From Desulforamulus ferrireducens (GTDB taxonomy: Bacteria; Bacillota; Desulfotomaculia; Desulfotomaculales; Desulfotomaculaceae), in the NCBI RefSeq assembly GCF_002005145.1, contig NZ_CP019698.1, positions 930,001-994,000 of the forward strand: a stretch of 64,000 nucleotides of DNA, given 5' to 3'. Positions 1-64,000 of this stretch are shown here, one piece after another (within the stretch, counting starts at the first letter, position 1; each line of letters starts with the position of its first letter). The notes beneath the pieces were generated by a model. It was not told the origin of the DNA, ran no database searches, and saw only the letters and a program-made list of their open reading frames with translations. The position numbers and the translations under genes were made by a program.

Positions 1-831
1 TATGGTAAACTTGCATGGAAATACGACGGGTTTTCCGATATTCATATCCGGGCAAGGCTGGCTTTCCCTCAAAATAGCAGTGGACGGGCTGGGGTGTTCC
101 TTGGGGATATTTTTTGCTGCTTAAATTATGACACGCAAAGAGTCGAACTTTATCAAGGTACTTCCTTGCTTGGCAGCTACTCCGCCAGTTTCTCAAAAAC
201 TGCAGATGCCGATCTTCGTGCTAATCCGAATATGTATACTATAGAGATGCGAAAACGCGGCAATAAGGTAAGAGTATATTCCGGTGCAGCTTCAACCCTG
301 CGTTTCACAGTGAATGTAACCGGTGGTAGTGGTTATGCAGGGTACTGCTCGGACAACCGGACGGTATGCGAGCTGCTACGGCTGGGCGATGCGTGGGTAT
401 ATGAACCATACGAGCGTTTTGATGTGGAGCTTCCGGATGGAACTATAACCAGCTTTGGCAGACTTGCTCGCACTGGTGTCACGTGGGATGATGAATTTCA
501 GGTGTTTTCAGTAAATAGCGATGTGGAGGAATCGGTAACTCGCAGTGAGGACATTTCAATGGACTATGATTTTTTCCACTCGCAGCTTTTAGCGCTTTCC
601 TGCGGTAATGACTATAAAGTAAAGATTAAACCGAAAGACATCAATATCTGGATATCTCGTCTCTTCCTCGGAGATGCAGATGGTTTTTCTATTCTGTATT
701 ATCAGGATGTGGACAGCCTTGTTTACTGGGCAAACGAAGCGGCTTATCGGTGGAAACTGCGAGGTATAGCCATCTGGTCTCTTGGGCAGGAGGATATGCG
801 ACTGTGGGAGGCGCTTCCGAAGCAAATATAG
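1..831 (+). CDS. Prophage tail/minor structural protein with GH18-like C-terminus (5' end missing)
   Basis: The frame is open from base 1, so the gene begins before the window; about 276 residues are visible. The last third carries YYQDVDSLVYWANEAA and RGIAIWSLGQED, which match the end of a glycoside hydrolase 18 barrel (chitinase/spore-cortex-lysin type). The middle part is beta-rich and lacks recognisable motifs. Proteins of this build sit at the end of tail modules in Firmicutes prophages, where they bind or cleave cell-wall glycans during adsorption. The terminator, holin and amidase that follow support the prophage reading. Enzyme activity cannot be judged because the usual GH18 DxxDxDxE motif is not in the visible part. 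Confidence 0.7.
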   Translation, partial: YGKLAWKYDGFSDIHIRARLAFPQNSSGRAGVFLGDIFCCLNYDTQRVELYQGTSLLGSYSASFSKTADADLRANPNMYTIEMRKRGNKVRVYSGAASTLRFTVNVTGGSGYAGYCSDNRTVCELLRLGDAWVYEPYERFDVELPDGTITSFGRLARTGVTWDDEFQVFSVNSDVEESVTRSEDISMDYDFFHSQLLALSCGNDYKVKIKPKDINIWISRLFLGDADGFSILYYQDVDSLVYWANEAAYRWKLRGIAIWSLGQEDMRLWEALPKQI

Positions 832-851
832 ATTAGAAGTTTTATTTATTC

Positions 852-886
852 AGCGCTTTGCTTTATAAGGCAGGGCGCTTTTTTAT
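852..886 (+). terminator. Intrinsic terminator after the tail protein
   Basis: The arms AGCGCTTTGC and GGCAGGGCGCT form a hairpin followed by a run of T. It separates the tail gene from the lysis genes. Confidence 0.7.
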
Positions 887-920
887 ATGCAAAACTCAAG
901 TTGAACGGAGGGTTAAGACA

Positions 921-1340
921 ATGAAAACAGTATGGAACTGGGTGCAGGCGGTTTTTACTGCTATTGGCGGATTTCTTGGCTGGTTTCTTGGAGGGCTGGA
1001 TGGATTTTTATATGCGCTCATCGCTTTTGTGGCCATTGACTATGTGACCGGCGTGATGTGTGCCATTGTAGACAAAAAGCTTTCGAGTGAAGTTGGAGCC
1101 AAGGGCATCTTTAAGAAGGTACTTATTTTTGTACTTGTGGGTGTGGGACACATAATCGACAGCCAGGTGCTCGGCAACGGCGGGGCAATCCGAACAGCGG
1201 TGATTTTCTTTTACCTGAGTAACGAGGGAATTTCAATTCTTGAGAATGCAGCACATATAGGACTGCCCATTCCTGAAAAGCTGAAGAACGCATTGGAACA
1301 ACTGCATGGCCACTCAAATGAGGAGGATGAAAAGAAATGA
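921..1340 (+). CDS. Phage holin (toxin secretion/phage lysis holin family)
   Basis: Predicted 139-residue membrane protein that would make the hole through which the endolysin leaves the cytoplasm. I chose ATG 921 because GGAGGG lies 8 bases upstream; an in-frame start further upstream lacks a ribosome site. The N-terminal part has glycine-rich hydrophobic segments (GFLGWFLGG, LIAFVAIDYVTGVMCAI), then a conserved KGIFKKVLIFVLVGVGH stretch, a further membrane segment, and a charged tail ending in EEDEKK. This order is typical of the phage_holin_4 family. Its stop overlaps the amidase start by 4 bases (ATGA), the usual lysis-cassette arrangement. Confidence 0.85.
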   Translation: MKTVWNWVQAVFTAIGGFLGWFLGGLDGFLYALIAFVAIDYVTGVMCAIVDKKLSSEVGAKGIFKKVLIFVLVGVGHIIDSQVLGNGGAIRTAVIFFYLSNEGISILENAAHIGLPIPEKLKNALEQLHGHSNEEDEKK

Positions 1341-2690
1341 AGCTGTACACGAAGTACATGACGCGAAACGATTGCTATACAGCTGGACGAAAAATCACGC
1401 CTAAAGGAATCATGGTACATTCGACAGCTGTGCCGGGTGTAATGGCGGCTGAGTGGTTTTCCCGTTGGAACAAATCTTACAAAGCCGGTGAAATAAACAG
1501 GCAGGTATGTGTACATGCTTTTGTAGACGATAAAGAGGTTTGGCAATACCTGCCTTGGGATCATCGCGGTTGGCATGCAGGAGGATCCGCCAACAATACC
1601 CATATTGGCTTTGAAATCTGTGAACCCGCCGGGTTTTCGTATAAATCCGGGTCGGTAATGGTGGGTTATGATCCAGCAAAGCAGGAAGATTATTTCCGTA
1701 AAGCATGGCAGAACGCGGTTGAACTCTGCGTTATGCTCTGCAAGAAGTACAGCCTTAATGAAAATGACATCATCTGCCACTCCGAAGGGTATAAGCTCGG
1801 TATTGCCAGCAACCATGCTGATGTGATGCACTGGTTTCCCAAGCATGGGGAGAATATGGACACTTTCCGTAAAGCAGTAAAAAAAGCGCTGGAGAACAGT
1901 ACAGATATCAATACTGATATTGGAATTGGAGATATGGTGGAGTTTAAGGTCAGTGTAAAGAATTATTACCCCGGCAGTGTGGAAGTTCCAACGTGGGTCA
2001 AAAATGACTATTACCACAGGGTCACACAGACTTTATACAAAGGCAAGCTGTCAATTCTCAAATTAATTACGAAAAAATTTTCAGATTAAATAATCTGAGA
2101 TGGCACATATAATGCTTAAAATTCTCAAATTATGATGGTGTGGTATCAGGTCGTCCTTGACATGGAGCCTCGCACCCGTGTTTCAAGGGGCATAAGAGGC
2201 AACCCTGCTACGCCTGGTGCCCCTTGCCATAGAGGCTAACACGGGCATTCTCCATGTCAAGGATCTACGCTTCGCTCCGATGAACGACCCCATTACTTTC
2301 CCAAATTAATTTGAGAATAGTTTCTTGTTCTCAGATTATTTAATCTGGCTAAATTGGAAAATTTCCAGCCATTTTAATTTGAGAATCTACAGCAAGCCGG
2401 TCATAAAAGGCGGCAAAGAATGTGTATTGCTTGGCAAAAAGGTTAAGAAATCCGGTGGTCAAGAAATCGCAGGCATAAACACTTGGGTAGCAAAAGAAAA
2501 CCTTGTAATTGTAAACAGCATTCCTGATAACAAGGGCAATAGAACCTATACAGTGCAAAAAGGCGACACCTTATGGAGAATAGCAGAAAAAGAACTCGGT
2601 AGAGGAACAAGATATCCGGAGATTAAGAAACTCAATGGTCTGACTTCAGATACTATTTACCCCGGACAAGTTCTGAAATTGCCGGAATAA
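1337..2690 (+). pseudogene. N-acetylmuramoyl-L-alanine amidase (endolysin) split by a small mobile element
   Basis: The N-terminal part (from ATG 1337) is an Amidase_2 domain with the zinc-site regions GIMVHSTAVPG and ICHSEGYK. The C-terminal part ends in a LysM wall-binding repeat ([13 protein letters not shown] to [10 protein letters not shown]). The gene is interrupted at 2049-2391. Joining 1337-2048 to 2398-2690 gives one frame of 335 codons including the stop, with the junction reading YKGKPVIKGG, so the break is recent and exact. As it stands, translation from 1337 stops at 2089 and the product lacks LysM; the downstream piece has no good start. The enzyme would cleave peptidoglycan for phage release. 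Confidence 0.9.
2049..2391. mobile_element. 343-bp non-coding MITE-like element with terminal inverted repeats
   Basis: The ends match as inverted repeats: TGTCAATTCTCAAATTAA on the left and, read on the other strand, TGTAGATTCTCAAATTAA on the right. GCAAGC at 2043-2048 and again at 2392-2397 is the target duplication. The arms hold several copies of the motif TCTCARATTA in both orientations (near 2056, 2080, 2091, 2121, 2306, 2331 and 2376). The core 2154-2264 folds into a long hairpin: CCTTGACATGGAG pairs with CTCCATGTCAAGG, CCCGTGTT with AACACGGG, and AAGGGGCA with TGCCCCTT. No coding frame is present, so a transposase elsewhere must move it. None of the transposases in this window belongs to an element with these ends. 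Confidence 0.85.
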
Positions 2691-2696
2691 CGATAA

Positions 2697-2729
2697 AGGA
2701 CAGCCAATCGCGGCTGTCCTAAGTTTTTA
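2697..2729 (+). terminator. Intrinsic terminator after the amidase
   Basis: AGGACAGCC pairs with GGCTGTCCT, followed by AAGTTTTTA. It closes the lysis cassette. Confidence 0.8.
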
Positions 2730-2743
2730 TAGGAGGTGCTTAA

Positions 2744-2962
2744 ATGATAGAGGCGGCTAATCATTTACCATATAACCCGCAGGAAACGAACTATACAAAG
2801 ATAACACAGGAGGAAATTCAAAGAGAGGTAGATTACTGGCGGGCATATAAAATCCTGCAAAAGATGCTTAAAGCGGGACTGATTTCAGAGGCAGAATTCC
2901 ATAAAATCGACAAGTTAAATCTTAAAACTTTCTCTCCGATGTACGCACAGCTTATGGCCTAA
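2744..2962 (+). CDS. Small SHOCT-like protein
   Basis: 72 residues, ATG preceded by AGGAGGTG. The second half, ILQKMLKAGLISEAEFHKID, fits the SHOCT fold: a short helical oligomerisation motif found at protein ends and as small stand-alone phage or mobile-element proteins. The first half is acidic and helical (EEIQREVDYWRAY). In Clostridia such small genes often lie directly before a large serine recombinase, as here. The biochemical role is unknown; a function with the recombinase is only inferred from position. Confidence 0.6.
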   Translation: MIEAANHLPYNPQETNYTKITQEEIQREVDYWRAYKILQKMLKAGLISEAEFHKIDKLNLKTFSPMYAQLMA

Positions 2963-3023
2963 TTAGCTTGCTATTAGCGGCACACAGAGGTAACATGTCA
3001 CATGCCCAAAGGAGGTGAAAACA

Positions 3024-3596
3024 GTGAGAAAGGTAACAAGGATTGATGGAAACAATGCTCTCCAAGCTTTCAAACCAAAGGTAAGAGTGGCAGCTTATTG
3101 CAGGGTTTCAACCGATAGTGATGAGCAAATGGCAAGCCTGGAAGCGCAAAAAGACCATTATGAATCCTATATAAAAACAAATCCTGATTGGGAATTTGCA
3201 GGGATTTATTATGATGAAGGCATTTCAGGCACAAAAAAGGAAAACCGAACTGGACTTTTAAGGCTGCTTGCAGATTGTGAAAACAAGAAAATTGACTTTA
3301 TTATAACCAAGTCAGTCAGCAGATTTGCCAGAAATACAACCGACTGCATTGAGATGGTGCGAAAACTTACTGATCTCGGTGTTTTCATCTATTTCGAGAA
3401 AGAGAATATAAACACGCAGCGCATGGAAGGCGAATTGGTGCTGACAATTTTGAGCAGCCTTGCAGAAAACGAGTCATTATCCATTGCAGAAAATAGTAAG
3501 TGGTCTATCAGGCGCAGGTTCCAAAACGGAACATACAAAATTTCGTATCCTCCCTATGGTTACGATTATGTGGATGAAAAGCTATTTATCACCTGA
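3024..3596 (+). pseudogene. Large serine recombinase (site-specific integrase), truncated by IS1380
   Basis: The N-terminal resolvase domain is intact to the eye: AYCRVSTDSDEQ holds the nucleophile serine, and KSVSRFARN is the conserved catalytic arginine region. The start of the Recombinase domain follows (RRRFQNGTYKISYPPYGY). GTG 3024 is preferred because AAAGGAGG ends 8 bases upstream; GTG 3015 lies inside that ribosome site. Large serine recombinases usually run to about 500 residues, whereas here the frame enters the IS left end at 3592 and stops after about 190 residues. The missing part is not found on the far side of either IS copy, so DNA has been lost. It was probably the prophage or element integrase. 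Confidence 0.85.
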
Positions 3597-5287
3597 ATCC
3601 GTGATAATAACAACCGACCTAAGTTTAATTGACAGTAAATGGTATTACTGATTAAAGCTAACACCTGTTGGTATATGAAATAGGGTCTAAATATGATTAT
3701 GTGAATAAAGGCTATTTACTCTTACCTTGGGTCCCCTAGATAAGGGAATAACAAAGCAGACCTCCCGTCCTAAGAGACTTGGAGCCTGTTTATACAGCTA
3801 ACTGGAGCTAGAAGTTCTTTTATTTAAGCCAACGCTTTATATAGGTAACGGAAAGCTGGATACCAGGGGCTATGCCGGCCAAACCGTAACTTGACCTGCC
3901 GGGCATGGTGAACCAGCCGGGACGCTATGGTAATCAGGTTCTGAATAACCGTACGCAGCCGCCGACGTTGAGCTTTCTTATTGCGCAGCGGTACTTCCTT
4001 TAGCGGGAGGCTGAACTGCCCCAGAAGCCGCAAGATATTGTAGGCGAAAATACCAAGGTGCAGCACCAGGTTATTGGTGGCAAATTTGCCACTGGGCAAC
4101 CGTTCCAGGTCTAAATCGTTTTTGATTTCGCTATGGAATTGCTCGCTGGTGCCGTGGTCGTGGTAGAGGGCAATGACCTCCTCCACCGGGTCGGGTAAAG
4201 TGGTCCAGTAGGTTTCAACCTCAATTTCCGGGACCAAGAGAAGCTGTCCGCTTCGTAATATCGTGCGCTCGGTGACCTTATACACCAGACGGACAGGGGT
4301 GTCAGCGCCCTCGATTTTCACCATCTGGTGACCCCGATAGACGGTTTTTCCCTCCCGTTCTACGGTGGCGTTACCATTTTCCTTGGCAACGGCCAGCCAT
4401 GCTTCCGGCGTTTCCTTACGCAGATTTCGCTTAATGATAAAATCGGCTTTGATTTCCGGGTCCAAACAGACCTGGAGATTATCTTGGCTGTCATTACTGC
4501 CATCCATCCGTACTAAAAGTGGCAGCGAAGTGATAGCGCGAGCAAAGGTTAGAGCGCGACGCAGGAAGTCCGGCGTCCCTTTTTGGCAATGCTGTTTCCC
4601 GGCCCGCAGTTCGGTATTGACGCAGTAGCCTTCCTTACCGAGGTAGGCGAAGATAGGCGCATAACCGTCGTAGCCCTTATAGGTCCTGGAAACACCCTCT
4701 TTCTTGGAATTTGAATTATCAAAGGGAGTAACATCAATATCCAAAGGGACATATTGGCGCTTCTGTTCCCCGGAACCCAAGGTAACAGGAGTTACCGGTG
4801 CCTTAAGTTTCTTAAGGAACCTGGCCGTTTCCTCGAGGATGATCTCCTGGTAGGGTACGCTATGAGCTATCATATCCAGGCGCTGGCGCAGGGTAGGACT
4901 TGAAGGCACATCCTGAATATCCAGCGCTGCAGCGAAGAAGGGGTCATCCCGAAAAAGCTCAATATGGTCAAAATCACTGCGACCCTGGCAAAGCAGGCCG
5001 ATGTATGAGGTGATAACATCCCCATGGGAAATATCCGGCGAGGAAACACCAGGTATCCGGGTCTTATTTAGCCTGAATTTCAGAGCAGTATGATCAATGA
5101 TTTCCCCTACCAGAGCCAGTCCGGCAACGGGGGTAAGGTGTTCATCAGACTGTTCAATAATGAATTTCATGGCTGCACCTCGCAGGTGAAGATGGTTTTG
5201 TTTGCCATCTAGCCTATTATACCTTATTTTTCGCGAGGTTTTGAGCCATATCCAACTATTTTGTTATTGGGTTGTCACGGATTCAGG
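3592..5287. mobile_element. IS1380-family insertion sequence, copy 1
   Basis: 1,696 bp bounded by CCTGAATCCGTGA and its inverse TCACGGATTCAGG. It carries one leftward transposase gene. It is essentially identical to copy 2 at 9435-11130; the one difference I found is T at 4498 against C at 10341. The flanking bases (TATCA left, GAGGG right) do not match, so a simple insertion with target duplication is not preserved at this copy. Confidence 0.9.
3824..5170 (-). CDS. IS1380-family transposase (copy 1)
   Basis: 448 residues, ATG preceded by GCGAGGTG. It starts MKFIIEQSDEHLTPVAG and continues with the N-terminal region typical of IS1380 transposases, followed by a DDE domain. Candidate acidic residues are seen in YVPLDIDVTPFD, LVRMDGSNDSQ and HDHGTSEQFHSEIKNDL; the last holds the C-terminal glutamate region. 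A basic C-terminus (NKKAQRRRLRTV) follows. It moves the surrounding element. It differs from copy 2 by one residue (S in RMDGSND against G), so both copies are probably functional and recently duplicated. Confidence 0.9.
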   Translation of the reverse strand: MKFIIEQSDEHLTPVAGLALVGEIIDHTALKFRLNKTRIPGVSSPDISHGDVITSYIGLLCQGRSDFDHIELFRDDPFFAAALDIQDVPSSPTLRQRLDMIAHSVPYQEIILEETARFLKKLKAPVTPVTLGSGEQKRQYVPLDIDVTPFDNSNSKKEGVSRTYKGYDGYAPIFAYLGKEGYCVNTELRAGKQHCQKGTPDFLRRALTFARAITSLPLLVRMDGSNDSQDNLQVCLDPEIKADFIIKRNLRKETPEAWLAVAKENGNATVEREGKTVYRGHQMVKIEGADTPVRLVYKVTERTILRSGQLLLVPEIEVETYWTTLPDPVEEVIALYHDHGTSEQFHSEIKNDLDLERLPSGKFATNNLVLHLGIFAYNILRLLGQFSLPLKEVPLRNKKAQRRRLRTVIQNLITIASRLVHHARQVKLRFGRHSPWYPAFRYLYKALA

Positions 5288-5393
5288 GAGGGTATTTAAC
5301 CCCATCGCCTTTCACCTTTACCCTTCCGGATATTTAGAAGAATATCTAATTAACCATAATATAACCCTTATGGATTACACCTGTCAAGCCGTG

Positions 5394-5514
5394 GATAATA
5401 TTACCTTGTGCCGATCCTGTCGTCTAACAAAACTGCACCTTGCAACACCGGCTTTAATTTGGTTAAACAAACCACCAACAGAAAACTCCCTGGCCTCAAA
5501 GACTGGTGTGGTTT
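5394..5514 (-). pseudogene. Possible relic of a DDE transposase C-terminal region
   Basis: The minus strand reads about 40 codons including GGLFNQIKAGVARCSFVRRQ and DRHKVILST before a stop. The wording resembles the segment before the last catalytic region in IS4-like transposases, but the match is from memory and short. Nothing else recognisable lies in 5288-5630. Confidence 0.3.
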
Positions 5515-5533
5515 AAACAGTCCGGTCTTTAAG

Positions 5534-5575
5534 CTAAAAGCTATAGCCCCGGTTAACCAGAACTATAGCTTTTAG
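5534..5575 (-). terminator. Hairpin downstream of the TolB-like gene
   Basis: CTAAAAGCTATAG and CTATAGCTTTTAG are a perfect 13-base inverted repeat around a 16-base loop, 56 bases after the stop of the leftward gene. The poly-U tail is weak, so it may act in either direction. Confidence 0.6.
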
Positions 5576-5630
5576 TTTTCAGCGGTTGACATATTGTTTT
5601 TAGCCGGTAGCCTCCGGCGGGTAGAAGGGT

Positions 5631-7919
5631 TTAATTACCTATTGTTCCCAGAGCTTTATTGAGGGCGGTTACGCCTGTGACAGGCAAGGAAATCTTGCCG
5701 GCCTTACGTCCCTGTTCGTCATAACCGATGGCAAAAATTTCAGTCGCCAGGATAGTTGTCCGGGGGATGGGGAAGGTCCAGACTTCCTCGCCGCCGGCAG
5801 CAGCTTGCCGGGTGGCCTGGCCGAGGAGGGTATAATCCTTTTCGGTTATCCCCGTCCCGGTGGGTACGGCCCAGATTTCCACCCGGGCCAGTTTTTTTCC
5901 CTTGATTACCAGGTCGGGTGGAGCGATAGTGAAGGAGTCGATACTCGCCGGGGTGGGGGATTGTACCGGCATGACCGAGTTTACCCGCATGATGGCCCCC
6001 CGCATGTAAATATTAGACTCGTTGGTGAGGGTGCCGATAACCATCACCACCTGACCGGCGTATTTTTCCAGGTCTTTAGCCACGCCCGTGGAGCCTTCCT
6101 CCGGTAAAAGCACCAGGCGGCCAGTGCCGGTTTCCAGTTCAAAGTGACGACCTTCAACGTTGCTGACCACCAGCTTACCGGTGGCCTTAATTTTTTTATC
6201 CAGGTGATAGATGCTTATCCAGGCCGGGTAGTAATTGCCGTAGTAGCCGGCTGTGCCGCCTAAGTTTCGTACCAGCTCTACCGCCGGTCCGCCGTCCAGG
6301 GGCTGCCGGTACAGAGAGCCGCCTTGAGATGGGTCCAGGCGCAGGAAATAAAGGTCCTGCCCGTCCGGGGAGATGGAGGGGTAGTAGTCGGCGTTATCGG
6401 GTGTACTGGCTGTCAGGGGCCGGGCCTGGCCGTCGCCCGTTGCCAGCCAGATGCGGTGATCGCTTACCAGCACCCCGGATAGTTGTTTGCCTTCCCAGGC
6501 TGTCGTTTCCAGGCCACGGCAGAAGAGGACACCATCGTCCGGGGCGGGCAGCCATAGGGGCTGGCTATCCACCCGGCCGGGCTGGTCGTAAAAATCGATG
6601 TTGCCCTCCGGCAGGGTGACAATACACAAGCGCTTGTTGGCCGTCGCTTCCCGGCCGCTGCCCTGGATAAAAGCGAGTTTGTTGCCGTCCGGGGACCAGG
6701 CCAGCCACTGGCGGTAGGGCAGGCAGGTACCCAGGTTAAGAGAGCGGCCGGGATTATCTAAGTCTAGTACCTGGAGGGGCACCCCGTCAGTGGAGAGGGA
6801 AGCCGCGTTGTAGTGCAGGTAGTAGGCCAGGTAGCGGCCGTTGGGGGACCACTTTAACCCTATGGCATAGCTGAAATAGATCTCATCCACCGCTGTCCCG
6901 GCCTCACCCAGGGTAAGCAAATTATGGCGCTCGCCCGCTAAGGTCAGGCGGTCGATACGCAGGGGCTTATTTTCAGTGCGCGGCAGGGATATGGCCAGGC
7001 TCTTGCCGTCCGGCGCCCAGGCAAAGTCTTCTACCGTTTCGCTTCCGTCCGGTAGCAGAGTCGTAATCCGGGCACTGGCGTCGTCTTGGATGGCGGCCAG
7101 CTTCAAGTTCATGTCCGGGGCATAGCCTCCGCCGGGACCCTGGGTTGTATAAGCCAGGATATTGGCGACCGGTGACCAGGCCGCTTCAACCAGCACCGGA
7201 CGCGGGTCAACCTGGAAGGCGTCGCTCCCGTCGGCCCTGACCACCCAGAGGTAGGGCTTGGCGGCCCCCTCTTCCTGTTTTTCCCGTAACATGAAGGCCA
7301 GCCACCTGCCGTCGTAGGACCAGCCCAGGATGGTTGCCACGGTGTCTTCTTTAGTTACCTGCACCGGTGCGGCCCCGGCATGGCTACCTTCCAGAAGATA
7401 AAGGATACCGCCACTGGTGAAGGCCACCCTGGCCGGGAAAGGCGCGGAGTACACCCGCTCCGCCAGTGCGGGTGACGGGGTAGTAATGGCTACCGTCAGA
7501 GTTATAGCATTCCAGGATACTTCGGCGCCCAGGGATTCCGCCAGGAAGCGTACCGGAGCCAAGACACGGCCGTTGCGTATCTGCACAGGTACGGCTAGGG
7601 ATAACCGTTCCTTATTCCTGTATACGTCTCTGCTGTCGGCGACCATCTTAAGGGTCATTCGCGGCCCTGTGATTATTACCTCACTGGTCCCTTCGTTCCA
7701 GGTTACCGTGGCCTGGAGGGCTTCGGCCAGGGCGCGGACAGGAGCCAGGACATGGCCGTCCTGGATTATAGGCGGCTCATCCAGGGCCAGTTCCCGGCCG
7801 TCCACAGAAATATGGATGCCTTCGGCGCCGGCAGGGGCGGCACCGGTAAAGAGCCCGGCCAGCAAACCAAAGAAAACGGCCAGGGCCAGGAATTTAAAGG
7901 GTTTTAAAGGCTGGAGCAC
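5631..7919 (-). CDS. Secreted protein: copper-amine-oxidase-type stalk domain plus TolB-like beta-propeller
   Basis: 762 residues from GTG 7919, which sits 8 bases after AGGGAGG; TTG 7925 is too close to it. A signal peptide ends near PAGAEG. Residues about 35-150 contain two copies of the pattern GRVLAPVRFLAESLGAEVSWN, the Cu_amine_oxidN1 stalk domain common in Firmicutes cell-surface proteins. The region after it has repeated WSPDG/YDGRWLAF blades (WAPDGKSLA, WSPNGRYLAYY, WSPDGNKLAF), a TolB/PD40 propeller. The C-terminal 200 residues are beta-rich and unassigned. Despite the domain name, no copper site is implied. Base composition is clearly more GC-rich than the surrounding prophage and van genes, which suggests transfer. 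Confidence 0.75.
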   Translation of the reverse strand: MLQPLKPFKFLALAVFFGLLAGLFTGAAPAGAEGIHISVDGRELALDEPPIIQDGHVLAPVRALAEALQATVTWNEGTSEVIITGPRMTLKMVADSRDVYRNKERLSLAVPVQIRNGRVLAPVRFLAESLGAEVSWNAITLTVAITTPSPALAERVYSAPFPARVAFTSGGILYLLEGSHAGAAPVQVTKEDTVATILGWSYDGRWLAFMLREKQEEGAAKPYLWVVRADGSDAFQVDPRPVLVEAAWSPVANILAYTTQGPGGGYAPDMNLKLAAIQDDASARITTLLPDGSETVEDFAWAPDGKSLAISLPRTENKPLRIDRLTLAGERHNLLTLGEAGTAVDEIYFSYAIGLKWSPNGRYLAYYLHYNAASLSTDGVPLQVLDLDNPGRSLNLGTCLPYRQWLAWSPDGNKLAFIQGSGREATANKRLCIVTLPEGNIDFYDQPGRVDSQPLWLPAPDDGVLFCRGLETTAWEGKQLSGVLVSDHRIWLATGDGQARPLTASTPDNADYYPSISPDGQDLYFLRLDPSQGGSLYRQPLDGGPAVELVRNLGGTAGYYGNYYPAWISIYHLDKKIKATGKLVVSNVEGRHFELETGTGRLVLLPEEGSTGVAKDLEKYAGQVVMVIGTLTNESNIYMRGAIMRVNSVMPVQSPTPASIDSFTIAPPDLVIKGKKLARVEIWAVPTGTGITEKDYTLLGQATRQAAAGGEEVWTFPIPRTTILATEIFAIGYDEQGRKAGKISLPVTGVTALNKALGTIGN

Positions 7920-7981
7920 GGACAATACCTCCCTAATGTTTTCTCTATATTATTGACGACAGGGGGAGGTATTTGTTCCGG

Positions 7982-9181
7982 TTAAACGGTGATTATATAC
8001 ACGGTAGCGGCGATGGCGATAAGGGCTGCTTCAGGTAACACCAGCATCCGCAGAACCTGCCGCAGGTCGGCGCGGAAGAAATCGACCGTCAGGGACAGGC
8101 AGAGGTGCATGGGCGTAAACATGGCCCCCGTAAAACCGGCTATAAAAACAAATACCGCCAGGGGCATACTTATCTGACCACCGGTAGCAGCCATCACTAC
8201 GGGAAAAATAATGCCCATGGAATAAGAAACTGTACCCGTAATTAAGCCCACCAGCAGGGCGAATATGCCTAAAACGACGAATTCCGGCACGGCCAGGGTC
8301 TGCAAAAAATAGGAAAGGCTGGCTACGGCCCCGGTTGTCAAAATCGTTTGTTTAAAGAAAAAAATGCCCAGTACGAGGAGGAGGATTTTTACCTGGACGG
8401 TTTCCCGGCAGAGGGATAAAAGATGACGCGGGGTATAGCGATGGCGCACCAGAAGCACAGCCAGGACCAGCCCTACGGCTATAAGAATCCGCACCTGGAG
8501 GAAGAGGACTATCAATACCACAACCAGGACAGGAAGGATGTTAAGGAACACCTCTTTGATGAGGGGGAAAGAGCCGTTGCTGGGGCGTTTTTTTTCGGGC
8601 GGGATACGGCGTAGATAAGGCCATCCCAGTAAGGCTACCAGCAGGCCGTAGGGAACCAGGGCCTGAATTAATTTTGTCAGGGGCAGTTCGCAGACCTGGG
8701 AGGTGATTAGGAGGCTGGGGTAAAGGGGCAGGCAGTACTCCCAGATATGACGGTAATAATAATTGATAACGCTTTTTTCCTCGGGGGAGAGGGTTGTATC
8801 CGCCGTCGCCTGGGCGACCAGGGGCGCAGAAAATAATGCTCCGCCCATGGAAGGCATCAGGCCGATAAAGGCGGGCAGCGTGGCCGCCAGGAGGCGGCGA
8901 CTGGGAAGAAGATTAAGTAAACCGTCCAGCATCCTTGCCAGATAGCCTTCCTTTTTCAGCAAACCTTCGAAAAGCATAATCAGGACCAGGACGAGTTCTA
9001 GCTCGATGGTGGACGGGTCTGTAATGGTCTGCCAGAAGGCAGTCACAAAGGCGGTCAATGGAAGACGGTAGAGGATGGCCAGGAGGCATGAGCTGCCGAA
9101 AATAACCGGTGCCAGCGGGGCACGTCGCCAGAGAAGCACCATCATCAGGGCAAAGACGAGGATAAGTTTTAAGGCCGGCAT
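7982..9181 (-). CDS. DUF401 family membrane protein (putative permease)
   Basis: 399 residues from ATG 9181, preceded by GGAAGGTG; an ORF extension upstream lacks a ribosome site. It is very hydrophobic, with about ten predicted membrane segments starting at LKLILVFALMMVLLW. FIGLMPSMGGALFSAPLV and GFTGAMFTPMHLCLSLTVDF are the two re-entrant-type motifs that mark the DUF401 family, related to GntP/ion-transporter folds. The substrate is unknown. It lies 60 bases upstream of, and in the same direction as, the TolB-like gene and shares its GC-rich composition, so the two probably arrived together. Confidence 0.75.
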   Translation of the reverse strand: MPALKLILVFALMMVLLWRRAPLAPVIFGSSCLLAILYRLPLTAFVTAFWQTITDPSTIELELVLVLIMLFEGLLKKEGYLARMLDGLLNLLPSRRLLAATLPAFIGLMPSMGGALFSAPLVAQATADTTLSPEEKSVINYYYRHIWEYCLPLYPSLLITSQVCELPLTKLIQALVPYGLLVALLGWPYLRRIPPEKKRPSNGSFPLIKEVFLNILPVLVVVLIVLFLQVRILIAVGLVLAVLLVRHRYTPRHLLSLCRETVQVKILLLVLGIFFFKQTILTTGAVASLSYFLQTLAVPEFVVLGIFALLVGLITGTVSYSMGIIFPVVMAATGGQISMPLAVFVFIAGFTGAMFTPMHLCLSLTVDFFRADLRQVLRMLVLPEAALIAIAATVYIITV

Positions 9182-9403
9182 AGATGCACCTTCCCGGAGT
9201 TTTCTATCTGGCGTCGCCCGGCAGACAGGTGTTGATAAATTGGCAAAGTTAACACAGCCACTTTCTTGCTTCATCTTACTATACCCGGATGTTGTTTACA
9301 AGGCTTCCGTTTTACCCGGCTGGTAAATTACCTTTTTTGTTCCCTGCTCATGTGTTAAAATTAGGAACGAATTATCAATTAAAGGAACAGGTGATTGTCA
9401 GTT

Positions 9404-9434
9404 ATGAAGGTAACACGTATGGTTATCATTCTTA
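9404..9434 (+). pseudogene. 5' stub of a gene cut by IS1380 copy 2
   Basis: ATG 9404 is preceded by AAAGGAACAGGTGA and encodes MKVTRMVIIL before the IS left end at 9435. The basic-then-hydrophobic start would suit a signal peptide or membrane segment. Only ten codons survive, so the product is not identifiable. Confidence 0.4.
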
Positions 9435-11130
9435 CCTGAATCCGTGATAATAACAACCGACCTAAGTTTAATTGACAGTAAATGGTATTACTGATTAAAG
9501 CTAACACCTGTTGGTATATGAAATAGGGTCTAAATATGATTATGTGAATAAAGGCTATTTACTCTTACCTTGGGTCCCCTAGATAAGGGAATAACAAAGC
9601 AGACCTCCCGTCCTAAGAGACTTGGAGCCTGTTTATACAGCTAACTGGAGCTAGAAGTTCTTTTATTTAAGCCAACGCTTTATATAGGTAACGGAAAGCT
9701 GGATACCAGGGGCTATGCCGGCCAAACCGTAACTTGACCTGCCGGGCATGGTGAACCAGCCGGGACGCTATGGTAATCAGGTTCTGAATAACCGTACGCA
9801 GCCGCCGACGTTGAGCTTTCTTATTGCGCAGCGGTACTTCCTTTAGCGGGAGGCTGAACTGCCCCAGAAGCCGCAAGATATTGTAGGCGAAAATACCAAG
9901 GTGCAGCACCAGGTTATTGGTGGCAAATTTGCCACTGGGCAACCGTTCCAGGTCTAAATCGTTTTTGATTTCGCTATGGAATTGCTCGCTGGTGCCGTGG
10001 TCGTGGTAGAGGGCAATGACCTCCTCCACCGGGTCGGGTAAAGTGGTCCAGTAGGTTTCAACCTCAATTTCCGGGACCAAGAGAAGCTGTCCGCTTCGTA
10101 ATATCGTGCGCTCGGTGACCTTATACACCAGACGGACAGGGGTGTCAGCGCCCTCGATTTTCACCATCTGGTGACCCCGATAGACGGTTTTTCCCTCCCG
10201 TTCTACGGTGGCGTTACCATTTTCCTTGGCAACGGCCAGCCATGCTTCCGGCGTTTCCTTACGCAGATTTCGCTTAATGATAAAATCGGCTTTGATTTCC
10301 GGGTCCAAACAGACCTGGAGATTATCTTGGCTGTCATTACCGCCATCCATCCGTACTAAAAGTGGCAGCGAAGTGATAGCGCGAGCAAAGGTTAGAGCGC
10401 GACGCAGGAAGTCCGGCGTCCCTTTTTGGCAATGCTGTTTCCCGGCCCGCAGTTCGGTATTGACGCAGTAGCCTTCCTTACCGAGGTAGGCGAAGATAGG
10501 CGCATAACCGTCGTAGCCCTTATAGGTCCTGGAAACACCCTCTTTCTTGGAATTTGAATTATCAAAGGGAGTAACATCAATATCCAAAGGGACATATTGG
10601 CGCTTCTGTTCCCCGGAACCCAAGGTAACAGGAGTTACCGGTGCCTTAAGTTTCTTAAGGAACCTGGCCGTTTCCTCGAGGATGATCTCCTGGTAGGGTA
10701 CGCTATGAGCTATCATATCCAGGCGCTGGCGCAGGGTAGGACTTGAAGGCACATCCTGAATATCCAGCGCTGCAGCGAAGAAGGGGTCATCCCGAAAAAG
10801 CTCAATATGGTCAAAATCACTGCGACCCTGGCAAAGCAGGCCGATGTATGAGGTGATAACATCCCCATGGGAAATATCCGGCGAGGAAACACCAGGTATC
10901 CGGGTCTTATTTAGCCTGAATTTCAGAGCAGTATGATCAATGATTTCCCCTACCAGAGCCAGTCCGGCAACGGGGGTAAGGTGTTCATCAGACTGTTCAA
11001 TAATGAATTTCATGGCTGCACCTCGCAGGTGAAGATGGTTTTGTTTGCCATCTAGCCTATTATACCTTATTTTTCGCGAGGTTTTGAGCCATATCCAACT
11101 ATTTTGTTATTGGGTTGTCACGGATTCAGG
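9435..11130. mobile_element. IS1380-family insertion sequence, copy 2
   Basis: 1,696 bp with the same ends and orientation as copy 1. Left flank TCTTA and right flank TAATA do not form a target duplication, and neither does any pairing with the flanks of copy 1. With copy 1 it brackets a 4.1-kb GC-rich segment. Confidence 0.9.
9667..11013 (-). CDS. IS1380-family transposase (copy 2)
   Basis: 448 residues, the same protein as copy 1 except glycine in RMDGGND. Start, ribosome site and DDE-type regions are as in copy 1. Full length and without frameshift, hence probably active. Confidence 0.9.
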   Translation of the reverse strand: MKFIIEQSDEHLTPVAGLALVGEIIDHTALKFRLNKTRIPGVSSPDISHGDVITSYIGLLCQGRSDFDHIELFRDDPFFAAALDIQDVPSSPTLRQRLDMIAHSVPYQEIILEETARFLKKLKAPVTPVTLGSGEQKRQYVPLDIDVTPFDNSNSKKEGVSRTYKGYDGYAPIFAYLGKEGYCVNTELRAGKQHCQKGTPDFLRRALTFARAITSLPLLVRMDGGNDSQDNLQVCLDPEIKADFIIKRNLRKETPEAWLAVAKENGNATVEREGKTVYRGHQMVKIEGADTPVRLVYKVTERTILRSGQLLLVPEIEVETYWTTLPDPVEEVIALYHDHGTSEQFHSEIKNDLDLERLPSGKFATNNLVLHLGIFAYNILRLLGQFSLPLKEVPLRNKKAQRRRLRTVIQNLITIASRLVHHARQVKLRFGRHSPWYPAFRYLYKALA

Positions 11131-11222
11131 TAATATCAAATAACTCAACTTACTGCCCAGTGGCAAAAAAAAAAGCCGCTAATGGCAGTCGATGCTTGCG
11201 GTCAATTTGCAGAAATACGGCC

Positions 11223-11255
11223 AAACGGCGGCTTAAATAATCAAAGCCGCCGTTT
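11223..11255 (-). terminator. Hairpin terminator between IS1380 and IS66
   Basis: AAACGGCGGCTT pairs with AAGCCGCCGTTT across a short AT-rich loop. It lies just after the stop of the truncated minus-strand relic at 11262-11326 and probably ended that gene; the symmetric sequence could stop transcription both ways. Confidence 0.6.
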
Positions 11256-11261
11256 ATCGTT

Positions 11262-11326
11262 TTACGGAAGGCTTAATACTTCCGCGACATGCTGGGAGAT
11301 TATCTTGCCGTTGGAACAGATGACTT
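11262..11326 (-). pseudogene. 3' stub of an unidentified minus-strand gene cut by IS66
   Basis: The minus strand directly at the IS66 left end reads VICSNGKIISQHVAEVLSLP then a stop, followed by a terminator hairpin. The rest of the gene is not seen beyond the IS66 right end, so a deletion or rearrangement has occurred. The family is not recognised with confidence. Confidence 0.35.
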
Positions 11327-11415
11327 GTAAGCGCTTAATCTTCGGGTGCCTCGCCAGCATTAAAAAACTATGAGACAATACCTCCATGTACTAAAGTAAA
11401 AGGAGGTATTTTTCT

Positions 11416-11730
11416 TTGACCAATTCGGATAAAAGGGCACTGGTTGAAGAATGCCGCAAAAGTGCCATGACTGCCAAGGAGTGGTGCGCATCTAAAGGTA
11501 TCAACTATAGCACTTACATGCAATGGGCATCGAGAATAAATAAAGAAGATCGAAATGCAACCTCTAAGCCAATGCAGTGGGCTGATATAACTTCAGTTGC
11601 TAATAAAATCCCAAAAAAAGAAACAGCAGAAGTCAAGCTTATCTGCGGCAAATGGACCATCTCTGTTGAACCCGGATTTAGTCCAGACTTGCTAGCTAAA
11701 GTACTCAAAGTGGTTGATACAGTATGTTAA
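11416..11730 (+). CDS. tnpA: IS66 accessory protein TnpA
   Basis: 104 residues from TTG 11416, with AAAAGGAGG upstream. The N-terminal helix-turn-helix region (ECRKSAMTAKEWCASKGIN and TYMQWASRIN) is the IS66 TnpA pattern, close to the IS3 OrfA type of DNA-binding domain. It is needed with TnpB and TnpC for transposition in studied IS66 members. Its stop overlaps the tnpB start by 7 bases, consistent with translational coupling. Confidence 0.85.
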   Translation: MTNSDKRALVEECRKSAMTAKEWCASKGINYSTYMQWASRINKEDRNATSKPMQWADITSVANKIPKKETAEVKLICGKWTISVEPGFSPDLLAKVLKVVDTVC

Positions 11731-12086
11731 AGGACATTTCCAGTTATGATGGCATCTATTTAGCCTGTGGAGTTACCGACCTGCGCCACTCTGTAGATGG
11801 CTTGGCAATAATCGTTAAGCAACAATTTAGGATGGACGTCTTTGGCAACTATCTTTTCCTTTTTTGTAACCGTAGGCGTAACCGACTCAAAGGTCTCAGC
11901 TGGGATAAGAATGGATTTGTACTCTACTACAAGAGATTAGATGGGGATGGTGCCCGCTTTAAATGGCCTAACGACCCACAAGATGTTAGAAACATAAGCC
12001 TTGAGCAGCTAAAGCTACTCATGAATGGCCTTTCCATCGATCCTCCCAAAGGGTTTGGTGAAGTAAAGTCAAGAGATTTTTATTAA
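11724..12086 (+). CDS. tnpB: IS66 Orf2-like protein TnpB
   Basis: 120 residues. YLACGVTDLRHSVDGLA, LFLFCNRRRNRLKGL and FVLYYKRLDGDGARFKWP are the diagnostic IS66 TnpB (Orf2) blocks. Biochemical role is not settled in the family; it is required for transposition. About 100 AT-rich bases separate it from tnpC. Confidence 0.9.
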   Translation: MLKDISSYDGIYLACGVTDLRHSVDGLAIIVKQQFRMDVFGNYLFLFCNRRRNRLKGLSWDKNGFVLYYKRLDGDGARFKWPNDPQDVRNISLEQLKLLMNGLSIDPPKGFGEVKSRDFY

Positions 12087-12185
12087 TATTAAATAATACT
12101 GAGTAAGATAAAGATAAATTAAAATATTGCCAGAATTACCAAGTAAACACTGGTATTTCTGGTGTTTTTGTAGTAAAATATTAGT

Positions 12186-13775
12186 ATGAATAAGATTAAT
12201 TTAGCGGGGTTACCCCCAGAAATAATTGCATATATTACTAAGCTTGAGTCTCAAGTTCAAGAACAGTCAACTAAGATTGAAAATCAGAAAGTCCGCATTG
12301 ATAATCTGATGACTATGTTGGCTAATTTTCAAAAGACTTTGTATGGCCAATCCAGTGAGAAAAGCAGGTATGTCCTTGGTACAGATAGCAACCAGCTGGC
12401 ACTGTTCAATGAAGCGGAAGTTGAGGCTAACCGTAATGCTTTAGAACCTCAAAAGGTAACGGTTAGCGGACATACTCGGAAAGCAAAGCGGACCAAGGAA
12501 GAACTGGCAGCAGAGCTTCCTGTGGTAGAGATTCTCTGCGAACTTAACGAGGAAGAACAAATTTGTGAGGAATGTGGCGGTAAACTCCGTAAGCTTGGTA
12601 GAGAGATAGTCCGGGAAGAACTGGAAATTATTCCTGCCCAAGTAAGGGTACTTCGCTATATAAGGCAAAACTATGTTTGTGAGGATTGTGAAAAGGATAC
12701 CGGATTTGCCACGATCGTAAAGGCACCTACTCCGAAACCAGTGATAAAAAGGAGTCTTGCTTCTGCCTCAACGGTAGCCCACGTCATATACCAAAAATAT
12801 GTCAATGGCATGCCTTTAAACAGGCAGGAGAAAGATTGGGCCTGTCAGGGGGTGACGCTCTCGCGAGCCACCTTAGCCAACTGGGTAATACGAGCTGCAA
12901 CTGACTGGCTAAGGCCTCTGTGGGAGACTATGAAAGCCTATCTCTTAAAGCAAGCTGTTATCTCAGCAGATGAGACTGTAATTCAGGTGCTTAAAGAGGA
13001 AGGGAAATCCCCCACATCAGAGTCCCGGATGTGGGTGTATTGTTCGGGTAATACAGGCAATCCCCCTGTGGTACTCTATGAATACCAGCCTACCCGGTCA
13101 GGAGAGCATGCAAGACGTTTCCTGGAAGGGTTTCGTGGTATGCTTCAGACGGATGGCTACGCTGGGTACAACAAGGTAGCATATGTTACCCGCTGTGGTT
13201 GCTGGGCCCATTTACGCCGCAAGTATGAAGAGGCCATGCCTAAGAAAGGAGCCATTGAAGGCTCAGCCGCCGCTATTGGCTTTCAATACTGCAATCGCTT
13301 ATTTGACATTGAAGCAGAGTTGGAAAACCTCACGGCGGATGAGCGTAAAAAGCAGCGTCAGGAACAATCCCGTCCAGTTCTTGAGGCTTATTGGGCGTGG
13401 GTTGAAACTGTTAAGCCGCTGGGAGGTTCAAAACTTGGCGAGGCCATTACTTACTCTATTAACCAAAAAGAAGCTTTGTGTGAGTTCTTAAACGATGGAC
13501 GAATCGAAATCTCGAACAATCGCGCGGAGCAGAAAATTAAACCCTTTGTTACAGGAAGAAAGGCTTGGTTATTTGCCGACACTAAAAAAGGCGCTCAATC
13601 CAGTGCCATCGCTTACAGCATTGTGGAATCAGCTAAGGCTAATAAAATAAACCCCTATATGTATCTTGTGCATATATTCCAGACAATGCCTGGCCTTGAC
13701 TTTAAGAATGACTCAACAGTACTAGAAAGATTAATGCCCTGGTCTCCTGAACTTCCTGATTACTGCCGTCTGTAA
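12186..13775 (+). CDS. tnpC: IS66 transposase TnpC
   Basis: 529 residues, full length for the family. A coiled-coil/leucine-rich N-terminus is followed by a zinc-finger-like block (CEECGGKL and CEDCEKD). The DDE domain has ISADETVIQVL, QTDGYAGYN and ISNNRAEQKIKPF carrying the three acidic residues. It ends with the IS66 C-terminal segment (MPWSPELPDYCRL). A hairpin terminator follows inside the right end. Confidence 0.92.
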   Translation: MNKINLAGLPPEIIAYITKLESQVQEQSTKIENQKVRIDNLMTMLANFQKTLYGQSSEKSRYVLGTDSNQLALFNEAEVEANRNALEPQKVTVSGHTRKAKRTKEELAAELPVVEILCELNEEEQICEECGGKLRKLGREIVREELEIIPAQVRVLRYIRQNYVCEDCEKDTGFATIVKAPTPKPVIKRSLASASTVAHVIYQKYVNGMPLNRQEKDWACQGVTLSRATLANWVIRAATDWLRPLWETMKAYLLKQAVISADETVIQVLKEEGKSPTSESRMWVYCSGNTGNPPVVLYEYQPTRSGEHARRFLEGFRGMLQTDGYAGYNKVAYVTRCGCWAHLRRKYEEAMPKKGAIEGSAAAIGFQYCNRLFDIEAELENLTADERKKQRQEQSRPVLEAYWAWVETVKPLGGSKLGEAITYSINQKEALCEFLNDGRIEISNNRAEQKIKPFVTGRKAWLFADTKKGAQSSAIAYSIVESAKANKINPYMYLVHIFQTMPGLDFKNDSTVLERLMPWSPELPDYCRL

Positions 13776-13804
13776 GTCCAATTAAATATTTAGTAATTAA
13801 ACTT

Positions 13805-13840
13805 CTCGGTTACGACTAGCTTGTAGCCGAGTTTTATTTT
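13805..13840 (+). terminator. Terminator inside the IS66 right end
   Basis: CTCGGTTAC and GTAGCCGAG form a hairpin, then TTTTATTTT. It stops tnp transcription before the downstream van module. Confidence 0.7.
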
Positions 13841-13894
13841 GCCACAATTGGTGGGTATTTACCATGCACCTGAAGATTAAGCGCTTACTTTTTA

Positions 13895-13923
13895 TTGACT
13901 GGAATTGGTAAAAGACATATAAT
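13895..13923 (+). promoter_or_regulatory. Sigma-A promoter of the DUF1413-van module
   Basis: TTGACT, 17 bases, TATAAT: near consensus. It starts 7 bases outside the IS66 right end, so it belongs to the module rather than being a hybrid with the IS. Confidence 0.8.
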
Positions 13924-13970
13924 CTTATTAACAATGTTGTTGATATTGATATTGATAAGGAGATGAAAAC

Positions 13971-14213
13971 ATGAGTGATGTTAATGAGCTACTAGAAGAA
14001 GCTATTAAGGAAACTGAAAACTTGAATGAAGGTGAAGTCTTTCTTGTTAAGGACCTGTTCAAGGGTTATGTATGGAATAGAATACCCAGAAAGTATCGAC
14101 TTCTGCTTGGGACTTTATTTTTAAACTACGTAAATAAAATGGAAGGTAATATAAAGGCAATTGAAAAGACCTCATCTAACCAGCAGAGGTATAAAAAGAC
14201 AATTGGCAAGTAG
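13971..14213 (+). CDS. DUF1413 domain-containing small protein
   Basis: 80 residues, ATG preceded by AAGGAGATG. The core GEVFLVKDLFKGYVWNRIPR and RLLLGTLFLNYV matches the DUF1413 family, small proteins of unknown function found in Firmicutes and on plasmids. It is the first gene after a strong promoter, 18 bases before vanR, and probably in the same transcript. It is not the VanU regulator of vanG operons, which has a different helix-turn-helix sequence. No role in glycopeptide sensing can be claimed. Confidence 0.7.
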   Translation: MSDVNELLEEAIKETENLNEGEVFLVKDLFKGYVWNRIPRKYRLLLGTLFLNYVNKMEGNIKAIEKTSSNQQRYKKTIGK

Positions 14214-14231
14214 GAAGAAGGGATAAAATTT

Positions 14232-14930
14232 ATGAGTATCAATATTTTAGTTGTTGACGATGAACAAGCTATAGCAGATCTAATTGAAGTTTATCTAAAA
14301 AATGAAGGTTTTACAGTATACAAATTTTATAACGGTCAAGATGCGTTCCGATGTGTTGAGTCGAAGCAGTTGGACCTTGCGATACTTGATGTTATGCTGC
14401 CAGATATTGATGGCTTTACTATCTGTCGGAAGATTAGGGAAAAACATAATTTTCCCATTATTATGCTGACAGCTAAAGAAGAAGAAATCGATAAGATTAC
14501 CGGGCTGACATTAGGCGCCGATGACTATATCACTAAACCATTCCGTCCTTTGGAATTAGTTGCTCGTGTAAAGGCGCAGCTCCGAAGATTTACCAAATAT
14601 AATTCTCCAGAGCAAAAACAGGAAGAACGCTTGATTGCCTTTTCCGGCTTGGTGTTAGACATGGATGCTCGTGAATGTACGCTGAATGAGAAAAAGTTAT
14701 CGCTTACACCTACGGAGTTTTCTATTCTTTGGGTTCTTTGTTCCAATCGAGGACGAGTGGTAAGTTCTGAAGAATTGTTCCGCGAGGTATGGGGAGACAA
14801 GTATTTTAGTAACAGCAATAATACGGTAATGGTTCATATTCGACATTTAAGAGAAAAAATGGGTGATAGCGCGGAAAATCCTAAATATATCAAAACGGTA
14901 TGGGGGGTTGGTTATAAAATTGAAAAGTGA
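14232..14930 (+). CDS. vanR: VanR-type response regulator
   Basis: 232 residues, OmpR/PhoB class. Receiver domain with acidic pocket VDDE (D9, D10), phosphorylated D53 in LAILDVMLPD, and switch lysine in ITKPFRPLELVARVKAQLRR. The winged-helix output domain ends HIRHLREKMGD to KTVWGVGYKIEK. Several blocks, such as LTLGADDYITKPFRPLEL and the last fifty residues, closely resemble VanR from enterococcal vanA/vanD-type clusters as I recall them. It would bind DNA as a dimer when phosphorylated by VanS. The gene runs into vanS with a 23-base overlap, the same arrangement as in vanA. Confidence 0.88.
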   Translation: MSINILVVDDEQAIADLIEVYLKNEGFTVYKFYNGQDAFRCVESKQLDLAILDVMLPDIDGFTICRKIREKHNFPIIMLTAKEEEIDKITGLTLGADDYITKPFRPLELVARVKAQLRRFTKYNSPEQKQEERLIAFSGLVLDMDARECTLNEKKLSLTPTEFSILWVLCSNRGRVVSSEELFREVWGDKYFSNSNNTVMVHIRHLREKMGDSAENPKYIKTVWGVGYKIEK

Positions 14931-16053
14931 CAGAGATAAGAGAAACAATGATTATACAAAATTAAAAAGAAAAGTATTTTTTAGAGTGCTCCTTATTGTT
15001 TTTGCCACGATCGCAACTGTTATTTTTTTGCGTGATGTAATTCAAGACAATTTCAATATTGGAGAGAGTATTGTAGAATTTTTAAAGAATAAGTTTTATT
15101 TGAGTGAAAGCGATGCTGTAATAATTTATCGGTATATTTTTCTTTATAATAAAGAGCTTATTACACTTATTGTGATCATCATCTTATTAATTATTTTGCT
15201 TAGATTTTCAATTTCGTGGTTTACTAAATATTTTGATGAAATAGGTAGTGGAATGGATAAACTTGTTGAGGAATCCAATGATGAAATTACATTATCACCG
15301 GAATTGGATTTTATGGAAAATAAGCTTAATCAAATAAAAAACAACTTGGAAAAGCAAAAAAAAGCTGCACTTGATGCCGAACAGCGCAAAAATGATTTGG
15401 TCGTTTATTTGGCTCATGATATAAAGACACCTCTGACCTCCGTTATAGGATACTTAAATCTACTGGATGAGGCTCCTGATATGCCTCCTGAACAGAAATC
15501 AAAATATGTCGGTATTACTTTGGAAAAAGCTTATCGATTAGAAGAGCTTATCAATGAGTTTTTCGAGATCACAAGATTCAATCTTCAAACTATTGTTTTG
15601 AATAAAGAAAAAATCAATTTACTGTTCATGCTCCAGCAAATGGCAGATGAATTCTATCCAATGCTGGCTCCACAGGGAAAGCAGATATCTGTCAATGTGC
15701 CTGACGGACTCACTCTGTGGGGAGATGCAGACAAACTAGCCCGTGTATTCAATAATATTCTGAAAAATGCCATAGCCTATAGCGATGAAAATAGTGTCAT
15801 TGATATTTCTGCATGGCAGCAGGACGAAAATATTGTTATAGCTTTTATGAACCAGGGAAATCCAATTCCACAGACAAAGATTGATACTATTTTTGAAAAA
15901 TTTTACCGATTAGATGCTGCACGCTCCTCAAACACCGGTGGAGCAGGGCTAGGTTTGGCAATCGCAAAAGAAATTGTCACAGCTCACGATGGAACGATTT
16001 CTGTAGAAAGCAACCCGGAAAATACTACATTTACAGTAAAGCTTCCGTCTTAA
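14908..16053 (+). CDS. vanS: VanS-type sensor histidine kinase
   Basis: 381 residues from TTG 14908 (LVIKLKSD), the start position used by the enterococcal homologue; an ATG 45 bases upstream lies deep in vanR. There are two membrane segments (VFFRVLLIVFATIATVIFL and LITLIVIIILLIILL) with a short external loop, then the dimerisation/phosphorylation helix with LAHDIKTPLTSVIGYL, where the histidine is the phosphate acceptor. The ATPase domain has N box (IFNNILKNAIAYS) and G boxes (GGAGLGLAIAKEI). The short sensor loop is like VanS of vanA rather than the larger vanB type. The expected signal is a glycopeptide or the damage it causes; this is inferred from homology. Confidence 0.88.
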   Translation: MVIKLKSDRDKRNNDYTKLKRKVFFRVLLIVFATIATVIFLRDVIQDNFNIGESIVEFLKNKFYLSESDAVIIYRYIFLYNKELITLIVIIILLIILLRFSISWFTKYFDEIGSGMDKLVEESNDEITLSPELDFMENKLNQIKNNLEKQKKAALDAEQRKNDLVVYLAHDIKTPLTSVIGYLNLLDEAPDMPPEQKSKYVGITLEKAYRLEELINEFFEITRFNLQTIVLNKEKINLLFMLQQMADEFYPMLAPQGKQISVNVPDGLTLWGDADKLARVFNNILKNAIAYSDENSVIDISAWQQDENIVIAFMNQGNPIPQTKIDTIFEKFYRLDAARSSNTGGAGLGLAIAKEIVTAHDGTISVESNPENTTFTVKLPS

Positions 16054-16080
16054 GAAAATCTTAAGAAGTTCATAAGATTG
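16048..16080 (+). promoter_or_regulatory. Three tandem 11-bp direct repeats, likely VanR operator before vanY
   Basis: TCTTAAGAAAA, TCTTAAGAAGT and TCATAAGATTG follow each other without gap, overlapping the last codons of vanS. Head-to-tail 11-bp repeats one helical turn apart are the binding pattern of OmpR/PhoB-class regulators. A TTAAAT box lies downstream near 16109 without a good -35, as expected for an activated promoter. Binding by this VanR is inference. Confidence 0.6.
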
Positions 16081-16144
16081 AATTCCAACATAACCTCTTG
16101 TTCTGTGGTTAAATAATTTCACGCAGAATAAGGAGGTATTTATT

Positions 16145-17122
16145 ATGGTACGAAAAATAAAAAAGAAAAAGTCAGGAATACGCGAATTTGTAATATTTTT
16201 ATTGATAGTTGTTGTTTTTGCTTTTGTTTTCAAATTCATTATTACTCCGGGAAACCAACATGAGTTTGAGAAAGAATATGTCGATAAAACAACGCCTATT
16301 CCCTCGTCAGATATAGAACCCGATTCCTCTGTTTCTATATCTCTCGATAAACTAAACAGTACTAATGCGATCCTAATTCGTTTAGAAGATCAAACTATTC
16401 TGATGCAAAAAAGTAGCGAAGAAAAGATCTATCCTGCTTCGTTAACTAAAATGATGACAGCTATTGTTGCAATAGAAAATTTAACAAATTTGCAGAAAGA
16501 AATACAACTAACCCATTATACCTTTAATGGTCTTTATAGTTCCAATGCTTCTATGGCTGGTTTCCAGCCAGGTGAGAAGGTTAGGGCTATTGATCTTTTA
16601 TACGGTGTGATGCTTCGAAGTGGTGCAGAAGCTTGTATTGGTCTTGCGGATCATATTGCTGGTTCGGAGCAAAATTTTGTAACGATGATGAATCAAAAGG
16701 CGGCAGATCTAGGGATGTACAACACTCATTTTGAAAATACCACCGGACTTCACAATGAAAACCACTACACAACAGTGAAAGATCTGGCTGTTCTTCTAAG
16801 CTATGCTTTGCAAAATGATACTTTCAGGGAAATTTTTACTTCATCTCGTCATTCCACACAACCCACGAATAAGCACCCTGGAGGGATAACCTTTAACAAT
16901 ACCATGTTTGAAAAACTCAACAATCAAAACATTATTGATGGAGAAATTTTAGGAGGGAAAACTGGATATACCGATGAAGCTGGACTGTGTCTTGCGAGTC
17001 TTGCCAAAGTGGATCACAAAGAATATATATTGATTACAGCTGGTGCAAAAGGAGATATCTATTCTGAACAGTATAATATTACCGATGCATTAGTTGTATA
17101 CAATAGAATCGGGAAACAATGA
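16145..17122 (+). CDS. vanY: VanY-type D-alanyl-D-alanine carboxypeptidase (peptidase S11)
   Basis: 325 residues, ATG preceded by AAGGAGG. One N-terminal membrane anchor (FVIFLLIVVVFAFVFKFII), then a penicillin-binding S11 domain: catalytic S99 and K102 in ASLTK, KTG box in GGKTGYTDEAG. The middle motif reads RSGAEA instead of the usual SxN, as in VanY of the vanD type. It would remove the terminal D-Ala from peptidoglycan precursors outside the membrane, lowering glycopeptide targets. Its own candidate operator precedes it. The two-component neighbours support the van assignment; without them it would be called DacA/PBP5-like. Confidence 0.8.
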   Translation: MVRKIKKKKSGIREFVIFLLIVVVFAFVFKFIITPGNQHEFEKEYVDKTTPIPSSDIEPDSSVSISLDKLNSTNAILIRLEDQTILMQKSSEEKIYPASLTKMMTAIVAIENLTNLQKEIQLTHYTFNGLYSSNASMAGFQPGEKVRAIDLLYGVMLRSGAEACIGLADHIAGSEQNFVTMMNQKAADLGMYNTHFENTTGLHNENHYTTVKDLAVLLSYALQNDTFREIFTSSRHSTQPTNKHPGGITFNNTMFEKLNNQNIIDGEILGGKTGYTDEAGLCLASLAKVDHKEYILITAGAKGDIYSEQYNITDALVVYNRIGKQ

Positions 17123-17216
17123 TATGTTCCCGGGTTGACCCCCTAATTTTAGAGTCACACACTCTTATTCAATGATTCCCTTAGACTTACATTTTTTTAT
17201 CTGCCAGAGGCACCAC

Positions 17217-17342
17217 CATTACCACCCCTAAAAATATCTACACCGGGAAGGTGCCAATCAAGGGTAAAGACTTCGCCGCCGCTGTCGCGTCCCCTTGACA
17301 GGCACCTTCCCGATGTAGGGTGTAGCAATTAGGCGGTAATGG
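17217..17342. repeat. 126-bp imperfect inverted repeat (long hairpin)
   Basis: CCATTACC at 17217 pairs with GGTAATGG ending 17342; CGGGAAGGTGCC pairs with GGCACCTTCCCG; TCAAGGG pairs with CCCTTGA; the loop is GC-rich (CTTCGCCGCCGCTG). Its layout recalls the core hairpin of the element at 2049-2391, but the sequence differs. It may be a small palindromic mobile element or a structured RNA. It lies directly at the 3' end of an IS3 relic. The rest of 17123-17216 holds nothing I recognise. Confidence 0.55.
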
Positions 17343-17351
17343 GGAAAAATA

Positions 17352-17577
17352 TTATACCTTTACAACAAATGGCTTAATCTCTCCTGCAGTCATCTGCTGA
17401 TTGAATTCAAAGGGAGAAAGGTCATAGAGACTGCCATGAATTCTGCTCTGATTGTAAAACTCAATGAATTCTCTAACTTTTTATAAGCTTCCTGATAGTT
17501 CCTAAATTCATGCCTGCTGAAGCACTCACGTTCTAGTATGGAGTGGAAAGATTCAATATGAGTAGTCAATTAGTATG
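17352..17577 (-). pseudogene. Relic of an IS3-family OrfB transposase C-terminus
   Basis: The minus strand reads IESFHSILERECFSRHEF and, in a shifted frame, REFIEFYNQSRIHGSLYDLS, PFEFNQQMTAGEIKPFV and a stop. This is the last part of an IS3/IS150-type integrase domain; its glutamate is in the ESFHS block. A one-base slip in an AAAAA run separates the two pieces, and the upstream two thirds are missing. Non-functional. Confidence 0.7.
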
Positions 17578-17727
17578 CGATCATATATATCTAAGATTCC
17601 CATGAAATAAAAGTAAGCGACAAACCCGCCGTCACCTAGAATCACACATACAAAACTGATACACTGGGCTATGAAAAACTTGAAAAACCACTAGTGGTAA
17701 TTCAAGACGAACAGGAGTATCAGCAAT

Positions 17728-18120
17728 ATGAATACTAGAGAAATTGCTGCGGAATACCGCCTGGCACACTGGGCACAGATCGTGCGCAGAAAAAATGAAA
17801 GCGGCCTTAGTATTAAAGCCTTCTGTGCAAACGAGGGATTCCGTGAAAACACCTACTACTATTGGCAAAGGAAGCTGCGAGAAGCTGCCTGTGAACAACT
17901 AACAGAAATTCGAACTGAGCACGCAAAGCTGCCTTGCCTAGTCCCACCAGGATTTGCCGAATTGAAAATTACAGACGCACCTGAAAAGTTTCCTGTCCAC
18001 AACGATGCCAAACAGAGTGAAATCCGCATTGAACTTGGAGGAATGCGGATTGCTGCGGACAGCGCCTATCCGGTAGAAAAGATAGCCGCACTGCTTGGCC
18101 TGTTTAAACAGCTATGCTAA
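17728..18120 (+). CDS. tnpA: IS66 accessory protein TnpA (second IS66)
   Basis: 130 residues. EYRLAHWAQIVRRKNESGLS and YYYWQRKLREA are the helix-turn-helix region of IS66/IS3-type TnpA; the C-terminal half (IRIELGGMRIAADSAYP and IAALLGLFKQLC) is the conserved TnpA tail. It overlaps tnpB by 7 bases. Confidence 0.82.
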   Translation: MNTREIAAEYRLAHWAQIVRRKNESGLSIKAFCANEGFRENTYYYWQRKLREAACEQLTEIRTEHAKLPCLVPPGFAELKITDAPEKFPVHNDAKQSEIRIELGGMRIAADSAYPVEKIAALLGLFKQLC

Positions 18121-18467
18121 GCCTGGCCGGAAAACGGGTATTTCTCGCCTGCGGTCACACAGATATGCGGAAAAGCATCAACGGGCTTGCGGCCATTGTG
18201 GAAGGGAGTTTCAAACTTGACCCATGTGACGGGGCACTGTTCGTATTCTGCAACAGAAGCCGCGACCGCATAAAAATATTGGAATGGGATGGCGACGGGT
18301 TCTGGCTTCACTTCAAACGTCTGGAAAAAGGACATTTTCGGTGGCCAACGTCCGGTGAAGAACAGACCCTTGTGCTAACAGGTGAGGAATTGTCAATCCT
18401 ATTAGGTGGGACAAGGGTGGCATTAAAGCTAAGGCGAAAAGAATTGCTGGGAAAACGAATTACATAA
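18114..18467 (+). CDS. tnpB: IS66 Orf2-like protein TnpB (second IS66)
   Basis: 117 residues with ACGHTDMRKSINGLAAIV, LFVFCNRSRDRIKILEWDG and FWLHFKRLEKGHFRWP, the standard IS66 TnpB signature. Complete. Confidence 0.9.
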   Translation: MLSLAGKRVFLACGHTDMRKSINGLAAIVEGSFKLDPCDGALFVFCNRSRDRIKILEWDGDGFWLHFKRLEKGHFRWPTSGEEQTLVLTGEELSILLGGTRVALKLRRKELLGKRIT

Positions 18468-18522
18468 AAAATATGCAAAAAAATAACTTGCTTTTCAAAG
18501 TTTTCCATGAGAATATGGAGAT

Positions 18523-20070
18523 ATGGAAACTGCAAACAACTGGACCGAAATAATAGCTGAAAAGGATGCCCGTATAGCCGAACTGGAGATGCTCGTAAAG
18601 TTTTACGAGGAACAGTTTCGGCTTTCTAAACATCGCCAATTTGGGCCATCAAGCGAAAAGGGTACTTTGCCTGGTCAGCTTGGTCTGTTTGACGAGGTTG
18701 AAAAAGAAGCTGATTTACAAAAAAACGAGCCGGAGCTCGAAGAAATTACCTATGCCCGCCGCAAACGCATTGGCAAAAGAAAAGATGACCTGTCAGTATT
18801 GCCGGTGGAGACGGTGGAACATACACTTCCCGAAGAAGAACGAGTTTGTCCTGAATGCGGTGGGATGCTGCATGAAATGGGACATGATACCCGGCGCGAG
18901 CTTGTAATTATTCCTCCTCAGGTCAAGGTTGTGGAGCATAGACGTGCCGTACTATCCTGCCGGAACTGCGAAAAAAATGGCGACCATGTGCCTATAGTAA
19001 AGGCGGAAATGCCCAAGCCGCTAATCAGCGGCAGCCTTGCTTCGCCATCTGCAGTGGCCCACATCATAACACAAAAATATGTTCAGCATATCCCACTGTA
19101 CCGGCAAGAGCAAGACTGGAAAAGGCAGGGGGTGCGGCTTTCCCGCCAGACTATGGCCAACTGGGTCATCCGCTGCAGTGAGGATTGGCTGTTGCCCATT
19201 TATGAGCGAATGAAGGCCATATTGCTGACACAGGATGTGCTTCATGCTGATGAGAGTACAGTGCAGGTTTTACGGGAACCTGGGAAGACTGCCGTTTCAA
19301 ACAGCTATATGTGGTTGTACAGGACAAGTGGGGATACAAAACGGCAGATTGTTCTCTTTGAGTATCAACCCAGCCGGTCAAGCACCCACCCGCGGCAGTT
19401 TTTAAAGGGTTTTAGGGGCTTTCTGCACACAGATGGCTATGCTGCCTATCACACATTACCCGGGGTCACAGTTGTGGGATGTTGGGTTCATATGCGACGT
19501 AAATTTGAGGATGCCCTTAAGGCTATTCCAAATTGCGAAAGGGCTGTATCATCAGCAAACGATGCTGTTAGGCGCATTGGCTTACTTTTCCACCTGGAAG
19601 AACAGTGGGAAAGTTTAACCCCTGAAGAACGCTACAAACTGAGATTAGAGAAATCTAAGCCTCTGGCAGAGGCTTTTTTTGGCTGGCTGCAAACGTTGAC
19701 CGTCCTTCCCAAAACCGCTATGGGAAAGGCGGTGCACTATGCATTGGAACAGCGCGAATGGCTAATGAATGTCTACCTTGACGGGCGTACTGAACTCTCG
19801 AACAACCGCGCGGAAAATGCCGTGCGTCCCTTTGCCTTGGGCCGCAAAAATTGGTTGTTCTGCAATGCTGTCAAAGGGGCTATATCAAGCTCGGTGGTTT
19901 ATTCCATCATAGAAACCGCCAAAGCAAACGGGCTGCTGCCCTTTGAATATATGAAATTCCTACTTGAAACTGTTCCATCTACATCAATTGGGGAATTGGA
20001 TGCCCTATTACCTTGGGGCGAAGCTATCCCCGAAAAATGCCGTATGCCATTTACAAAGGAGAATGCCTAA
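18523..20070 (+). CDS. tnpC: IS66 transposase TnpC (second IS66)
   Basis: 515 residues, complete. N-terminal helical region, zinc-finger-like block (CPECGGML, CRNCEKNG), and DDE domain with LHADESTVQVL, HTDGYAAYH and LSNNRAENAVRPF. It ends with the IS66 C-terminal segment LLPWGEAIPEKCRM. The stop overlaps the start of the next ORF by 8 bases. Confidence 0.92.
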   Translation: METANNWTEIIAEKDARIAELEMLVKFYEEQFRLSKHRQFGPSSEKGTLPGQLGLFDEVEKEADLQKNEPELEEITYARRKRIGKRKDDLSVLPVETVEHTLPEEERVCPECGGMLHEMGHDTRRELVIIPPQVKVVEHRRAVLSCRNCEKNGDHVPIVKAEMPKPLISGSLASPSAVAHIITQKYVQHIPLYRQEQDWKRQGVRLSRQTMANWVIRCSEDWLLPIYERMKAILLTQDVLHADESTVQVLREPGKTAVSNSYMWLYRTSGDTKRQIVLFEYQPSRSSTHPRQFLKGFRGFLHTDGYAAYHTLPGVTVVGCWVHMRRKFEDALKAIPNCERAVSSANDAVRRIGLLFHLEEQWESLTPEERYKLRLEKSKPLAEAFFGWLQTLTVLPKTAMGKAVHYALEQREWLMNVYLDGRTELSNNRAENAVRPFALGRKNWLFCNAVKGAISSSVVYSIIETAKANGLLPFEYMKFLLETVPSTSIGELDALLPWGEAIPEKCRMPFTKENA

Positions 20071-20485
20071 GATGTCCAGAGGCACCGCAACTAAATTTAT
20101 GATGACTTTTGTCCAGGAATATCTGGATGGAAAGCGTAGTCGCTTAGACTTTGATTTAGATTTCAACCATTACCTGATAAAGCACTATGCAAAAATGGAA
20201 CGAGAAAATCCGGATCTTGCGGAGTGCTTTAATTATTACCTGGCTGAGGAAGGATTTGACCAAGCAGTGGGCCTGTCGGACGACCGGCACAGAAGGTTAA
20301 TTCAAAAACAATTTAACGAATTTAAAGCGGCCCTGCGTGATGGATTTTTTGAGGGGGAACCAGTTATCCATATCCCCCTCATCCATTCCTGGGCGCTTTT
20401 TATATATGTTAGCATACCCGTAGTGCTGGCAACAGGTGACGTAGGATTTGACGCTTACAGATCCACGAGAGGAAACCGTTACTAG
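20063..20485 (+). CDS. Extra small ORF of the second IS66, unknown function
   Basis: ATG 20063 overlaps the tnpC stop and reads MPKMSRGTATKF, followed by an acidic, helical 90-residue segment with DFDLDFNHYLIKHYAKME and FNYYLAEEGFDQAV. The first 95 residues look like a real globular protein that goes with some Firmicutes IS66 elements. The remaining 45 residues (from GEPVIH on) run through the IS right end and into the first CRISPR repeat, so the natural C-terminus may have been altered by insertion. Function unknown. Confidence 0.55.
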   Translation: MPKMSRGTATKFMMTFVQEYLDGKRSRLDFDLDFNHYLIKHYAKMERENPDLAECFNYYLAEEGFDQAVGLSDDRHRRLIQKQFNEFKAALRDGFFEGEPVIHIPLIHSWALFIYVSIPVVLATGDVGFDAYRSTRGNRY

Positions 20486-21306
20486 ACTACCTATGAGGGA
20501 TTGAAACATTGCTGGCAGTAATTCTTTAGGAACCGTCACGGCGTTACTAGACTACCTATGAGGGATTGAAACCCCCAATCCATACTGTTACCTCCCCGTT
20601 TAATAATTGTTACTAGACTACCTATGAGGGATTGAAACACTATTTTTCTTAATAATGTTCTTAATCCCTTTTTAGGTTACTAGACTACCTATGAGGGATT
20701 GAAACTCAACCTACCATTTACAGCATGGTTACTGTATGTATTAGTTACTAGACTACCTATGAGGGATTGAAACCAGTGCTTACTCATAGCAGAGTAGGCA
20801 CAATAAAGGGTTACTAGACTACCTATGAGGGATTGAAACGCAAAAACGAAAACAATGCCATCGTATCATGGAAGCCGTTACTAGACTACCTATGAGGGAT
20901 TGAAACATAAGGTAAAGTTGGGACTTTTTACAGTCCCATTTTATGTTACTAGACTACCTATGAGGGATTGAAACTCCGGTATATCATCCAGGTTCATGGA
21001 GGTTTGCTGGTTACTAGACTACCTATGAGGGATTGAAACGGATTTATTGCAGGACTTAAAAAGGCCATAAGAATTTGTTACTAGACTACCTATGAGGGAT
21101 TGAAACTTTTTCCTTCCCCCTCGTAATCCTTTGGAGTATGGGTTACTAGACTACCTATAAGGAATTGAAACGAAGATGCCACACTGGATATCAGGTGTCA
21201 CGGTTTGACTCGTTACTAGACTACCTAGATTGAAACGAAAAAGCCGCTTAACTAATGCCTATATCAAATCAATAGCGTAATTAGCCTACCTATAGGGGTT
21301 TGAAAC
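20478..21306 (+). CRISPR. CRISPR array, 13 repeats and 12 spacers, no cas genes nearby
   Basis: The 30-bp repeat starts GTTACTAGAC and ends GGGATTGAAAC. Repeats start at 20478, 20543, 20609, 20676, 20744, 20810, 20877, 20945, 21010, 21077, 21142, 21212 and 21277; spacers are 35-40 bp. The first ten repeats are identical; number 11 has two changes, number 12 has lost 5 bases, and number 13 has about seven changes. The ending ATTGAAAC is the 5' handle seen in type I-A/I-B and III crRNAs, so transcription is rightward and the decayed end is the old, leader-distal end. The leader should lie to the left, but IS66 ends only 19 bases before repeat 1. Confidence 0.95.
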
Positions 21307-21500
21307 CTAGTAAAGTGCAGTCCATATGTTCTAGTCATATTTAGCAGGGGGTTGGTACCTTGTTTTTGATTGGCATTACTGGTGTGTGCGTGTATTGAAA
21401 ACCAGGATTGTCCACTTTCAATCCAACTTTAATCTATTTGAATCTATTTGCCCCATTGCGGTGTATTAGTTAAGAAGCGGAATTTATTAAGTTTCTAAAA
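21307..21500. other. Intergenic spacer between CRISPR and sigK
   Basis: I see no coding frame, hairpin or further repeat in this AT-rich stretch. Confidence 0.5.
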
Positions 21501-21534
21501 ACAATATGGAAGGCCGCCTATTGGCAGCCTTCCA
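21501..21534 (-). terminator. sigK terminator spanning the stop codon
   Basis: On the minus strand TGGAAGGCTGCC pairs with the GGCGGCCTTCCA half, followed by TATTGTTTTT. The stop codon at 21518-21520 lies in the loop, so the last codons form the left arm. Confidence 0.75.
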
Positions 21535-22225
21535 TACATAGCTCTTTAACTAATTTATTTAAAGCTCTTTTCTCAATGCGTGATACATAGGAACGGGAGA
21601 TGCCTAGTGCGCGGGCAATTTCCCGCTGGGTCTTGCGACTGGAATTGCCCAGACCAAAACGCATTTCCAGCACTTTTTTTTCTCGGTTGCTTAATTTACG
21701 AACCTTTTCCAATAGACGATTCTTTTCAAAGGTAATTTCCACAGTATCTGCTACTACCTCTGGGTCGGTACCCAGAATATCAATAAGACTTATTTCATTA
21801 CCTTCTTTGTCAACTCCAATGGGATCATAAAGTGAAACCTCTGCCTTTACTTTTTTGATAAACCTTAAGTGCATCAGAATTTCATTTTCAATACAGCGAG
21901 CAGCATAGGTTGCCAGACGAGTACCCTTGTCTGGTTTAAAGGTGTTAATTGCCTTAATTAGACCGATGGTTCCGATGGAAATTAAATCATCAACGTCCTC
22001 TCCTGTGGAGTCAAATTTCTTGACGATATGAGCCACTAACCGGAGGTTTCTTTCTGTAAGGACGTTGCGTGCGTCTTCATCCCCCTTCGCCAGCATGCCA
22101 AGATAATGGGACTCTTCCTTTTCATTTAGAGGTTGGGGAAAGGTGTTGTTGGCGATGTAGGAAACCAGTGCCATCACACCATGGACAACCGACAGAAAAG
22201 CAGCCGTGCACAGGCCGGAAAGCAT
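21518..22225 (-). CDS. sigK: RNA polymerase sporulation sigma factor SigK
   Basis: 235 residues from ATG 22225, with AGGGGGG upstream. A hydrophobic pro-region ([16 protein letters not shown] context) precedes region 2 ([55 protein letters not shown]) and region 4 with the helix-turn-helix [22 protein letters not shown]. This is the late mother-cell sigma factor, made as pro-sigma-K and cleaved at the membrane. The gene is one uninterrupted frame: no skin element splits it. It stands alone, divergent from yqeG. Confidence 0.92.
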
Positions 22226-22260
22226 CAAAGCAATCCCCCCTATTAAATTCAGTCAACAAT

Positions 22261-22348
22261 ACATATTATGTAAAGAGGAAAAATGGGTGTCTGTCCGGCA
22301 TGGGAAGATTATTGTCATCTGGTAGGTAGGATTAAAGTTGACGAAGGA
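22261..22348 (+). repeat. Direct repeat, copy a (upstream of sigK and yqeG)
   Basis: Begins ACATATTATGTAAAG, contains GGGTGTCTGTCCGGCATGG, and ends AAAGTTGACGAAGGA. About 80% identical to copy b at 22579-22655, with a 9-10-base insertion in the middle. Confidence 0.7.
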
Positions 22349-22406
22349 TATCAGATATAAAGTACAAATAGGCATTGTGGCAGAAAGGGAGGGGCAAATG
22401 GGATAA

Positions 22407-22574
22407 AGCTCTTATAGTCCTGGTGTTTTTGTGGACTTAAGAGGGACCGTACGAGTCGTTGACCTAGAGGTTACAGAGCGTAAAGAAGTAGTAATTAGAG
22501 TCGGTGAAGGCCAGAATCCCGGAAAGTTCCAGTTCATCATCTTTTCCACAGCTAATTTTGTTTCGCCATATTGA
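22407..22574 (+). pseudogene. Start-less relic ORF between the two direct repeats
   Basis: A 56-codon open frame without start reads GVFVDLRGTVRVVDLEVTER, then KEVVIRVGEGQNPGKFQF, and stops at 22574. The codon pattern looks coding, and the wording is reminiscent of spore-associated SPOCS-type domains, but that is uncertain. The same frame continues upstream across a TAA (near 22404) with RYKVQIGIVAEREG. Probably a decayed gene. Confidence 0.35.
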
Positions 22575-22578
22575 TTAT

Positions 22579-22655
22579 ACATATTATGTAAAGTAGTAAA
22601 ACGGGTGTTTGTCCGGCAATGGAAGAGTGGAGGTAGGAGTAAAGTTGACGAAAGG
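22579..22655 (+). repeat. Direct repeat, copy b
   Basis: Begins ACATATTATGTAAAG, contains GGGTGTTTGTCCGGCAATGG, and ends AAAGTTGACGAAAGG. The TTGACG near its end is the -35 of the yqeG promoter. Confidence 0.7.
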
Positions 22656-22673
22656 TACCAATACAGGTAAAAT
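22645..22673 (+). promoter_or_regulatory. Sigma-A-type promoter of yqeG
   Basis: TTGACG, 17 bases, TAAAAT, placed 38 bases before the yqeG start. Confidence 0.6.
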
Positions 22674-22710
22674 AATTTAGACATTGACTATTCCAGAAGA
22701 TGGTGAAGGT

Positions 22711-23211
22711 ATGCTTTCCAAGCTTTATCCCCGCAGGTATGTAACTAATTTGTTTCAAATAGATTTGGCAGAATTAAAAAGACTGGGTATTAAGGCCATT
22801 CTTTTTGATATAGATAATACCCTTATCCCCTGGGATCGTCAGCACTTAGACCCCGCAATTGAAACATGGTTTAGAAAAATCCAGGAACAGGGGTTTAAAG
22901 TTTGTTTTGTTTCCAACAATAATGAAGAACGAGTTGCCACCTTATCCAATATTTTACAGGTGCCCGGCGTACATAAAGCCCGTAAGCCCTTTAGAACAGG
23001 GCTGCGGAAAGCACTCAGCATAGTGGGTGCCGAGGCACATGAAACAGCTATGGTAGGTGATCAGGTTTTTACTGATGTGCTGGCCGGTAATCGCCTGGGG
23101 TTATATACCATTTTGGTCACGCCGTTGGCGGGTAAAGAGTTTTTAGGTACCAGAATTAATCGTCAACTGGAGAAACTTATACTGCAGCGCATAAAAAGAC
23201 GCCATTTGTAA
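22711..23211 (+). CDS. yqeG: YqeG family HAD phosphatase
   Basis: 166 residues from ATG 22711, with GGTGAAGG upstream. HAD IIIA motifs: DIDNTLIPWD (nucleophile aspartate), FVSNNN (motif II), KPFRTGLRKAL (motif III lysine), VGDQVFTDVLAGNRLG (motif IV). Proteins of this family are small cytosolic phosphatases present in most Firmicutes, often near aroE or yqeH; a phosphatidylglycerophosphatase-like role has been suggested for relatives but is not shown here. A terminator follows, so it is probably transcribed alone. Confidence 0.88.
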   Translation: MLSKLYPRRYVTNLFQIDLAELKRLGIKAILFDIDNTLIPWDRQHLDPAIETWFRKIQEQGFKVCFVSNNNEERVATLSNILQVPGVHKARKPFRTGLRKALSIVGAEAHETAMVGDQVFTDVLAGNRLGLYTILVTPLAGKEFLGTRINRQLEKLILQRIKRRHL

Positions 23212-23255
23212 TCCCGTATAGGAGAATTAATCAACATCTTTTTAGAAGGTTTGTT

Positions 23256-23283
23256 AAGGCTTGGCTCAGCCAAGCTTTTCTTG
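23256..23283 (+). terminator. Terminator between yqeG and aroE
   Basis: AAGGCTTGGCT and AGCCAAGCTTTT form a compact hairpin followed by CTTG. Confidence 0.7.
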
Positions 23284-23311
23284 TACATTTCTGAAAGGGG
23301 AGGGACAGGGG

Positions 23312-24220
23312 ATGGGCTTTCCCAATTTAGATGGAAAAACTAGGGTGTGCGGCTTGTTTGGTTTCCCGGTGGAACATTCCTTTTCTCCGGCTATGCATAA
23401 TGCCGCTTTCCAAAACAGGGGCCTTAACTGGGCTTATTTGCCCTTTGCAGTACAGCCAGAGCATTTAGCTAAGGCTGTGCAGGGAATTACAGCCTTGAAT
23501 TTGGCCGGGGTGAATATTACCGTACCCCATAAGCAGCGGGTCATACCTCTGCTGGATGAAATAGATCAAGCCGCTGCCCAAATTGGGGCAGTGAATACCA
23601 TAGTCAACAATCAGGGTAAACTTGTGGGCTATAATACCGACGGCGCCGGTTTTATTAAATCCTTAGCCGAAGAAGCTAATTTCGAGCCCCGGGGTAAAAG
23701 GGTGCTGCTCCTGGGGGCGGGTGGAGCGGCCAGGGCAGTGGCCTTTAGTTTAGCCATGGCAGGTTGCCAAGCCATATATATTACCAATCGCACCACGGAA
23801 ACCGCTAAGGCACTGGCCAGGGAGTTAAGCCAAAAATGTGGGGTTGCCGCGGAAGTCCTGCCCTGGGGTTTAGAACTGCCTGCAGCAGCAGTAGCCCGGG
23901 TGGATCTGGTGGTACAGACCACCTCCCTGGGTATGTGGCCCAATACGCAAGCCTGTCCGGAATTTCCCTTTGGGGCACTGCACCCAGGACAACTGGTTTG
24001 CGATCTAATCTATACTCCCCGCCAAACAGCTTTCCTGCAGCAAGCTTCAGCCAGAGGAGCAACTATTCTGAATGGTTTGGGGATGCTTTTGTATCAAGGA
24101 GTTTTAGCCTTTGAGTTATGGACAGGCCATACTGCACCGGTGGAGGTAATGAAAGAGATCTTGGAAAGGCAGTTAAATGACAGTAAACTAGTAGAAAGAT
24201 GTGAAAATAGAAAATTGTAG
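23312..24220 (+). CDS. aroE: Shikimate dehydrogenase
   Basis: 302 residues from ATG 23312, preceded by GGGGAGGGACAGGGG; the upstream extension overlaps the yqeG terminator. Shikimate site GFPVEHSFSPAMHNAAF; catalytic lysine in VNITVPHK; aspartate in YNTDGAGF; NADP-binding LLGAGGAARAVAFSLA with TNRTTETA for the 2'-phosphate; C-terminal GLGMLLYQGVLAFELWTG. It reduces 3-dehydroshikimate with NADPH, step four of chorismate synthesis. First gene of an aro block that continues with aroC, aroK and aroB. Confidence 0.95.
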   Translation: MGFPNLDGKTRVCGLFGFPVEHSFSPAMHNAAFQNRGLNWAYLPFAVQPEHLAKAVQGITALNLAGVNITVPHKQRVIPLLDEIDQAAAQIGAVNTIVNNQGKLVGYNTDGAGFIKSLAEEANFEPRGKRVLLLGAGGAARAVAFSLAMAGCQAIYITNRTTETAKALARELSQKCGVAAEVLPWGLELPAAAVARVDLVVQTTSLGMWPNTQACPEFPFGALHPGQLVCDLIYTPRQTAFLQQASARGATILNGLGMLLYQGVLAFELWTGHTAPVEVMKEILERQLNDSKLVERCENRKL

Positions 24221-24250
24221 TATTAGTAGGATGGTTAGGAGTGATTTAGT

Positions 24251-25414
24251 GTGTTAAGGTTTCTTACGGCTGGTGAGTCCCACGGCCCGGTCCTCACAGC
24301 CATTGTGGAAGGTATGGTGTCGGGTCTGCCCATCAGCGCTTCCTATGTCAATGAGCAGTTGGCTCGGCGTCAGGGCGGCTATGGGCGAGGCGGTCGCATG
24401 AAAATTGAAAAGGATCAAGTGCAGTTTCTTTCCGGTGTACGGGGTGGTTTTACTACCGGCAGTCCCATAACCCTTCAAATAAGCAACAGGGATTGGGCCA
24501 ATTGGTCGGAAATTATGGCCTCTGGCGGTGAGGCTAAGTTAACGGAAAGAGTGGTAACTCGCCCTCGCCCGGGTCATGCTGACCTGGCCGGGGCTATTAA
24601 ATATAATCAGCGGGATATTCGCAATATATTGGAAAGAGCCAGCGCCAGGGAAACTGCGGCCAGGGTGGCAGTGGGTACCCTCGGGCGCCGGTTGCTAGAA
24701 GAAATGGGGATTACTATAGTAGGTTTTGTCCGCCGCATTGGTTCGGTGGAGGCAGCCTTAAAGGATAACTGGCAGGCCAATGAACTGAAAGAAAAAGCCA
24801 ATAACTCACAACTCCTTTGTCCCGATGCCTCTGCCGAAGCGGCTATGATGAAAGAAATAGATAGGGCCAGGGAGCAAGGTGATTCCTTGGGAGGAGTATT
24901 TGAGATCCATGCCTATGGGGTGCCGATCGGCTTGGGCAGTCATGTCCATTGGGATCGCAAACTTGATAGTCGTTTGGCGGGTGCGTTGATGGGTATTCAA
25001 GCCATTAAAGGTGTGGAAATTGGCCTTGGCTTTACCGCCGCCGCCCTACCCGGCTCTCAGGTTCATGATGAGATATTTTATTCCCCGGACCTGGGTTTTT
25101 ATCGTCGGACAAACGGCGCAGGGGGCATTGAGGGAGGCATTAGTAATGGCGAGCCCATTGTGGTAAGGGCAGCCATGAAGCCCATTCCGACCCTGTATAA
25201 ACCATTACTCAGCGTTGACATAAATAGCAAAGAAGCCTTTGCCGCTTCGGTGGAAAGATCTGATGTTTGTGCCGTTCCTGCTGCTTGTGTGGTGGGAGAG
25301 GCAGTGGTCTCCTGGGAGTTGGCAGCGGTCATGCTAGAGAAATTTGGCGGCGATAGTTTAGAGGAAATAAAAGAAAGAGTAAAGCAATGGCAGCTTCGCA
25401 TAAGGCAGGTGTAA
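24251..25414 (+). CDS. aroC: Chorismate synthase
   Basis: 387 residues from GTG 24251, with AGGAG 9 bases upstream. [10 protein letters not shown] at the start and [13 protein letters not shown] are family signatures; [16 protein letters not shown] and [19 protein letters not shown] form the FMN/EPSP site. It eliminates phosphate from EPSP to give chorismate, using reduced FMN. It lies 30 bases after aroE and 1 base before aroK. Confidence 0.96.
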
Positions 25415-25415
25415 C

Positions 25416-25964
25416 ATGAAAAACATTGTGCTAATTGGATTTATGGGGACAGGTAAAAGCACTGTGGGCCGGCGCTTGGCCCGCAGGCTTAATTATAATT
25501 TTATAGATACCGACCAGGCCATAGAAGAAATCACCGGACTGACAGTGTTGCAGATCTTCGCTAAACATGGACCTAAGCGTTTTCGCGGTGAAGAGGCGCT
25601 ATTGACAAGCAAACTGGTCAATAAGGAGAAATTAGTCATTGCCACCGGGGGAGGACTGGTTTTAAACCCGGAGAATGTGCGAAAATTACAGCAAAATAGT
25701 GTGCTGATTTGCCTGGAGGCATCACCGGAGATTATCTGTCGCCGGGTCAGAAATAAGAGAACCCGCCCACTGTTGGCTAAGGGTAACTTGCAGGAAAATG
25801 TGCAGAATTTGCTTAAGGAACGACAAGGTGCCTATGACATGGCGGAGTTTACCATTAATACCGATGAGATTAGCCCCGATGAAATAGTGGATAGAATTAT
25901 GCATTTCTTAGGGGAAAGGGGGTATTGTGGTGCGAACAGTAATTGTGGCGTTAGCCAAACGTAG
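25416..25964 (+). CDS. aroK: Shikimate kinase
   Basis: 182 residues. Walker A LIGFMGTGKSTVG, shikimate contacts DTDQAIEE and FRGEEALL, the GGG loop ATGGGLVL, and lid arginines in RRVRNKRTRPLL. ATP-dependent 3-phosphorylation of shikimate. The last 35 bases overlap aroB, consistent with coupled translation. About ten residues longer at the C-terminus than usual because of that overlap. Confidence 0.95.
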   Translation: MKNIVLIGFMGTGKSTVGRRLARRLNYNFIDTDQAIEEITGLTVLQIFAKHGPKRFRGEEALLTSKLVNKEKLVIATGGGLVLNPENVRKLQQNSVLICLEASPEIICRRVRNKRTRPLLAKGNLQENVQNLLKERQGAYDMAEFTINTDEISPDEIVDRIMHFLGERGYCGANSNCGVSQT

Positions 25965-27018
25965 TTACCCGATTAATATTGGCAGCGGTATTTTACAGGA
26001 GTTGCCTGAGCAACTAGCCCCTTTATCTCTGGGTCAAAAGGTGCTAGTGGTTACGGATAGTCAGGTGGGTCCCCTTTATGGCCCCAGGGTAAAGGAACTG
26101 TTAGCAGGTGCCGGGTTTTCGGTGGCCATGGTGCAGATCCCGGCGGGGGAGACTTCGAAAACACTGGAGCAAGCAGCACAGCTCTATGATGCCGCCTTTT
26201 CCTTTGGCCTCGATCGCAAATGTGCGATGATCGCCTTGGGAGGCGGAGTGGTGGGAGATATAACCGGTTTTGTGGCAGCCACCTACATGCGTGGTGTTCC
26301 TTTCATTCAGGTACCCACCACCCTACTTGCCCAAGTGGATAGCAGTGTGGGGGGTAAGGTGGCGGTTAACCATCCCCAGGGTAAAAACATCATAGGTGCC
26401 TTTTACCAACCCAAGCTGGTACAGATAGATGTGGCCACCCTAGAGACCCTCAACATCAGGGAATTAAGAGCGGGTTTGGCTGAGGTGATCAAGTACGGGG
26501 TTATCTGGGATGGGGAGTTTTTTAGCTGGTTAGAAAGGAACCATACCAAGCTAATAAACTTAGATCCAGAGGCACTGGCCTATGCCATAGAGACTTGCTG
26601 CCAAATCAAAGCCGCTGTGGTGGAACAGGATGAAACCGAGCAGGGCAAGCGGGCTCTGTTAAATTACGGGCATACCCTGGGACATGCATTAGAGGCCTTA
26701 AGCGGTTATGGTACCTACCTGCATGGTGAGGCGGTGGCAGTGGGGATGGTGGCAGCGGCCCGCTTGGCGGTGCAGCAGGGGTTATTGTCAAGGAATGATT
26801 ATCAGCGGATTTATACCTTGCTGGACAACTTACAGCTACCCACCGAAATACCTACAGATATTAAACCAGAAGCAATAATTGAATTAATGTTTTCTGATAA
26901 AAAGGTATATGATGGCAAGTTAACCTTGATATTACCCACAGGTATTGGCAAGGCCAAAATATGCACAGATTTCCCAGAAACCCAATTAGATGGATTATTT
27001 AATAATGGGGTGAGTTAG
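25930..27018 (+). CDS. aroB: 3-Dehydroquinate synthase
   Basis: 362 residues. GTG 25930 lies 7 bases after AGGGGG; GTG 25927 is also possible. NAD site GGGVVGDITGFVAATYMRG, PTTLLAQVDSSVGGKVAVNH, and zinc ligands in AGLAEVIKYGV, NYGHTLGHALE and YLHGEAVAVGM. Converts DAHP to 3-dehydroquinate. The stop overlaps by a base or two the region of the pilB start, so the aro block runs straight into the pilus genes. Confidence 0.95.
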   Translation: MRTVIVALAKRSYPINIGSGILQELPEQLAPLSLGQKVLVVTDSQVGPLYGPRVKELLAGAGFSVAMVQIPAGETSKTLEQAAQLYDAAFSFGLDRKCAMIALGGGVVGDITGFVAATYMRGVPFIQVPTTLLAQVDSSVGGKVAVNHPQGKNIIGAFYQPKLVQIDVATLETLNIRELRAGLAEVIKYGVIWDGEFFSWLERNHTKLINLDPEALAYAIETCCQIKAAVVEQDETEQGKRALLNYGHTLGHALEALSGYGTYLHGEAVAVGMVAAARLAVQQGLLSRNDYQRIYTLLDNLQLPTEIPTDIKPEAIIELMFSDKKVYDGKLTLILPTGIGKAKICTDFPETQLDGLFNNGVS

Positions 27019-27019
27019 T

Positions 27020-28711
27020 GTGCCCACACCAAAACAAAGCAGGCAACTACTGGGAGAGATGCTCATTGAAAAAAACATTATTACAGAAGAACAGTTAAAG
27101 GAAGCACTGCAAATCCAGCGAAACACGGGGGAGCGATTAGGAAGGATCTTAATTAATCTCGGCTATGCCACCGAAAGGGATATAACTAATATGCTGGAGG
27201 CTCAATTAGGTATTCCCCAGGTGGCACCGGGTTATTGGCTAAACCATGAATTAATGGAGCTTATCCCAGAGCATATTGTCCGCAGGTATAAGGCCATTCC
27301 TGTAGCAAAGGATGATCATATTCTAACGGTGGCTCTGGCTGACCCCTTAAATTTGGTGGCCATCGATGATTTAAGGTTAATCACAGGCTTGGAAATTGAT
27401 ACTGTATTAGCCTCGGAACGGGATATTGAATATGCGCTGCAAAAATTCTATGGCATGCCGGATCTGGAAAGGGAACTGCAGGACTTTGAAATTGTCGAGA
27501 ACCAGGCCCTGCAGTTAGAACAGCCGGACGATATGATGGACGAAGCTCCCATTGTTAAGTTAGTTAACTCAATTATTATGCAGGCTATTAATGAAAAAGC
27601 TAGTGATATACATGTAGAGCCCTTTGATAATGGGGTTAGGGTGCGTTACCGGATAGACGGTATTCTCCGGGAAGGTATGGTGCTGCCCAAAAGATCTCGG
27701 GCATCTTTGGCTTCCCGGTTTAAAATTCTCTCTCAGCTAAATATTGCTGAAAAAAGGGTGCCCCAGGATGGACGTATTAAGATTAAATACGGTGAGCGAG
27801 AACTTGATTTGAGGATTTCTACCATGCCCACCGTCTTTGGAGAAAAGGTGGTAATTCGGGTATTGGACAAAGCCAACCAGATCACTGGCATTGAACAACT
27901 GGGGTTTTCTGCGGAAAATAAGCTGAAATTTCAGAAATTACTAAATGCTCCCTATGGCATGCTGCTTATTACAGGTCCTACCGGCAGCGGTAAAACAACC
28001 ACTCTTTATACAGCTTTAACCCATATCAATGATATAGAGAAGAATATTATCACCATTGAAGACCCAGTGGAGTATCTGTTGGAAGGGATTAATCAAACCC
28101 AGATTAACCCCAAAGCGGGCCTGAGTTTTGCCAGCGGCCTAAGGGCAATGCTGCGTCAAGACCCAGATATCATTATGATCGGGGAGATTCGCGATAAAGA
28201 AACGGCTGAAATAGCCATTAGAGCTGCCAACACAGGTCATTTGGTGTTATCTACATTGCACACCAATGATGCCTCAGGAGCACTGACCCGTCTACTGGAC
28301 ATGGGTATAGAACCTTTTTTGGTGTCATCATCGGTCCTGGGTGTGGTGGCTCAACGATTAACTCGGAGGACTTGCCAACACTGTTTACAGGAATATACAC
28401 CGGCACCAGATAGCCCGGAAAGAATCTTTATGGGTGTAGGACCCAACGAACCGGTTCGTCTCTTTAAAGGCAAGGGTTGTCAAGTCTGTGGTAATACCGG
28501 TTACCGGGGACGCATGGCCATTCAAGAGGTATTAACCGTAACAAGCGAGATTAGAAAACTAGTTAATGAAAAGGCCTCATCTGATGAAATAAAAAGACAA
28601 GCTTTGCAACAGGGAATGGTTACCCTGAAGGAAGATGGTATTGCCAAGGCATTGAAGGGATTAACCACCCTGGCTGAGGTAATGCGTGCGGCATATTCAG
28701 AAGAGGATTAA
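27020..28711 (+). CDS. pilB: Type IV pilus assembly ATPase PilB (GspE family)
   Basis: 563 residues from GTG 27020. N-terminal MshEN/GspII_E domain (LGEMLIEKNIITEEQLKEAL, LGYATERDITNMLEAQ), then a hexameric secretion ATPase: Walker A GPTGSGKTTTLYTAL, Asp box EDPVEYLLEGINQ, Walker B DPDIIMIGEIRDKETAEIA, His box VLSTLHTNDA. The tetra-cysteine zinc site CQHC and CQVCGNTGYRG typical of PilB follows. It powers pilus extension from the inner face of the membrane. Confidence 0.95.
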   Translation: MPTPKQSRQLLGEMLIEKNIITEEQLKEALQIQRNTGERLGRILINLGYATERDITNMLEAQLGIPQVAPGYWLNHELMELIPEHIVRRYKAIPVAKDDHILTVALADPLNLVAIDDLRLITGLEIDTVLASERDIEYALQKFYGMPDLERELQDFEIVENQALQLEQPDDMMDEAPIVKLVNSIIMQAINEKASDIHVEPFDNGVRVRYRIDGILREGMVLPKRSRASLASRFKILSQLNIAEKRVPQDGRIKIKYGERELDLRISTMPTVFGEKVVIRVLDKANQITGIEQLGFSAENKLKFQKLLNAPYGMLLITGPTGSGKTTTLYTALTHINDIEKNIITIEDPVEYLLEGINQTQINPKAGLSFASGLRAMLRQDPDIIMIGEIRDKETAEIAIRAANTGHLVLSTLHTNDASGALTRLLDMGIEPFLVSSSVLGVVAQRLTRRTCQHCLQEYTPAPDSPERIFMGVGPNEPVRLFKGKGCQVCGNTGYRGRMAIQEVLTVTSEIRKLVNEKASSDEIKRQALQQGMVTLKEDGIAKALKGLTTLAEVMRAAYSEED

Positions 28712-28722
28712 AGGGGGGGCTT

Positions 28723-29826
28723 ATGGATATTGATGGTTTATTAAGATTAGCCTGCCAGGTAGGAGCTTCGGATGTACATTTAACCGTGGACAGTGTAGCT
28801 GTTTTTCGCATAAGTGGTCAATTACTTCCGGTGGATGATCCCTGGTTTGTTAGCAATGGTTATCTGGTACCCTCAGACTTACAGGTTAAATTAACTCACG
28901 AGCAAACTGATGCCATTGTTAAACAAATTATGCCCCCCAAAAACTTGCAGAAGTTTACGGATACCGGGGAGAGTGATTTTTCCTACTCCATTGCTGGAAT
29001 CAGCCGTTTTCGTGTTAATGCCTATAAGCAAAGGGGCAGTAGCAGTTTAGCCATTCGCTTAGTGTCTCAACACATTCCCTCCTATAAGGATTTGGGGTTA
29101 CCCGATGTGGTTGTTCAATTGGCCAAACGCCCACGGGGTCTCATTTTGGTAACTGGGCCTACAGGCAGTGGCAAATCAACCACCCTGGCAGCCATGATTG
29201 ATATTTTAAACCGTGAAGAACGCTTACATATAATTACCCTGGAAGATCCCATCGAATTTTTGCACCGTCATCAAAAATGTATTATTAACCAGCGTGAGAT
29301 TGGCCAGGATACAGAAAATTTCACCACAGCTCTTCGCTCCGCCATGCGGGAGGACCCGGATGTGATTTTAGTGGGGGAAATGCGCGATACCGAAACCATA
29401 GCCGCTGCCATTACAGCAGCGGAAACTGGTCATTTGGTGATGGCTACCCTACACACCGCCAGTGCCGCCCAAACCATCGACAGAATTATTGATGTCTTTC
29501 CACCCTACCAACAGCAACAAATTAGGGTTCAACTTGCCAATACCATTCAAGGAGTGATTTGCCAACAACTAATTCCCCGGTTAGATATGAAAAGCAGAGT
29601 AGTTGCTTGTGAGATTATGGTGGCCACCCCTGCCATACGTAATTTAATTCGTGAGGGTAAAACCTACCAGATAGATTCGCAAATTCAAACAGGCTCTAAG
29701 TATGGCATGCAAACCATGGACTGGTCCCTAAAGAGTCTGTATCAAGGGGGCCAAATTTCCCTGGAGCAGGCCTTAGCATATAGTGTGGACACAGAGACGA
29801 TGAAAAGAATGCTTAAATATTCCTAA
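28723..29826 (+). CDS. pilT: Pilus retraction ATPase PilT
   Basis: 367 residues, ATG after AAAGGGGGGG. PAS-like N-domain (ASDVHLTVDSVAVFRISG), Walker A GPTGSGKSTTLAAMIDIL, Asp box EDPIEFLH, Walker B DPDVILVGEMRDTETI, His box MATLHTASAAQTIDRIID. It lacks the zinc cysteines and has the PilT-type C-terminus with an AIRNLIREGK motif. Drives pilus depolymerisation and hence twitching or DNA uptake. About 20 residues longer than usual because of an insert near residue 40 (DPWFVSNGYLVPSDLQV). Confidence 0.93.
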   Translation: MDIDGLLRLACQVGASDVHLTVDSVAVFRISGQLLPVDDPWFVSNGYLVPSDLQVKLTHEQTDAIVKQIMPPKNLQKFTDTGESDFSYSIAGISRFRVNAYKQRGSSSLAIRLVSQHIPSYKDLGLPDVVVQLAKRPRGLILVTGPTGSGKSTTLAAMIDILNREERLHIITLEDPIEFLHRHQKCIINQREIGQDTENFTTALRSAMREDPDVILVGEMRDTETIAAAITAAETGHLVMATLHTASAAQTIDRIIDVFPPYQQQQIRVQLANTIQGVICQQLIPRLDMKSRVVACEIMVATPAIRNLIREGKTYQIDSQIQTGSKYGMQTMDWSLKSLYQGGQISLEQALAYSVDTETMKRMLKYS

Positions 29827-29923
29827 ATATATCAAAAATTTACTTTATTTTTCAAAAATCAAAAGGACATGACAGACATTTGTTGAATAATGCATTAGAC
29901 TTGTGTTCTGTCTAAAATACCAT

Positions 29924-29957
29924 AAATCCATGCCTATCAGGTTTGGATTTTTCTTTT
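29924..29957 (+). terminator. Weak terminator-like hairpin between pilT and pilC
   Basis: AAATCCA and TTTGGATTT pair around ATGCCTATCAGG and run into TTTTTCTTTT. The 157-base gap could hold a separate promoter for pilC onward. Confidence 0.5.
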
Positions 29958-29983
29958 AGATTAATTTTGAATGGGAGTTGCTT

Positions 29984-31216
29984 ATGCCTCAATATGCATA
30001 TCGTGCCAGAGATAACGCCGGGCAATTGCAGACGGGTTTCCTGGAGGCTCCTCAGGAAAGTTCCGTAGTTGCCCATTTGCGGGAGCGCAACTTGTATATT
30101 GTGGAGATAAAACCTGCTCCGGAAAAGAGAAGGGAACTAAATATAGCTGCAGTGCTCTTCGGACCCCAAAAGGTCAAAATAAAGGACTTGGCTGTCTTTT
30201 GCCGTCAGTTTGCCACTATTATCGAAGCAGGGATTCCTATTCTGCAAGCTCTCCATATTCTCACCAAACAGGCCGAAAATAAAAAGCTTAAGAAAGTCCT
30301 GGCAGGTGTGGTGGAGCAGCTAGAAGGTGGTCGCACCCTGGCGGAATCTCTCAAACGTTATCAGCATGTTTTTCCTAACATTTTTATTAGTATGGTGGAA
30401 GCAGGTGAATTAGGGGGTGTCTTAGATCAGGCTCTAAGTCGCTTAGCAGACCACTTTGAAAAGGAACACGATATCAGAGAAAAGGTTAAGTCTGCCATGA
30501 CCTATCCCGTCATCATAGTATGCCTGGCTTTAGCAGCAGTGGCAGCATTACTGACCTTGGTATTACCAAAATTCATTACTATGTTGACGGACTTAAATGT
30601 TGAATTACCATTGTCCACCAAGATTGTCATGTCTCTTAGTAATTTTCTACGAGATAGTTGGTATTTAGGTTTATTGGGTATTATGTTAACTATTTTAGTA
30701 TTCAGAGGTTTTTCCAGAACCCCAAAAGGTATGCTTTTTTTCGATAGTTTAAAGTTAAAACTGCCTGTATTTGGGAAATTAACCCAAAAGGTGATTATTT
30801 CCAGGTGCTGCCGTACTCTTAGCACACTGTTACACGCCGGAGTTCCCATACTGGTAGCCTTGGAAGTAGTAAAAAAGACTGCCGGTAACCAGTTGGTAAG
30901 TAATGCCATAGCTAAGGCAGAAGAAAGCGTTCGGGAGGGTTTGACTATAGCCGACCCTCTGGAACGAAGTGGTGTCTTTCCTCCTATGGTAACCAGGATG
31001 ATGGCCATTGGGGAGAACGCCGGTACCTTGGACTACTTGCTGGAACGGGTGGCGGTTTTTTACGATCGAGAGGTCAATAACATGGTCTTGCGGCTTTCTT
31101 CTATGTTGGAACCTTTTTTAATTATTACTATGGGTTTGGTCATTGGTTTTATTGTCATCTCTATGCTGCTGCCCATGTTGAAAATCTTCAGTAGTGCGGG
31201 GATGACCGGTTTATAA
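29984..31216 (+). CDS. pilC: Type IV pilus inner-membrane platform protein PilC (GspF family)
   Basis: 410 residues from ATG 29984, with GGGAG 6 bases upstream. Two T2SSF domains, each with the cytoplasmic helix bundle and membrane helices: FCRQFATIIEAGIPILQALHI with VEAGELGGVLDQAL in the first, and RCCRTLSTLLHAGVPILVAL with AIGENAGTLDYLLERVA in the second. Three main membrane segments. It couples PilB/PilT to pilin loading. Confidence 0.94.
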   Translation: MPQYAYRARDNAGQLQTGFLEAPQESSVVAHLRERNLYIVEIKPAPEKRRELNIAAVLFGPQKVKIKDLAVFCRQFATIIEAGIPILQALHILTKQAENKKLKKVLAGVVEQLEGGRTLAESLKRYQHVFPNIFISMVEAGELGGVLDQALSRLADHFEKEHDIREKVKSAMTYPVIIVCLALAAVAALLTLVLPKFITMLTDLNVELPLSTKIVMSLSNFLRDSWYLGLLGIMLTILVFRGFSRTPKGMLFFDSLKLKLPVFGKLTQKVIISRCCRTLSTLLHAGVPILVALEVVKKTAGNQLVSNAIAKAEESVREGLTIADPLERSGVFPPMVTRMMAIGENAGTLDYLLERVAVFYDREVNNMVLRLSSMLEPFLIITMGLVIGFIVISMLLPMLKIFSSAGMTGL

Positions 31217-31269
31217 TTTGTAAGTTAAACAGCAAAAGGAGGTGAACCTAGATAATAAAGCTTAAGGTT

Positions 31270-31761
31270 TTGCAAAAGCTTAGGGATCAAAAAGGTTTCA
31301 CCATGGTAGAACTCATGGTAGTAGTTGTAATCATTGGTATTCTAGCCGCCGTTGCAGTACCCCAGTTTTCTAAGCAGGCTGATAAAGCCAAGACAGCCAG
31401 GGCGGAAGCGGAAATGAAATCAATAGCCAATATACTTAGCATTTACTATGCTGAAAAAGGCCAATACCCGAAGGCAAATAACTCTGATACTGCCGCTGAC
31501 AGTATAGCGAAAGTACTAAAAGATTACGGATTAAAATGGGGAAGTTCTGATGCGATAAAAGACCCCTGGGGAAACCCTTATATTTATAATGTTGAAGTGC
31601 AAGACGGTAAAGTAACAAAATTCAACTTACATTGTTATGGAGCAGATCAGGAAGCGAACAAAGCAAGTAATATTACCATTTCTGGCAATAAAGACGGAGT
31701 TACATCTATTAATACAGATTCCGTAACTATGAGTGGTGTAAAAAGTGACGGTACCACCTAG
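31270..31761 (+). CDS. pilA: Major type IV prepilin
   Basis: 163 residues counted from TTG 31270. Class III leader with cleavage at KG|FTMVELMVVVVIIGILAAVAVPQF, followed by an acidic-basic helix (KQADKAKTARAEAEMKSIAN) and a globular part with DPWGNPYIYNV, as in PulG/GspG-like pilins. The start is unclear: the strong ribosome site AAAGGAGGTG (31235-31244) is 25 bases from the TTG but exactly 7 bases from an in-frame ATA at 31252, which would add six residues. It sits between pilC and pilD, with a hairpin directly after it. Confidence 0.85.
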   Translation: MQKLRDQKGFTMVELMVVVVIIGILAAVAVPQFSKQADKAKTARAEAEMKSIANILSIYYAEKGQYPKANNSDTAADSIAKVLKDYGLKWGSSDAIKDPWGNPYIYNVEVQDGKVTKFNLHCYGADQEANKASNITISGNKDGVTSINTDSVTMSGVKSDGTT

Positions 31762-31775
31762 TCAGAAAATTTAAT

Positions 31776-31805
31776 AAGGGGAGATATTGTTTTTTCTCTC
31801 CTTAA
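31776..31805 (+). terminator. Hairpin between pilA and pilD (attenuator-like)
   Basis: AAGGGGAGA pairs with TCTCTCCTT around a T-rich loop, then AATTAATTA. It would let pilin mRNA exceed the downstream genes. Confidence 0.5.
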
Positions 31806-31833
31806 TTAATTACTAACATTAAGGATATTTGAA

Positions 31834-32571
31834 ATGCTGGTAGTACCATTTCTTTACGGTCTAATGCTTGGCAGTTTTTTAAATGTGTGTATCCATAGGC
31901 TCCCAAAGGGTAACTCCATAGTTTCTCCACCATCCACTTGTCCCCAATGTAAAAATAGACTTTTATTAAGGGATTTAATTCCTGTTATTAGCTTTTTAAT
32001 CTTGGGGGGAAGGTGCAGGTTTTGCCAAGCTTCAATCAGCCTTCGCTACCCTTTAATAGAGTTACTAACAGGTGTATTATTTGCACTAACCGCATACAAA
32101 CTTGGCTACTCTCTGGTTACCATCCAGGCTTTAATCTTAGTTTCTGCCCTAATTGTAGTTGCTTTTGTAGATATGGATCATTACATTATTCCAGGTAACG
32201 TGCTAATTTTTCTTCTAATTGCCTGGTTGGTCTTCCTGCCCTTTTTGCCGGTAGACTACCTAAACTCGCTGGCTGGCTTGTCCACTGCCGGAGGTTTATT
32301 GCTACTTATTGCTTTAGTTAGCAGAGGCGGCATGGGGATGGGGGATATTAAGCTGGCTGCGGTGCTTGGTCTATATCTGGGTTGGCCCAATGCCTTGCTG
32401 GCCATGTTTATAGCTTGCCTATTGGCAGGGACCTGCGGTATGTTCCTAATTCTTTTCAAGATAAAATCCCGTAAAGATATAATTCCCTTTGCTCCTTTTA
32501 TTGCTCTTGCCTCCTTTATCACACTTTTATGGGGAGACCGGATTTTAAGCTGGTACATTGGTCTCTTATAG
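31834..32571 (+). CDS. pilD: Prepilin peptidase PilD
   Basis: 245 residues. N-terminal zinc part with CPQC and CRFC, preceded by GSFLNVCIHRLPKG; methylase/peptidase membrane part with the two catalytic aspartates in FVDMDHYIIP and GMGDIKLAAVLG. About seven membrane helices. It cleaves the glycine-phenylalanine leaders of the prepilins here and N-methylates the new end. Confidence 0.94.
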   Translation: MLVVPFLYGLMLGSFLNVCIHRLPKGNSIVSPPSTCPQCKNRLLLRDLIPVISFLILGGRCRFCQASISLRYPLIELLTGVLFALTAYKLGYSLVTIQALILVSALIVVAFVDMDHYIIPGNVLIFLLIAWLVFLPFLPVDYLNSLAGLSTAGGLLLLIALVSRGGMGMGDIKLAAVLGLYLGWPNALLAMFIACLLAGTCGMFLILFKIKSRKDIIPFAPFIALASFITLLWGDRILSWYIGLL

Positions 32572-32590
32572 AAAATGAGGTTAACATAAA

Positions 32591-33103
32591 ATGAGAATTC
32601 CCAAATTTCTGACAAAAGGCGATGAAGCAAATAAGGGCTTTACCCTCTTAGAGATGGTGGTAGTTATAATGATTTTGGGGATTGTAACTGCCGTGGCACT
32701 CCCTAATTATGGTCGTCCCCTCAGTGATTACAGACTTTACACAGCCGCAAGGCAAATGCAGGTTGAAATAAGGTCATTACAGCAAAGGTCGCTCTCTTTA
32801 AACGATACCGAATTGGCCAATAGTATGCAATTTGGTACAGGTATTACAACATATTCCATTACCGAAGTTGTCAGGGCTTCCCCAAGCAGCTTTCAGTATA
32901 AAACCAAGCAAATAAAATTGCCCGATGGCATCAGTATTATTAGTACCTCTTTTAATAGTAATCGCTTAAACATTAGTAAAAATGGCACTGTCAATAACGG
33001 CGGTACTATTACCCTAGGCAATGCTGTTACCGGTAAACGGCTTTATGTTATTGTTGCTACCGGTTCTGGAAGGGTTCGCGTAAGTAATGCATTGCCCAAA
33101 TAA
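32591..33103 (+). CDS. Minor prepilin, GspH/FimT-like
   Basis: 170 residues. Cleavage motif NKG|FTLLEMVVVIMILGIVTAVALPNY, then a helix and beta-rich C-terminal half, ending RLYVIVATGSGRVRV, which fits the GspH/FimT fold. Minor pilins of this type prime pilus assembly. 19 bases after pilD. Confidence 0.8.
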   Translation: MRIPKFLTKGDEANKGFTLLEMVVVIMILGIVTAVALPNYGRPLSDYRLYTAARQMQVEIRSLQQRSLSLNDTELANSMQFGTGITTYSITEVVRASPSSFQYKTKQIKLPDGISIISTSFNSNRLNISKNGTVNNGGTITLGNAVTGKRLYVIVATGSGRVRVSNALPK

Positions 33104-33124
33104 TATCTATGAGGGGAGAACCGG

Positions 33125-33532
33125 TTGGTTAATGAAAGAGTAAGAAACGGTTTCACTTTTATTGAGGTAATGATTAGTATATTAATCCTCGGGATTGTAT
33201 TAATACCCTTAATAGATGTTTTTGCCCGGAGCAATATAAACTCTTTGGATGCTGAAAAATCAACCACCGCACTATATTTGTCCCAGAGCAAGCTGGAGCA
33301 GTTAATTAACACTCCTTTTAGTGATATTAAATCGGTCAATAAACAACCCTACCCTGGTAAAGACAGTTATACTTACTCTGTGACGGTACTGGAGACTGCC
33401 AGCGACAAAGGTTATCAGGTTAAGAACATCACCGTGGTTGTCTATTATCACCTTGGTGGTGTGGAAAAACAGGTATCATTAACAATGGAGAAAACGAACC
33501 GAGATGTTAAGGCAGATCAACAAGTACAATAA
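33125..33532 (+). CDS. Minor prepilin, PilV/GspI-like
   Basis: 135 residues from TTG 33125, with GAGGGGAGA upstream. Leader and helix RNG|FTFIEVMISILILGIVLIPLID; a short beta-rich C-terminal part follows. The last 29 bases overlap the next gene. Confidence 0.78.
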   Translation: MVNERVRNGFTFIEVMISILILGIVLIPLIDVFARSNINSLDAEKSTTALYLSQSKLEQLINTPFSDIKSVNKQPYPGKDSYTYSVTVLETASDKGYQVKNITVVVYYHLGGVEKQVSLTMEKTNRDVKADQQVQ

Positions 33533-34079
33533 AAACTTAAGCCAAGGTTTTACCCTGGTGGAAGTTATGATTTCCATGGTAATTTTACTGGTTATCTTGT
33601 CGGCTGTTTTGCTAGTCTATGAACAGAGCGTCCGTACCTTTCGGCAAAACGACATAAGAAGCGAAGTGGTAGATAATTTAAGAATAAGTATGGACCGTAT
33701 GACCAGAGAGTTAATGACCTGTAAAGAACTTAAGCTTGCTCAAAACGGCCGATTGGAGTTTGTTACCACCCATTCCAACGGTAATCCTATGTTAGTCAGC
33801 TATTACCTGCTTCCCACCCAAAGTGAGCTCACCGATGAAACTACCAATGAGTTGGTTCGTAGAGTTAATACTAACCCCCCTAACCCCATAAGTCTGTTTA
33901 TCAAGAAAATGCAAGTGGAGCGAATAGATACGCCCATCCCTTATACCAATGCACCAGGTGGAATTTGGTATGTTACCAGTGTACGAATAACCCTCACAGG
34001 TGGCTCAAAATATTTAACCAAGGATATTGTAATAAGCACAGAAGTGTCTATTCCCTCCTTACGAGATGTTCGGTATTAA
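33504..34079 (+). CDS. Minor prepilin, PilW/GspJ-like
   Basis: 191 residues. Leader and helix SQG|FTLVEVMISMVILLVILSAVLLV, then RISMDRMTRELMTCKEL, the helix region common to PilW/GspJ, and a beta domain. Position between PilV-like and PilX-like genes supports the call. Confidence 0.78.
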   Translation: MLRQINKYNKNLSQGFTLVEVMISMVILLVILSAVLLVYEQSVRTFRQNDIRSEVVDNLRISMDRMTRELMTCKELKLAQNGRLEFVTTHSNGNPMLVSYYLLPTQSELTDETTNELVRRVNTNPPNPISLFIKKMQVERIDTPIPYTNAPGGIWYVTSVRITLTGGSKYLTKDIVISTEVSIPSLRDVRY

Positions 34080-34090
34080 GAGGTTTGCCT

Positions 34091-35842
34091 ATGCTAATCA
34101 TTAAAAACCAGCAAGGATATGCCATGTTGTTGCTGATGGTGGTCATCTCCTTCACGGTGTTGCTGGGTAGCGCTGCCCTTTCCATTGCCACCGAAAATAA
34201 AAAAGCAGATGTGCTGGGGCAACAGCAGCTGCAATGCTACTATGTTGCGGCAAGTGGCTTGGAGCACGCCTTGGCCCGGGCAACTACCGAACTGAATACC
34301 GCCCAGGACAAGCTCTATGGTATGAGTTCGGGTACCCCCTTGAACGATTATGCCTTGGGCGCTGTGGCCGGTGGGATCTATAGGGTTTCTGTGGAGAGAA
34401 TAGGTAGCAGGGAATACAAATTTAAATCTGTAGGGACTTTGGGAAACAACTCCAAATATTTGGAAGCGGTAATTCAACTAAATAATGACATGGATTTTAG
34501 CCGGGGTATTTGGGTAGGCGGAAATCTTATGAACAGTGACAATTTATGGGAGCAATTAATTACCATAAATTCTGATGTAACAGTAAAGGGTTATACCAAC
34601 CTCAGTGGGATTATTATCAACGGTAATCTACACTCAGATAGTTTTGTAAGATTACGGGGGGTTAAGGTCAAGGGAACTTTAACTTCGGCTACCAGTTATG
34701 TTGATGTTGATAACGGGTTATTAGTTGATAGGGATTCCGGTGATATCATAGCGGCCGGTGATGTAACAATGAAGGGAAGCTCTGGCAATATAATTAGTGG
34801 GGGATTGGTTACTGTGGGGAAAGACTCACCGGGTAATCAGTCCAGTGCCGGGCATATTACCAGTAAAAACGGAGCAGTCATTAATAATTCTAATGTGAAA
34901 AACATTAGTACAGAGGGAAATATTACTGTTTTGTCATCCACTGTGGGGGAAATTCTAACCAACGGTACAGCTAACATTCAAAGAAGCAATACCTCCACCA
35001 TAAGTGCTAGGGCCGGCATTAGCATAACAGGTATTAGCAACATCAACGGCAACTTGTATTCAGCAGAGGACATTAGTGCCCATACAACCACGGTTCAACA
35101 AAACGTGTTAGGCAATAGTGTTTTTCTGGATGACACCGAGGTAAAAGGGTACGTTTTTGCCAAATCGGGATTGGTGCAAAAGGATAATGGGGCTGTGGTT
35201 AGGGGGATACTACCACCCGATTTAACTTACCAGTACGAGGACTATTTTATCTATGAAAATCAAAACAGAAATATTTCACCGCAGGTTCCTTCCTTTATTA
35301 ACAATTTTGAGTGGTATCGTCAACACACTCCGGAGGAGCAGATTATACGTCTTAAACCCGGTGACTGGGAAATAGAAATCAATGATGACCCTGCCAATGA
35401 TAAGTATAATCTTTCTAACATGAGTGGTGTCTATATCATTGAATCAGACTACCACAGGCCCACAGTACATATCAGTGGTCGCTATCGGGGTAATTTAGTT
35501 ATTGTTGTTGATGGGGATATCTATGTACAAGGTGATTTACAGCCAGAAAGCAGTACGGACAGTATTGCTCTAATAGCCAATGGAGATGTGGTTTTAGGTA
35601 ATGTTGGGAATCTACTTAACCCCTATAATATTCGGGCCTTGATTTATGCCAATAATAATATGTCTATTTACGGGGCTAAGATTACGGGGGCTTTGATTGT
35701 CAATGGAGATTTAAATATTTTGGCTCTCCACATCTTTAATTATCATACGGATCTTGTTAATTTACCTTTTTTCAATAAAACTAAGCCTCCCTTTACAGTA
35801 ATTCGCAAAGAAAAATACGCGGTCATGAGAGAGGAATCGTAA
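34091..35842 (+). CDS. PilX-like pilus protein with a long beta-helix repeat region
   Basis: 583 residues from ATG 34091 (AAGAGG upstream). The N-terminus QQGYAMLLLMVVISFTVLLG is a PilX-type transmembrane start without a clear prepilin cleavage motif. From about residue 150 to 400 the sequence is a long row of short G/N/S/T-rich strands (VTVKGYTNLSGIIINGNLHS, VTMKGSSGNIISGGLVTVG, ISAHTTTVQQNVLGNSVFLD), as in bactofilin-like or polymer-forming beta-helices; a second such region lies near the C-terminus (GNLVIVVDGDIYVQGDLQ). Probably an exported component associated with the pilus or its tip. Specific function unknown. Confidence 0.7.
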   Translation: MLIIKNQQGYAMLLLMVVISFTVLLGSAALSIATENKKADVLGQQQLQCYYVAASGLEHALARATTELNTAQDKLYGMSSGTPLNDYALGAVAGGIYRVSVERIGSREYKFKSVGTLGNNSKYLEAVIQLNNDMDFSRGIWVGGNLMNSDNLWEQLITINSDVTVKGYTNLSGIIINGNLHSDSFVRLRGVKVKGTLTSATSYVDVDNGLLVDRDSGDIIAAGDVTMKGSSGNIISGGLVTVGKDSPGNQSSAGHITSKNGAVINNSNVKNISTEGNITVLSSTVGEILTNGTANIQRSNTSTISARAGISITGISNINGNLYSAEDISAHTTTVQQNVLGNSVFLDDTEVKGYVFAKSGLVQKDNGAVVRGILPPDLTYQYEDYFIYENQNRNISPQVPSFINNFEWYRQHTPEEQIIRLKPGDWEIEINDDPANDKYNLSNMSGVYIIESDYHRPTVHISGRYRGNLVIVVDGDIYVQGDLQPESSTDSIALIANGDVVLGNVGNLLNPYNIRALIYANNNMSIYGAKITGALIVNGDLNILALHIFNYHTDLVNLPFFNKTKPPFTVIRKEKYAVMREES

Positions 35843-35843
35843 G

Positions 35844-36971
35844 GTGAAAGTAAGATTAATGAGCCTAATCAACCATAGAGACAAGCCAAGGTTCGGTGGA
35901 GTTTCTTCATTAATTAGCTCATTAACTAAGAAAAAATGTGCCCTGGGTATAGATATTGGCACTCGTTTTATTAAAGTTGTGCAAATCAGCTGCTCTGGAA
36001 AAGGAACACAGGTGGATTATTATGGCAGCATTAGCACTCCCCCGGAATTGGCAACTAATTCTTTTCAGGAAGAAATGTTGGCTGCTGAGTTAGAAAAAAT
36101 TCTGGGGGAAATATCCAGCAAGAAATGCCCCATCAATATTACCCTTGGGGGCAACAGGATTATTACCAGACATATTCGCATGCCGCAAATGCCGGCTAAA
36201 GAACTGGAAAAGTCTATCAAATGGGAAGTTGAAAAATATTTGCCCATGCCGGTGGACGAACTGGTGCTTGATTATGTTAACCTAGGAACCCTAAGTTCGG
36301 ATGGTCAAAAACAACAGCATATCCTAGTAGCAGCCATCTACCGCGAGACTGTTAAAAAATATTATCAAGCCTTTTCTTTAGCCAAATTACAAATTAGTTC
36401 TGTTGATTTGTCTGCCTTTGCCCTCTGGCGGGTTTTTGTAGGTATCAATAAGGACTTTCCCAAAGATGTCTCAGCCATACTGGACATAGGCTATAGCAAC
36501 AGTCAGTTGATTGTGGTTAATGATCGTAAAATTTCTTTTACCAGGTTGCTTCCTGTGGGTGCCCGGACTATTTTGGACTCCTTAGCCCGAAACCTGCACT
36601 TAGAACATGCCACACAAGCACTGGAAACAGGGGATGGATGGTCTGCGGAGCTGGAACGGGAGGTGGCTGTTAGCAAAGATGCTAGCCTTGCGCAACAGCA
36701 ATTTTGGGCTAGTGGAATTAGTGATTTTTGCCGGGAAGTCCGCAGGTCATTGGAGTTCTATCAGAATCAGGAAAAGGTTCAGGTGACCGGTATTGTTATT
36801 ACCGGTGGTAGCGCTAACTTAGCTGGTATTGATGCCCTTTTGGCGGCAGAGTTAAATCTGCCCGTTAGGGTAGGCTCTGTTGATATTACTATCAAGGACA
36901 GGCCTGATCAAACCATAGCCCCCTCCTATGCTGTAGCTCTGGGTTTGGCCCTGCGAGAGGTGGTGGACTAA
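35844..36971 (+). CDS. pilM: Pilus assembly protein PilM
   Basis: 375 residues from GTG 35844. Actin-like ATPase fold: LGIDIGTRFIKVVQI (phosphate 1), IRMPQMPAKELEKSIKWEVE and YLPMPVDELVLDY (PilM signature), AILDIGYSNSQLIVV (phosphate 2), GIVITGGSANLAGID (adenosine). Cytoplasmic partner of PilN. The N-terminal 30 residues are longer than usual. Confidence 0.92.
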   Translation: MKVRLMSLINHRDKPRFGGVSSLISSLTKKKCALGIDIGTRFIKVVQISCSGKGTQVDYYGSISTPPELATNSFQEEMLAAELEKILGEISSKKCPINITLGGNRIITRHIRMPQMPAKELEKSIKWEVEKYLPMPVDELVLDYVNLGTLSSDGQKQQHILVAAIYRETVKKYYQAFSLAKLQISSVDLSAFALWRVFVGINKDFPKDVSAILDIGYSNSQLIVVNDRKISFTRLLPVGARTILDSLARNLHLEHATQALETGDGWSAELEREVAVSKDASLAQQQFWASGISDFCREVRRSLEFYQNQEKVQVTGIVITGGSANLAGIDALLAAELNLPVRVGSVDITIKDRPDQTIAPSYAVALGLALREVVD

Positions 36972-37649
36972 ATGTACAAGGTCAATCTATTACCACCGGA
37001 GTTGATGGGCTGGCAGAAAAAGGTGGACAAGCGACAACTGATTATCATAACCCTAGGTTGCCTGTTGTCTGGCCTAATCATACTAATTTATGGAAAGTTT
37101 TTATACGATACCTACCACCTGAGAGAGCAAATACAAACTATGGAGAGAGAACTAACCCAGTACCAGACAGAAGTTGCCAATGCTAAGAAGCTGGCAGCCC
37201 AAAGGGCTGAGCATGAAAAGGCTATCGAGGAATTGCAAAAGATAATTAAGCTCAAAAGGGTATGGGGTTCTACTTTGGATGATATTAACCTTAATATGCC
37301 GGTGGATGTATGGCTGACCAGTTTGCAAATTGTGCATGATAAAACCAAACTACCCCCTAATGCTGAGACTCCGCAAGCAGCAACGGATGAGGCAGGGGAA
37401 GATGCCCCGCCGGTTACTGAAAGTGACGAACAAACCATCATACCAAACTCACCCAATGTCATAATCATTGAGGGGAAATCCGGAACCACACCCTCCATTG
37501 GAGTGTTCCAAAAAAAGTTAAATGAGCTCAAATATTTTTCCTCTGTGCAATTAGAAAGTATGGAAGTGAGCAACGAAGACGGTACATTTAAGTTTATCAT
37601 TAATGCGGTTCTGAAAGAGAGTGACACTAATGCTGCAGAATCTGAGTAA
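36972..37649 (+). CDS. pilN: Pilus assembly protein PilN
   Basis: 225 residues. The N-terminal VNLLPPEL motif binds PilM; one membrane helix (LIIITLGCLLSGLIILIYG); then a coiled coil (QIQTMERELTQYQTEVANAK) and a ferredoxin-like C-terminal domain with a proline/acidic insertion around residues 130-160. Starts directly after the pilM stop. Confidence 0.9.
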   Translation: MYKVNLLPPELMGWQKKVDKRQLIIITLGCLLSGLIILIYGKFLYDTYHLREQIQTMERELTQYQTEVANAKKLAAQRAEHEKAIEELQKIIKLKRVWGSTLDDINLNMPVDVWLTSLQIVHDKTKLPPNAETPQAATDEAGEDAPPVTESDEQTIIPNSPNVIIIEGKSGTTPSIGVFQKKLNELKYFSSVQLESMEVSNEDGTFKFIINAVLKESDTNAAESE

Positions 37650-38439
37650 AAGGGAAAAAATAATGCTCTCAGTATTAGTGGTTGTTGTGCTGGTATTTGT
37701 CTTTGTTCAGTGTATTTTAACTCCCCAACTGGTGGCCTTTGAGGAAATGAGAATAACATATCAAGAACAAACACAGCAGTTGCAACAAGCCAAGGGCCTG
37801 GCAAAAGAGACCAATCAAAACGAACTGCTCCATGAATCCGCAAGGAAATTAAAGCAATTGGCAGGTCAGTTTCAAGCAGAGGTTTCTGATGGGTCAGGTC
37901 TGGTAAAATTAGCTATTGAGTCACTTAATGAAAACATTGAATTGATTGGCTTTCAACCTTTACCTAAGCAGGATAAAACCTATTACTACGAAGTACCTTT
38001 CCGTATGGTTTTGCGGGGTAATTTTGTAGATGTACTGAATTACTTTAAAAATCTGGAACAGCAGAAGATACTGCCGAACCCTGTTGAGATTAGAGAATTA
38101 AAGATTACCCAGCCAAAACTGCAAGAGCGGGAAAAACAAAATGACATCGAAGGTATGGGTCTAGTTAATATAGAGGCTAAGCCCAATTTAGCCAGCGGGA
38201 TGGTGGAAGCAAGTTTTGTCTTAATGACTTATGCAAGCCATGATCCACAATCCCTTTTGGCACTGGAGGAGATTAGCAAGTGGGTAGTGGGAAGGGAAAA
38301 TCCTTTTCGCCACCCCGGCAAAGTTTCACCCTATCCTGGCGTGAAACCGGCAGAAGAAACAGTGCTGTTCCCAAGTCTATTTCACATGAAGGAAACAGCA
38401 ACTCACTTTATCTTCCCGAAAGCGTTGAGTTTTAGATAA
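37630..38439 (+). CDS. pilO: Pilus assembly protein PilO
   Basis: 269 residues from ATG 37630, overlapping pilN by 20 bases. Membrane helix MLSVLVVVVLVFVFVQCIL after a short basic start, a coiled coil (YQEQTQQLQQAKGLAKE), then the PilO-type domain (VPFRMVLRGNFVDVLNYFKNLEQ). Forms the PilMNO alignment complex with PilN. The last gene of the pilus run; a terminator follows. Confidence 0.88.
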   Translation: MLQNLSKREKIMLSVLVVVVLVFVFVQCILTPQLVAFEEMRITYQEQTQQLQQAKGLAKETNQNELLHESARKLKQLAGQFQAEVSDGSGLVKLAIESLNENIELIGFQPLPKQDKTYYYEVPFRMVLRGNFVDVLNYFKNLEQQKILPNPVEIRELKITQPKLQEREKQNDIEGMGLVNIEAKPNLASGMVEASFVLMTYASHDPQSLLALEEISKWVVGRENPFRHPGKVSPYPGVKPAEETVLFPSLFHMKETATHFIFPKALSFR

Positions 38440-38445
38440 GAAGAC

Positions 38446-38480
38446 AACCCACGGATAGTAACTTCCGGGGGTTTTCTTTT
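38446..38480 (+). terminator. Terminator of the pilus operon
   Basis: AACCCACGGA pairs with TCCGGGGGTT, followed by TTCTTTT. Confidence 0.75.
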
Positions 38481-38582
38481 GGTTGCTGGTGGAATATTGG
38501 CATAAATAAAGATAGATAAGTAGACAATAGAATGGTAAAAGGCTAAACTATTACCAGGATTTTCAGGTAGGAGGTAACCACT

Positions 38583-40016
38583 TTGCTAGATAAACAAATC
38601 CTTAAAGAAGTATTAGACATGGCCCTGGGAAACGGCGGCGATTTTGCTGATGTTTTTGTAGAGAATAAAAGAGTAACCGGTATTGGTATGGAAGCAGGAC
38701 GCATTGAAAGGGTGAATTCGGGATTAGATGTAGGTGCCGGTATAAGGGTTATTTCCGGAGATGCCACGGCCTATGCCTATACCAACGATATTAGTAAAGA
38801 TGGTTTACTGGAAGCTGCCCAAATTGCCAGCCACGCTGCTAAGGGCGGCAAGAAGGATTTTAACATTGACCTGACAACTGTAAAACCGCTGGTTGATTTT
38901 ACGTTTGAAAAACGCCCGGAGGATATTAAAACTGAGGAAAAGGTGGCAGTTGTTAAGTCGGCAGAAAAGGCTGCCCGGTCGGTGGATAAAGAAAAAATAA
39001 AACAGGTTATTGTGGGGTATGGAGATACCGTACAAAAGGTAGTCCTGGCCAATAGCAACGGGGTTTTTATGGAAGATGAAAGAATACGTACCCGTTTGGT
39101 GGTTAATGCGGTGGCATCAGATGGTGATACCATTCAAACTGGTTATGAAGCTGTGGGCAGTCTTTGTGGTTTTGAACTATTTTCCAGGATAGAACCAGAG
39201 GCTGTGGCCAAACAGGCTGCCACCAGGGCGGTGCAAATGCTATCAGCCAAACCAGCCCCGGTGGGTAAAATGCCGGTGGTTATGGCCGGAGAAGCAGGGG
39301 GCACCATGGTTCACGAAGCCTGTGGACATGGTTTAGAAGCTGATCTTACCCAACGGAACCTTTCTGTATATGCGAATAAGAAGGGCCAACTGGTTGCTTC
39401 TGAGCTTGTCACTGTGGTGGATGATGCAACCCTAGAAGATAAATATGGCTCCTATCGCTTTGATGATGAGGGAGTACCTTCGCGTAAGGTAACTATGATC
39501 AAAGACGGCGTCTTAACTGATTACCTGTACGACTATCTCACTGCCACCAGGGAAAAGAGAGAATCCAATGGTCATGGTCGGCGGGAATCCTATCAGCATA
39601 AGCCCCTACCAAGAATGGCAAACACCATGATTGCTCCGGGCAAGACTGACCCGGAAAAGATTATTAAAGAAACTAAAAATGGTTTGCTAGTACAGAAAAT
39701 GGGCGGTGGTCAAGTAAATACCACCACCGGAGACTTTGTTTTTGATGTAGCCGAAGGCTACTTAATCAAGGATGGAGAAATCGGCTCCATGGTACGGGGG
39801 GCAACCCTGACAGGAAATGGACCGGAAGTATTAAAAATTGTGGATCTGGTGGGGTCCGATCTGGGGTTCACAATTGGTACCTGCGGCAAGGATGGCCAAG
39901 GGGCACCGGTTTCTGACGCTCAACCAACCATACGTATACCAGAAATCGTGGTGGGTGGTACCGCACATGGGGAAGATGATAACAACCCTAACATAAAAAG
40001 GATTAAAAGACTATAG
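38583..40016 (+). CDS. tldD: Metalloprotease TldD
   Basis: 477 residues. The zinc motif HEACGHGLEAD (HExxxH type of the PmbA/TldD family) lies near residue 240, with the downstream TTTGDFVFDVAEGYLIKDG block. TldD is the catalytic half of the TldD-TldE protease, which trims unfolded or modified peptides such as microcins and may degrade antitoxins. tldE follows 0.6 kb downstream, with a small gene between. Confidence 0.92.
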   Translation: MLDKQILKEVLDMALGNGGDFADVFVENKRVTGIGMEAGRIERVNSGLDVGAGIRVISGDATAYAYTNDISKDGLLEAAQIASHAAKGGKKDFNIDLTTVKPLVDFTFEKRPEDIKTEEKVAVVKSAEKAARSVDKEKIKQVIVGYGDTVQKVVLANSNGVFMEDERIRTRLVVNAVASDGDTIQTGYEAVGSLCGFELFSRIEPEAVAKQAATRAVQMLSAKPAPVGKMPVVMAGEAGGTMVHEACGHGLEADLTQRNLSVYANKKGQLVASELVTVVDDATLEDKYGSYRFDDEGVPSRKVTMIKDGVLTDYLYDYLTATREKRESNGHGRRESYQHKPLPRMANTMIAPGKTDPEKIIKETKNGLLVQKMGGGQVNTTTGDFVFDVAEGYLIKDGEIGSMVRGATLTGNGPEVLKIVDLVGSDLGFTIGTCGKDGQGAPVSDAQPTIRIPEIVVGGTAHGEDDNNPNIKRIKRL

Positions 40017-40032
40017 CTTGCAAGGTTGCAAA

Positions 40033-40076
40033 GGGAGGTGTTGCAAAACTACTGTAATGCGACACTTCCTTTTTTG
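40033..40076 (+). terminator. tldD terminator
   Basis: GGAGGTGTTGCA pairs with TGCGACACTTCC, then TTTTTT. Confidence 0.8.
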
Positions 40077-40094
40077 TGAAAAACTAACAATAAA

Positions 40095-40170
40095 CAGGTA
40101 GACTGGCTATTCTATAAGCGCATGGGAGCTTTCGGATGCGTTGCTTAGCCTGAACGGGACCAGAAAGGAA
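40095..40170 (+). repeat. 76-bp dispersed repeat, copy A
   Basis: 67 of 76 bases match copy B at 48106-48181, with no gaps. The shared core is TTCGGATGCGTTGCTTAGC, in which TTCGG pairs with the following CTGAA. Non-coding; it sits between the tldD terminator and the YabG-like gene. No further feature is seen in 40171-40280. Confidence 0.75.
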
Positions 40171-40296
40171 AGCCTTTTCTATTTGCTCAAAAGTGTCCAG
40201 ACACACCTTGTTACCGCCCATCATATGTTATGGTAAGAATGACGCAAGGAGAGTGCCTATATGGGTTAGATTAGATGGTCTAGGGGGTAATGGGTG

Positions 40297-40506
40297 GTGA
40301 AAATAGGAGATATTGTAACCCGAAAGATTTATGGCGAAGATATGCAATTTTGTGTTTTGGGTTTTTATACAAATCAACGAACCGGGGAAAAGGTGGCCAT
40401 TTTAGCACTTTTAGATCCGAACCTAATAGTAGAGGCTTCGGTACAGGAACTAAACCCTGTATCGGCCAGAAAACTGTTTGCCTTAACGCAAAACTTTGTT
40501 CACTAA
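40297..40506 (+). CDS. Small protein resembling the N-terminal domain of sporulation protease YabG
   Basis: 69 residues from GTG 40297 (GTG 40294 also possible), with TAGGGGG upstream. KIGDIVTRKIYGEDMQFCVLG and a following beta-strand pattern match the first 60 residues of YabG, a spore-coat protease, but the protease part is absent. It may be a stand-alone SH3/KOW-like binding domain. Followed at once by a strong terminator. Confidence 0.55.
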   Translation: MKIGDIVTRKIYGEDMQFCVLGFYTNQRTGEKVAILALLDPNLIVEASVQELNPVSARKLFALTQNFVH

Positions 40507-40532
40507 CCGTCCTGCAGGGCGGTTTTGCTTTT
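40506..40532 (+). terminator. Terminator of the YabG-like gene
   Basis: ACCGTCCTGCAGGGCGGT is a compact hairpin followed by TTTTGCTTTT; it begins at the stop codon. Confidence 0.85.
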
Positions 40533-40609
40533 CTTGGTTATCTGTCACGGAAGGAATATTTTGACTGTTAGAGAACAATACTTAAGATGTGAGAAAGGAG
40601 TGTCACTAT

Positions 40610-41953
40610 TTGACTAAACAATATATGCAGATTGCTAAGGATGCTGTACAAAAAGCCACCCGCAGTGGTGCAGCCTTGGCGGAGGCTTACTTATTAAGTA
40701 GTAAAGATTTGTCTATCGAAGTTCGTGACGGTGAAGTGGAAACCATGAAACTGGCCGAGGACCGGGGATTGGGCCTCAGGGTTATTACCGCTGGACGAGT
40801 GGGGTTCGCCTTTACCACTGAGTTCAGTGCCAGTGGTATTGAGCAGGTGGTGCAGCAGGCCCTGGCCAATGGGTCGAACACAGAGCCCGATGAGTATTAT
40901 AAATTACCCCAGGTAACAGAGGCATACCCTCAGTTAGATCTCTACGATCCGGCTATCCGGGCAGCCACAGTTGAACATAAAATTAAAATGGCCGTGGAGA
41001 TGGAAAGTAAAGCCAAGGCCTACGATAAAAGGGTAAAAATTATCGAGAGCTCCATTTACCAGGATGCCGAAATGGAAGTAAGCATTGTCAATTCTCAGGG
41101 GCTGCAGGCCCATTATCAGGGAGCCTATGGCGGACTTTATTGTGCCCTGGTGGCCGAAGAAGGAGCAGACAGCCAAACGGGCTTTGCCATGAAGTACGGT
41201 CTAAAGTTTGCTGAACTGGACCCGGTGGCCATTGGCCAAAGGGCAGCCCAGCGGGCGGTACGCATGTTGGGAGCAAAACCGGTTAAATCCCAACGGGTAC
41301 CGGTGGTGTTAGATCCCTATATTGCCACTAATTTCTTAGGGCTGCTTGCCCCTGCCCTGTCCGGTGAGGCAGTGCAAAAGGGTCGCTCTTTGTTTGCCGG
41401 GAAAGTGGGGCAAAGGGTGGCCAGCCAGCTTATCACCATCGTAGATGATGGACGATTGGCCGGGGGAATTGCCTCAGCGCCCTTTGACGGGGAGGGTGTA
41501 CCCACCTCTGAGACGGTGCTCATCGATGCCGGTCAGTTAAAGGGCTTTCTTTACAATACCTATACCGCGGCCAAGGAGGGGGTTGCTTCCACCGGCAATG
41601 GTGTGAGGAGCTCCTTTAAGAGCACACCGGAGGTAGGAACCACCAATTTCTTTATCCGGCCCGGCCAGGTGACCCAGGAACAAATAATTAAAGAAGTCAA
41701 AAATGGCCTGTATGTCACCGAAGTGATGGGTATGCACACAGCCAACCCCATTTCCGGGGATTTTTCCGTAGGTGCAGCAGGTATCTGGATAGAGAACGGT
41801 CAATTGACCAAACCGGTGCGGGGGGTAGCCCTTGCCGGTAATATTATGGAGTTACTGAGTGCTGTGGATGCTGTGGGTGAGGACCTGGAATTCTTTGGTG
41901 GCAAAGGGGCGCCCACTGTTAGGGTGGCTTCCATGTCCCTCAGCGGCAGCTAG
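40610..41953 (+). CDS. tldE: TldE/PmbA, partner of TldD
   Basis: 447 residues from TTG 40610, with AAAGGAGTG upstream. PmbA/TldD fold without the HExxxH motif; conserved blocks SIEVRDGEVETMKLAEDRGLG, FDGEGVPTSETVLIDAGQLK and NPISGDFSVGAAGIWIENGQ are typical of TldE. It completes the heterodimeric protease with TldD. Confidence 0.9.
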   Translation: MTKQYMQIAKDAVQKATRSGAALAEAYLLSSKDLSIEVRDGEVETMKLAEDRGLGLRVITAGRVGFAFTTEFSASGIEQVVQQALANGSNTEPDEYYKLPQVTEAYPQLDLYDPAIRAATVEHKIKMAVEMESKAKAYDKRVKIIESSIYQDAEMEVSIVNSQGLQAHYQGAYGGLYCALVAEEGADSQTGFAMKYGLKFAELDPVAIGQRAAQRAVRMLGAKPVKSQRVPVVLDPYIATNFLGLLAPALSGEAVQKGRSLFAGKVGQRVASQLITIVDDGRLAGGIASAPFDGEGVPTSETVLIDAGQLKGFLYNTYTAAKEGVASTGNGVRSSFKSTPEVGTTNFFIRPGQVTQEQIIKEVKNGLYVTEVMGMHTANPISGDFSVGAAGIWIENGQLTKPVRGVALAGNIMELLSAVDAVGEDLEFFGGKGAPTVRVASMSLSGS

Positions 41954-42057
41954 CTTTTCTTTGCCAACCTTGCCTTGGGAATCTCGAAAATGCCCTTCCC
42001 AAGTTGGTACAAAATATGGTAAAATGTGCACTGGTAACGCAGAAAAGAGGACTTAAA

Positions 42058-42501
42058 ATGAAATTTTTAATTCTCCACGGCCCCAATTTGAATTTACTGG
42101 GACAACGGGAACCAGGTGTCTATGGTTCCGCAACACTGGAAGAAATAAATGGCTACATACAGTCCTTGGCCGAGGAATTAGCAGTCCAAGTGGAATTCTT
42201 TCAATCCAACCATGAGGGTGCCTTAATCGATAAGCTTCATGCCACCCTTGGTGTGGTGGACGCAGTGGTGTTTAATCCCGGAGCCTATACCCATTACAGT
42301 ATTGCCCTGCGGGATGCGGTGGCTTCCCTACCAATTCCAGTTATCGAAGTGCATTTATCCAACATTCACGCTAGGGAAGATTTTCGCCATCAATCTGTGA
42401 TAGCTCCGGTGGCCGCCGGCCAAATTGTCGGTTTTGGCCCGGCAAGTTATCTGCTTGGCTTAAGGGCGGCAGTAAGCCTGGTCCAATCCGGGAGGAAATA
42501 G
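42058..42501 (+). CDS. aroQ: Type II 3-dehydroquinate dehydratase
   Basis: 147 residues from ATG 42058 (AGAGGACTT upstream). LILHGPNLNLLGQREPGVYG holds the catalytic loop tyrosine and arginine; NPGAYTHYSIALRDA and EVHLSNIHAREDFRHQS are signatures of the dodecameric type II enzyme. Third step of the shikimate path; it supplies the step missing from the aroE-C-K-B block 15 kb upstream. Confidence 0.95.
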   Translation: MKFLILHGPNLNLLGQREPGVYGSATLEEINGYIQSLAEELAVQVEFFQSNHEGALIDKLHATLGVVDAVVFNPGAYTHYSIALRDAVASLPIPVIEVHLSNIHAREDFRHQSVIAPVAAGQIVGFGPASYLLGLRAAVSLVQSGRK

Positions 42502-42503
42502 CT

Positions 42504-43577
42504 TTGAAGCAAAGAATAGAGCGACTACGTGAAAAAATGTCCCGGCAAGATATGCCCTATCTTTTGATAACTGATCCCAACAATAGATTTTACCTCAGTG
42601 GTTTTACAGGCTCCACTGGGGTTTTGCTGATTGGCTTAGAGAAATGCTATTTTCTCACCGATTTCCGTTACCTGGAACAGGTTAAGGAACAGTGTCCTGG
42701 TTACGAACTGATCAAGGTCGAACAGCAGTCAGTCTTTGCCTCGTTACGCCAAGTATTAAAGGGATTTAAAGGTGAAAAGCTATTCTTTGAAGAAAATCAC
42801 CTGACAGTCAAGGAATATTGGGAGTTAAAAGAGGTTCTGCCTAACCTGGCAATATTGCCAGGCAGTGGCATAGTGGAAGAATTAAGAATGGTTAAAGACG
42901 CCGAGGAAATCTCCCTTATGCGACAGGCTATGGCCATCGGCGATGCCGCCTTTCAGCATATTTTGCAAATGATTAAACCTGGGGTGGCAGAACAAGAACT
43001 GGCTTTGGAGCTTGAGTTTTTCATGCGTCGGCAGGGAGCCTCCGGCACCGCCTTTGATACCATTGTAGCCTCCGGCCCGCGGTCAGCCTTACCACACGGG
43101 GTGGCCAGTGAGCGTAAGTTACAACAGGGTGATTTCATCACCATGGATTTTGGTGCAATATATCAAAGGTATAACTCAGATATGACCCGAACCGTTGTGC
43201 TGGGTGAGCCAACTGCTAAACAGCGGGAAATCTACCAAATTGTCCTGGAAGCCCAGTTAGCAGGTCTCGCTGCTGTGAAAGCCGGGGTGCCAGCCAAGGC
43301 AGTGGATGCAGCCGCCCGTCGGATTATCACCGAGAGAGGCTATGGTGAATACTTTGGTCATGGTACCGGTCATAGCGTGGGTTTGGCCATTCATGAAAAG
43401 CCTGCTGTTAATACCAGAGATGAAACCATCCTGCAGCCAGGCATGGTTATTACCATTGAACCAGGCATTTACCTACCCGAATGGGGTGGGGTGCGGATAG
43501 AGGACAGTGTATTGGTAACCGAAGAAGGTTGTGAAATACTTACCTCTTCACCTAAACTTGAATTATTAAAACTATAG
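42504..43577 (+). CDS. M24 family aminopeptidase (Xaa-Pro peptidase type)
   Basis: 357 residues from TTG 42504, with GGGAGGAAA upstream. Creatinase-like N-domain, then a pita-bread domain with metal ligands in [54 protein letters not shown]. Removes N-terminal residues before proline. Lies between aroQ and efp, a common Firmicutes order (yqhT in Bacillus). Confidence 0.9.
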
Positions 43578-43597
43578 TTTATAGGAGGGCGAATTAT

Positions 43598-44155
43598 TTG
43601 ATCTCTACCAGTGATTTTAGAACCGGCCTCACCCTTGAGGTGGACAATGATGTGTACCAAATTGTTGAATTCCAGCACGTAAAACCCGGTAAAGGTGCAG
43701 CCTTTGTTCGTACCAAATTGAGAAACATGAGAACCGGGGCTGTGATAGAAAAAACCTTTAACCCTAACGAAAAATTCCCGCCGGCCCGCATCGAGCGCCA
43801 GGCAGTGCAGTATCTCTATAATGACGGTGAGAACTATAATGTCATGAACACCGAAACCTTTGATCAATTTGCCATTTCTGCGGCAGAAATGGGCGATTCT
43901 GTTAAGTGGCTGAAGGAAAACATGACCCTCACCGTGGCCACCTACAATGGTGCCATTATTGGTGTGGAATTACCCAATACTGTGGAACTGGAAGTTGTCG
44001 ATACAGCCCCTGGTATCAAGGGAGATACCGCTTCCGGCGGCGGCAAACCGGCTACCCTGGAAACCGGAGCAGTTATCAACGTACCCTTCTTTGTTAACGT
44101 AGGGGATGTGCTGCAGGTGGATACCCGCACCGGCACCTATATTAAAAGGGTATAA
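43598..44155 (+). CDS. efp: Elongation factor P
   Basis: 185 residues from TTG 43598, with ATAGGAGGG upstream. KOW-like domain I with the modification loop [14 protein letters not shown] (the tip residue is lysine), then two OB domains ending [16 protein letters not shown]. Relieves ribosome stalling at polyproline. Tip lysine is modified in several different ways across bacteria; which, if any, applies here is not visible. Confidence 0.95.
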
Positions 44156-44170
44156 TTCCAAATTGTGTTT

Positions 44171-44234
44171 AAAACCCCCTTTACTGAGGAATAATACTGT
44201 AGTGTTACTACGGTATCAAGTAAAGGGGGTTTTT
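44171..44234 (+). terminator. efp terminator whose 3' arm carries the next ribosome site
   Basis: AAAACCCCCTTTACT pairs perfectly with AGTAAAGGGGGTTTT, with an inner small stem. TTTTT follows. AAAGGGGG of the right arm is also 7 bases before ATG 44237. Confidence 0.8.
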
Positions 44235-44236
44235 GC

Positions 44237-44665
44237 ATGGATACTTTAAAGTCCAAAGTAGCTTATTTGCAAGGATTATCGGATGGAATGGATTTACCCT
44301 CAGACAGCAAGGAAGGCCGACTCCTTAACGGTATTATTGATGTACTGCAGGATTTTGCCGAGCAATTAGAGGGTCTGGAAGAAGCCCAGGAGCAGTTAGA
44401 GGATTATGTAGAGACCATCGATGAGGATCTTTACAACCTGGAAGAGGATTTAAATGACTGCGAGTGCTGTGATGATGAAGACTATATGGAGGTAGAGTGC
44501 CCAGGATGTGGGGAAACGGTGATGTTCCATTCCGATATCCTGGAGGACGACGATATCATCGAAGTCACCTGCCCCAACTGTGATGAAGTAGTATTTGTCA
44601 ACGATGATCAATACAGCAGTGCCGATGAAGGAGAAAACATGGAAGGTCAGCAAAATAATCGGTGA
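44237..44665 (+). CDS. CD1247-like protein with coiled coil and zinc ribbon
   Basis: 142 residues, very acidic. N-terminal domain LKSKVAYLQGLSDGMDL with a helix rich in E and L (DVLQDFAEQLEGLEEAQEQL), a CECCDD stretch, and a zinc-ribbon-like pair CPGCGE and CPNCDE spaced by about 25 residues. Found in many Clostridia next to efp. Function unknown. Its ribosome site is buried in the efp terminator hairpin. Confidence 0.75.
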   Translation: MDTLKSKVAYLQGLSDGMDLPSDSKEGRLLNGIIDVLQDFAEQLEGLEEAQEQLEDYVETIDEDLYNLEEDLNDCECCDDEDYMEVECPGCGETVMFHSDILEDDDIIEVTCPNCDEVVFVNDDQYSSADEGENMEGQQNNR

Positions 44666-44684
44666 TATTACTCCGGCTTTCTCC

Positions 44685-44713
44685 TTGCCAAGGGTACGCC
44701 ATTGGGATAGAAT
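44685..44713 (+). promoter_or_regulatory. Promoter of the pheA T-box leader
   Basis: TTGCCA, 17 bases, TAGAAT; places the start of RNA near 44720. Confidence 0.65.
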
Positions 44714-44719
44714 AGTTTA

Positions 44720-45020
44720 AAATCAATCTCCAATGTCGATGAAGGAGAAAAGTAGGTAAGATCCCAGTCTCACAGGGAGGAAACGTCACCGACTGCAAGC
44801 GTTTCCAGACATGGCTGACTGAAGTTCTCTCCGGAGATGCCGACTGAACAAAGTAGTAGGTTAGGCCGTAGTTCCCACGTTACAGGGAAGGGGGTATCGG
44901 ACTTGGTTCCCGTACTCTGCATAAGGGGATCTCTTTTTTCCTAAAAAAGAGATCAATTAGGGTGGTAACGCGGTAAGCATTAAGCTTCTCGTCCCTATTG
45001 GGATGAGGAGCTTTTATTTT
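44720..45020 (+). ncRNA. T-box leader (tRNA-sensing riboswitch) of pheA
   Basis: AGGGTGGTAACGCGG at 44959-44973 is the T-box sequence that pairs with the tRNA acceptor end. It is followed by terminator AAGCTTCTCGTCCC/GGGATGAGGAGCTT (44982-45017). Upstream are AGTAGGTAAGAT of the stem I start, a GGGAGGAAAC bulge region, and stem III GATCTCTTTTTT with AAAAAAGAGATC. A TTC triplet near 44825 in the 3' side of stem I is a candidate specifier for phenylalanine, in line with the gene downstream. Uncharged tRNA-Phe would favour read-through. Confidence 0.88.
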
Positions 45021-45048
45021 TTAGTATTATCTTAAGGAGGGAGTCTCA

Positions 45049-46176
45049 ATGGAAGTTATCAAGCAACCCCAAGGGCTGGAGGAATCGGTGCAGGGGCGAA
45101 GAATTGGTTATTTAGGGCCACAGGAAACCTATTCCTATCAGGCTGCCTTACAATATGTGGCTGAGGGTAAGGCAGAATTTGTCCCCTGTAACACTTTAGA
45201 AGATGTCTGCCGAAGTGTTTTGGCGGGGAATTGCACAGAGGGCATACTGCCCATAGAAAACCTACTGGAAGGCTCTGTCAACCAAGTGCTGGATTTATTG
45301 CTTGAAAACCCCAGGCTAACCATACAGGGGGAGATCCTCTTGACTATATCCCATTGCCTGCTGGTCTCCGGGGGTTCCCAGGCGGATATTAAAACTGTCC
45401 TTTCCCATCCCCAGGCTTTGGGTCAGTGTCGTCAATACTTAGCTAAACACCTTCCCCAGGCTAAGCAGGTGGCGGTGGAAAGCACCGCTTTGGCTGCCCA
45501 GCAGGTGCTGGAGGCAGGTCAAGTGGGTCTGGCTGCCATTGCTCCCTTGTCTGCCGCTCAAAAATATGGTTTAAAAGTATTGGCTGAAAATATCCAGGAC
45601 CAACCCCATAATTGCACCCGTTTTGTGGTGGTTGGCACAGAGCAGGTACCTTGGGGAAAGGGTAGCTATAAAACCTCCCTGGCAGTTACCGGTCTGGACC
45701 GGCCGGGAACCCTCCACAGTATTCTGAAGGAATTTGCCTGGCAGGGTATTAACCTAACCCGTATCGAATCCCGCCCAGCCAAGACATTTTTAGGGGAGTA
45801 TGTTTTCTATATCGATTTGGCAGGTCACCGCTGTCAACCTGAGGTTGCTGAAGCGTTGCAAAGGGTGGCGGAACAAAACCGGGGCTTAAGAATCTTTGGT
45901 AGTTATCCTGCCTGTAGCCAAGGACCTCGCCTTGAACAAGCGCCGCCAGAGGATACTTTGCCATCTCTGCGCTTGGATATTGATCTGATCGATCGACAGT
46001 TGATCCAGCTCCTAGGTAAACGTCTTAGGCTGGCACAAAGGATAGGGGACAGTGAGAAGCAAAGGGAACAACAGGTGTTGGAGTCCGTTCGTTTGCTGGC
46101 TAGTCAACAGGGTCTTGCCCCCGATGTAGTGGAGGAAATGTACCGACTGCTGTTGAATTATTCTGGGCAAACTTAG
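45049..46176 (+). CDS. pheA: Prephenate dehydratase with ACT domain and C-terminal chorismate mutase-like domain
   Basis: 375 residues, ATG after AAGGAGG. Prephenate dehydratase domain (about 18-200): GYLGPQETYSYQAAL, LPIENLLEGSVNQVLDLL, and the catalytic NCTRFVVVG. ACT domain (about 210-285) with LDRPGTLHSILKEFAWQGIN and ESRPAKTFLGEYVF, the phenylalanine feedback site. Residues about 300-370 look like an AroQ-type chorismate mutase: LRLDIDLIDRQLIQLLGKRL, QRIGDSEKQREQQVLESV; the loop between the catalytic lysine and the RE pair is shorter than usual. Domain order is therefore PDT-ACT-CM, the reverse of enterobacterial PheA. Confidence 0.9.
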   Translation: MEVIKQPQGLEESVQGRRIGYLGPQETYSYQAALQYVAEGKAEFVPCNTLEDVCRSVLAGNCTEGILPIENLLEGSVNQVLDLLLENPRLTIQGEILLTISHCLLVSGGSQADIKTVLSHPQALGQCRQYLAKHLPQAKQVAVESTALAAQQVLEAGQVGLAAIAPLSAAQKYGLKVLAENIQDQPHNCTRFVVVGTEQVPWGKGSYKTSLAVTGLDRPGTLHSILKEFAWQGINLTRIESRPAKTFLGEYVFYIDLAGHRCQPEVAEALQRVAEQNRGLRIFGSYPACSQGPRLEQAPPEDTLPSLRLDIDLIDRQLIQLLGKRLRLAQRIGDSEKQREQQVLESVRLLASQQGLAPDVVEEMYRLLLNYSGQT

Positions 46177-46274
46177 AAGACACAACCGGCAGTTCCTTAA
46201 TTCCCTTTGCAGCTAGTTATAGATGGCAATTAGTAAAGATATCAATCCATAAATTGGTGTTATTTCCAATCATA

Positions 46275-46304
46275 TTGACCCGAAGCATTTAACGACACTA
46301 TAAT
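46275..46304 (+). promoter_or_regulatory. Sigma-A promoter of the CoA-disulfide reductase gene
   Basis: TTGACC, 18 bases, TATAAT, 41 bases before the chosen start. Confidence 0.75.
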
Positions 46305-46344
46305 ATATTTGTTGAAATATTTTTACGAAATGGGGGAGCAACTC

Positions 46345-48036
46345 TTGTCAGGCAAAAAAATTCTTATTATCGGCGGTGTAGCCGCAGGACCTAAAACAGC
46401 GGCCAGGGCCCGTCGGTTAGACCCTGAAGCTCAGATTACCATTCTTGAAAAAGGGAGACACATATCCTATGCCGGTTGCGGTATGCCCTTTTATCTTTCC
46501 GGACAAATTCATGATTTTGATCACCTGTATTCCACAGCCTATGGTGTGAAGCGGGACCCTGCTTTCTTTAAAGCCGAGCGTGGTGTGGATGTGCTGCTGG
46601 GCATGGAAGCTATCTCCATTGACAGAGCCAATAAAAAAGTTGTGGCCCGCAATGTGGAGACCGGGGAAGAAACAGTATTTGAATATGACAAACTGGTGTT
46701 GGGTACCGGTTCTTATCCCATTACACCACCCATCGAAAACTTGGATCTGAAAGGTGTTTATCGACTGAACCACTTAACCGATGCCCAGGTTATTAAACAA
46801 GCCATGGATGCCGGCGAAGTGAATGATGTTGTCATTATTGGTACAGGTTTCATTGGTATGGAAGCCTTAGATGCAGTGTTTAGCCCCATGCGTACAGTTA
46901 CCGTGGTGGAATTTAAAGAGACTCTGCTGCCGGGCATTCTGGACCCGGATATGGGTAAGCTTCTTTATAAGCAACTTTACGAACAGGGCATTGAAGGCCG
47001 CTTTGGCGAGAAAGTGCTTCGTTTGGAAGGGGAAGACGGTAAGGTTACCCGTGTCATCACCGATAAGGGTGCCATTGATGCAGATGCTGTTATCTTAGCA
47101 GTGGGCGTCCGCCCTAATGTCAAGCTGGCCCAGGAGGCAGGACTGACCATTGGTGAAACCGGTGCCATCAGTGTCAATGAATATATGCAGACCAGCGATC
47201 CCGATATCTATGCCCTGGGTGACTGTGTGGAAAACACCCACCTTATCACCGGCAAGAAAGTATTTGCTCCCATGGCTACCTACGCTAACCGGCAGGGACG
47301 TGTGGTGGGTGACAATGTTACCGGTGGCAAATCCACCTTCAAGGGGATTCTGGGTACCGGTGTACTGCACTGCATGAACATGAATGTGGCCCGCACCGGT
47401 CTGGGTGAAGTACAGGCCAAGGCTTTGGGTTATGATGTTGAAACTGTTCGGGTTTCTACCTTTGATATGACCCACTATCATCCCAACAGCAAAAAAGTGC
47501 TGTTTAAAATGATTGTGGATAAAAATACCCGCAAGATTTTAGGTATTCAGGGCATTGGCCAGGGTGAAGTGGCCAAGCGGATTGATGTGGTAGCCACCAT
47601 GATTAACTACGGTGGAACCTTGGACGACCTGCTGGAACTGGATCTGGGCTATGCCCCACCCTTCAGCACCCCCATTGATCCCATGGTACACACCGGCAAT
47701 ACCCTCAAGAATAAATTAGCAGGTGTGGCTAAAACCTACTCTCCGGAAGAGGTACAAGCCAAACTGGAGCGCGGCGAAGACTTTCTCCTGTTGGATGTTC
47801 GCACACCCCAGCAGTTTAATATGCGTCACATTGAGGACGACCGGGTGCAACAGCTTACCCTGGGTGAGTTGAGGGATAAACTGGATCAAGTGCCCAGGGA
47901 TAAAGAAATCGTCACCGTATGCGTAATGGGCTCCCGAGCCTATGAAGCAGCCCGTATTTTAGAAGGTGCCGGTTTTAAGGATGTTAAATTTATGGAAGCA
48001 GGTATGGAAGGCTGGCCCTTTGACATGGATGAATAA
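46345..48036 (+). CDS. CoA-disulfide reductase with rhodanese domain (FAD-dependent)
   Basis: 563 residues from TTG 46345, with GGGGGAG upstream. FAD site ILIIGGVAAGPKTAARARR, redox cysteine in ISYAGCGMPFYLSG, NAD site DVVIIGTGFIGMEALDAV, and YALGDCVENTH. C-terminal rhodanese domain (about 470-560) with catalytic cysteine in VTVCVMGSRAYEAARIL. This architecture is the CoADR-RHD/NADH:polysulfide reductase group, which reduces CoA disulfide, CoA persulfide or polysulfide. In a sulfate or sulfur reducer it may handle sulfane sulfur; the physiological substrate is not determined by sequence. Single gene between promoter and terminator. Confidence 0.88.
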   Translation: MSGKKILIIGGVAAGPKTAARARRLDPEAQITILEKGRHISYAGCGMPFYLSGQIHDFDHLYSTAYGVKRDPAFFKAERGVDVLLGMEAISIDRANKKVVARNVETGEETVFEYDKLVLGTGSYPITPPIENLDLKGVYRLNHLTDAQVIKQAMDAGEVNDVVIIGTGFIGMEALDAVFSPMRTVTVVEFKETLLPGILDPDMGKLLYKQLYEQGIEGRFGEKVLRLEGEDGKVTRVITDKGAIDADAVILAVGVRPNVKLAQEAGLTIGETGAISVNEYMQTSDPDIYALGDCVENTHLITGKKVFAPMATYANRQGRVVGDNVTGGKSTFKGILGTGVLHCMNMNVARTGLGEVQAKALGYDVETVRVSTFDMTHYHPNSKKVLFKMIVDKNTRKILGIQGIGQGEVAKRIDVVATMINYGGTLDDLLELDLGYAPPFSTPIDPMVHTGNTLKNKLAGVAKTYSPEEVQAKLERGEDFLLLDVRTPQQFNMRHIEDDRVQQLTLGELRDKLDQVPRDKEIVTVCVMGSRAYEAARILEGAGFKDVKFMEAGMEGWPFDMDE

Positions 48037-48047
48037 GAGTTAACATA

Positions 48048-48082
48048 AAGAGGTGTCGCGTTTTGCGGCACTTCTTCATTAT
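48048..48082 (+). terminator. Terminator of the CoA-disulfide reductase gene
   Basis: AAGAGGTGTCGC pairs with GCGGCACTTCTT, then CATTATTTATTT. Confidence 0.7.
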
Positions 48083-48105
48083 TTATTTGGATAGAAAAAG
48101 GTAAG

Positions 48106-48181
48106 CAGGTAGGCTGGCTATTCCATAAGCGAAGCGGAGCGTTCGGATGCGTTGCTTAGCCCGAACAGGACCACAAAGGAA
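48106..48181 (+). repeat. 76-bp dispersed repeat, copy B
   Basis: Same length as copy A at 40095-40170, nine substitutions. GTTCGG and CCGAAC pair perfectly here, while copy A keeps the pairing with a G-U wobble. It lies after the terminator of the reductase gene, as copy A lies after that of tldD. Confidence 0.75.
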
Positions 48182-48364
48182 TACAGTCTGAGGGCGTAAC
48201 TATTGGCTTGGCAGGTGTTTCGCGCGGTAACAAGTCCCCGCTATGCAGACTATCAGTAAAGTCGCGAGAACGTAGCGTTGGAATTGCCAGACTGCCAGCG
48301 TGCACCTTCTCAATATTTTTTGAAGGTTGTTGCACAACAGTACCCTTTAATATGTCCATTGCCT
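48182..48364. other. Non-coding, GC-richer intergenic stretch
   Basis: Contains several small palindromes but no convincing gene. GCGGTAACAAG at 48224 is the reverse complement of CTTGTTACCGC at about 40208, near repeat copy A, so the repeated unit may extend further in scrambled form. Confidence 0.4.
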
Positions 48365-48402
48365 AAAAAACCGGGGCGAAATTTTTGCCTCGGTTTTTTA
48401 TG
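48365..48402 (+). terminator. Strong terminator upstream of spoIIIAA
   Basis: AAAAAACCGGGGC pairs with GCCTCGGTTTTTT. It insulates the spoIIIA operon. Confidence 0.85.
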
Positions 48403-48463
48403 TTTAATGCTGGCATAAAATGGATGGCTAGCCAATATGTATATCATAGGGGAGGGACAAACT

Positions 48464-49450
48464 ATGTCAATTTCACGGCAAACCACGCTGGATGAAGTTT
48501 TGCATTTACTACCCCCGAACCTTAGAGAACTATTAAGTAATTTGCCCACTAACATAAAAGCCTCTGTGGAGGAAATACGCCTGCGCCAGGGACGACCCCT
48601 CATGCTGGGGTTAGCCCAGGGAGACAGATTTGTTTCTACCCAGGGGGCGGTATTGGATTCCTGGGAGGGGGCTTACCGGATCAGTGCCACAGATGTGGAG
48701 CGAGTTACTCAACTGGTTAGCCGCAGCTCGCTCTATGCTTTGGAAGAGGAATTAAGGAACGGCTTTATTACTCTGCCCGGTGGACATCGGGTGGGCATCA
48801 CCGGTAAGGTGCTCACTGAACAGGGGCGAGTAAAAAATATTAAGTATATTTCAGGTTTCAACTTTCGCATTTCCCGAGAGGTACCAGGGGTGGCAGACAG
48901 GGTACTGCCTTATCTAATAGCCCCGGAGGGAAGGTTTCTGCATACTGTTTTGGTGTCACCACCCCGCTGTGGCAAAACCACACTATTGAGGGATTTGGTG
49001 CGGCGGCTCAGTGAAGGAGTGCCGGAACTGGGGTTTCCGGGAGCTACTGTGGGTGTGGTGGACGAGCGCTCTGAGATTGCCGGCTGCTACCGTGGTATCC
49101 CCCAGCGGGATGTTGGCCCCCGCACCGATGTGTTGGACGCCTGCCCCAAGGCAGCGGGGATGATGATGTTGCTGCGTTCCATGGGACCGGCCATCATTGC
49201 CACGGACGAAATTGGCCGACAGGAGGATATAACTGCCTTGGAGGAAGTAATCAATGCCGGGGTCAAGGTGCTGACAACCATTCATGGGTCCTCCCTGGAA
49301 GAATTGGCAGACCGACCGGCTTTGCAATATTTACTTAAAATTAAAGCCTTTCAACGCCTGGTTATACTGGGGCGGTCCAGAGGCGTGGGAACGGTGGAAG
49401 ACATTATTGACGGCCAGACCATGCGGTCGTTGGGGGTGAAACTATGTTGA
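48464..49450 (+). CDS. spoIIIAA: Stage III sporulation protein AA (ATPase)
   Basis: 328 residues from ATG 48464 (AGGGGAGGG upstream). R3H-like start and IRLRQGRPL, FRISREVPG, then Walker A SPPRCGKTTLLRDL, Walker B region GPAIIATDEIGRQED and HGSSLEEL. A secretion-type ATPase of the mother cell that energises the SpoIIIA-SpoIIQ channel. First gene of the eight-gene operon; expected to be under sigma E, but I cannot point to a clear promoter. Confidence 0.95.
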   Translation: MSISRQTTLDEVLHLLPPNLRELLSNLPTNIKASVEEIRLRQGRPLMLGLAQGDRFVSTQGAVLDSWEGAYRISATDVERVTQLVSRSSLYALEEELRNGFITLPGGHRVGITGKVLTEQGRVKNIKYISGFNFRISREVPGVADRVLPYLIAPEGRFLHTVLVSPPRCGKTTLLRDLVRRLSEGVPELGFPGATVGVVDERSEIAGCYRGIPQRDVGPRTDVLDACPKAAGMMMLLRSMGPAIIATDEIGRQEDITALEEVINAGVKVLTTIHGSSLEELADRPALQYLLKIKAFQRLVILGRSRGVGTVEDIIDGQTMRSLGVKLC

Positions 49451-49962
49451 AAATATTGGGTGCAGCCACAGTGATTATTTCCTGTACCTTAATTGGCTTA
49501 ATCGTCGCCAATGGCTACAGCCGGCGGCCCAGAGAAATTCGGGCCCTGTTAAATGCGCTGCAAATGCTGGAAACAGAGGTGTCTTACGGAGCAACACCTC
49601 TGCCCGAAGCCCTGGCCCTGGTGGCCCAGCGATGTGATCCCAGGGTTGCCTTGCTGTTTAATCGGGCCAGCGAAGAATTGTTAACCTTACGGGGTATCAC
49701 CGCCAGGGAATCCTGGCAGGCAGCCCTGAACGAATTATACCCTAAATCCGCCCTGAACCAGAGTGATCGCACCATTTTGCTGGAGCTGGGCAACAACCTG
49801 GGGGTTTCGGATCGGGAAGATCAGCTGAAACATTTAGCCTTGGCCAGGGAGCAGCTAAAACTGGAGCAGGCTAAAGCGGAGGAGGATTCCCAGAGGAATA
49901 CCAAGATTTATAACTACCTGGGTTTCCTAGGGGGGCTTACCTTGGTGCTGATTTTTATTTAG
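49444..49962 (+). CDS. spoIIIAB: Stage III sporulation protein AB
   Basis: 172 residues, overlapping spoIIIAA by 7 bases. N-terminal membrane helix (AATVIISCTLIGLIVANGY), SRRPREIRALLNALQMLETEVSYGATPLPEAL signature, helical body, and a C-terminal membrane helix (LGFLGGLTLVLIFI). Resembles GspF/PilC half-domains of secretion platforms. Confidence 0.92.
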   Translation: MLKILGAATVIISCTLIGLIVANGYSRRPREIRALLNALQMLETEVSYGATPLPEALALVAQRCDPRVALLFNRASEELLTLRGITARESWQAALNELYPKSALNQSDRTILLELGNNLGVSDREDQLKHLALAREQLKLEQAKAEEDSQRNTKIYNYLGFLGGLTLVLIFI

Positions 49963-49986
49963 TCTGACGTGGGGAGGAGAAAAAAT

Positions 49987-50187
49987 ATGGGCAATATCGA
50001 CCTGATTTTTAAAATTGCCGGCGTGGGTTTATTGACTGCTGTACTCAGCACCCTGTTAAAGGAATACAAGAAGGAAGATTATGCTATCCTAGCCACCCTG
50101 GGAGGCCTCACCATAGTGCTTTTTTGGGTGGTGCAATTGCTGGGGAACTTGTTCGACCAGGTAAAATCAGTTTTTAAGCTGTTCTAA
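49987..50187 (+). CDS. spoIIIAC: Stage III sporulation protein AC
   Basis: 66 residues from ATG 49987 with GGGGAGGAG upstream. Two membrane helices (IAGVGLLTAVLSTLLK and ILATLGGLTIVLFWVVQLLG). Small conserved channel component. Confidence 0.92.
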   Translation: MGNIDLIFKIAGVGLLTAVLSTLLKEYKKEDYAILATLGGLTIVLFWVVQLLGNLFDQVKSVFKLF

Positions 50188-50214
50188 GCGGGTGTCAAGG
50201 GATGGTGTCAGGAA

Positions 50215-50601
50215 ATGGATATCTTTCAAATCGTCGGATTAGGCTTGGTGGTTTGTCTCCTGGCCATTATTTTACGCTACCGAAAACCACCCATGGCCAT
50301 CTTGCTAACCATGACGGCGGGCATCATCATTTTTATCATTATGCTGCCGCAAATTACAGCAGTGTTTAACATTCTCAGAGATTTAGCCAGTCAAGCCAAT
50401 GTCAACATGGTTTACATGGGAACAATTTTAAAAATTGTGGGAGTGGCTTATATTGCGGATTTTGGCTCACAAATCTGTCGCGATGCCGGTGAAGGGGCTT
50501 TGGCCTCGAAAATAGAGTTTGCCGCGAAAATAATTGTCCTGGTCATGGCAGTGCCCATTATTGTGGCTGTCCTGCAATCTTTAATAAAACTGGTGCCTTA
50601 A
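50215..50601 (+). CDS. spoIIIAD: Stage III sporulation protein AD
   Basis: 128 residues, about four membrane helices (IVGLGLVVCLLAIILRY; ILLTMTAGIIIFIIMLPQI). Conserved segment YIADFGSQICRDAGEGALASK. Resembles SpoIIIAC plus a second hairpin, as in other spore formers. Confidence 0.92.
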   Translation: MDIFQIVGLGLVVCLLAIILRYRKPPMAILLTMTAGIIIFIIMLPQITAVFNILRDLASQANVNMVYMGTILKIVGVAYIADFGSQICRDAGEGALASKIEFAAKIIVLVMAVPIIVAVLQSLIKLVP

Positions 50602-50620
50602 GGTGGGGGAGGGGGCAAGG

Positions 50621-51790
50621 ATGCCCAGAATAATTTATATCCTATTACTCCTTTGTCTACTGTTATCCCCAGTCTCTGTACAAGCAGCAACGGAAGGGCA
50701 GGACCTCAGCCCGGAGGGGCAGTTGGCCGAGCTAGAGCTGGGCAAGCTGGAGGAATTTGTAGACCATCTGAATGCCGAAATAGAAGGAGCCATACCGGAG
50801 CTTAATTTTAAAGAACTGGTGCTACAGGTGGTTAAAGGGGATGTGGACCTACAAGTAGCGGATATTTTTACGGGTTTGTTTAAGTACCTGTTTAAAGAGG
50901 TGGTGGCTAATACCTCTCTATTGGGAAAATTGGTGGTGTTAGCAGTTATCTGTGCGGTATTGCAAAACTTAATGTCTGCCTTTGAGAAGGGAACCACCGG
51001 CAAAATTGCCTATGCTGTCAGTTACCTGGTGCTGCTGACCCTGGCAGTGGGTTCCTTTACCCTGGCACTGAATATTGGCAGGGAAGCCATTGATGATATG
51101 GTGCAATTTATGCAAGCTTTACTGCCGTTGTTGCTTACCCTGTTAGCGGCCATGGGCGGTGTGGCCTCTACGGCAATCTTCCATCCCATCATTTTTGGGT
51201 CCATTACCGTCATTGGCACAGTAATTAAAGTTATTGTGTTCCCCTTACTTTTCTTTTCGGCAGTGTTAAGCATTCTTAGTTATTTCTCCGAAAGGTTTCA
51301 GGTATCTCGCTTAGCTGATCTCTTGAAAACCGTGGCCATGGCTGTACTGGGGCTTTGCTCCACAATCTTTCTCGGTGTCTTTGCCATTAAAGGGGTTGCG
51401 GGTTCGGTGGCAGACGGTGTGGCTATACGCACGGCGAAGTTTGCCACTGATGCCTTTATTCCCGTGGTAGGCGGTATGTTTTCCGATGCCCTGGATGCGG
51501 TAATTGGTTCTTCCCTATTAATCAAAAATGCCGTAGGTATAGTTGGTGTCATTATTATTTTCATCTTGACCATCATGCCAATGCTAAAAATCTTTGCGGT
51601 AGCCTTTGTCTATAAGCTGGCAGGGGCTCTCATCCAACCGGTGGGGGACAAGCAAATGGCCGACTGTCTCTCTGGTTTAGGCAAGAGTTTGTTAACGGTC
51701 TTTGCTGCGGTGGCCACCGTAGGCCTACTGTTTTTCTTTGCCATCACTATCGTTGTAGGAATGGGTGATTTAATGACCATGTTACGTTAA
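50621..51790 (+). CDS. spoIIIAE: Stage III sporulation protein AE
   Basis: 389 residues from ATG 50621 (GGGGGAGGGGG upstream). Cleavable signal peptide ending SVQAATEG, a charged external segment, then multiple membrane helices with FHPIIFGSITVIGTVIKVI and FATDAFIPVVGGMFSDALDAV. Large polytopic protein of the channel. Ends 16 bases before spoIIIAF. Confidence 0.92.
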   Translation: MPRIIYILLLLCLLLSPVSVQAATEGQDLSPEGQLAELELGKLEEFVDHLNAEIEGAIPELNFKELVLQVVKGDVDLQVADIFTGLFKYLFKEVVANTSLLGKLVVLAVICAVLQNLMSAFEKGTTGKIAYAVSYLVLLTLAVGSFTLALNIGREAIDDMVQFMQALLPLLLTLLAAMGGVASTAIFHPIIFGSITVIGTVIKVIVFPLLFFSAVLSILSYFSERFQVSRLADLLKTVAMAVLGLCSTIFLGVFAIKGVAGSVADGVAIRTAKFATDAFIPVVGGMFSDALDAVIGSSLLIKNAVGIVGVIIIFILTIMPMLKIFAVAFVYKLAGALIQPVGDKQMADCLSGLGKSLLTVFAAVATVGLLFFFAITIVVGMGDLMTMLR

Positions 51791-51806
51791 AGGGGTGATG
51801 GAAGGT

Positions 51807-52433
51807 TTGGAGAGTATCAAAGCGTTGGTACAGGTTTTGGTGATCATCATCGTCATGGCGGTACTCATTGAAATGTTACTGCCCAGCAGTAGCATGCATG
51901 ATTACGTCAAGATGGTGATGGGTCTGCTGGTTATTGTGGTGGTCTTGGAAGCCGGCGCTAATTTGGTCAAACAGGACTTTAAATTTGAATTGCCGGCTCT
52001 GCAGCAAAGCTCTTCAGGCCCCTCCTTAGAAACAATTTTAGGAGAGGGGGAGCGTTTAGCGGGAAAAAACAAAGAACAGGCCCTGGCGGAGTACCGGCAA
52101 GGCCTGGAAAAACAAGTCCTGGCCCTGGCTAAATTACAAAATGACTTAAATGTAACCGGAGCCCGCATCAAAACCGCCGGTCAACCAGGGGACCCGGAAT
52201 TTGGCCGTTTGACCGGTGTGGTGTTAGAAATCTCTGAGGCTCAGGCAGAGAATGAACAACTGGTGGATAGGATAAAACCTGTGGAGATTACCGTAGGAAC
52301 CAACAACTCGGTGGAGGACACAGCCAATAATGCCTTAGTCCATAGTGAACAGGCCAGGAAACTGGCTCAAACAGTGGCAAATTTTTATAACATTCCGGTG
52401 GAACAGGTGCAGGTGGTGCAGGTGAAACAATAG
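51807..52433 (+). CDS. spoIIIAF: Stage III sporulation protein AF
   Basis: 208 residues from TTG 51807, which is 9 bases after AGGGGTG; ATG 51798 would overlap that site. Two membrane helices at the start (LVQVLVIIIVMAVLIEMLLP, MVMGLLVIVVVLEAGA), then a soluble ring-building domain with VEVTVG-like strand KPVEITVGTNN. Confidence 0.88.
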   Translation: MESIKALVQVLVIIIVMAVLIEMLLPSSSMHDYVKMVMGLLVIVVVLEAGANLVKQDFKFELPALQQSSSGPSLETILGEGERLAGKNKEQALAEYRQGLEKQVLALAKLQNDLNVTGARIKTAGQPGDPEFGRLTGVVLEISEAQAENEQLVDRIKPVEITVGTNNSVEDTANNALVHSEQARKLAQTVANFYNIPVEQVQVVQVKQ

Positions 52434-52450
52434 CCGGTTCAAAATTCAGG

Positions 52451-52487
52451 GCCAAAGCCAACGGCTAATGGCTGAAGGCTGACGGCG
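52451..52487 (+). repeat. Short GGCTNA-type repeat tract
   Basis: Imperfect repeat built of ACGGCT, AATGGCT, GAAGGCT, GACGGC units in the 74-base gap between spoIIIAF and spoIIIAG. Similar in kind to the GATGGCC tract at 63210. Confidence 0.45.
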
Positions 52488-52507
52488 GCACAAAAGGAGG
52501 TAACCCT

Positions 52508-53131
52508 ATGAGCTTTCTCAAAAACCTATTGGGAGATGCCAATTCCGACGGACCAACCAAAGAACAAACCAAGAAATTAAAGTGGTTGGCTGCAACAGCG
52601 CTGCTTGGTATACTTCTACTCTTTATGGGCAGTCTGGGAGAGAACAAAGCACCTCAGAACCCGGTTCCGGAGCAAAATAATGTGGTGGTTAAGCAAGAGC
52701 AGCAAACAAGGGAACAACGGGCCATGGCCAGTGAGGAAGAATATTTGGCCAATAAATTATGCAGTATGCTGGAAGAAGTAGAAGGTGCAGGTAAAGTTAA
52801 AGTCACTGTGCGCCTGGATACATCCACCCAAACAGAATATGCCGTCAATAAAAGCATGGGTAAAAAAACCACCCAGGAGAAGGATCAGTCCGGTGGTACC
52901 AGGGTTTTAACCGAGGATACCGATACGGATCAATTGGTGCTGGTAACACGTAACGGCGAAGAAACGCCGGTTATGAGCAGAGAGATTGCCCCCAGTATTG
53001 CCGGGGTATTGGTGGTGGCAGAGGGCGCCCATGATCCTCGGGTTAAGGCCCAGTTGTTTAGAGCCACCCAGGTAGCCCTGGGGGTTGAATCCCACAAGGT
53101 TATTGTGATGGCCAGAAAGGCAGGTGATTAA
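52508..53131 (+). CDS. spoIIIAG: Stage III sporulation protein AG
   Basis: 207 residues, ATG after AAAGGAGG. Membrane helix LAATALLGILLLFMGSLG, proline/glutamine-rich linker, then ring domain (CSMLEEVEGAGKVKVTVRLD; EIAPSIAGVLVVAEGAHDP). Forms a large oligomeric ring in the mother-cell membrane in studied species. Confidence 0.93.
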   Translation: MSFLKNLLGDANSDGPTKEQTKKLKWLAATALLGILLLFMGSLGENKAPQNPVPEQNNVVVKQEQQTREQRAMASEEEYLANKLCSMLEEVEGAGKVKVTVRLDTSTQTEYAVNKSMGKKTTQEKDQSGGTRVLTEDTDTDQLVLVTRNGEETPVMSREIAPSIAGVLVVAEGAHDPRVKAQLFRATQVALGVESHKVIVMARKAGD

Positions 53132-53132
53132 A

Positions 53133-53735
53133 TTGCCTAAACGTTTTTGGTTGTTAGGACTAATGACTTTGGCTGGGGTAGCACTGCTGGTTGTGGGTTG
53201 GCAAGGGGATGTGGAGCGGGCCATCAATGCTGTTAAACAGTCCAACTCTGTGACCATAGAGCAAAGGGAGGATCAGCCTGGCAAGAATGACCTCATTGTC
53301 AAGCCGGATACCACTCCCTCCGGCAATGCTGTGGAAGTACAGCAGGACAGTAACCGGGAGGATGTAGATGATGTTATGCAAGAGGGCAGTGGTTTCTTTG
53401 TGGAATATCGTTTAGAGAGGGAAAGAAGCCGGGGACAGCAAATTGAAATTGCCAGGGAAATTATCAACAATGCCAATGCCGATCCCGAGGTGCGTAAGAA
53501 GGCCCAGGAACAAATGTATCAAATTAGTAATGCGCTGCAAAAGGAACTGGAAGTAGAAAGCCTCATTCGGGCTAAAGGTTACAAAGATTCCGTGGTATTT
53601 TTAGAGGGCAATACTGCCACTGTGGTTATCCAGGCCAAGGATCTGACGCAAGAAGACGCCATGAAGATCACGGATTTAGTATCCCGCAGTACCCAGGTGA
53701 GTGCGCAGAATGTGGTGATCATACCGAAGTATTAA
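53133..53735 (+). CDS. spoIIIAH: Stage III sporulation protein AH
   Basis: 200 residues from TTG 53133 (AGGTGA upstream; GTG 53124 possible). Membrane helix FWLLGLMTLAGVALLVVGW, linker, then the YscJ/FliF-like domain that meets SpoIIQ of the forespore (YRLERERSRGQQIEIAREI; VVIQAKDLTQEDAMKITDLV). Last gene of the operon. Confidence 0.92.
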   Translation: MPKRFWLLGLMTLAGVALLVVGWQGDVERAINAVKQSNSVTIEQREDQPGKNDLIVKPDTTPSGNAVEVQQDSNREDVDDVMQEGSGFFVEYRLERERSRGQQIEIAREIINNANADPEVRKKAQEQMYQISNALQKELEVESLIRAKGYKDSVVFLEGNTATVVIQAKDLTQEDAMKITDLVSRSTQVSAQNVVIIPKY

Positions 53736-53776
53736 ATCTTTGACCAAAAACTTAAGACCAGGTGCCAAACTACCTT

Positions 53777-53805
53777 TTGACTTTACAGAAACTCTTTGCT
53801 ACTAT
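53777..53805 (+). promoter_or_regulatory. Sigma-A promoter, rightward, cut off from pycB by an IS
   Basis: TTGACT, 17 bases, TACTAT. No gene follows before the IS at 53939; the next rightward gene is pycB at 55518. Apart from this, 53736-53934 holds nothing I can identify. Confidence 0.7.
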
Positions 53806-53938
53806 AGAAAAAAGTTGGTACATCAACAAAACTCTGTTGCTAGACCCAGAAATATTGTATACTTATCATTGCTTGGTAGCCAAATTCCCACTCCTTCTAT
53901 ATAATTTATGTTGTAGACATATCAATCTTTTTTTACAC

Positions 53939-55438
53939 GAGCATTTTGCAAAATAAGTTTTTTTGAAAGATCAACAGATTACTCAAAGCATCCAATTGGT
54001 AAATTTTAAAAAAACCACACTTTTGACAGCTTAATTACTAAAAAAGAAGACAAGGGCAGAATTTTTAGCGTTGCCTAAAAAATACGATAGTGCTTAAAAG
54101 CAAGAGACCTTATGCTGCTTTTTGTAGTGATTGCTTACAAGCCAAAGCGCCGACCAATAAAACAATCATGTTTAGCAACAGATGAGTTTTAACTTTTTTG
54201 ATTCCCCAAACATGCAACCGATTGGCTGTAAGATGAACTTTTAGTCTTGAATTTACTCTCTCGACGGCTGTTCTCTGGTCATACAACTCTTCCCATTTTC
54301 TGGTGTTTCGATGAGGACTGGAGTAACGACGCAGATCTTCTTTAATATTGACTTTTTTGACCAGCCCGTAATTTGAAGCGGAACACCAGGCAGAACCAAA
54401 TGGACAGTCTACCTTGCCGAGAATGTGGGGGCAACGAAATTTTAAAATGTTCTTATCTGCTCCCCAGTAGACCATCTCATAACCCATGGAGCAAACCGGA
54501 GTGCCATTGGATGTCATTCCAGCAGGGGGTTCTTTCTCGTTACGAAGGTTTAAGGGAATAATGGCCTGGGCTGAATTTTTGTGAGCTGCTTCATAGTTCT
54601 TTAGTTGGTCATAGCCTGCGTCCATAACATAAAACTTGGGTTTTTCATTCTCAGGAACAGATGAACTAACTTTTTCTATTAATACCGGGCCAAGATCACC
54701 ATCATTCACATTAGCAGGAGTAACTTCAAATGCTATAGGCAATTCGCTTTCGGTATCCACAGCCAGATGAAGTTTGTAGCCAAACCAGGTTACGGTATTG
54801 CCAAAGGAGTCTTTTTTAGCTCCCCAATCGCCATTGCCTGTATTCTTGCTTTTATGGCGTGCTTGTTTTTGTTCGTAAGCGTTAATAGCCGTACTATCTA
54901 TAGCAATCACTTCGCCGCTGATAACGCCTTTTTCGCGGCACTCTTTCACCAAGGCCAGGAAAAGTTCTTCTGCCAAATTTAAGGTTGTTATCTTCTGAAA
55001 TACCCGGCTGAATGTGGCTATGGAAGGTACACTGCCTACGCCAAATCCGCATTGATAACGAAACCGTATATCAGATTTCAAACGGTCTACCAAGCCGGTA
55101 AATGTGCTAATACCAACAAGGGGAGCTGCCAGCAATGCCCTCAAGATGGCATCTCTTCTAAAACCTTTAGCTCCTTGGGGTAATCGACTTCTTAGTTTGA
55201 CAGTATATGGTTCCAGGGATAAGTTTGAAAAAAATAGATGCAATCGTTCTTTTAATTCAAGTTCCATCAATTCTTCGAAGGAAAATAGGGTTTGTTGGAG
55301 AATATACAAAGTGACTTCACTCCTTTGGGAAATTCTTGTTTAGTCACTTGAATTTTTCTCCAATGTTGGGGTGAAGTCCTTTTTTATCCTAAAATAAACC
55401 CTTGAGAATTCTGGATGTGTTCATTATGCAAAATGCTC
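53939..55438. mobile_element. 1,500-bp insertion sequence with ACAC target duplication
   Basis: Ends GAGCATTTTGCA and TGCAAAATGCTC are perfect inverted repeats. ACAC stands directly outside on both sides (53935-53938 and 55439-55442). One leftward DDE transposase gene. Complete and probably recent. Confidence 0.9.
54110..55309 (-). CDS. DDE transposase (IS4/IS5-like superfamily)
   Basis: 399 residues from TTG 55309, with AAAGGAG upstream. DDE_Tnp_1-type core: first aspartate in VIAIDSTAINAYE, then GYKLHLAVDTESELPIAFEV with PANVNDG, second in FYVMDAGYDQLKN, and the glutamate in RTAVERVNSRLKVHL. N-terminal dimerisation/DNA-binding region with SRLPQGAKGFRRDAILRALL. The exact IS family is not certain; the 4-base duplication fits several. 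Confidence 0.85.
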   Translation of the reverse strand: MYILQQTLFSFEELMELELKERLHLFFSNLSLEPYTVKLRSRLPQGAKGFRRDAILRALLAAPLVGISTFTGLVDRLKSDIRFRYQCGFGVGSVPSIATFSRVFQKITTLNLAEELFLALVKECREKGVISGEVIAIDSTAINAYEQKQARHKSKNTGNGDWGAKKDSFGNTVTWFGYKLHLAVDTESELPIAFEVTPANVNDGDLGPVLIEKVSSSVPENEKPKFYVMDAGYDQLKNYEAAHKNSAQAIIPLNLRNEKEPPAGMTSNGTPVCSMGYEMVYWGADKNILKFRCPHILGKVDCPFGSAWCSASNYGLVKKVNIKEDLRRYSSPHRNTRKWEELYDQRTAVERVNSRLKVHLTANRLHVWGIKKVKTHLLLNMIVLLVGALACKQSLQKAA

Positions 55439-55456
55439 ACACAACTGACGAATACG

Positions 55457-55492
55457 CTCAGGTTGTTAATTATAGGATAACCTGAGTTTTCT
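55457..55492 (+). terminator. Hairpin between the IS and pycB
   Basis: CTCAGGTT pairs with AACCTGAG, then TTTTCTATTG. It would stop RNA arriving from the left, or act as an attenuator in the pycB leader. Confidence 0.6.
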
Positions 55493-55517
55493 ATTGTTTT
55501 TGCCGGGAGGGGAACTT

Positions 55518-57425
55518 ATGACTCATCGTTTAAAAATTACCGACACAACCCTGCGTGATGGGCATCAAAGTCTGTGGGCTACTCGCATGGCCACGGAAGA
55601 TATGCTGCCAATCTTAGAAAAACTGGATCATATGGGCTATCATTCCCTGGAGGTATGGGGTGGGGCAACCTTTGATGTTTGCCTGCGTTTCCTTAATGAA
55701 GATCCTTGGGAACGCCTCAGACTGATCAAAAAGCATGTCAAAAACACCCCTCTACAAATGTTGTTGCGAGGGCAATCGTTGCTTGGTTATATGCATTACC
55801 CGGATGATGTGTTGGAAGCATTTATCCATAAAACCGTGGAAAACGGCATAAATATTATCCGCATCTTTGATGCACTTAACGACATTCGCAACATCGAGAA
55901 GGCCTTACAGGTTACCAAGCGCGCCGGTGCCCATGCCCAGGCCACCGTTGTTTATACCGTTAGTCCTGTCCATACTACAGAGCACTACCTGGAAACAGCC
56001 CTTCGTTTGGAAGAAATGGGTGCCGATTCCATCTGTATAAAGGACATGGCTGGGTTGTTGGCCCCCTTTAAAGCCTATGAACTGGTAAAGCTCTTTAAAG
56101 CTAATCTAAATGTGCCTGTGCATCTGCACTGCCACTACATTGGCGGTATGGCGGTGGGAGCCTATCTCAAGGCTGCCGAAGCAGGTGTAGATGTGGTGGA
56201 TACTGCCTCAGTTCCCATGGCTTTCGGTGCATCCCAACCGCCGGTTGAGACAGTTGTCCGGGCCTTAAAAGGAACTCCCTATGACACCGGTCTAAGTATT
56301 AAGTCCTTATTTGAAGTAGCTCAATATTTTGAAAACCTCCGCAAAGAACTGGGGCAACAACGTGGCGTCACCAGAATTAACGATATGCGGGTTTTTGAAC
56401 ATCAAGTACCCGGTGGCATGATTTCTAATCTCGTGTCACAATTGGAACAACAGAAAGCCCTGCATCGCTTGGATGAGGTGTTGGAGGAAATCCCACGGGT
56501 GAGGGAAGAATTAGGTTACCCCCCCTTGGTTACACCCACCAGTCAGATTGTGGGGACCCAGGCTGTGCTTAACGTACTTACCGGTCAAAGATACAAAATG
56601 ATACCAGGTGAGGTCAAAATGTATGTGGAGGGTTGGTATGGTCAACCCCCAGCCACCATCGATCCATCCATTAGCCGCAAGGTCTTGGGGGACAAAGAAC
56701 CCATTACCTGTAGACCGGCGGACTTACTGGAACCCAAAATGGATAAACTAAGGGAAGAAATAAAAGATTTGGCCATTAGCCAGGAAGATGTGCTGTCCTA
56801 TGCCATGTTTCCCCAGGTAGCCCGCAAATTTTTTGAGGCTCGCAAAAGGGGAGAAACCGGACCACAGCGCAAGGCAGCATCCATTAAGCCGGGGGCGCCG
56901 GCTGATGCTAATGGCGCCAAGAGTTCTAAGGAGGCCAAAAACGTGAACCTTAGCGAATTAAAAGAACTAATTAAAGTATTAGACCAAACGGATATAACCG
57001 AGATAGATTTAGAGAGTGATGGCGTAAAGGTATCTATCCGTAAAGGTGGTAAGGTATCTGCCAGTGGCGTTACTGTAGCACCTGTGGCAGAGGCTGCGGT
57101 CACCGAAAAAGCTAAAACTGCGGAAGTGCCGCCGGTTGCTGTGGCTGCTCCTGCACCCCAGGAGGCAGTGTCACCTGCGACAGATTTGGTGCCGGTTACT
57201 GCACCCATGGTGGGCACCTTTTATCAAGCTCCCGCACCGGATGCTCCCCCCTTTGTTAAAGTGGGTGACACCGTAAAACCTGGCCAGCCCCTGTGCATTA
57301 TTGAAGCTATGAAGTTAATGAACGAAATTGAAGCTGAAGTGGCAGGGGAAATTGTGGAAGTTTTGGTGGAGAACGGCCAGCCAGTTGAATATGGACAAAA
57401 ATTGTTCTTGATTAGGAAAAAGTAG
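55518..57425 (+). CDS. pycB: Pyruvate carboxylase subunit B / oxaloacetate decarboxylase alpha-type carboxyltransferase with biotin carrier
   Basis: 635 residues from ATG 55518 (GGGAGGGG upstream). Carboxyltransferase TIM barrel (about 1-300): [17 protein letters not shown], metal histidines in [17 protein letters not shown] domain to about 470. From about 480 the sequence changes to an AccB-like part: [30 protein letters not shown], then an Ala/Pro linker and the biotinyl domain with [14 protein letters not shown]. With pycA next to it and no OadB or OadG, a soluble two-subunit pyruvate carboxylase is more likely than a sodium pump. Confidence 0.88.
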
Positions 57426-57434
57426 GGAGAGCAC

Positions 57435-58784
57435 ATGTTTAAAAAGATTCTTATAGCTAACAGGGGAGAAATAGCCCTGAGGATTATCCGTGCCTGCCAG
57501 GAGATGGGGATTAAATCAGTGATTGTCTATTCCGAGGCAGATAGGGATAGCTTACCGGTGCGCCTGGCAGATGAAGCCTATTGCATTGGACCGGCCCCCT
57601 CAAATAAAAGCTATTTAAATATTACTAATATTATCAGTGCTGCTGAACTTTCCGGAGCGGATGCCATTCACCCCGGCTACGGTTTCTTGGCGGAGAACGC
57701 TAATTTTGCCAGCATTTGCGAGGATTGTGGTATTACCTTTATTGGCCCCTCACCCCATGCCATCGAATACATGGGCAACAAGGCTTTAGCCCGCAGTACC
57801 ATGATTAAAGCAGGGGTCCCGGTGGTACCAGGTTCTGAGTCAGCCATTAAGGACGAACAAGAGGCCTTGGAGACAGCCAAGGAGATTGGTTACCCGGTCT
57901 TAATTAAAGCCTCGGCCGGCGGCGGCGGACGGGGTATGCGGGTGGCCCACACGGAAGAGGACTTGTTGAAGGCCATTAACACAGCCAAGAACGAAGCCCA
58001 GGCTGCCTTTGGTAATGGCGATGTTTATTTGGAAAAATATGTAGAGCAGCCCCGTCATATTGAATTTCAAGTGCTGGGGGACAAAGAGGGAAACATTGTT
58101 TACCTGGGCGAAAGGGACTGCTCGGTACAGCGCCGCAACCAGAAGGTCATAGAAGAAGCACCTTCGGTGGCGTTGACACCTTCATTGCGCCGCAAAATGG
58201 GTGAAATGGCTGTTAAAGCGGCCAAGTCAGTGGATTATTATAATGCCGGCACAGTGGAATTTTTGTTGGACAAACATAACAAGTTTTACTTTATTGAGAT
58301 GAATACCCGGATTCAGGTGGAGCACCCGGTAACGGAACTGGTCACCGGCATTGATTTGCTCAAAGAACAAATCCGTATTGCGGCGGGAGAGCCCCTGGGT
58401 TATAGTCAGAACGATATCCGCATCGATGGCTGGGCCATGGAATGCCGTATTAATGCCGAAGATCCTGATAAGAATTTCATGCCCCATCCGGGCACCATCC
58501 AGTTATACCATCCCCCCGGGGGGCCTGGTGTTCGCGTGGATAGTGCTGTCTATACCGGATACAAGATTCCACCCTTTTATGATTCCATGATTGGCAAGTT
58601 AATCGTTTGGGGTCGGGATCGGGAAGAGGCCATGCGACGGATGCAGCGGGCGTTGGATGAATTTGTGGTGGAAGGTGTACCTACCACCATACCCTTCCAT
58701 AAAAAAGTGCTTAACAATGCCTTCTTTAGGCGGGGGGAAGTTTATACCAACTTCATTCAAAGACGCATTTTACCGGAACAATAA
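57435..58784 (+). CDS. pycA: Pyruvate carboxylase subunit A (biotin carboxylase)
   Basis: 449 residues, 9 bases after pycB. ATP-grasp enzyme: [65 protein letters not shown], and the C-terminal [10 protein letters not shown]. Carboxylates the biotin on PycB using ATP and bicarbonate. As no accD/accA lies nearby, assignment to pyruvate carboxylase rests on the pycB neighbour; AccC of acetyl-CoA carboxylase would look the same. Confidence 0.9.
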
Positions 58785-58791
58785 CCCTTGG

Positions 58792-58821
58792 TTGCTGTCA
58801 ATTGGCAAAATATGCTATAAT
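58792..58821 (+). promoter_or_regulatory. Promoter of the asp23 gene
   Basis: TTGCTG, 18 bases, TATAAT, followed by the ribosome site GGAGGTG before 58860. Confidence 0.65.
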
Positions 58822-58859
58822 ACCATTGGACAAATGGTGGCAATAACTGGAGGTGTATC

Positions 58860-59273
58860 ATGGCAGATAATAAACGTGATATTGTAGTGATGACTCCCCA
58901 AGAAGGCATTGGTGGTATCCGCATTGCCGACGATGTGGTGGGAGTTATCGCAGGCATGGCAGCAACAGAAGTCCCTGGGGTGGCTGGCATGAGCGGCGGT
59001 ATTGGTGGCGGTATTGCCGAAATGCTTGGTCGCAAGAATCTGTCCAAGGGAGTTAAAGTGGAAGTTGGCGAAAAGGAAGCTGCTGTAGATCTGTTTGTCA
59101 TAGTAGAATACGGCGTGCGCATTCCCGATGTAGCCTCACAGATTCAAATGAATGTCAAAAGGGCTATTGAAGGAATGACCGGCCTTAGTGTAGTGGAAGT
59201 AAATGTCCATGTACAGGGAGTAGCTTTCGCTAACACTGAGCAAAAGGAAGAAGAAACCAATCGCGTCAGATAA
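58860..59273 (+). CDS. Asp23/Gls24 family envelope stress response protein
   Basis: 137 residues. GGIRIADDVVGVIAGMAATEV, VEVGEKEAAVDLFVIVEYG and the C-terminal VVEVNVHVQGVAF are Asp23 signatures. Cytosolic protein that forms a layer under the membrane anchored by AmaP; both neighbours downstream fit. Glycine-rich stretch GGIGGGIAE is an uncommon insertion. Confidence 0.88.
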   Translation: MADNKRDIVVMTPQEGIGGIRIADDVVGVIAGMAATEVPGVAGMSGGIGGGIAEMLGRKNLSKGVKVEVGEKEAAVDLFVIVEYGVRIPDVASQIQMNVKRAIEGMTGLSVVEVNVHVQGVAFANTEQKEEETNRVR

Positions 59274-59295
59274 ATTAAAAAGGAATAACCCAAAG

Positions 59296-59330
59296 CCGGA
59301 ACCGATGTGCTCATTGGTTCCGCATTTTAT
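59296..59330 (+). terminator. Terminator after asp23
   Basis: CGGAACC and GGTTCCG pair, then CATTTTATATTT. Confidence 0.65.
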
Positions 59331-59420
59331 ATTTATAACTCAATAGAACTATAGTATCATTGGAAAAAGTCTTTTATTTTTGTGCTCTTTATAGTATTAT
59401 AGAAAAAAGGAGGGCGTGGC

Positions 59421-59957
59421 ATGACCCCCTTTGACCGTAGTTTACTGATTATCTATACATTAATCATGACTGTATTGACTTCGCTGCTACTATTTATAGT
59501 TACTGGCTGGTGGCAGCAACCCTTGTACTTTCTCTGGCATAGTCCCTATGTACCCAATGGCCAAATCTACCTTGCCATATTCTGTGGTGTCATGCTCATC
59601 ATAGGATTACGTCTTTTCTGGATATCCTTAAGCCGGCGTAATTCAGCCAAGGCCATTGTGCATGATTATAGGTTGGGTCAGGTACGTATTTCTGTACTGG
59701 CTATCGAGAACTTAGTAAAAAAAGTAGTTTACCAGATACCCGGTGTCAAGGAAGTTAAACCACGGGTGGTGGAGCACCACAAAGGCATGGGCTTGCATAT
59801 CCGGGCGGTGGTCGCACCTGATATCAGCATACCAGAGGTCAGCCGTGAGATTCAGCAAAGGGTACAAGAATACATAGCTCAAACAACCGGTATTACAGTA
59901 AACGAAATCAAAGTAATTGTTGACAATATATCAACCACCCGTCCCCGGGTAGAATAA
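59421..59957 (+). CDS. amaP: Alkaline shock response membrane anchor AmaP
   Basis: 178 residues, ATG after AAAAGGAGG. Two membrane helices near the N-terminus (IIYTLIMTVLTSLLLFIVTG; IYLAIFCGVMLIIGLRLFWI), then a cytosolic Asp23-like domain (RISVLAIENLVKKVVYQIPG; INEIKVIVDNI-type end). It anchors Asp23 family proteins. Confidence 0.85.
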   Translation: MTPFDRSLLIIYTLIMTVLTSLLLFIVTGWWQQPLYFLWHSPYVPNGQIYLAIFCGVMLIIGLRLFWISLSRRNSAKAIVHDYRLGQVRISVLAIENLVKKVVYQIPGVKEVKPRVVEHHKGMGLHIRAVVAPDISIPEVSREIQQRVQEYIAQTTGITVNEIKVIVDNISTTRPRVE

Positions 59958-59975
59958 CCGAGGAGGGTGATCACC

Positions 59976-60197
59976 ATGTGGTTAAAATACTTAAGCTACC
60001 TATGGGAAAATCATCGAGGGAAAACCTTAGGGGTTGCCCTGGGTCTTTTATTTGGTCTTTTGGTGGTAATTATTGGCTTTTTTAAAGCGGTTTTTGTGGC
60101 CCTTTGTGTTATTCTAGGGTATTTTATTGGCAAGGGGGTGGACGAAAGTTTCGATTTTCGGGGAGCTTTCCACCGACTTTTTCGGGACCGTTGGTGA
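59976..60197 (+). CDS. DUF2273 family small membrane protein
   Basis: 73 residues from ATG 59976 (AGGAGGGTGATC upstream). Two membrane segments (TLGVALGLLFGLLVVIIGFF and VFVALCVILGYFIGKGVDE), the DUF2273 pattern. Regularly found with Asp23 and AmaP; function unknown. Confidence 0.88.
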   Translation: MWLKYLSYLWENHRGKTLGVALGLLFGLLVVIIGFFKAVFVALCVILGYFIGKGVDESFDFRGAFHRLFRDRW

Positions 60198-60275
60198 CAT
60201 CGGGGCTTGATTCATGTAAAATAACAAGATGGATAAACTAGGGTTAATACTAAGACTTTTTGAGGAGGTCCTAAC

Positions 60276-60704
60276 TTGGGTAGAAGGCAGGCCAGAGAAA
60301 CTGCGCTGCAGGCACTGTTTCAAATTGATGTGGGAAAAAATGATCCGGATTTTGCAATCAATAATACTGCAGAAGAGTTTGGGGCCGGTCCCCAGGAATT
60401 GGAATTTGCAAGACAATTAGTTAAAGGGACCCTGGAGCATATAGAAGAGATTGATCAAATGATTAGCAGGGTTAGCAAGGAATGGCAATTAAGCCGCATG
60501 GCTAATGTAGACCGCAATATTATGCGTTTGGCCTTGTATGAAATAAAGTACAGACAAGATATTCCCAATAATGTCTCGGTCAACGAAGCAGTGGAATTGG
60601 CCAAGATATTCGGCGGTAGCGAATCCAGCAAGTTTGTTAATGGGATTTTAGGCAAATTTATTCGGGATGAAGAGGAGCATACAGCCCAACCCAAACAAGG
60701 CTAA
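60276..60704 (+). CDS. nusB: Transcription antitermination factor NusB
   Basis: 142 residues from TTG 60276 with GAGGTCC upstream. GRRQARETALQALFQID at the start and MANVDRNIMRLALYEIKY, NEAVELAKIFGGSESSKFVNGIL are NusB signatures. Binds boxA RNA with NusE for rRNA antitermination. Confidence 0.95.
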   Translation: MGRRQARETALQALFQIDVGKNDPDFAINNTAEEFGAGPQELEFARQLVKGTLEHIEEIDQMISRVSKEWQLSRMANVDRNIMRLALYEIKYRQDIPNNVSVNEAVELAKIFGGSESSKFVNGILGKFIRDEEEHTAQPKQG

Positions 60705-60806
60705 TACCAAAGGAATTACTAATTTTCCATTGGAGTAGATAAAGAAAAGTTTTTACAGAATTAATTTATTGAAGATTTTTAATGTTTGGAGAGGAGGAGA
60801 CCAGGA

Positions 60807-61658
60807 TTGTACAAGATAGTGGCAAAAAAGACTCTGGCACCAGCTATTCATGAATATGATATCCTTGCTCCTAAAGTGGCCAAAAAAGCTAAAGCAGGGC
60901 AATTTATTATTGTGCGGGTGGATGAGAATGGGGAAAGAATTCCCCTGACCATTGCCGATTTTAACCGTGAAGCAGGTACCGTTACCATTGTATTTGCTGA
61001 GGCTGGATATTCCACCAAGAAATTAGCCCAGTTAAATGCCGGGGATGCAATTCAGGATTTTGTGGGTCCCTTGGGAGTTCCTTCCCATATAGAGAAATTT
61101 GGTAAAGTAGTGATGGTGGCAGGGGGTGTCGGTGTTGCCCCAGTATTCCCCATTGCCAGGGAAATGAAGGCAGCGGGTAATCAGGTGCTTGGCATTATGG
61201 GTGCCCGTAACAAGGAGCTTATTTTCTGGGAAGATAAAATGAAAGAAGCTTGCAGTGAACTGCTGGTCACCACAGACGATGGTTCCTACGTGCGCAAAGG
61301 TTTTGTTACCGATGTGCTGCGTGAAAGCATCGAACAAGACGGCAAACCCGATCTGGTCATGGCCATTGGCCCCCTGCCCATGATGCGTGCCGTTGCCAAT
61401 CTGACCAAGGAATACGGGATTAAAACCATGGTTAGCTTGAACTCCATTATGGTGGATGGTACCGGCATGTGTGGTGCCTGCCGGGTTACTGTAGGTGGTG
61501 AAACCAAATTCGTTTGTGTGGACGGGCCTGAGTTTGATGGTCACTTAGTTGACTTTGAAGAACAATTGATGCGTTCCCGTCAATATAAAACGGAAGAACA
61601 GCTAGCTCTTAACCGGGGCGGCTGCGGTTGTGGTGGAGGAGGTAAGTGCCATGGCTAA
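60807..61658 (+). CDS. nfnA: NfnA-type FAD/NAD-binding subunit (ferredoxin-NADP reductase-like)
   Basis: 283 residues from TTG 60807, after GAGGAGGAG. FAD domain with GQFIIVRVDENGERIPLTIAD, NAD domain VVMVAGGVGVAPVFPIAREM, and [2Fe-2S] cysteines in GTGMCGACRVTVGGETKFVC. A cysteine/glycine-rich tail (GGCGCGGGGKCHG) is unusual in density. With NfnB next door it forms a flavin-based bifurcating transhydrogenase linking NADPH, NADH and ferredoxin. Alternative name: sulfide dehydrogenase/glutamate synthase small-type subunit. Confidence 0.88.
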   Translation: MYKIVAKKTLAPAIHEYDILAPKVAKKAKAGQFIIVRVDENGERIPLTIADFNREAGTVTIVFAEAGYSTKKLAQLNAGDAIQDFVGPLGVPSHIEKFGKVVMVAGGVGVAPVFPIAREMKAAGNQVLGIMGARNKELIFWEDKMKEACSELLVTTDDGSYVRKGFVTDVLRESIEQDGKPDLVMAIGPLPMMRAVANLTKEYGIKTMVSLNSIMVDGTGMCGACRVTVGGETKFVCVDGPEFDGHLVDFEEQLMRSRQYKTEEQLALNRGGCGCGGGGKCHG

Positions 61659-63051
61659 GCAGATTATTCCTAAGAAACATGCGATGCCCCATCAGGACCC
61701 TCAAGTACGGGCCAAGAATTTCTCTGAAGTAGCCCTGGGCTATACAGAAGAATTAGCCGTGGCGGAAGCAGGGCGCTGCCTAAACTGTAAGAAGCCCTTA
61801 TGCAAACAGGGTTGCCCGGTGAGCGTAGACATTCCTGAGTTTATTGCTTTAGTTAAGGAACGAAAGTTTGACGAAGCTGCCAAGGTAATCAAGCGTACCA
61901 ATGCTTTACCGGCTGTTTGCGGTCGGGTTTGTCCCCAGGAGAACCAGTGTGAAAAATTCTGTATTGTGGGTAAGAAAAACGAGCCTGTGGCCATTGGTCG
62001 TTTGGAGCGTTTTGTCGGCGACTACATTATAAATAAGGAAGAAGTTATTGAAAAAGCCGAACCCACCGGCTATAAAGTAGCCATTGTTGGTTCCGGGCCT
62101 GCCGGTTTGGCCTGTGCCGCTGACCTGGCTCGCTTAGGACACAGCGTGACCATGTATGAGGCCCTGCATACCCCCGGTGGAGTCTTAATGTACGGTATTC
62201 CTGAGTTCCGCTTACCTAAAGCCATTGTGCAAAAGGAAATTGATAACCTTAAGAAAATGGGTGTGGAGATAGAGACCAATGCCATTATCGGGCAAATTGC
62301 TTCCTTAGATGAATTATTTAAGGAAGAAGGTTTTGATGCTGTCTTCCTGGGCACCGGAGCCGGTACTCCCTACTTCATGAACCTACCCGGAGAAAACCTC
62401 AACGGAGTATATTCCGCCAATGAGTTTCTCACCCGCTCCAACCTTATGAAAGCCTACTGTTTCCCGGAATTTGACACTCCCATTAAGATTGGTAAAAAGG
62501 TAGCGGTGCTTGGCGGCGGTAACGTTGCCATGGACGCAGCCCGGACAGCCCTGCGTTTGGGAGCTGAAGAGGTTTATATTGTTTACCGTCGTTCCCGGGC
62601 TGAACTGCCTGCCCGTTTAGAAGAGGTAGAACATGCCGAGGAAGAAGGCGTTAAGTTCCTGTTCTTAACTAACCCCACCAAATATTTAGGCAATGATGAA
62701 GGTTGGTTAACCGGACTGGAGTGCATTAAAATGGAACTGGGTGAACCAGATGCCTCTGGACGCCGTAAACCGGTACCCATCGAAGGATCAGAATTTGTGC
62801 TGCCGGTGGATGTGGCCATCGTAGCCATTGGACAGGGACCAAACCCCTTGCTCACCAAAACTACACCGGATCTAGAAACTAACAAGCGTGGTAACATAGT
62901 AGCTGACGAATTAGGAAAAACATCTAAGGAAGGCGTTTATGCCGGCGGTGATGTGGTGACCGGTGCAGCTACGGTTATTAAAGCAATGGGAGCAGGACGT
63001 ACTGCGGCCAAGAGTATCCATGAGTATTTAATGAGCAAGAGTCAGGTCTAG
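61651..63051 (+). CDS. nfnB: NfnB / GltA-type NADPH oxidoreductase subunit
   Basis: 466 residues from ATG 61651 (GGAGGAGG upstream), overlapping nfnA by 8 bases. N-terminal [4Fe-4S] domain CLNCKKPLCKQGCPVSVDIP and CGRVCPQENQCEKFC; FAD site IVGSGPAGLACAADLARLG; NADPH site VLGGGNVAMDAARTALRLG followed by YIVYRRSRAELPAR; GGDVVTGAATVIKAMGAG at the end. Annotated often as homotetrameric NADPH glutamate synthase, but the adjacency to nfnA favours NfnB. Confidence 0.88.
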   Translation: MAKQIIPKKHAMPHQDPQVRAKNFSEVALGYTEELAVAEAGRCLNCKKPLCKQGCPVSVDIPEFIALVKERKFDEAAKVIKRTNALPAVCGRVCPQENQCEKFCIVGKKNEPVAIGRLERFVGDYIINKEEVIEKAEPTGYKVAIVGSGPAGLACAADLARLGHSVTMYEALHTPGGVLMYGIPEFRLPKAIVQKEIDNLKKMGVEIETNAIIGQIASLDELFKEEGFDAVFLGTGAGTPYFMNLPGENLNGVYSANEFLTRSNLMKAYCFPEFDTPIKIGKKVAVLGGGNVAMDAARTALRLGAEEVYIVYRRSRAELPARLEEVEHAEEEGVKFLFLTNPTKYLGNDEGWLTGLECIKMELGEPDASGRRKPVPIEGSEFVLPVDVAIVAIGQGPNPLLTKTTPDLETNKRGNIVADELGKTSKEGVYAGGDVVTGAATVIKAMGAGRTAAKSIHEYLMSKSQV

Positions 63052-63075
63052 ATAAATTAGGGTAGTTGTCTTGCC

Positions 63076-63114
63076 AAGGTGTATCGCTTCGCAAGAGCGG
63101 TACACCTTTTTCTT
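63076..63114 (+). terminator. nfnAB terminator
   Basis: AAGGTGTATCGCTT pairs with AGAGCGGTACACCTT, then TTTCTTG. Confidence 0.85.
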
Positions 63115-63141
63115 GTGGCTGTAGGCCAGTGGGAGTTAGGG

Positions 63142-63170
63142 TTAGTTCTCGCTGGCAAATTTGGTATAAT
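63142..63170 (+). promoter_or_regulatory. Likely xseA promoter
   Basis: TTAGTT, 17 bases, TATAAT. The -10 is consensus, the -35 weak. The repeat tract at 63210 lies in the leader between it and the gene. Confidence 0.5.
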
Positions 63171-63209
63171 ACTCTTGACATGGCATGAAAAAAAACGCAA
63201 TAATTAGCC

Positions 63210-63237
63210 GATGGCCGATGGCCGATGGCCGATGGCC
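63210..63237 (+). repeat. Four perfect tandem GATGGCC heptamers
   Basis: GATGGCC is repeated four times without change, framed by AGCC and TAATATAG. Located 35 bases before xseA. A likely site of copy-number change by slippage. Confidence 0.85.
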
Positions 63238-63271
63238 TAATATAGCCCAAAATAATGTTACGAGGTAACCC

Positions 63272-64000
63272 ATGCGAATACTATCTGTCTCCGAACTAAC
63301 CAGATACATTAAAAATAAATTAGAATCAGACCTGCTGCTGGCTAATATTTGGGTAAAAGGAGAAATTTCTAATTTCAAGCTCCATAGTTCCGGGCATATT
63401 TATCTAACCTTAAAGGACAGGGAGGCTTGTCTGAAAACGGTTATGTTTCGCTCCCGGGCCAGGACTTTGTTGTTTCAGCCAAAGAACGGTATGTCTGTGC
63501 TGGTACGGGGTTACATATCACTTTACGAGAGGGACGGCAGTTACCAACTCTATGCCGAGGGTATGGAACCTGAAGGCATTGGCGCCCTCTATATAGCCTA
63601 TGAACAATTAAAACAAAAATTAGCCGACCAGGGACTATTTGATCCCCAGAGAAAAAAACCTATTCCCAGAATTCCCCAAACCATTGGCATAGTCACCTCG
63701 CCCACCGGGGCGGCCATCCAAGATATGCTCAATATTATTCGGCGTCGGTGGCCCAGGGTTGATATCCAGTTGGCTCCGGTTTTGGTACAAGGTGAAGGGG
63801 CGGCAGCTTCCATTGCTAAAGCCATAAAATTGATGAATGAATTATCTCAGGTGGATGTTATTATTACCGGGCGTGGCGGTGGTTCCTTGGAAGAGTTATG
63901 GGCCTTTAATACCGAGGAAGTGGCCTTTGCTATTTACAACTCCCGCATCCCGGTAATTTCGGCGGTGGGACACGAAACAGACTATACCATTGCCGATATG
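63272..64000 (+). CDS. xseA: Exodeoxyribonuclease VII large subunit (3' end outside window)
   Basis: ATG 63272 is preceded by CGAGGTAAC; 243 codons are visible and the frame is still open at the window end. N-terminal OB-fold (about 1-105): ILSVSELTRYIKNKLESD, NIWVKGEISNFKLHSSGHIY, LVRGYISLYERDGSYQLY. The catalytic domain follows: IGIVTSPTGAAIQDML, IITGRGGGSLEELWAFN, ISAVGHETDYTIADM. Degrades single-stranded DNA with XseB. Common neighbour of nusB in Clostridia. Confidence 0.95.
   Translation, partial: MRILSVSELTRYIKNKLESDLLLANIWVKGEISNFKLHSSGHIYLTLKDREACLKTVMFRSRARTLLFQPKNGMSVLVRGYISLYERDGSYQLYAEGMEPEGIGALYIAYEQLKQKLADQGLFDPQRKKPIPRIPQTIGIVTSPTGAAIQDMLNIIRRRWPRVDIQLAPVLVQGEGAAASIAKAIKLMNELSQVDVIITGRGGGSLEELWAFNTEEVAFAIYNSRIPVISAVGHETDYTIADM

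Follow-up and report, generated by a model that had tools for sequence, protein, structure and literature searches.

A stand-alone VanR/VanS module in Desulforamulus ferrireducens with one evident target and a putative hairpin-nested promoter

What does a VanR/VanS two-component system regulate when no resistance ligase gene accompanies it? The question is raised by a 64,000-nucleotide stretch of the Desulforamulus ferrireducens genome (the window), where the list of open reading frames gives the gene order DUF1413, VanR, VanS, and S11 DD-carboxypeptidase (Table 1). The reading frames lie where the original prediction had placed the module (13971–17122). Among the window's open reading frames and their Pfam matches, no vanH, D-Ala-D-Lac ligase, or vanX gene is found beside vanRS. 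The host is a sulfate-reducing, spore-forming bacterium. The reading favored here, which we hold to be somewhat better than an even chance, is that the locus came by horizontal transfer and forms a stand-alone VanR/VanS regulon whose one target would be kept off by a hairpin unless VanR fires.

Table 1. Features of the module and its surroundings (positions in the window)
Feature	Position	Strand	Basis
Left IS66 element (outside module)	11327..13888	+	Terminal inverted repeats GTAAGCGCTTAAT read directly; IS66 transposase Pfam matches
Putative sigma-70 promoter of DUF1413-vanR-vanS, TTGACT-17-TATAAT	13895..13923	+	11/12 consensus letters
DUF1413 protein (80 aa), encoded first in the putative operon	13971..14213	+	PF07205, 89 bits
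VanR response regulator, VanA type	14232..14930	+	NF033117, 423 bits; 68% to VanRA
VanS kinase of VanA type, starting at TTG	14908..16053	+	NF033091, 407.5 bits; 57% to VanSA
Putative triple-repeat VanR operator (11-bp units), TTAAG-N6-TTAAG-N6-ATAAG	16050..16076	+	Sole exact genome match
Hairpin around putative S11 -10	16090..16139	+	z 3.6-3.9 vs shuffles; stem conserved; -20.1 kcal/mol
S11 DD-carboxypeptidase family protein, 325 aa	16145..17122	+	PF00768, 171 bits; motifs SLTK / SGA / KTG
Junction without the ~30 bp that carry a second VanR operator in L081	17115..17131		By-eye comparison with L009, L011, and L081
Right IS66 element genes, kind differs from left (outside module)	17728..20070	+	Pfam IS66 matches

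By sequence, the regulator and kinase are a VanA-type two-component system. Both proteins exceed the curated cut-offs of their NCBIfam profiles (350 bits for VanR, 400 bits for VanS), and VanR falls below the cut-offs of the subtype models (382 versus 500 for vanR-A and 346 versus 500 for vanR-D). Against the vanA proteins of pVEF3 (L098), VanR matches VanRA at 157 of 231 positions and VanS matches VanSA at 211 of 372, with 63% identity in the kinase part and 36% in the sensor part; identity to VanRB and VanSB is 37% and 24%. The best start of vanS gives it a 23-bp overlap with vanR (14908–14930), and the vanA genes also overlap by 23 bp (2995–3017 of L098). A quick VanS tree of 85 rows, with SH-aLRT support only and long branches, places the window kinase and VanSA on one side and VanSB and the host's own kinases on the opposite side (L072, a near-copy of L059, and L067, a split gene, were left out). 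Tree and profile scores agree in grouping the pair with Van regulators rather than with general PhoP/PhoR-like systems, which bears out the original prediction of a likeness to enterococcal VanR/VanS that extends to the gene overlap.

The gene after vanS encodes a protein found as S11 in a Pfam search, with a hydrophobic N-terminal anchor stretch. Its SxxK and KTG motifs are present and SGA replaces SxN, as in 59 of 59 S11 proteins compared (the window's and 58 relatives above 300 bits, with four weaker proteins left out: a fragment in L023 and those of L035, L084, and L088); two of the four S11 paralogues in the host's own genome were readable for the motif comparison. By these sequences, the window enzyme is a member of a separate S11 subfamily, and with SGA for SxN its activity is putative, a prediction. 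In the VanD operon the order is vanRD-vanSD-vanYD, so a carboxypeptidase of this family follows vanRS there as well, but the window lacks vanHDX. The original prediction named a VanD-like carboxypeptidase; an S11 enzyme is indeed there, and the VanD label is loose. Identity as VanY-D is rejected, as the vanY_of_D model (NF000471) reaches 91 bits where its cut-off demands 625, and three other S11 models score just above it, at 92–93 bits.

A genome scan places the single exact VanR operator upstream of this S11 gene. In relatives, S11 genes carry the same operator. An operator scan over 951 kb gives 232 matches, versus 2 when the letter order of that DNA is reversed. The operator's other targets in relatives, labeled automatically by the nearest downstream reading frame, are VanW, VanZ, VanH, ligase, and FemAB genes. 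The host's own genome has eight matches to the ligase family PF07478, all over the cut-off (24 bits). A single match, at 207 bits, is strong; seven weaker ones (31–50 bits) come from frames of 452 or about 1,080–1,100 aa and are read as other ATP-grasp enzymes. The same genome has no match to the VanX family (PF01427). With one operator, a single strong Ddl match, and nothing from the VanX family, the VanRS circuit appears to control only the S11 enzyme. The absence of vanH, ligase, and vanX that the original prediction described thus holds in the window, with no second strong ligase match in the genome, and its proposal of a glycopeptide-type circuit with a carboxypeptidase as the sole evident target is consistent with the operator scan.

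The putative S11 promoter is nested in a hairpin. A putative -10 element (TTAAAT, 16109–16114) lies within the loop of an 18-bp hairpin, and the 3' arm of the hairpin contains the Shine–Dalgarno site (16130–16136). With identical stretches counted once, all S11 promoters included, and genes again labeled by the nearest downstream reading frame, a significant hairpin (p ≤ 0.05) is present in 54 of the 56 distinct promoters of S11 genes, in 1 of the 44 vanR promoters that share the operator, and in 26 of 47 other VanR-driven or unassigned promoters. By raw count, a -10-like hexamer occurs in 49 of 60 hairpin loops. In alignment A1, 93.1% of stem cells pair versus 35–58% in slid pairings, a figure that flatters the stem because three deviating S11-labeled promoters are omitted (L061, L082, and L084, of which L061 and L082 have no hairpin); three further promoters of the S11 type were added to A1 (L017, the first in L032, and L071). 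Covariation is weak: six pairs change on both sides, slid pairings -3 and -1 likewise give six, and the RNAalifold covariation term is -0.5. The host's own genome is included in the counts 7/60 and 30/398. Other VanR-driven genes have a hairpin of different letters after the operator, with the -10-like TAAGAT in its loop.

Set against an intrinsic terminator (GC stem, short loop, T run), the hairpin has a long stem but a 14-base loop and a broken T run; a scan for ordinary terminators, with a loop limit of 8, does not list it. A role as plain vanRS terminator is weakened by its distribution. The median hairpin score is 35 where S11 lies apart from vanS (n = 18) and 36 where it is adjacent (n = 38; p 0.44), so the hairpin is not simply the terminator of vanRS. 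No hairpin follows vanS in a scaffold from a phage collection that carries a VanS relative. The vanB hairpin was rejected as a second example, as it precedes the repeats and does not surround the -10. We found no published description of a hairpin-nested van promoter in the open-access literature; the 'vanR-leader' in the cited part of PMC2965389 concerns a vanillate regulator and is unrelated. What appears to be new, as far as that literature goes, is the hairpin at the S11 promoter with the -10 in its loop and the Shine–Dalgarno site in its 3' arm.

This layout suggests how the module may work. VanS would sense glycopeptide or lipid II stress, as expected from its family, and phosphorylate VanR, which would bind the triple operator and drive an RNA that starts at the -10 in the loop. 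Such an RNA would be without the 5' arm, leaving the Shine–Dalgarno site free, and the membrane-anchored S11 enzyme would be made. By trimming the terminal D-Ala of pentapeptides, the enzyme would remove the glycopeptide target. RNA reading through from upstream would carry both arms, fold, hide the Shine–Dalgarno site, and perhaps also terminate. We infer that the hairpin silences this read-through RNA and so would keep the S11 enzyme off until VanR fires. RNA from the assumed loop start has a predicted folding energy of -2.5 kcal/mol, versus -20.1 kcal/mol for read-through RNA. Fold-back of this kind is familiar from Tn10/IS10 and phage T4 gene e, where transcripts that start upstream mask the ribosome site and those from an inner promoter leave it open. 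The window would differ in that its inner promoter is switched by an antibiotic-sensing regulator.

Could the hairpin instead act as DNA, as a two-armed repressor operator or an aid to melting at the -10, with read-through RNA irrelevant? The weak covariation and the retention of the stem where S11 lies apart from vanS would both fit. Stems of different letters at different VanR-driven genes and in vanA argue against one single operator, and the commonest central stem pair is G-U (24 of 56 sequences), which pairs in RNA and breaks the symmetry of DNA; a DNA role is considered improbable. It is also rather unlikely, if somewhat less so, that the module responds to general cell-wall stress and tunes host crosslinking with no part in glycopeptide defense. 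The low identity of the VanS sensor part to VanSA speaks for this reading, and VanSA itself is described, in the cited part of PMC8541618, as responsive to varied wall-active agents. According to the cited part of PMC7062640, the cwaRS-ldcA operon of Lactobacillus paracasei, which pairs a two-component system with a carboxypeptidase, alters the wall and susceptibility to penicillin, not vancomycin; vancomycin raises cwaR RNA all the same. Against this reading, the same operator in relatives serves VanW, VanZ, VanH, ligase, and FemAB genes, the usual company of glycopeptide resistance, and a MerR-TipAS gene and recombinases travel with the module in L009 and L011.

The third possibility, that the module is what remains of a vanRS-Y-HAX resistance operon after loss of the ligase genes, is judged very unlikely. 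Among the best-scoring 80 of 123 confirmed VanS loci, 54 have an S11 gene no more than 1.5 kb from vanS, and 17 have a ligase in the flanking DNA covered. Both are present in six, including L025 with the order S11-vanH-ligase-vanX, and VanYD-type genes are reported between vanRS and vanHAX in the cited part of PMC9689679; these two points favor such an origin. The window's eight-row VanS clade has no ligase within the available flanking DNA (some loci are short), ligase-bearing loci are scattered over the tree, and L009 and L011, which share 97–99% of the DNA, have a VanZ-family gene after S11 and not vanHAX. The stand-alone vanRS-S11 arrangement is common in related bacteria and is not evidently what is left of a resistance operon. 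Close relatives have a second VanR operator 3' of S11; in L009 and L011 it precedes the VanZ gene. The 'reduced' form of the original prediction survives only as the loss of this second operator, not as a lost resistance operon.

The horizontally acquired regulon favored here also seems to be a recent arrival. Copies with 97–99% identical DNA are found in Bacillaceae, which suggests that the cassette in the window came from a distant relative not long ago. These copies support the mobility in the original prediction; the IS66 pair to which it pointed does not. Two kinds of IS66 do flank the module, and their transposases are 46% identical to each other. The left element, the one whose ends and flanks were determined, has 8-bp flanks that do not match. 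The pair are therefore doubtful carriers, and a composite transposon is rejected.

Several known systems share parts of this design. VanRS without ligases has already been described in Bacilli and Clostridia; the cited part of PMC11273654 deals with the same regulator class, names vanY and vanZ as partners, and contains no description of the S11 enzyme, operator, or hairpin. The module also fits the view published there that resistance operons drew their regulators from such bacteria. It illustrates a VanR/VanS target in the absence of a resistance ligase: a serine carboxypeptidase preceded by a specific operator. Many Clostridia and Bacilli have such a module, and it moves between them. Carboxypeptidases of the VanY/VanYn type are M15 enzymes. 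The vanYRS loci of Actinobacteria likewise set vanRS beside a carboxypeptidase without vanHAX, but they belong to another phylum and their enzyme is VanY/VanYn, not S11 (PMC8698665, in the part cited).

The vanA operon of Tn1546 resembles the window in its regulators (68% and 57% identical), in the 23-bp overlap, and in a strong hairpin (z 6.2) in the vanS-vanH gap, with TAGACT in the loop read as the -10. L098 served for this comparison; in another vanA record, IS1251 interrupts the vanS-vanH gap. Unlike the window, vanA has vanH-vanA-vanX after vanRS and not S11, L098 has no match to the triple repeat as spelled in the window, and the hairpin is without a Shine–Dalgarno site. Should the hairpin promoter act in the proposed way, it would account both for the vanA hairpin at the same place and for how a wall-trimming enzyme, potentially a costly one, stays silent in a cassette that is mobile and may land behind any promoter. 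A wider proposition, tentative and a little short of an even chance, is that VanR effector promoters of the VanA-type family, including that of Tn1546 vanH, are nested in a hairpin that only VanR-started RNA escapes. Such promoters would amount to insulators of the fold-back kind, coupled to an antibiotic sensor and retained throughout Bacillota; their most widespread carrier would be the stand-alone vanRS-S11 module.

At the other end of the module, DUF1413, vanR, and vanS would be read from a near-consensus promoter with no VanR operator, so autoregulation is probably absent. This promoter is the best of 11 matches in a promoter scan, a number not above that of shuffles (mean 12.4); the same promoter is found in L081, and the left IS66 element ends 6 bp upstream of its -35. 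The vanURS arrangement of vanG is similar in that a small gene precedes vanR-vanS, VanR is inactive on the regulatory promoter, and three direct repeats lie at the effector promoter, but VanU is an XRE repressor and DUF1413 is another family (PMC4405338, in the part cited). The idea that DUF1413 marks Van loci was rejected: 11 of 100 genomes contain it, the host's own included, and it stands beside vanRS only in the window and 4 of 80 loci, where it precedes vanR (L009, L011, L014, and L081). Its single-sequence structure prediction is weak (pLDDT 68.7). The DUF1413 promoter also shows a hairpin (z 2.5).

The module reads as a stand-alone, mobile VanRS–carboxypeptidase set in which the putative VanR promoter is nested within a conserved hairpin, whose function we infer. 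The original prediction was right in observing a VanR–VanS–carboxypeptidase module, and its interpretation holds in part. The resemblance of the regulator and kinase to the enterococcal pair is confirmed, as both score above the NCBI curated Van cut-offs and are 68% (VanR) and 57% (VanS) identical to those of the vanA locus of pVEF3, compared with 37% and 24% for VanRB and VanSB. The overlapping gene arrangement was likewise correctly called: vanR and vanS overlap by 23 bp, the same as in pVEF3, given a VanS start at the TTG at 14908. Identity to VanSA is 63% in the kinase part of VanS and 36% in the sensor part, and the nearest other kinases of the host genome are 31–33% identical to VanS.

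Layout of the module and its left flank, in order along the window
Feature	Coordinates	Strand	Place in order
Left IS66 element	11327-13888	plus	first, left of the module
Putative promoter, near-consensus (TTGACT-17-TATAAT)	13895-13923	plus	after the left IS66 element
DUF1413 gene (80 aa)		plus	between promoter and vanR
vanR, then vanS		plus	3' of the DUF1413 gene
Gap with regulatory elements		plus	between vanS and the S11 gene
S11 carboxypeptidase gene	end 17122	plus	last of the module

The S11 protein has a hydrophobic N-terminal stretch and an S11 domain (residues 66–302 of 325), with little else. Across 59 S11 proteins (that of the window plus 58 relatives), SxxK is conserved throughout (SLTK in 57, SMTK in 2) and KTG in 58, with one gap; the SxN position reads SGA in all 59. 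Two S11 paralogues of the host genome have SAN and SGN there. Among five aligned structures, SGA is found solely in 1es3, which we take to be a mutant form of the K15 enzyme; 1es5, the same enzyme, has SGC. The protein is a putative DD-carboxypeptidase of the S11 family with SGA instead of SxN. At L035:7228-8283, in another VanS-relative locus, the S11-type promoter and first dozen S11 residues are fused to a different S11 protein, of 32% identity, which looks like an exchange of the leader.

A putative VanR operator, [AT]TAAG-N6-[AT]TAAG-N6-[AT]TAAG, searched with one mismatch allowed, gives 232 matches in a total of 951 kb (the 80 loci plus the vanA locus and 14 kb from the window, overlapping registers counted) versus 2 in the same DNA reversed. 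Matches lie mostly ~100 bp 5' of vanR, ~97 bp 5' of the S11 gene and again after it, where the genes that follow include VanW, VanZ, VanH, a ligase, an ABC transporter and, in L032, FemAB. Sugar-type ABC permease or HlyD-like genes stand behind the second operator in L015, L018, L024, L033, L049 and L062 (BPD_transp_1 in L033, HlyD-like in L024), either immediately or with a short VanW or unknown ORF in between. At L032:7225-8361, 5' of the S11 gene, a gene of the FemAB family (the VanK kind) has a separate VanR operator and S11-type hairpin.

A search of the host genome for the operator returned a single exact site, 5' of the S11 gene; at two mismatches there are 16 further matches (one being the same site on the opposite strand), which does not exceed the 22 of the backwards control. 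The window has no VanR operator 5' of vanR. A strong promoter and the DUF1413 gene are found there instead, an arrangement that suggests loss of autoregulation. In the vanG system, too, VanR is reported to leave its own promoter unregulated (PMC4405338). The DUF1413 leader contains a candidate hairpin or palindrome across the Shine-Dalgarno site (13921-13970, z 2.5), perhaps an operator for the first gene. No triple-repeat site of this spelling precedes the effector genes of the vanA locus or of Paenibacillus vanHAX loci, so their operators are spelt otherwise.

The S11 hairpin lies 3' of the operator and has an 18-bp stem and a loop of ~14–17 bases, with the Shine-Dalgarno site within its 3' arm. 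In 49 of 60 promoters a TATAAT-like hexamer (at least 5/6) lies inside the loop or no more than 3 bases away from it, a count without a shuffled control. Tested against 100 dinucleotide shuffles each, 54 of 56 distinct S11 promoters have a hairpin at p≤0.05 (49 of them at p≤0.01), the exceptions being L061 and L082. The 0.05 threshold is passed by 26 of 47 promoters that are unassigned or belong to other genes and by 1 of 44 vanR promoters, which are a fair control because they carry the same kind of operator. In an alignment of 60 S11-type promoter stretches (56 distinct, three deviating promoters left out), 93.1% of stem cells pair versus 35–58% when the pairing is slid. Of 500 shuffles, 3 attain this pairing percentage and 5 the covariation score. 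Six pairs are changed on both sides, a number that two slid versions also give, and RNAalifold assigns only a small term (-0.5) to covariation.

At other VanR-driven genes the stem is built of different letters and the loop contains TAAGAT. The vanS–vanH gap of vanA has a third type (z 6.2), with TAGACT in the loop, which we read as a -10. vanB differs from the window in that its hairpin lies 5' of the repeats, not around the -10, and the same scan found no outstanding hairpin at the vanR promoters of vanA and vanB. A description of a nested-hairpin van promoter was not found in the open-access literature.

In our reading, the hairpin would insulate the S11 gene against RNA from upstream. Read-through RNA would carry both arms, so that translation would be blocked and transcription perhaps terminated, and RNA initiated by VanR-P would be made without the 5' arm. 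The window leader folds at -20.1 kcal/mol as read-through RNA versus -2.5 kcal/mol for RNA with an assumed start in the loop. A scan for ordinary terminators, run with a loop limit of 8, did not list the hairpin. The Tn10 transposon and phage T4 use the same principle of folded upstream RNA. A role as a mere vanRS terminator is weakened because the stem is equally strong whether the S11 gene is apart from vanS (median score 35, n=18) or adjacent (36, n=38; p 0.44). A less likely alternative is that the hairpin acts as DNA instead of RNA.

At E≤1e-80, VanS relatives are present in 7 of 60 genomes, a count that includes the host and 3 of the 8 others in its genus, and in 30 of 398 genomes of a phylum sample, host included. 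Scanning named genomes yielded 123 confirmed loci; in the best 80, kept for counts, an S11 gene lies ≤1.5 kb downstream of vanS in 54, a ligase gene is present in 17 and both in 6. Where a full 6 kb was available on either side (n=54), 14 loci have a ligase and 34 have a nearby S11 gene without one. On a quick VanS tree (85 rows, support by SH-aLRT only) the ligase label is scattered: it needs 13 changes, of which starred branches force 2. Ligase genes seem to have been gained or lost beside the module more than once. The window VanS falls in a starred 8-row clade with no ligase seen within the fetched flanks. The ligase-free arrangement is already known in kind: one paper describes vanRS pairs without ligases, linked to accessory genes, as frequent in Bacilli and Clostridia (PMC11273654), and another reports vanYRS from Actinobacteria (PMC8698665).

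The host genome is a single contig (C1) of 3.24 Mb, 99.98% complete. Of the resistance genes predicted to be missing, no VanX-family gene was found in this genome, and the ligase search gave one strong Ddl match plus seven weak ones, also above the cut-off, which we read as other ATP-grasp genes. The genome has five S11 genes (the window copy is the weakest match), one M15 VanY-family gene (C1:3201011) and one VanZ gene (C1:3017353).

VanS relatives within the genus, which also contains Desulforamulus aeronauticus, are 75–81% identical; locus L117, from a same-genus genome (G006), and L049 of D. aeronauticus DSM 10349 are identical across 4128 bp. By DNA identity, near-copies of the module occur in Bacillaceae. 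Identity to the window is 99.0% across 3204 bp for L009, 97.3% across 3236 bp for L081 (Amphibacillus sediminis), 96.7% for L011, 94.8% for L010 (Caldibacillus), 92.9% for L014 and 96.5% across 3053 bp for L012, a metagenome bin named Pseudobutyrivibrio. In L009 and L081 the S11 gene is followed by an exact second operator, and in L011 by one with a single mismatch; the window is without it, having a gap of ~30 bp at the S11 stop codon (read by eye). By Pfam, L011 has a serine recombinase gene upstream and a VanZ gene downstream. Just ahead of the module (L011:3261-4917) it also encodes a MerR regulator, whose TipAS domain is of the antibiotic-recognition type, and a DUF2268 protease; L009 has ORFs from the same clusters.

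The suggestion that the module is potentially mobile gains from the Bacillaceae near-copies. The IS66 pair is a doubtful carrier: the two transposases are 46% identical to one another, in line with elements of two kinds, and the left element has unequal 8-bp flanks. Immediately left of that element is a minus-strand DDE_Tnp_1_4 transposase gene (9667-11013). Soon after the right element comes a CRISPR array (20478-21171) of 11 repeats (GTTACTAGACTACCTATGAGGGATTGAAAC), 10 exact and the last with 2 mismatches. Two phage-collection records, MT835472.1 (L096) and OR846615.1, hold VanS relatives of 47% identity.
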